Assembly: GCF_000966975.1 (NCBI RefSeq)
Contig: NZ_JZWV01000675.1
Span: 1 to 11,980, forward strand
Origin: Streptomyces katrae
GTDB taxonomy: Bacteria > Actinomycetota > Actinomycetes > Streptomycetales > Streptomycetaceae
Direction: 5' to 3'
DNA length: 11,980 nt
Of this stretch, positions 1 to 11,980 are shown piece after piece. Made by a program: the position numbers and the translations under genes. Within the stretch, counting starts at the first letter, position 1, and each line of letters starts with the position of its first letter. The notes below the pieces were generated by a model. That model was not told the DNA's origin. It made no database searches and worked only from the letters and a program-made list of their open reading frames with translations.

Positions 1-38
1 GGGTGTGCGGGATCCGGGTGCCGGCGCACGGGCGGGGG

Positions 39-927
39 TCATTCGGGGCGGGCGAAGCGGTGGGCGGCCCAGAGGAGGGCGAGGACCCCGATCGTCAGGA
101 GGACCCCCGCTTCGAGGGCGAGCGGGGGCCGGCTGCCGAACCATTCGACGCCCGTCACGGCCGCCTGGTGCGGCTCGGGACCGCGATGGAGCGGCGCAGC
201 AGGAGCGGCGCAGCAGGTCGACGCCGTAGGCGAGCGGGTTTCCGGCGGCCAGGGTCCGGGCCCAGGCGGGCAGGTTCTCCAGCGGGAAGAAGCCGCCGGA
301 GAGGAACAGCAGCGGCATCATCACCAGGCCGAGCAGCATGTGGAACATCTCGGGGCGGGCCAGGCTCACGGCCAGGGCCAGGGACAGCGCGGTGATGGTG
401 AAGGAGGCCAGCACCATGCCGGCCAGCAGCAGGGCCAGCAGGAGCGGATCGTAGGGCAGGCCGACGGCTCCGGCGAGGGTGAGCAGCACCGCGCCCTGGA
501 CGGCGGCGACCGCGGTGCCCCCGGCGCAGACGCCCAGCAGGAGGGTGGAGCGGCGTACGGGTGCCATCAGCAGTTCGCGCAGGTAGCCGCTCTGCCGGTC
601 GGTGATCAGCCGGATGCCCACCATGATCGCCGGGCCCTGCACCGTCATCATCAGCATGCCGGGGAACAGGTACGTCCGGTAGCCGACGCCCAGCGCCGCC
701 TCGGGGATCAGGGCGGCCAGACCGCCTCCGAGGAGGAAGAGGTAGAGCACCGGCTGGATCAGCATCAGCGCGGTGTGGACGCGCTGGTGCGCCAGGCGCA
801 GCAGATCGCGGTGGACGAGGGCGTGGACGGCGCGCAGTTCGCCGCGCAGGCGGTCGAGCGGCGCGGGCTCGGGGAGGTCGGCGGCGGCCGCGGGGGCTCC
901 CGGGGCCCGCAGGGCGGATGTGGTCAC
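39..927 (-). CDS. lanH: ABC-2 type permease of the lanthipeptide exporter, with a C-terminal frameshift
   Basis: This is the membrane half of an ABC exporter, presumably partnering the ATPase encoded just upstream to move the lanthipeptide out of the cell (VenH-like role). Translation from the GTG at 927, which overlaps the ATPase stop as GTGA, gives a DrrB-like protein. Hydrophobic segments lie around 'ALMLIQPVLYLFLLGGG', 'YLFPGMLMM', 'STLLLGVCAGG', 'LLLALLLAGMVLASFTI' and 'MMPLLFLSGGFFPLENLP'. That frame reaches 'NPLAYGVDLLRRS' and then enters two perfect 14-bp copies (189-202 and 203-216). It continues as low-complexity Arg/Pro sequence with no stop to base 1. The expected last helix ('LALEAGVLLTIGVLALLWAA') and a proper stop at 39-41 are in another frame. 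Removing one base inside the repeat would join them as 'LLRRSAAPLHRGPEPHQ'. Either the gene is mutated or the read has an indel there. The permease identity is firm; the state of the C-terminus is not. Confidence 0.8.
189..216. repeat. Perfect 14-bp tandem repeat at the permease frameshift
   Basis: GAGCGGCGCAGCAG occurs twice in direct tandem at 189-202 and 203-216. The permease reading frame changes at this point. Deleting one whole copy does not restore the downstream frame, because the net change needed is -1 or +2 bases. The repeat is therefore a slippage-prone site, not by itself the full explanation. Confidence 0.9.
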
Positions 928-1988
928 GCTCCCCCCTCGGCGGGCGTCGTCGTGGCGTGCGCCCCGGGGCGTGCGCCGCGGATGCTGCGGCCGGTGTGGT
1001 GGAAGAAGACGTCGTCGAGCGTCGGCGGGGTCGCGGAGGCCGCGTGCACCGGGATGCCGTGGTCCGCCAGGGCGGCGCACAGGCGCGGGATCCAGGAGCC
1101 GCCGTCGGGCACGCGCAGGGCGATCCCCTCGCCGTCCAGCGTCGTAGGGGTCCGCGGCGGGACGGCCCCGCGGACGATCTCGCGCGCCGCCGGGTCGTCC
1201 CCGGTGCGCAGCACGACCCGGTCGTCGCCGATCGCGGCCTTCAGCGCGCGGGGGGTGCCCTGGGCGACCAGGCGGCCGCCGTCGATGATGGCCAGGCGGT
1301 CGCAGTTCTCCGCCTCGCCCAGGTAGTGGGTGGTGACGAACAGGGTGGTGCCCTGGCGGTCGCGGAGGGTGCGCAGGTGCTCCCAGACCTGGGCGCGGGC
1401 GTGCGGGTCGAGTCCCGTGGTCGGCTCGTCGAGGAACAGGATCCGCGGTTCGTGCAGGAGGCCGCGGGCGAGTTCGAGGCGGCGTCGCATGCCGCCGGAG
1501 AGGGTCCGCACCGGGGAGCGCCGCCGGCCGGCCAGCGCGACGGCCTCCAGCGCCTCGGTGGCGCGCCGGCGGGCGTGGCGGCGGCCCATGCCGTAGAGGC
1601 GGGCGTGGATGTGGAGGTTCTGTTCGGCCGTCAGGTCCATGTCCAGGGCGCTGTGCTGGAAGAGCATTCCCACCTGTCGTCGGACCCGGTCCGGCCGGCC
1701 GAGCACGTCGGTGCCGGCCACCGTGGCGCGCCCGGCGGTGGGCCGGGTCAGGGCGCAGAGCAGGGCGATGGTGGTGGATTTCCCCGCGCCGTTGGGGCCG
1801 AGGAAGGCGAAGGTCTCTCCCTGGTGCACGTCCAGGTCGAGGCCGCGCACGGCGTGGGTGGCGGTTCCGTCCGGGCCCGGGTAGCTCTTGGCGAGCCCGC
1901 GCGTGCTGATGGCGTACGCCGTCCCCGGGTCCGAGGGGGCGGCGGCCGTGGCCGGTCCGGGGGCGTCGTCGCGGGCGTGTGGCTGCAT
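924..1988 (-). CDS. lanT: ABC transporter ATP-binding protein of the lanthipeptide exporter (DrrA-like)
   Basis: This 354-residue ATPase energises export, most likely of the lanthipeptide made by the upstream genes. Visible motifs are Walker A GPNGAGKST (64-72), Q-loop around Q111, signature LSGGM (163-167), Walker B ILFLDE (183-188), D-loop GLDP and switch His221 (VTTH). A C-terminal extension with 'TLDDVFFHHTGRSIRG' is typical of DrrA/CcmA-type exporters of drugs and peptides. The ATG at 1988 has a GAGGA Shine-Dalgarno-like element about 8-9 bases upstream. The stop overlaps the permease GTG by four bases, indicating translational coupling. It is separated from lanA by 291 bp containing two strong hairpins, so it may be read at a lower level than lanA or from its own promoter. 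It is a half-transporter ATPase with no peptidase C39 domain, so unlike class II LanT proteins it cannot remove the leader. The symbol follows the VenT naming. Confidence 0.93.
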   Translation of the reverse strand: MQPHARDDAPGPATAAAPSDPGTAYAISTRGLAKSYPGPDGTATHAVRGLDLDVHQGETFAFLGPNGAGKSTTIALLCALTRPTAGRATVAGTDVLGRPDRVRRQVGMLFQHSALDMDLTAEQNLHIHARLYGMGRRHARRRATEALEAVALAGRRRSPVRTLSGGMRRRLELARGLLHEPRILFLDEPTTGLDPHARAQVWEHLRTLRDRQGTTLFVTTHYLGEAENCDRLAIIDGGRLVAQGTPRALKAAIGDDRVVLRTGDDPAAREIVRGAVPPRTPTTLDGEGIALRVPDGGSWIPRLCAALADHGIPVHAASATPPTLDDVFFHHTGRSIRGARPGAHATTTPAEGGA

Positions 1989-2036
1989 GGGCGGTGTCCT
2001 CGTCTGCGGTGCGTGGTCTGCGGACTCGGGCGGGTG

Positions 2037-2074
2037 GCGGGGCCGGGCACGGCATCGGCCGTGCCCGGCCCCGC
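2037..2074 (-). terminator. Perfect 17-bp stem hairpin between lanA and lanT
   Basis: The arms GCGGGGCCGGGCACGGC (2037-2053) and its exact complement (2058-2074) enclose the loop ATCG. On the minus transcript this lies about 205 bases after the lanA stop and 48 bases before the ATPase start. There is no T-run, as is usual for Streptomyces terminators. It could be a terminator or attenuator giving more lanA than transporter mRNA, or a 3' stabiliser of the lanA transcript. Confidence 0.72.
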
Positions 2075-2161
2075 TGGGGAGCGGTGCGTGCTCCGGCCGG
2101 CGGCGCCTCGGTGGCGGCCGTCGGCCGGAGGTCCTCAGGGCCTCATCGCCCCGGTTCCCCG

Positions 2162-2192
2162 CGGGCGGGCGGTACGGGGTTCCGCCCGCCCG
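2162..2192 (-). terminator. 11-bp stem hairpin downstream of lanA
   Basis: The arms CGGGCGGGCGG (2162-2172) and CCGCCCGCCCG (2182-2192) are perfectly complementary around a 9-base loop. It is the first strong structure after the lanA stop (about 88 bases away) and stands in series with the 17-bp hairpin at 2037-2074. Apart from these two hairpins, the 291 bp between lanA and lanT show no convincing coding sequence. Confidence 0.6.
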
Positions 2193-2279
2193 TGGGGGCC
2201 GTGGGCCCGGTGCCCCGTCGACACTGTGCTCGTCGCCGGTGCGGCCGGGCGGTGGCGGGGGCGAGGCCGCCGTGCTCGG

Positions 2280-2435
2280 TCAGGCGCAGCTGACGCCCAC
2301 ACAGACGGTGTTGAGGATGGTCAGGATGCCGACGCAGACGCAGGTGTCGGCGAAGCCGGCCCCGTCGGCGCCGACCGGGTCGGTCTCGGGAAGGGCGTGC
2401 AGGTGAGCCAGCAGTTCGAAGTCGCGGGTCTCCAT
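2280..2435 (-). CDS. lanA: Class IV lanthipeptide precursor, venezuelin-like
   Basis: This 51-residue ribosomal precursor is modified by LanL: Ser/Thr in the core are phosphorylated, eliminated and joined to Cys as (methyl)lanthionine. The leader (about 1-28) contains 'FELLAHLHALPETDPVG', which I recall as almost the same as the VenA leader of venezuelin in Streptomyces venezuelae. The core has Thr31, Thr39, Thr43, Ser49 and Cys32, Cys34, Cys45, Cys50 ('DTCVCVG' to 'NTVCVGVSCA'). These are four dehydratable residues and four cysteines at the same spacing as venezuelin. Remembered differences are mostly Ile/Val/Leu exchanges, Val33 in place of Glu, and Asp30 in place of Ala. The ATG at 2435 is preceded by AGAAGGAGAAAGCC, a strong RBS. 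The gene is 60 bp after lanL. The cleavage point cannot be seen, and no peptidase gene is in the window. Confidence 0.93.
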   Translation of the reverse strand: METRDFELLAHLHALPETDPVGADGAGFADTCVCVGILTILNTVCVGVSCA

Positions 2436-2445
2436 GGCTTTCTCC

Positions 2446-2479
2446 TTCTCTGTGGGTGTGCGTTCTCTGTGGGTGTGCG
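2446..2479 (-). repeat. Perfect 17-bp tandem repeat in the lanL-lanA spacer, just before the lanA RBS
   Basis: TTCTCTGTGGGTGTGCG occurs twice back to back (2446-2462 and 2463-2479). On the mRNA this reads as two copies of CGCACACCCACAGAGAA directly followed by GGAGAAAGCC and the lanA ATG. The stretch is CA-rich and G-poor and should be unstructured, unlike its surroundings. A role in keeping the precursor RBS open is possible but inferred. Confidence 0.9.
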
Positions 2480-2495
2480 GCAGGTTCGCTGCCGC
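2477..2495 (-). other. 7-bp stem hairpin directly after the lanL stop
   Basis: GCGGCAG (2477-2483) and CTGCCGC (2489-2495) pair around a 5-base loop. The structure abuts the lanL TGA (2496-2498) and slightly overlaps the 17-bp tandem repeat that precedes lanA. It could mark the 5' end of a processed lanA mRNA or act as a weak intergenic attenuator. The structure is seen; the role is inferred. Confidence 0.5.
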
Positions 2496-5156
2496 TCAGC
2501 CCGGCTGCTGGATGGTCCAGAGCCGGGAGTCCTTGTGGCGGGTCCTCAGGAGGAACGCGAGGATGCCCGCGCTGCCGTCGCTCCAGCCCGTCGAGACGTC
2601 CCCGTATTCGGTGGGGAAGACGACGTGGCTTCCGCGGTGGGCCCGTTCGGCGGTGATGAGGCGGGCCAGGTCCTCGGCCGTGGCGTGGTGGGCGGGGTCG
2701 CCGGTGGCCGTGGCCAGGTCGAGGAGGAAGTCTCCGTTTCCCGCCAGTCCGTGGCACTGGCCGAGGGGGGCGCGGGGGGCGCGCTCCGCGACGGCCCGGC
2801 CGGCGGCGCGGGCCAGTTCACCGAAGCGCTCGTCCCCGGTGGCCCGCCACAGCCGGACCAGGAAGGTGCCGATGCCCGCGGCGCCGTGGCACCAGTAGGG
2901 CGCCGTGGGCACGTCACCGGCCTGCGTCGGCCACTGGGCCGCCCCGCCGACCCGCACCACTGCCGCGACCAGCTCCTCACCGGCCGCCAGGGCCAGGTCG
3001 AGGTAGTCCCGGCGGTCCGTGACGGCCGCGGCTTCGAGGAGGAAGTATCCGATGCCGGACGTTCCGTGGGCGAAGCCGAGGTAGCGTTTGCCGGCCTCGG
3101 TGGCGACGGCGGATTCCGCCGGTACGGGCCAGCTCACGCCGTTCGGCGCGGGCCGTGCCTCGGCGGCCAGCCGGTCGGCGGCCTCGGTGACGAGGTCGGC
3201 GAACCGGGGGTCGCCGGTGCGGTGCCACAGGTGGGCGGCCGCCAGTCCGCTGCCGGCCCGGCCGTGGGTGATGTCGTGGCTGGGCGTGGGCTGCTGCGGG
3301 GCCAGGGCCAGGGCCATCGCGTGGTCGCGGAGGGCGCGGTCGTCGACGGCGCGTGCGGCCTCGTACAGGGCCCAGGCCGTCCCGCGTCCGCCGAAGTGCA
3401 GGCCGGGGCGGGCGGAGCGGGTGTCCGTCCGGTCCGCGATCCAGTGGCCCGCGGTGGATATGACCTCCGGGAGGCGCGGGTCGCCGGTGAGCCGGAAGTA
3501 CCGGGTCAGGACGGCCAGTACGCCGGCCGCGCCCTGCTGGACCGTACAGGGGTCCGTCTCTCCGGCCTTGGTGGACACGGGCCACAGCCGCGGCGCGTCC
3601 TTCGGGGCCATCGTGTCGACGAGGTGGTTCACGATGCCCTCCACCGTGGCCGCCATCACGTCGGGCGGCGGGGTGGCGGCCGGGCGCGGGGGGCTCGTCC
3701 TGTCCGCCGCGCGCAGGACCGCGCGGGCGGCCGCCGGGTCCCAGCGGTCGGCCGGGTCGTCCCTCATCAGTCCGAGGATCATGTCGGGAAGGCCGTCGGG
3801 CAGGGGGTGCCCGGCGCCGGCGGCGGCCAGCCATGCGGCGAGGCGCTGGTCGGCGGGGCGGGTGGCGGGCTCCTCGGGCAGCAGGTGGGGGACCTTGCCC
3901 ATGAGGACGAGGCACGCGGTGGCGCCGAGGCTGTAGTAGTCGGCCGTCGGGGAGACGGGGGCGTCCGCCAGGCGTTCGGGGGCGCTGTACCCGGGGGTGC
4001 CCACGGTGGTCGGGAGGGGGGTGTCGCCCTTGAGGACGGCGAGTTCGAGGTCGATGAGGCGCAGTTCGCCGTCGGGGCGCACCATGATGTTGCCGGGGGT
4101 GAAGTCCCGTAGGACGCAGCCGTGCGCGTGGGCCGCGGCGACGAGGTCGATCAGCCGGCCGACCTGGGTGAGGGCGTCGGCGCGGTAGCGTTCGGCGCCG
4201 ACGTCGCGGAAGTGTTCGGCGACCCAGGTGCGCAGGGGGACGCCCGGTATCTCCTCCTGGGCGAGGAACAGGTGCCCGGCGTGTTCGAACACGGCGAGGG
4301 GTTCCGGTGCCAGGCCGGTGCCGCCGAGCTCCTCCAGGGCCCGTGCCTCGGCGCGCAGCCAGTCGCGGACGTCGCGGCCCGACGCGTCGGTCTCCACGTG
4401 CGGGCGGGCCTCCTTGATGACCACCGGCGCGCCCGTGGTGACGTCCGTGCCCCGGTAGACGCCGCCCTTGTTGGTGTACCGGATCGCCTCCTTGACCGCG
4501 AAGCGGCCGCCGAGCAGGACCGGGTCCTTCGCCGCCTCCTCCGCCGGGCGCGGGGCGGGCAGCGTGGCGGGGAAGGGGCTGACCGCCCAGGCCGGGGGTG
4601 CGTACTGGCCGGTGCGCACGTCCTCGACGGGGTTTCCGTCGGGGTCCTCGATGTACCAGACCAGCAGTCCCTCCTCGGAGAGCCTGCGGCGGCCGACGAA
4701 GGCGCCGTAGCGGTAGTGGACCAGGCTGTTCACGGCGTAGGGCTGGTCAGAGAGGATGCGGGGGCCGTCGAGCCCGGCGGTGGCCGTGTGCAGTGCCAGG
4801 GCCAGCCGGGCCGCGTCGGTGTCGGAGCGCGGGTAGACGGTGATGAACTTGCCCGAGCTCCCCCGGGGTGTGGCTCGGGTGTTGAGTGCGCCGACCTGCT
4901 CGAGGGAGCGGGCGAACTTGAAGGCCGACGCGTCCCGCAGCAGGACGTCCAGGGCCCGGGTGAGGACCTTCGGCGCGGAGGCGGCCGTCGCCGAGACGTG
5001 GAGTTTCCAGCCCTGGGCGCGCGGTGTCGCGGACCGGGGCGTGAGGCGGCACCACATGTCGTCCGTGTCGGTGGTCCAACGCGCGGCCCCGCCCGTGGAG
5101 TCGATGGCCTGTCGGAGGAGTTCTTCGAGGTCGGCTTCGGTTGCGTGGCTGGTCAT
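2496..5156 (-). CDS. lanL: Class IV lanthionine synthetase (lyase-kinase-cyclase)
   Basis: This 886-residue cytoplasmic enzyme converts LanA to the lanthipeptide. The N-terminal OspF/SpvC-like phospho-Ser/Thr lyase (about 1-200) shows 'KLHVS' (K51, H53), 'FKFARS' (K80) and 'GKFITVYP' (K103). The kinase (about 213-485) has a VIKE lysine (K248), catalytic 'LRDFTPGN' (D351, N356), DLE (369-371) in place of DFG, and an APE motif (392-394). The LanC cyclase (about 500-875) shows repeated GxxG motifs, 'WCHG' (C755) and 'CHG' (C801, H802). These complete the zinc site, which class III LanKC cyclases lack, so this is class IV like VenL. The ATG at 5156 is chosen because AGAGGG lies six bases upstream and the lyase domain begins there. 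The open frame continues upstream to 5474, but that stretch has lower GC and rare codons (TTA, ATA, CTA, AGA) and is judged non-coding. It probably starts the operon lanLATH. Confidence 0.95.
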   Translation of the reverse strand: MTSHATEADLEELLRQAIDSTGGAARWTTDTDDMWCRLTPRSATPRAQGWKLHVSATAASAPKVLTRALDVLLRDASAFKFARSLEQVGALNTRATPRGSSGKFITVYPRSDTDAARLALALHTATAGLDGPRILSDQPYAVNSLVHYRYGAFVGRRRLSEEGLLVWYIEDPDGNPVEDVRTGQYAPPAWAVSPFPATLPAPRPAEEAAKDPVLLGGRFAVKEAIRYTNKGGVYRGTDVTTGAPVVIKEARPHVETDASGRDVRDWLRAEARALEELGGTGLAPEPLAVFEHAGHLFLAQEEIPGVPLRTWVAEHFRDVGAERYRADALTQVGRLIDLVAAAHAHGCVLRDFTPGNIMVRPDGELRLIDLELAVLKGDTPLPTTVGTPGYSAPERLADAPVSPTADYYSLGATACLVLMGKVPHLLPEEPATRPADQRLAAWLAAAGAGHPLPDGLPDMILGLMRDDPADRWDPAAARAVLRAADRTSPPRPAATPPPDVMAATVEGIVNHLVDTMAPKDAPRLWPVSTKAGETDPCTVQQGAAGVLAVLTRYFRLTGDPRLPEVISTAGHWIADRTDTRSARPGLHFGGRGTAWALYEAARAVDDRALRDHAMALALAPQQPTPSHDITHGRAGSGLAAAHLWHRTGDPRFADLVTEAADRLAAEARPAPNGVSWPVPAESAVATEAGKRYLGFAHGTSGIGYFLLEAAAVTDRRDYLDLALAAGEELVAAVVRVGGAAQWPTQAGDVPTAPYWCHGAAGIGTFLVRLWRATGDERFGELARAAGRAVAERAPRAPLGQCHGLAGNGDFLLDLATATGDPAHHATAEDLARLITAERAHRGSHVVFPTEYGDVSTGWSDGSAGILAFLLRTRHKDSRLWTIQQPG

Positions 5157-5276
5157 GACCGTCCCTCTCAACGGCGGGGGCCGCTGGTTGGAATATGCCT
5201 TCGGTAAGGAAGAACGTACAGCCGGGGTTCTGAGGAAGTCACTTGGATTCGGCGAGCGCACGGTGTTGTTGAAAGG

Positions 5277-5294
5277 CCGGCTGGTGTCAACCGG
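5277..5294 (-). promoter_or_regulatory. Imperfect palindrome overlapping a TTGACA -35-like hexamer upstream of lanL
   Basis: On the lanL strand the sequence is CCGGTTG-ACAC-CAGCCGG, with 6 of 7 arm positions complementary. It contains TTGACA (5290 to 5285), about 128 bases before the lanL ATG. A matching TAnnnT -10 element at 16-18 bp spacing is not visible. It is a candidate operator only. Confidence 0.3.
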
Positions 5295-5359
5295 AGCGGA
5301 AAGGAAGTGCGTGGATAGTGCGCGCGGTGGTAATTCACCGGCGGCCGTTCGGTGTTGTT

Positions 5360-5376
5360 CCTGGAGGGTCTCCAGG
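5360..5376. promoter_or_regulatory. Perfect 7-bp inverted repeat in the lanL upstream region
   Basis: CCTGGAG and CTCCAGG flank the loop GGT. Nineteen bases further lies the perfect 10-bp palindrome CTTTCGAAAG (5395-5404). Both lie 200-250 bp upstream of lanL and could be regulator sites or small RNA stems. Nothing else supports a function. Confidence 0.3.
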
Positions 5377-5687
5377 GAATGGAAAAGCCATCCGCTTTCG
5401 AAAGGATTTCCGGAATCGAGACGAACGGTCCGGCTTTCGCGGGCCGGGAGGGACGCTATCAGCGCGTCGCTCACCGTTCACAGCCTTCCCGGTACACCGG
5501 CTGCGGTGAAGAGTTCGATTCCGCCAGAGAGCGACCTGCCACGGAACGCGACGCGGGACCCCGTCATGATTTGCGATCAGGCGCCTGAGCTGTATGCGGC
5601 CGAGAGACGTTGAAGCGTCAACCACGGGGTGCCCGCGCCCCGGAATAGGCTCAAACCGTGAGCGGACCGTTCCGGGGCCGGCGGGCG

Positions 5688-6365
5688 TCAGCGGGGACCG
5701 GAGAGGCCGGAGCGCTCCAGCGCGCGCAGCACGGCCTCCCGGTCAGCCGCCGTGTGGTCGTCGGCGCAGTCGGCGAGCACCGCCTCGATCTCGCGGGCGC
5801 CGAGGCGGTGGGCCTCCGCCGCGGCCAGGAGCCCTAGCGCACGCTCCCGGGGAACGCCCCGGTCGGCGTACACCAGCAGGTCCAGAGCCTTCTCGCGCAC
5901 CGCGAAGCGGCTCATTCCGCAGTCGAGGCCGTCGTCGGCCAGCCCGTCGGGGTAGGGCGCGCGGGCCCAGGCGCCGTCCTCGTACCAGTAGACGCAGCCC
6001 AGTTCCCAGCCTTCCAGGAGCCCCCGCAAGCGCTGGAACGGCAGCCAGTCCGGCGCCTGCGCCAGCATGTCGATCGTTGGCTCGTGCCATTTGACGGCGC
6101 TGGACTCGTCCTCGCCGTAGAGGACGTAGCGGCCCCGGCCCATCGGCGCGAGGGTCCACCAGGTGCAGCCGCAGTCGTCGAGGTGCAGGCCCTCTTCGTC
6201 GATCCAGGTGCCGGTCCGGTGGACGCGGGGCGTCCGCTCCCCCTCCTCCCCGGCCTCCAGGACGGCGGCCAGGGCCCAGCGGGCCCACAGCAGTTCGGCC
6301 GCCGGCAGGTCCTCGGGCCGACCGGGCCTCTCGATCCCCATGCGGTACCACTCCTCGTTCCCCAT
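5688..6365 (-). CDS. Hypothetical protein with a duplicated start region
   Basis: I do not recognise this protein. Starting at the ATG at 6365 it has 225 residues; starting at the ATG at 6341 it has 217. It is acidic and tryptophan-rich ('CGCTWWTLAPMGRGRYVLYGEDES', 'YWYEDGAWARAPYPDG') and ends in a predicted all-alpha stretch ('ALGLLAAAEAHRLGAREIEAVLADCADDH'). There is no signal peptide or membrane segment, so it is probably cytosolic. This kind of Trp/acid-rich, single-domain actinobacterial protein is often found beside immunity-like genes, but no family can be named. Both candidate ATGs are preceded by GAGGAG at nine bases because a 24-bp unit is duplicated. A further in-frame ATG at 6404 has no RBS. 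The frame is supported by codon bias. It is followed by the 531-bp gap before lanL and is probably not part of the lanthipeptide operon. Confidence 0.75.
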   Translation of the reverse strand: MGNEEWYRMGIERPGRPEDLPAAELLWARWALAAVLEAGEEGERTPRVHRTGTWIDEEGLHLDDCGCTWWTLAPMGRGRYVLYGEDESSAVKWHEPTIDMLAQAPDWLPFQRLRGLLEGWELGCVYWYEDGAWARAPYPDGLADDGLDCGMSRFAVREKALDLLVYADRGVPRERALGLLAAAEAHRLGAREIEAVLADCADDHTAADREAVLRALERSGLSGPR

Positions 6366-6384
6366 GCGGTACCACTCCTCGTTC
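6337..6384 (-). repeat. Perfect 24-bp tandem duplication copying an RBS and start codon
   Basis: The 24 bases at 6337-6360 recur exactly at 6361-6384. On the gene strand each unit carries GAACGAGGAG, a nine-base spacer and ATG, so it duplicates a complete translation start. Because 24 is a multiple of three the two ATGs are in frame, and initiation at the upstream one adds eight residues (MGNEEWYR) before the second Met. Confidence 0.93.
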
Positions 6385-6482
6385 CTCGCACCGTGACCGT
6401 CCATGATCGCAGGCCGGGGCGAGGTCCTGGTTCCGAGGTCTCCCGAAAACCTCGACGGCCGTCTCGGCGCGGTGGTCAGGGG

Positions 6483-6500
6483 GTGGTCCGAGTGGTCCGA
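6483..6500. repeat. 9-bp tandem repeat in the 6366-6583 intergenic stretch
   Basis: GTGGTCCGA is present twice in tandem (6483-6491 and 6492-6500), preceded by a related GTGGTCAGG. It lies 120-135 bp upstream of the duplicated start of the 5688-6365 gene, in an otherwise gene-free 218-bp stretch where that gene's promoter should be. It could be direct-repeat operator half-sites or simple slippage. Confidence 0.5.
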
Positions 6501-6583
6501 CACCTGCCGCATGGCGCCGCCACCTCGGCGACACCACACCCTGTTCGGCTCCTTGCGCCTGATCCGAGGGGCTGGCGGAGGGG

Positions 6584-6874
6584 TCAGGTCCGCGGAGGGC
6601 GGGGATCGTCGTCGGCCAGTTGAGCGATCCAGCCGTACGGGAGCTCCTCGCCGTCCACGGTGACCGCCTCGACGGCCCTGCTCTCGGGGTCGATCTCGGC
6701 TTGGACCCCCTCCCCCTCGAAGCACGGGTAGCCGGAGACACCGGTGGCGCCCGTCGCTTCGACCCGGGCTGTGCGCAGCACGGCGGCGTGGCCCTTGGCG
6801 TCCTGGACGCCGGGCGGGCCGGGGCGCAGGACGACGGTGTACCGGTCGGGGACGGGAGGGGGCGCGGCAGTCAT
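6584..6874 (-). CDS. Small uncharacterised protein, possibly of the DUF6296 type
   Basis: The product has 96 residues, no signal peptide and no membrane segment. The central 'ARVEATGATGVSGYPCFEGEGVQAEID' is followed by 'VTVDGEELPYGWIAQLADDDPRPPRT'. The layout (N-terminal strand 'RYTVVLRPGPPGV', then 'ATGATG.SGYP') reminds me of short Streptomyces proteins annotated DUF6296, but this is recall and not a search. The ATG at 6874 is kept because the family-like strand starts about ten residues later; only GAGG close to the ATG could serve as RBS. It lies 150 bp after the 7025 gene and 218 bp before the next gene, so it may be transcribed alone. Function unknown. Confidence 0.7.
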   Translation of the reverse strand: MTAAPPPVPDRYTVVLRPGPPGVQDAKGHAAVLRTARVEATGATGVSGYPCFEGEGVQAEIDPESRAVEAVTVDGEELPYGWIAQLADDDPRPPRT

Positions 6875-6933
6875 GGCCTCAGGCTAATGACCGCTCCCGC
6901 CGCCGCCCCGGAGGCACGGCCGCCGGCGGCCGA

Positions 6934-6969
6934 TGTCGGTGTCGGTGTCGGCGTCGGCGTCGGCGTCGG
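6934..6969. repeat. Hexanucleotide repeat, six units of (T/C)GTCGG
   Basis: Three TGTCGG units are followed by three CGTCGG units without interruption. They lie in the 150-bp gap between the 7025 gene and the 6584 gene, 60-95 bp upstream of the latter's ATG. The plus-strand frame through the repeat reads as alternating Val-Gly, which is an artefact. Such repeats can change copy number. Confidence 0.85.
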
Positions 6970-7024
6970 CGGCAGGGAGGCGGTGGACCCGCTCCCCCTT
7001 CCACGGCGTCCGGATCGTGCCCGC

Positions 7025-7558
7025 CTATTCGGGGAAGGAGTAGTAGAGCGCCTTGCCGTAGAAGGACGCGAAGTGTTCCTGCCAGTCGGCGCGGACCGAG
7101 GCGAGCCATTCCTGGTTCTCACCCGCGATCGCCGCCTCGGCGCTGGCGACGGCGGCGGGGATGTCGGCGGAGACCAGCCGCTCGACCGCCGCCACCGGGT
7201 CCTCGTCCCCGAGGGAGACCATTTCCCCGGTCTCCAGGAGGAAGTACTGCGCGCGCTGGCTCTCCAGGTGCGTCGTGGTCGTCTTCACGCACCTGGCGAA
7301 CTCGTCGTCCTCCTCCAGTCCCTGACCGACCGCGAGGAGAAGGCCCCGTAGCAGGGCGGCGCCCCTGTCGTAGTCCGCGGCGATGCCGATCCGGGGGCTC
7401 CAGATCATGGAGGGGACGACCGTCGTGCCGTATCCGACCAGCAGCTGGTGGGCGAGCGGGATGGCCCAATTGTGCTCCGATATGCACCGGATCGGCTTGG
7501 GGATGTCGTCCTCGGTGGGGACCGAGTCGGCGGAGAAGAGATAGGAACGGTTTGCCAT
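7025..7558 (-). CDS. Uncharacterised 177-residue protein beginning MANRSYLFS
   Basis: I recognise the N-terminus MANRSYL as one shared by a wide family of uncharacterised bacterial proteins, but cannot assign a DUF number with certainty. The sequence continues with 'SVPTEDDIPKPIRCISEHNWAIPLAHQLLV' and ends 'EWLASVRADWQEHFASFYGKALYYSFPE'. It is acidic and soluble with no signal peptide, with an alpha-helical second half. The ATG at 7558 is preferred over an in-frame GTG at 7588 because of the conserved MANRSYL start and a TTAGGG-like RBS. Proteins of this look are often immunity- or stress-associated accessory proteins; no toxin partner is visible next to it. It sits 75 bp downstream of the zinc-ribbon gene (7634) on the same strand, so read-through is possible. 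Confidence 0.8.
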   Translation of the reverse strand: MANRSYLFSADSVPTEDDIPKPIRCISEHNWAIPLAHQLLVGYGTTVVPSMIWSPRIGIAADYDRGAALLRGLLLAVGQGLEEDDEFARCVKTTTTHLESQRAQYFLLETGEMVSLGDEDPVAAVERLVSADIPAAVASAEAAIAGENQEWLASVRADWQEHFASFYGKALYYSFPE

Positions 7559-7633
7559 GTCGGCGACCCTAACAGCGGGGTCTGACACCGGTGCTCGTCC
7601 GCCGCGGCCGCGGGCGGGGCGGGCGGCGGCCGC

Positions 7634-8383
7634 TCAGGCGTCCGGGAGGACGAGGAAGACCTCCGAGAACGAGAGGCCGTGCCGGTCGGTCTCCTGTCCG
7701 CACGGGCAGCCCAGGGTAACGCGACGCCAGTCGCAGGTCACGGACCAGGGGCCGTCCGCGTTCCCGCACCCGGAGCAACGGAAGGTGTCGGCCGTCCAGA
7801 CGTCGTGGGCGGGTCGCCCGTAGTGCCGGAACCGGCCCGCGTACCGGGTCTGCCAGGGAGCGGCTGCGGGCGTGCGCGGGACGGTCCCAGGCGGGTGCGG
7901 GGCGGACAGTGCGGCGAAGAGGTCTGTCATGTCGGGCAGGAGGGCCTCACCGGCCTCCGTCGGGGCAGCCGGGAAGCCCTCCCCCGTGCCCCGGGGAAGC
8001 GGGTAGTGCGGAGCCGCCGCGGCGGAGGGCGGGTTCGGGACGGCGAACCACGGCAGGAGGGCCCGGGCCACGGCGGCCAGCAGGGCCGCGGCCGGCGCGC
8101 TGACCGCGCCCGCGTCGAGGTGGTGGACCGCGCTGCGCCAGATCCTCTGGAGCCGCCGGTCCCGGTCCACCGCCCGCGCCCGTGCGCTGCCGGCCCGGCG
8201 GGTGGGGAGCGGGGCGGTGAGGCGGGCGAGCACCCTGGCCGCCGCGTCGGTGTCCGCCGCGTCGGGGCGCCACTCCCCGGCGGCCAGCATGCGCCGGGCG
8301 CGTTCCGATTCACGGGTCAGCGCGAGAACGGCCAGTTCCTGAGGGCCTGAGGTCGAGGGTGGAGTGGCCTCACTGCCCGACAT
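7634..8383 (-). CDS. Uncharacterised protein with a C-terminal cysteine-rich, zinc-ribbon-like motif
   Basis: The 249-residue product has an Ala/Arg-rich helical N-terminal part ('ESERARRMLAAGEWRPDAADTDAAARVLARLTAPL'), a Pro-rich linker, and a cysteine cluster near the end: CxxC (C203, C206), C217, and CPC (C226, C228) in 'GCPCGQETDRHG'. This pattern suggests a small metal-binding ribbon or a thiol-reactive site; the metal is an inference. The ATG at 8383 has GAGGTG seven bases upstream, and the start lies 14 bp inside the ECM4-like gene, implying translational coupling and a shared transcript. An extension to 8431 is open but lacks support. I do not recognise the family. Being coupled to a thioredoxin-fold gene behind a sulfur-type leader peptide makes a thiol or metal role plausible. 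Confidence 0.75.
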   Translation of the reverse strand: MSGSEATPPSTSGPQELAVLALTRESERARRMLAAGEWRPDAADTDAAARVLARLTAPLPTRRAGSARARAVDRDRRLQRIWRSAVHHLDAGAVSAPAAALLAAVARALLPWFAVPNPPSAAAAPHYPLPRGTGEGFPAAPTEAGEALLPDMTDLFAALSAPHPPGTVPRTPAAAPWQTRYAGRFRHYGRPAHDVWTADTFRCSGCGNADGPWSVTCDWRRVTLGCPCGQETDRHGLSFSEVFLVLPDA

Positions 8384-9320
8384 TCGCTTCACCTCTGCGT
8401 CCCGTTCCCGTTCTCCCGTCCAGCCTCGCACGATCGCGCCGAGCGTGCTTGGCGGCGCGGACCGCTCCGGTCCCCCGGTCCGGCACGTGTCCCGCCCAGT
8501 CCACGATCCGTACCGCCGCCCCGGCCGCCTCCTCGCCCCGGCACTGCGCGTGGTGCCGGCGGGCGATGCCGTCCAGGTCGAGGTGGGGCGCGAAGGCGGG
8601 ATGCGCCGCCAGCCGCCGCGCGTATGCCCACAGGTGCGGGTGGTCGGTGAGGCGGTAGACCGCCGCCGCGTCCAGGTGCCAGCGGTGCACGGTGTCCAGC
8701 TGGACCAGCGTCACCCACAACTGGACGTCGGCGGCGGTCGGTTCCACGCCCAGCAGGTACTCGGCGGCGGAGAGCCGCCGCTCCAGCGCGCCCAGTGCGC
8801 GCAGCAGGGTGGCGAGGGCGGTGTCGCGTTCCGCCTGGTCCCCGCCGGCCCGGCCGGCGCGCTGTGCCGCCGCGTTGATGCCCTCCTCGCAGAGCCTTCC
8901 GATGGCCTCGATCCGTGCGTCGGTGCCGGCCGGGTACAGCTGCCGGCCGCCGGTGTCGAAGAGCCTGCCCATGTCCTGGAGGATGTCCGGGGCGTGCGTG
9001 CTGACGATCCGTCCGGTCCAGGAGTCGGCGAGCACCGGTGCCACGGCCGGTCCGGGGTGGCGGTGGGAGCTGGCCTGGTAGAGCGGGCGCAGTGCCAGGT
9101 GTCCGCCGTCGGGTGCGTCGGGCACGGCGGGCAGCAGCGTCATCGGGAGGACGTCCTCCAGGGCGAGCAGGCTGTGCGTGACCGCGATCCGCAGACAGGA
9201 CGGGCCGGACGGCGAAAGGTGGAGCCGGTAGCGGTGCGGCACGGCGGGATATCCGCTGCGCGCGTCACGGCCGATCCTGCTCCGGAAGGACGGCGCGTCG
9301 GTCGGACGAGTGGTGGACAT
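8370..9320 (-). CDS. ECM4/YqjG-like (glutathionyl-hydroquinone reductase family) protein lacking the catalytic Cys
   Basis: The 316-residue protein follows the Xi-class glutathione transferase layout. An N-terminal thioredoxin-like half (about 15-110) carries 'PVLADSWTGRIVSTHAPDILQDM', matching the family's 'PVLWD..TG.IV.NES..I'. The helical C-terminal half carries 'LGVEPTAADVQLWVTLVQLDTVHRWHL' and 'DHPHLWAYARRLAAHPAF', both characteristic. In true glutathionyl-hydroquinone reductases the active site is CPWAHR. Here the aligned segment is G-P-S-C-L-R (39-44), so the nucleophile is Gly39, while a Cys remains at position 42. The last 55 residues are an Arg/Gly-rich tail. Actinobacteria use mycothiol rather than glutathione, so the substrate is open. 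The ATG at 9320 has GGGAG at a good distance. A leader peptide ends 95 bp upstream, and the next gene overlaps by 14 bp. Confidence 0.82.
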   Translation of the reverse strand: MSTTRPTDAPSFRSRIGRDARSGYPAVPHRYRLHLSPSGPSCLRIAVTHSLLALEDVLPMTLLPAVPDAPDGGHLALRPLYQASSHRHPGPAVAPVLADSWTGRIVSTHAPDILQDMGRLFDTGGRQLYPAGTDARIEAIGRLCEEGINAAAQRAGRAGGDQAERDTALATLLRALGALERRLSAAEYLLGVEPTAADVQLWVTLVQLDTVHRWHLDAAAVYRLTDHPHLWAYARRLAAHPAFAPHLDLDGIARRHHAQCRGEEAAGAAVRIVDWAGHVPDRGTGAVRAAKHARRDRARLDGRTGTGRRGEANVGQ

Positions 9321-9415
9321 GCTTCTCCCTGGGAGTGCTCGGGCACGGGGCATGCGACGGCGACGGCCGGCGACGGATTCGGCGCGGCCGGGACCCGGAG
9401 GGTGAGGGGCGCAGG

Positions 9416-9571
9416 TCAGCGGCGGGCGGGCGCGGGAGCGCCGGGGTGCGGGGGATTCGCCGCACTGCACACGCGCAGGAGGTCGATGTGGCGGCGGGTC
9501 GTCAGCAGCGGGCACGCGGGCACGGCGGCGCGTACGCCGTCGGTGCGTCCGTCCCTCGCTGAACAGCCCAT
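9416..9571 (-). CDS. Candidate regulatory leader peptide ('TRRHIDLLRV' type)
   Basis: This 51-codon ORF runs from the ATG at 9571 (AGGG five bases upstream) to TGA at 9416-9418. Its middle reads 'LLTTRRHIDLLRVCSA' (22-37), which I recognise as the hallmark of short actinobacterial ORFs annotated 'putative leader peptide', usually found before sulfur or cysteine metabolism genes. Here it is in the 5' region of the ECM4-like gene, 95 bp before its ATG, on the same strand. Cys occurs at 3, 20 and 35, so translation could sense cysteinyl-tRNA, though no attenuator stem is obvious downstream. Compared with the usual type it has a longer N-terminus and a Pro-rich tail ('NPPHPGAPAPARR'), and the usual Cys after 'SA' is missing. 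Other frames here look like shadows. The motif match is strong; the regulatory mechanism is inferred. Confidence 0.75.
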   Translation of the reverse strand: MGCSARDGRTDGVRAAVPACPLLTTRRHIDLLRVCSAANPPHPGAPAPARR

Positions 9572-9608
9572 GATTCCCTACCACTTCACCAGGATTCGCC
9601 GTTCTGGA

Positions 9609-9637
9609 GTGTCCGCGCCCGTCCCGGCGGGTGTCAA
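9609..9637 (-). promoter_or_regulatory. Probable promoter of the leader peptide / ECM4-like transcript
   Basis: On the minus strand TTGACA (9637-9632) and GACACT (9614-9609) are separated by 17 bp. The -35 is consensus for a housekeeping sigma factor and the -10 is weak. A start near 9602 would give about 30 bases of leader before the RBS and ATG of the leader peptide at 9571. The placement between the stop of the 9724 gene and the leader ORF fits. Confidence 0.5.
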
Positions 9638-9723
9638 GACCGCCACCGGGGCTCCGCCCGGCCCGACGAGCACAACGGCCGCCACCTCGTTCGGGCCGTT
9701 CACCTGGGCCCGAATCAGCGATG

Positions 9724-10206
9724 TCAAGCCGTGTGCTTGTGCATCACGTCGAGGTAGTGCCGATCGTGGTGCGGAACGTGGTGGTCCCGGCCAGGCAGGC
9801 TGAACACAGCGCAGACCTCGGCCGGCTGGGTGAGGATGCTCGACTGCTCGCCGAAGGTCAGGACAGGGTTGACCCCGTGGTCGCAGCCGGCGGTGTCGAG
9901 GGCAGTGACCAGTTCCTCGCGGAGCACGGTGGCCTCGAATGACTCGGAATCGGGCAGGACGAGCGGTGGGAGTTTGGCGGTCGAACCAGGCCAGAGGCTG
10001 ATCCAGATGCCACTGACGGCGCGCTGCGTGACCACCAGTCGCAGCCCGCTCCAGGAGTAGGGGTAGCCGTCGATATCGGGCCCCTTCATGATGTGGGCGG
10101 GGTGCGGGCGCCCCGGGCCGAGCAGGTCTTCAGCCTCGATCAGGGGCATCCCGCAGTGAAGAGGGCCGATCCGGCCGGTTCGGGCGAAGTCGACGAGCAC
10201 GTCCAT
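9724..10206 (-). CDS. Uncharacterised 160-residue protein
   Basis: I cannot name the family. The sequence opens 'MDVLVDFARTGRIGPLHCGMPLIEAEDLLGPGRPHP', continues with 'GPDIDGYPYSWSGLRLVVTQRAVSGIWISLWPG', and ends with a His-rich tail ('GRDHHVPHHDRHYLDVMHKHTA'). It is soluble, with mixed alpha/beta composition. The 'GMP..EAE.LLG.G' opening followed by strand-rich 'LRLVVTQRAVSGIWISL' recalls small immunity-like or SMI1/KNR4-type proteins of Streptomyces, but the match is only in style. The start is uncertain: ATG at 10206 and GTG at 10215 are both in frame and neither has a clear RBS. It lies 91 bp downstream of the WYL regulator on the same strand, so it could be cotranscribed with it. The clustered histidines near the C-terminus are unusual and might bind metal. 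Confidence 0.75.
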   Translation of the reverse strand: MDVLVDFARTGRIGPLHCGMPLIEAEDLLGPGRPHPAHIMKGPDIDGYPYSWSGLRLVVTQRAVSGIWISLWPGSTAKLPPLVLPDSESFEATVLREELVTALDTAGCDHGVNPVLTFGEQSSILTQPAEVCAVFSLPGRDHHVPHHDRHYLDVMHKHTA

Positions 10207-10297
10207 CAAGGTCACGGCAGTGACTGTGACACTCTCTTGGGCTTGTGCGCACTCCGATATCAGCGCGGTGCGGCCCCCCTTGGAGCGGATTTTGGAG

Positions 10298-11287
10298 TCA
10301 GGCCTGGCGGGCAGAGGCTGCGAGCCGGTCGGCGAGCGCGAGGACGAGGTCTCGTAGTTCGTCCGGTCGCTCGATGACGAACGGCCGGTCGAGCGAGGCG
10401 AGCACGGGTGGCAGCCAGTCGAGCCGCTCTGCTCTCAGTTCGACGTGGAACCAGCGCTCGGTGTGCGGATCCGCGGCTTCCGCGGGGACGATCTCCTTCA
10501 CGCTCGCGATGCCGGCAGGCAGTCGGGTGCGGATCTGTTCGACCGTCCCGTGGATCCGCAGGGTCACCTCGTGCCGGTATGCGGCCCCGGCGAGCCCTGA
10601 CAGGACGCGCTGGGCCGGATCGAGGCCGGCGGGCGGCTCGAATGAGCCTGGCAAGGGCCTTGCGTCCGCGATGCGGTCGAGCCGGAAGGTCCGGTCCTGG
10701 CCGATCTCGGGATCGCTGCCCGTGATGTACCACCGGCCCTCGTGGGCGACGATCCCGTACGGGTGCAGGGTGCGTTCGCTTCGTCGGCCGTCTCGGGCGG
10801 TGTACCTGATCAAGGTCGGGCGGCTGTGGCGTACCGCGTCGGCGATGGCGAGCAGGACGCCCGTCTCCGGGGTGGCCGCCTCGCCGGGCTCAGCCGTGAA
10901 GGCGAGGGATTCCATGACGGCGTCGAGCCGACGGGCCAGACGCTCGGGCAGTGCCCGGCGGATCTTGGCCGCCGCCGTCTCGCCCGCGGTTCCGGTCGTC
11001 GCCGGCAACCCGGTCCTGCGGCCGGCGGCGAGGCCGAGCAGCACGGCGAGCGCCTCGTCGTCGTTGAGCATGAGCGGAGGCAGTCGGTAGCCGGGGGCGA
11101 GCCGGTACCCGCCGTAGCGGCCGCGGATCGCCTCGACCGGGATGTCGAGGTCGACGAGGTGGCCCACGTACCGCCGCACGGTGCGTGCGTCGACGCCGAG
11201 CCGGTCGGCGAGTTCGGCCATCGTTCTGATGCCGCCCGACTGCAGGAGTTCCAGGAGGGTGAGCACGCGGCTGGTGGGTCGAGCCAT
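10298..11287 (-). CDS. WYL-domain transcriptional regulator (YafY/DeoR-like HTH)
   Basis: The 329-residue protein is a one-component DNA-binding regulator. The N-terminal winged HTH (about 3-62) contains 'MAELADRLGVDARTVRRYVGHL' and the wing 'RGRYGGYRL'. The WYL domain (about 140-225) contains 'TLHPYGIVAHEGRWYITG' (WYI 186-188 in place of WYL) and 'FRLDRI' (201-206). A WCX-like C-terminal extension runs to the end ('VTLRIHGTVEQIRTRL', 'LDWLPPVLASLDRPFVIERPDELR'). The ATG at 11287 is preferred; the GTG at 11293 is two codons further out and no RBS is seen for either. TACGCT seven bases before the ATG would fit a -10 for a leaderless mRNA. It is divergent from the VOC gene with a 94-bp gap that holds a 25-bp inverted repeat, so it probably controls itself and the VOC gene. 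The ligand is unknown. Confidence 0.92.
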   Translation of the reverse strand: MARPTSRVLTLLELLQSGGIRTMAELADRLGVDARTVRRYVGHLVDLDIPVEAIRGRYGGYRLAPGYRLPPLMLNDDEALAVLLGLAAGRRTGLPATTGTAGETAAAKIRRALPERLARRLDAVMESLAFTAEPGEAATPETGVLLAIADAVRHSRPTLIRYTARDGRRSERTLHPYGIVAHEGRWYITGSDPEIGQDRTFRLDRIADARPLPGSFEPPAGLDPAQRVLSGLAGAAYRHEVTLRIHGTVEQIRTRLPAGIASVKEIVPAEAADPHTERWFHVELRAERLDWLPPVLASLDRPFVIERPDELRDLVLALADRLAASARQA

Positions 11288-11306
11288 GTCCACGAGCGTA
11301 GCGTTG

Positions 11307-11331
11307 ATACCGGACCGATCCTGTCCAGTAT
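11307..11331. promoter_or_regulatory. 25-bp inverted repeat, probable operator between the WYL and VOC genes
   Basis: ATACCGGAC (11307-11315) and GTCCAGTAT (11323-11331) are complementary at 8 of 9 positions around a 7-base spacer. The site is in the middle of the divergent intergenic region, 19 bp from the regulator ATG and 50 bp from the VOC ATG. It overlaps a TTGATA hexamer (11304-11309) that may be a -35 for the VOC promoter. Binding by the WYL regulator is inferred from position. Confidence 0.6.
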
Positions 11332-11381
11332 TTGCTCTAGCGTCCGAGGTGCAACGGCTTCACCAGCTTGAGGAGAGCACC

Positions 11382-11780
11382 ATGGACTTCGTCTCGATCC
11401 GGATCATCACCGGCGACATCGCGCGCCTCGTCGACTTCTACGAGCGGGCCACCGGTGTGCGGGCGGACTGGTCCACCGAGGACTTCGCCGAATTGCGGAC
11501 CCCGAGCGCGACCCTCGCGATCGGCAGCACCCGCACGGTGGCGCTGTTCGCTCCCGGCTCCGCCCGTCCGGCCGACAACAACACCGTGATCATCGAATTC
11601 CTCGTCCCGGACGTCGACGGCGTGTACCGGAACCTGACCGATGTCGTCGCCGACTTCGTGACCGAGCCCACCACGATGCCCTGGGGGAACCGGTCGCTCC
11701 TGCTCCGTGACCCCGACGGCAACCTCGTCAACTTCTTCACCCCTGTCACGCCGGCGGCCGTCGAGAAGTTCGGCCGCTGA
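11382..11780 (+). CDS. VOC-fold (glyoxalase/bleomycin-resistance-like) protein
   Basis: The 132-residue cytosolic protein has the paired beta-alpha-beta-beta-beta modules of the VOC superfamily: 'VSIRIITGDIARLVDFYERATG' opens module one and 'NTVIIEFLVPDVDGVYRNLT' opens module two, ending with the typical 'SLLLRDPDGNLVNFFTP' (DPDGN at 110-114). Of the usual metal ligands only Glu72 is obvious: the N-terminal ligand position is Arg7 or nearby, and Asn117 stands where many family members have Glu after DPDGN. Glyoxalase I chemistry is therefore unlikely; a binding or sequestering role or a non-metal reaction is possible. GAGGAGAGCACC gives a strong RBS before the ATG at 11382. It is the only plus-strand gene seen and is divergent from the WYL regulator, a common pairing. 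A GC hairpin follows 82 bp downstream. Confidence 0.9.
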   Translation: MDFVSIRIITGDIARLVDFYERATGVRADWSTEDFAELRTPSATLAIGSTRTVALFAPGSARPADNNTVIIEFLVPDVDGVYRNLTDVVADFVTEPTTMPWGNRSLLLRDPDGNLVNFFTPVTPAAVEKFGR

Positions 11781-11862
11781 CGACAGTGCGACCGCCCGGG
11801 CGGCCGGGGCCGGCGTCCCCGATCTGCGCGACCGTCCCGACCCCGTGGCCCGGCGGGCGTGG

Positions 11863-11894
11863 CGCCCGCCCGCCGTTCACGCGGCGGGCGGGCG
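11863..11894. terminator. Perfect 13-bp stem hairpin between convergent genes
   Basis: CGCCCGCCCGCCG (11863-11875) and CGGCGGGCGGGCG (11882-11894) pair perfectly around TTCACG. It sits between the ends of the VOC gene (plus) and the partial gene (minus), so it could stop both transcripts. The left arm can alternatively pair with GGCGGGCG at 11852-11859 (loop TGG), giving two mutually exclusive hairpins. Confidence 0.75.
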
Positions 11895-11905
11895 GTCGGG
11901 GGCGG

Positions 11906-11980
11906 TCAGGTCTCCAATCCGAAGTAGCGCCCCAGGTAGTCGACGATCTCCGGCGCGTGGGGGGCAGGAGTTCGGGCAGC
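11906..11980 (-). CDS. 3' end of an unidentified gene, cut by the window edge
   Basis: The minus frame that ends at TGA (11906-11908) is open to the window end and gives 24 residues closing with 'APEIVDYLGRYFGLET'. The helical, well-formed end, the codon bias and the hairpin just downstream support a real gene. Too little is visible to name a family. Confidence 0.55.
   Translation of the reverse strand, partial: AARTPAPHAPEIVDYLGRYFGLET

Follow-up and report, generated by a model that had tools for sequence, protein, structure and literature searches.

The closest described system is that of venezuelin from Streptomyces venezuelae, whose published cluster is ordered venL, venA, venT and venH and contains neither protease nor immunity genes (PMC2843593). 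Processing of VenA by VenL was reported to proceed with the loss of four waters and of free thiols, and a ring topology was proposed. In the same account, deletion of venA and venL left growth and morphology unchanged and made no antibiotic difference, venezuelin was detected in neither S. venezuelae nor S. lividans, and the products formed in vitro were not antimicrobial against three test strains (PMC2843593). Reviews describe streptocollin (S. collinus Tu 365), globisporin (SgbA) and others as venezuelin-like class IV peptides (PMC10676316, PMC12328550), and according to one of them streptocollin seems to be a moderate PTP1B inhibitor (PMC10676316). A 2020 survey counted 815 class IV clusters, with approximately 86% of class IV precursors then unannotated (PMC7268733).

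Organization of the locus

We analysed a stretch of 11,980 bp from a soil-dwelling Streptomyces, referred to throughout as the window, in which four minus-strand genes, lanL, lanA, lanT and lanH, lie in a row. The features discussed here are as follows.

2496 to 5156, minus strand: lanL, class IV lanthionine synthetase of 886 aa (NCBIfam NF038150; Pfam RamC_N, Pkinase and LANC_like)
2280 to 2435, minus strand: lanA, VenA-family precursor of 51 aa, with the leader at approximately residues 1–29 and the ring region at residues 31–50 (NCBIfam NF038147)
924 to 1988, minus strand: lanT, ABC transporter ATP-binding subunit of 354 aa (Pfam ABC_tran; relatives downstream of lanA)
39 to 927, minus strand: lanH, ABC transporter permease, frame-shifted in the assembly near 188–217 (99%-identical full-length protein P0028)
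188 to 217, no strand assigned: perfect 14-bp tandem duplication within lanH at the frame change (Tandem Repeats Finder, 2.1 copies, 100%)
5169 to 5186, minus strand: putative hairpin CAGCGGC-CCCC-GCCGTTG directly upstream of the lanL ribosome-binding site, GAGAGGGA (alignment with 46 Streptomyces relatives)

We read this locus as a venezuelin-type (VenA family) class IV lanthipeptide operon, lanL-lanA-lanT-lanH, with a probability of about 95%; its sequence anatomy, family membership and conservation are observed directly. The lanA ORF lies 60 nt downstream of lanL, and the order LanL-LanA-LanT-LanH recurs in 44 of the 48 named loci that were found by their precursor. The exceptions are a locus on a 6,998-bp contig without a LanH match (L063), one without a LanT or LanH match (L070) and two from Actinomadura (L065 and L069) in which LanL lies approximately 2 kb away. 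Among the ten ORFs of the window scanned against Pfam and NCBIfam, none was assigned to a named protease or immunity family. The window held no RNA family at gathering thresholds and no tRNA as judged by ARAGORN.

Transporter genes and tandem duplications

Both transporter genes are present downstream of lanA, in order. The best NCBIfam match of LanT is drrA, at 306.9 bits just below the cut-off of 312.45, together with Pfam ABC_tran, and a LanT relative is found directly downstream of lanA in 45 of the 48 named loci. The reading frame of lanH changes at the 14-bp tandem duplication, approximately 200 bp from the contig end. Tandem Repeats Finder revealed a second perfect tandem duplication, of 17 bp, at 2446–2479 between lanL and lanA, where each of eleven relatives inspected by eye has just one copy of the CACAGAGAA-like stretch or of a variant. 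Both duplications may be real or may be assembly errors.

Because the permease is frame-shifted, export may fail here, unless the shift is itself an assembly error. The locus could on these grounds be the remnant of a decaying cluster, with lanA and lanL intact and lanH broken in this strain so that the peptide is not exported, and the coincidence of the frame shift with a perfect duplication fits such a history. We consider it unlikely, given the position of the shift near the edge of its contig in a 1873-contig draft, the open frames of lanL and lanA, and the records of two further proteins. A full-length permease of 291 aa (P0028), listed on a 271,165-bp contig, is 99% identical to the part of LanH before the shift and does not reflect the 14-bp duplication; the exact window precursor (P0001) is recorded on 7 contigs, the longest also of 271,165 bp. 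Taken together, these two records suggest that the operon is intact in a near-identical strain.

The LanL synthetase

With NF038150, the class IV model of NCBIfam, the window synthetase scored 1206 bits (cut-off 650); it comprises an N-terminal RamC_N domain followed by Pkinase and LANC_like domains. Its residues Cys756, Cys801 and His802 lie in CHG motifs, and by analogy with LanC proteins in general we take Cys756 and the Cys801-His802 pair to be the zinc ligands of the cyclase. The lyase residues Lys51, His53, Arg83 and Tyr108 occupy exactly the numbers given for VenL (PMC2843593). A solved relative, 8car (865 aa, ‘Serine/threonine protein kinase'), spans nearly all of LanL by sequence (E = 6.9e-88). 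A search of the window's own genome did not identify a second LanL: the LanL model gave 32 matches there, of which one exceeded the cut-off and the remaining 31 were confined to model positions 161–515, the kinase part; the model also matches below the cut-off in 12 of 14 control genomes.

The RamC_N domain and a match of 535.2 bits to the LanKC model raise the question of whether a class III (LanKC) system has been misread as class IV. We regard this as very improbable, since the LanKC score falls under its cut-off of 575 whereas the LanL score far exceeds 650, and the synthetase has the CHG motifs that a zinc-bearing cyclase should carry.

The precursor gene

The precursor ORF runs from ATG to stop, is preceded by an AAGGAG ribosome-binding site and encodes the sequence METRDFELLAHLHALPETDPVGADGAGFADTCVCVGILTILNTVCVGVSCA, in which the ring residues T31, C32, C34, T39, T43, C45, S49 and C50 are all present. 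It matched the NCBIfam model NF038147, ‘VenA family class IV lanthipeptide', with 91.2 bits (cut-off 35; E = 3.5e-26) over model positions 1–49 of 49. This was the single match in its own genome, where the VenA model found no second precursor, and 0 of the 14 control genomes searched with NF038147 had a match. In all 48 named loci encoding a precursor relative, a LanL match lay inside the fetched stretch.

We compared the window lanA with those of 35 named loci, using only genes of exactly 51 codons (36 genes, 630 pairs). Expressed as uncorrected proportions from few sites, mean pS was 0.319 for the core, 0.244 for the leader and 0.434 for residues 25–30, and the corresponding mean pN values were 0.077, 0.102 and 0.299. 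By this sequence-based measure, purifying selection acts on the core across many species. That the ORF arose by chance, with the true precursor elsewhere, is scarcely credible: short ORFs are abundant in this high-GC window, but the family match, the pairing with LanL in every named locus and the selection on the core all speak against it.

The initial annotation had proposed the 51-codon ORF as a genuine LanA beside a LanL, and the two model matches and the constant presence of LanL bear this out. The similarity to VenA-type precursors on which that proposal hinged is found in the NF038147 match and again in the VenA residue numbers. It had also called the precursor unlisted. This is fair for older annotation, as illustrated by the 2020 survey and by matches in three S. 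clavuligerus plasmid records that have no feature in an incomplete gene table; it does not extend to the family as now modelled, because NCBI has a dedicated model for this type of gene and labels 13 of the other 26 proteins retrieved as ‘VenA family class IV lanthipeptide'.

Variation of the core within the family

Homologous precursors yielded 40 distinct cores, the window's included, from about 81 distinct peptides, a figure that is approximate as start codons were set mechanically; the core count is unaffected by this. Proteins P0002–P0027 entered the core set unfiltered. Among loci L001–L079, none was lost to the demand for ring residues and only two were dropped, L040 for a GTG start (its peptide has the same ring residues) and L079 as a copy of the window. 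The other 30 loci overlap in species with the 48 named loci, and identical peptides were merged.

All eight ring residues were identical in the 40 distinct cores, an invariance that is partly built in for T31, C32, C34 and two later Cys, which the search pattern required; Gly36, Leu38 and Gly47 were also invariant. The most variable position of the ring region was residue 33, occupied by Ala or Glu (15 cores each), Gln (3), Val or Asn (2 each), or Asp, Thr or Ser (1 each). The window peptide has Val33, Ile37 and Ile40 where VenA presumably has Glu33, Leu37 and Leu40, and the commonest residues among relatives are Glu or Ala at 33, Leu at 37 and Leu at 40. Each departure recurs elsewhere: Val33 is common to the window peptide and that of Actinomadura soli (L065), Ile37 and Ile40 occur in 5 and 2 of the 40 cores, respectively, own included, and Asp30 is found in 4 other peptides.

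These distributions temper what had been expected of the peptide. A different charge pattern at the N-terminal ring had been predicted, a view that we do not share because uncharged Ala is as frequent as Glu at residue 33, making an uncharged residue there ordinary. The hydrophobic positions had been described as shuffled, and Ile37 and Ile40 are indeed present, but each is found in other cores and is ordinary for the family. The proposal of a new congener is upheld in that no other sampled peptide shares the window peptide's complete set of core residues, so that ring closure on this exact core is a prediction, and is weakened in that every substitution stressed has a precedent in a relative. 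Judged on these alignments, the window peptide is a new sequence within the known VenA family rather than a new kind, and its substitutions are in the normal range.

A candidate element upstream of lanL

We aligned the 260 bases ahead of lanL in 47 loci (the window and 46 Streptomyces relatives), leaving out the Actinomadura loci L065 and L069 because their LanL match does not start at residue 1. Conservation across the 47 loci was approximately 0.2–0.5 bits per base beyond −160, with better-conserved stretches near −140, between −110 and −80 and over the final 50 bases. The last block contains an inverted repeat with the consensus CAGCGGT-N4-ACCGTTG, directly ahead of GAGAGGGA. In the 38 distinct rows, 94.0% of cells were paired, compared with 18–51% when slid by 1–3 columns, and one or more pairs were broken in some rows. 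Three pairs and five cells were changed on both sides, values reached by 11 and 1 of 500 shuffles, respectively, and the covariation score was reached by 5 of 500, comparisons to be read with caution, since relatedness can lift such values above those of shuffles even where there is no structure.

RNAalifold recovered this helix as well, with only −0.22 kcal/mol contributed by covariation. Folded alone, the window hairpin showed no stability excess over shuffles (z −0.54); L060 was the one outlier among five folded sequences (z −4.91), and L051 and L043 were predicted to adopt another fold. It is thus conservation and modest covariation that make this candidate element a lead. Within its own genome, the hairpin pattern gave one exact match, at lanL, and one match with three mismatches, and the reversed control gave none; the pattern of the −105 block, with up to two mismatches, gave 25 matches versus 4 in the reversed control, the lanL match being the only exact one.

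At this short distance from the start codon, either the ribosome-binding site or a DNA site for a protein could account for the conservation. It is possible, if on balance doubtful, that Streptomyces venezuelin-type operons share a dedicated, lanL-only control element, consisting of the 6–7-bp hairpin abutting the ribosome-binding site and the blocks near −140 and −105, which would help to explain why venezuelin has gone unseen in its host in the laboratory. The shared upstream blocks offer an experimental entry point to the silence of such clusters in culture. In a paper on AdpA in S. venezuelae, the venezuelin cluster is tabulated with 0 AdpA sites (PMC12466573), so that, as far as this table goes, AdpA is not an obvious regulator.

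Proposed maturation and function

We infer the chemical steps that follow, along with co-transcription of the four genes, export, leader removal and any activity of the product. On the basis of VenL/VenA biochemistry, the conserved leader (around ELLAHLHALPETDP) would present the C-terminal core to the synthetase. Its kinase domain would phosphorylate Thr31, Thr39, Thr43 and Ser49, and the N-terminal lyase domain would eliminate phosphate to leave three Dhb and one Dha, to which the zinc-dependent LanC-like domain would add Cys32, Cys34, Cys45 and Cys50. The four predicted rings overlap and are those proposed for venezuelin: Cys34-Dhb39, Cys45-Dha49, Cys32-Dhb43 and Cys50-Dhb31. For the modified peptide, the calculated monoisotopic mass would be 3168.475 Da as the GluC fragment Thr18–Ala51, and 2181.046, 2110.008 or 1994.981 Da as a core starting at Ala29, Asp30 or Thr31, respectively. 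Export is probably the task of the LanT/LanH pair, and the leader would be removed by a protease encoded elsewhere. The protease of another class IV peptide, SflA, is reported to lie outside its cluster, and a missing protease gene here is for that reason unsurprising (PMC10885120).

Comparison with known systems

A VenA-type precursor was present in 46 of the 392 Streptomyces genomes sampled, own included, with two copies in one genome (G272); 17 of the 47 precursor matches in this genus sample were not fetched as loci. Taken alone, the window locus is one more sequence in a large known family. The comparative data are more useful, as they show that within the sample the ring residues are fixed while residue 33 and the stretch ahead of the core vary freely, a pattern that suggests which positions tolerate change. 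Invariant ring residues and purifying selection on the core argue for a conserved target of VenA-type peptides, although to our knowledge none has been named.

The highest identity to the window precursor, 90%, was found for P0003 from an unclassified Streptomyces, which bears the NCBI VenA-family name. The two share the METRDFELLA start, the FADTC junction and Ile37; P0003 is one residue shorter ahead of the core, has Asp in the leader where the window precursor has His, and carries Ala33, Leu40 and Ile48. The locus of S. lavendulae CCM 3239 (L031) has the same gene order, with a precursor 84% identical over residues 1–50 and LanL, LanT and LanH 81%, 84% and 85% identical, respectively; its core differs in having Asn30, Asp33, Leu37, Leu40, Ile48 and a C-terminal Asn.

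Venezuelin itself can be compared through the VenA numbering of Goto et al. 2010, which gives C32, C34, C45, C50, Dhb31, Dhb39, Dhb43, Dha49 and A51, with Pro27-Phe28-Ala29-Ala30 before the core (PMC2843593). The window peptide also ends at residue 51 and matches VenA at all eight ring positions, number for number, in agreement with the initial annotation, which had matched all eight to venezuelin. The replacement of Ala by Asp30 that it had noted is likewise confirmed by the Ala-Ala at 29–30 in the published text (PMC2843593). A further change had escaped it: residues 27–29 read Gly-Phe-Ala here and Pro-Phe-Ala in VenA. The window peptide thus differs from VenA at Gly27 and Asp30 ahead of the ring region, and its gene order and LanL lyase residues are the same as those described for ven.

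Organization of the gene cluster and neighbouring genes

In this assembly the reading frame of the lanH permease gene is shifted by a perfect 14-bp tandem duplication (window 188-217) close to the contig end, and a full-length copy of this permease, the 291-aa protein P0028, is 99% identical. A second perfect tandem duplication, of 17 bp (window 2446-2479), lies in the gap between lanL and lanA, just 5' of the lanA ribosome-binding site. The region 5' of lanL (window 5156-5300, minus strand) carries conserved blocks at about -140, at about -105 and in the last 50 bases, the last of these containing a candidate hairpin ahead of the ribosome-binding site.

For the open reading frame at 5688-6725 on the minus strand, neither Pfam nor NCBIfam gave a family match at E 0.001; it holds an internal 24-bp repeat in 2.3 copies (window 6330-6385), which encodes EEWYRMGNEEWYRMG. 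The window also includes the following genes:

7025-7588, minus strand, DUF7822 protein
8370-9584, minus strand, GST C-terminal-domain protein
10298-11293, minus strand, WYL/HTH transcriptional regulator

VenA-family precursors in other genomes

The arrangement is different at two Actinomadura loci (L065 and L069), where about 2 kb separates lanA from the LanL gene upstream of it, and where neither LanT nor LanH has a close match beside lanA. A VenA-family open reading frame with 68% identity is present on the S. clavuligerus plasmid records NZ_CP045850.1, NZ_CP027859.1 and NZ_CP086233.1, each of about 1.8 Mb, and is without a listed feature in the gene table, which is itself incomplete. One sampled Streptomyces genome, G272, encodes a VenA-family precursor at each of two sites separated by about 2 Mb (C1:3075216-3075368 and C1:5077248-5077400); these two precursors share 65% and 67% identity with the S. 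katrae precursor.
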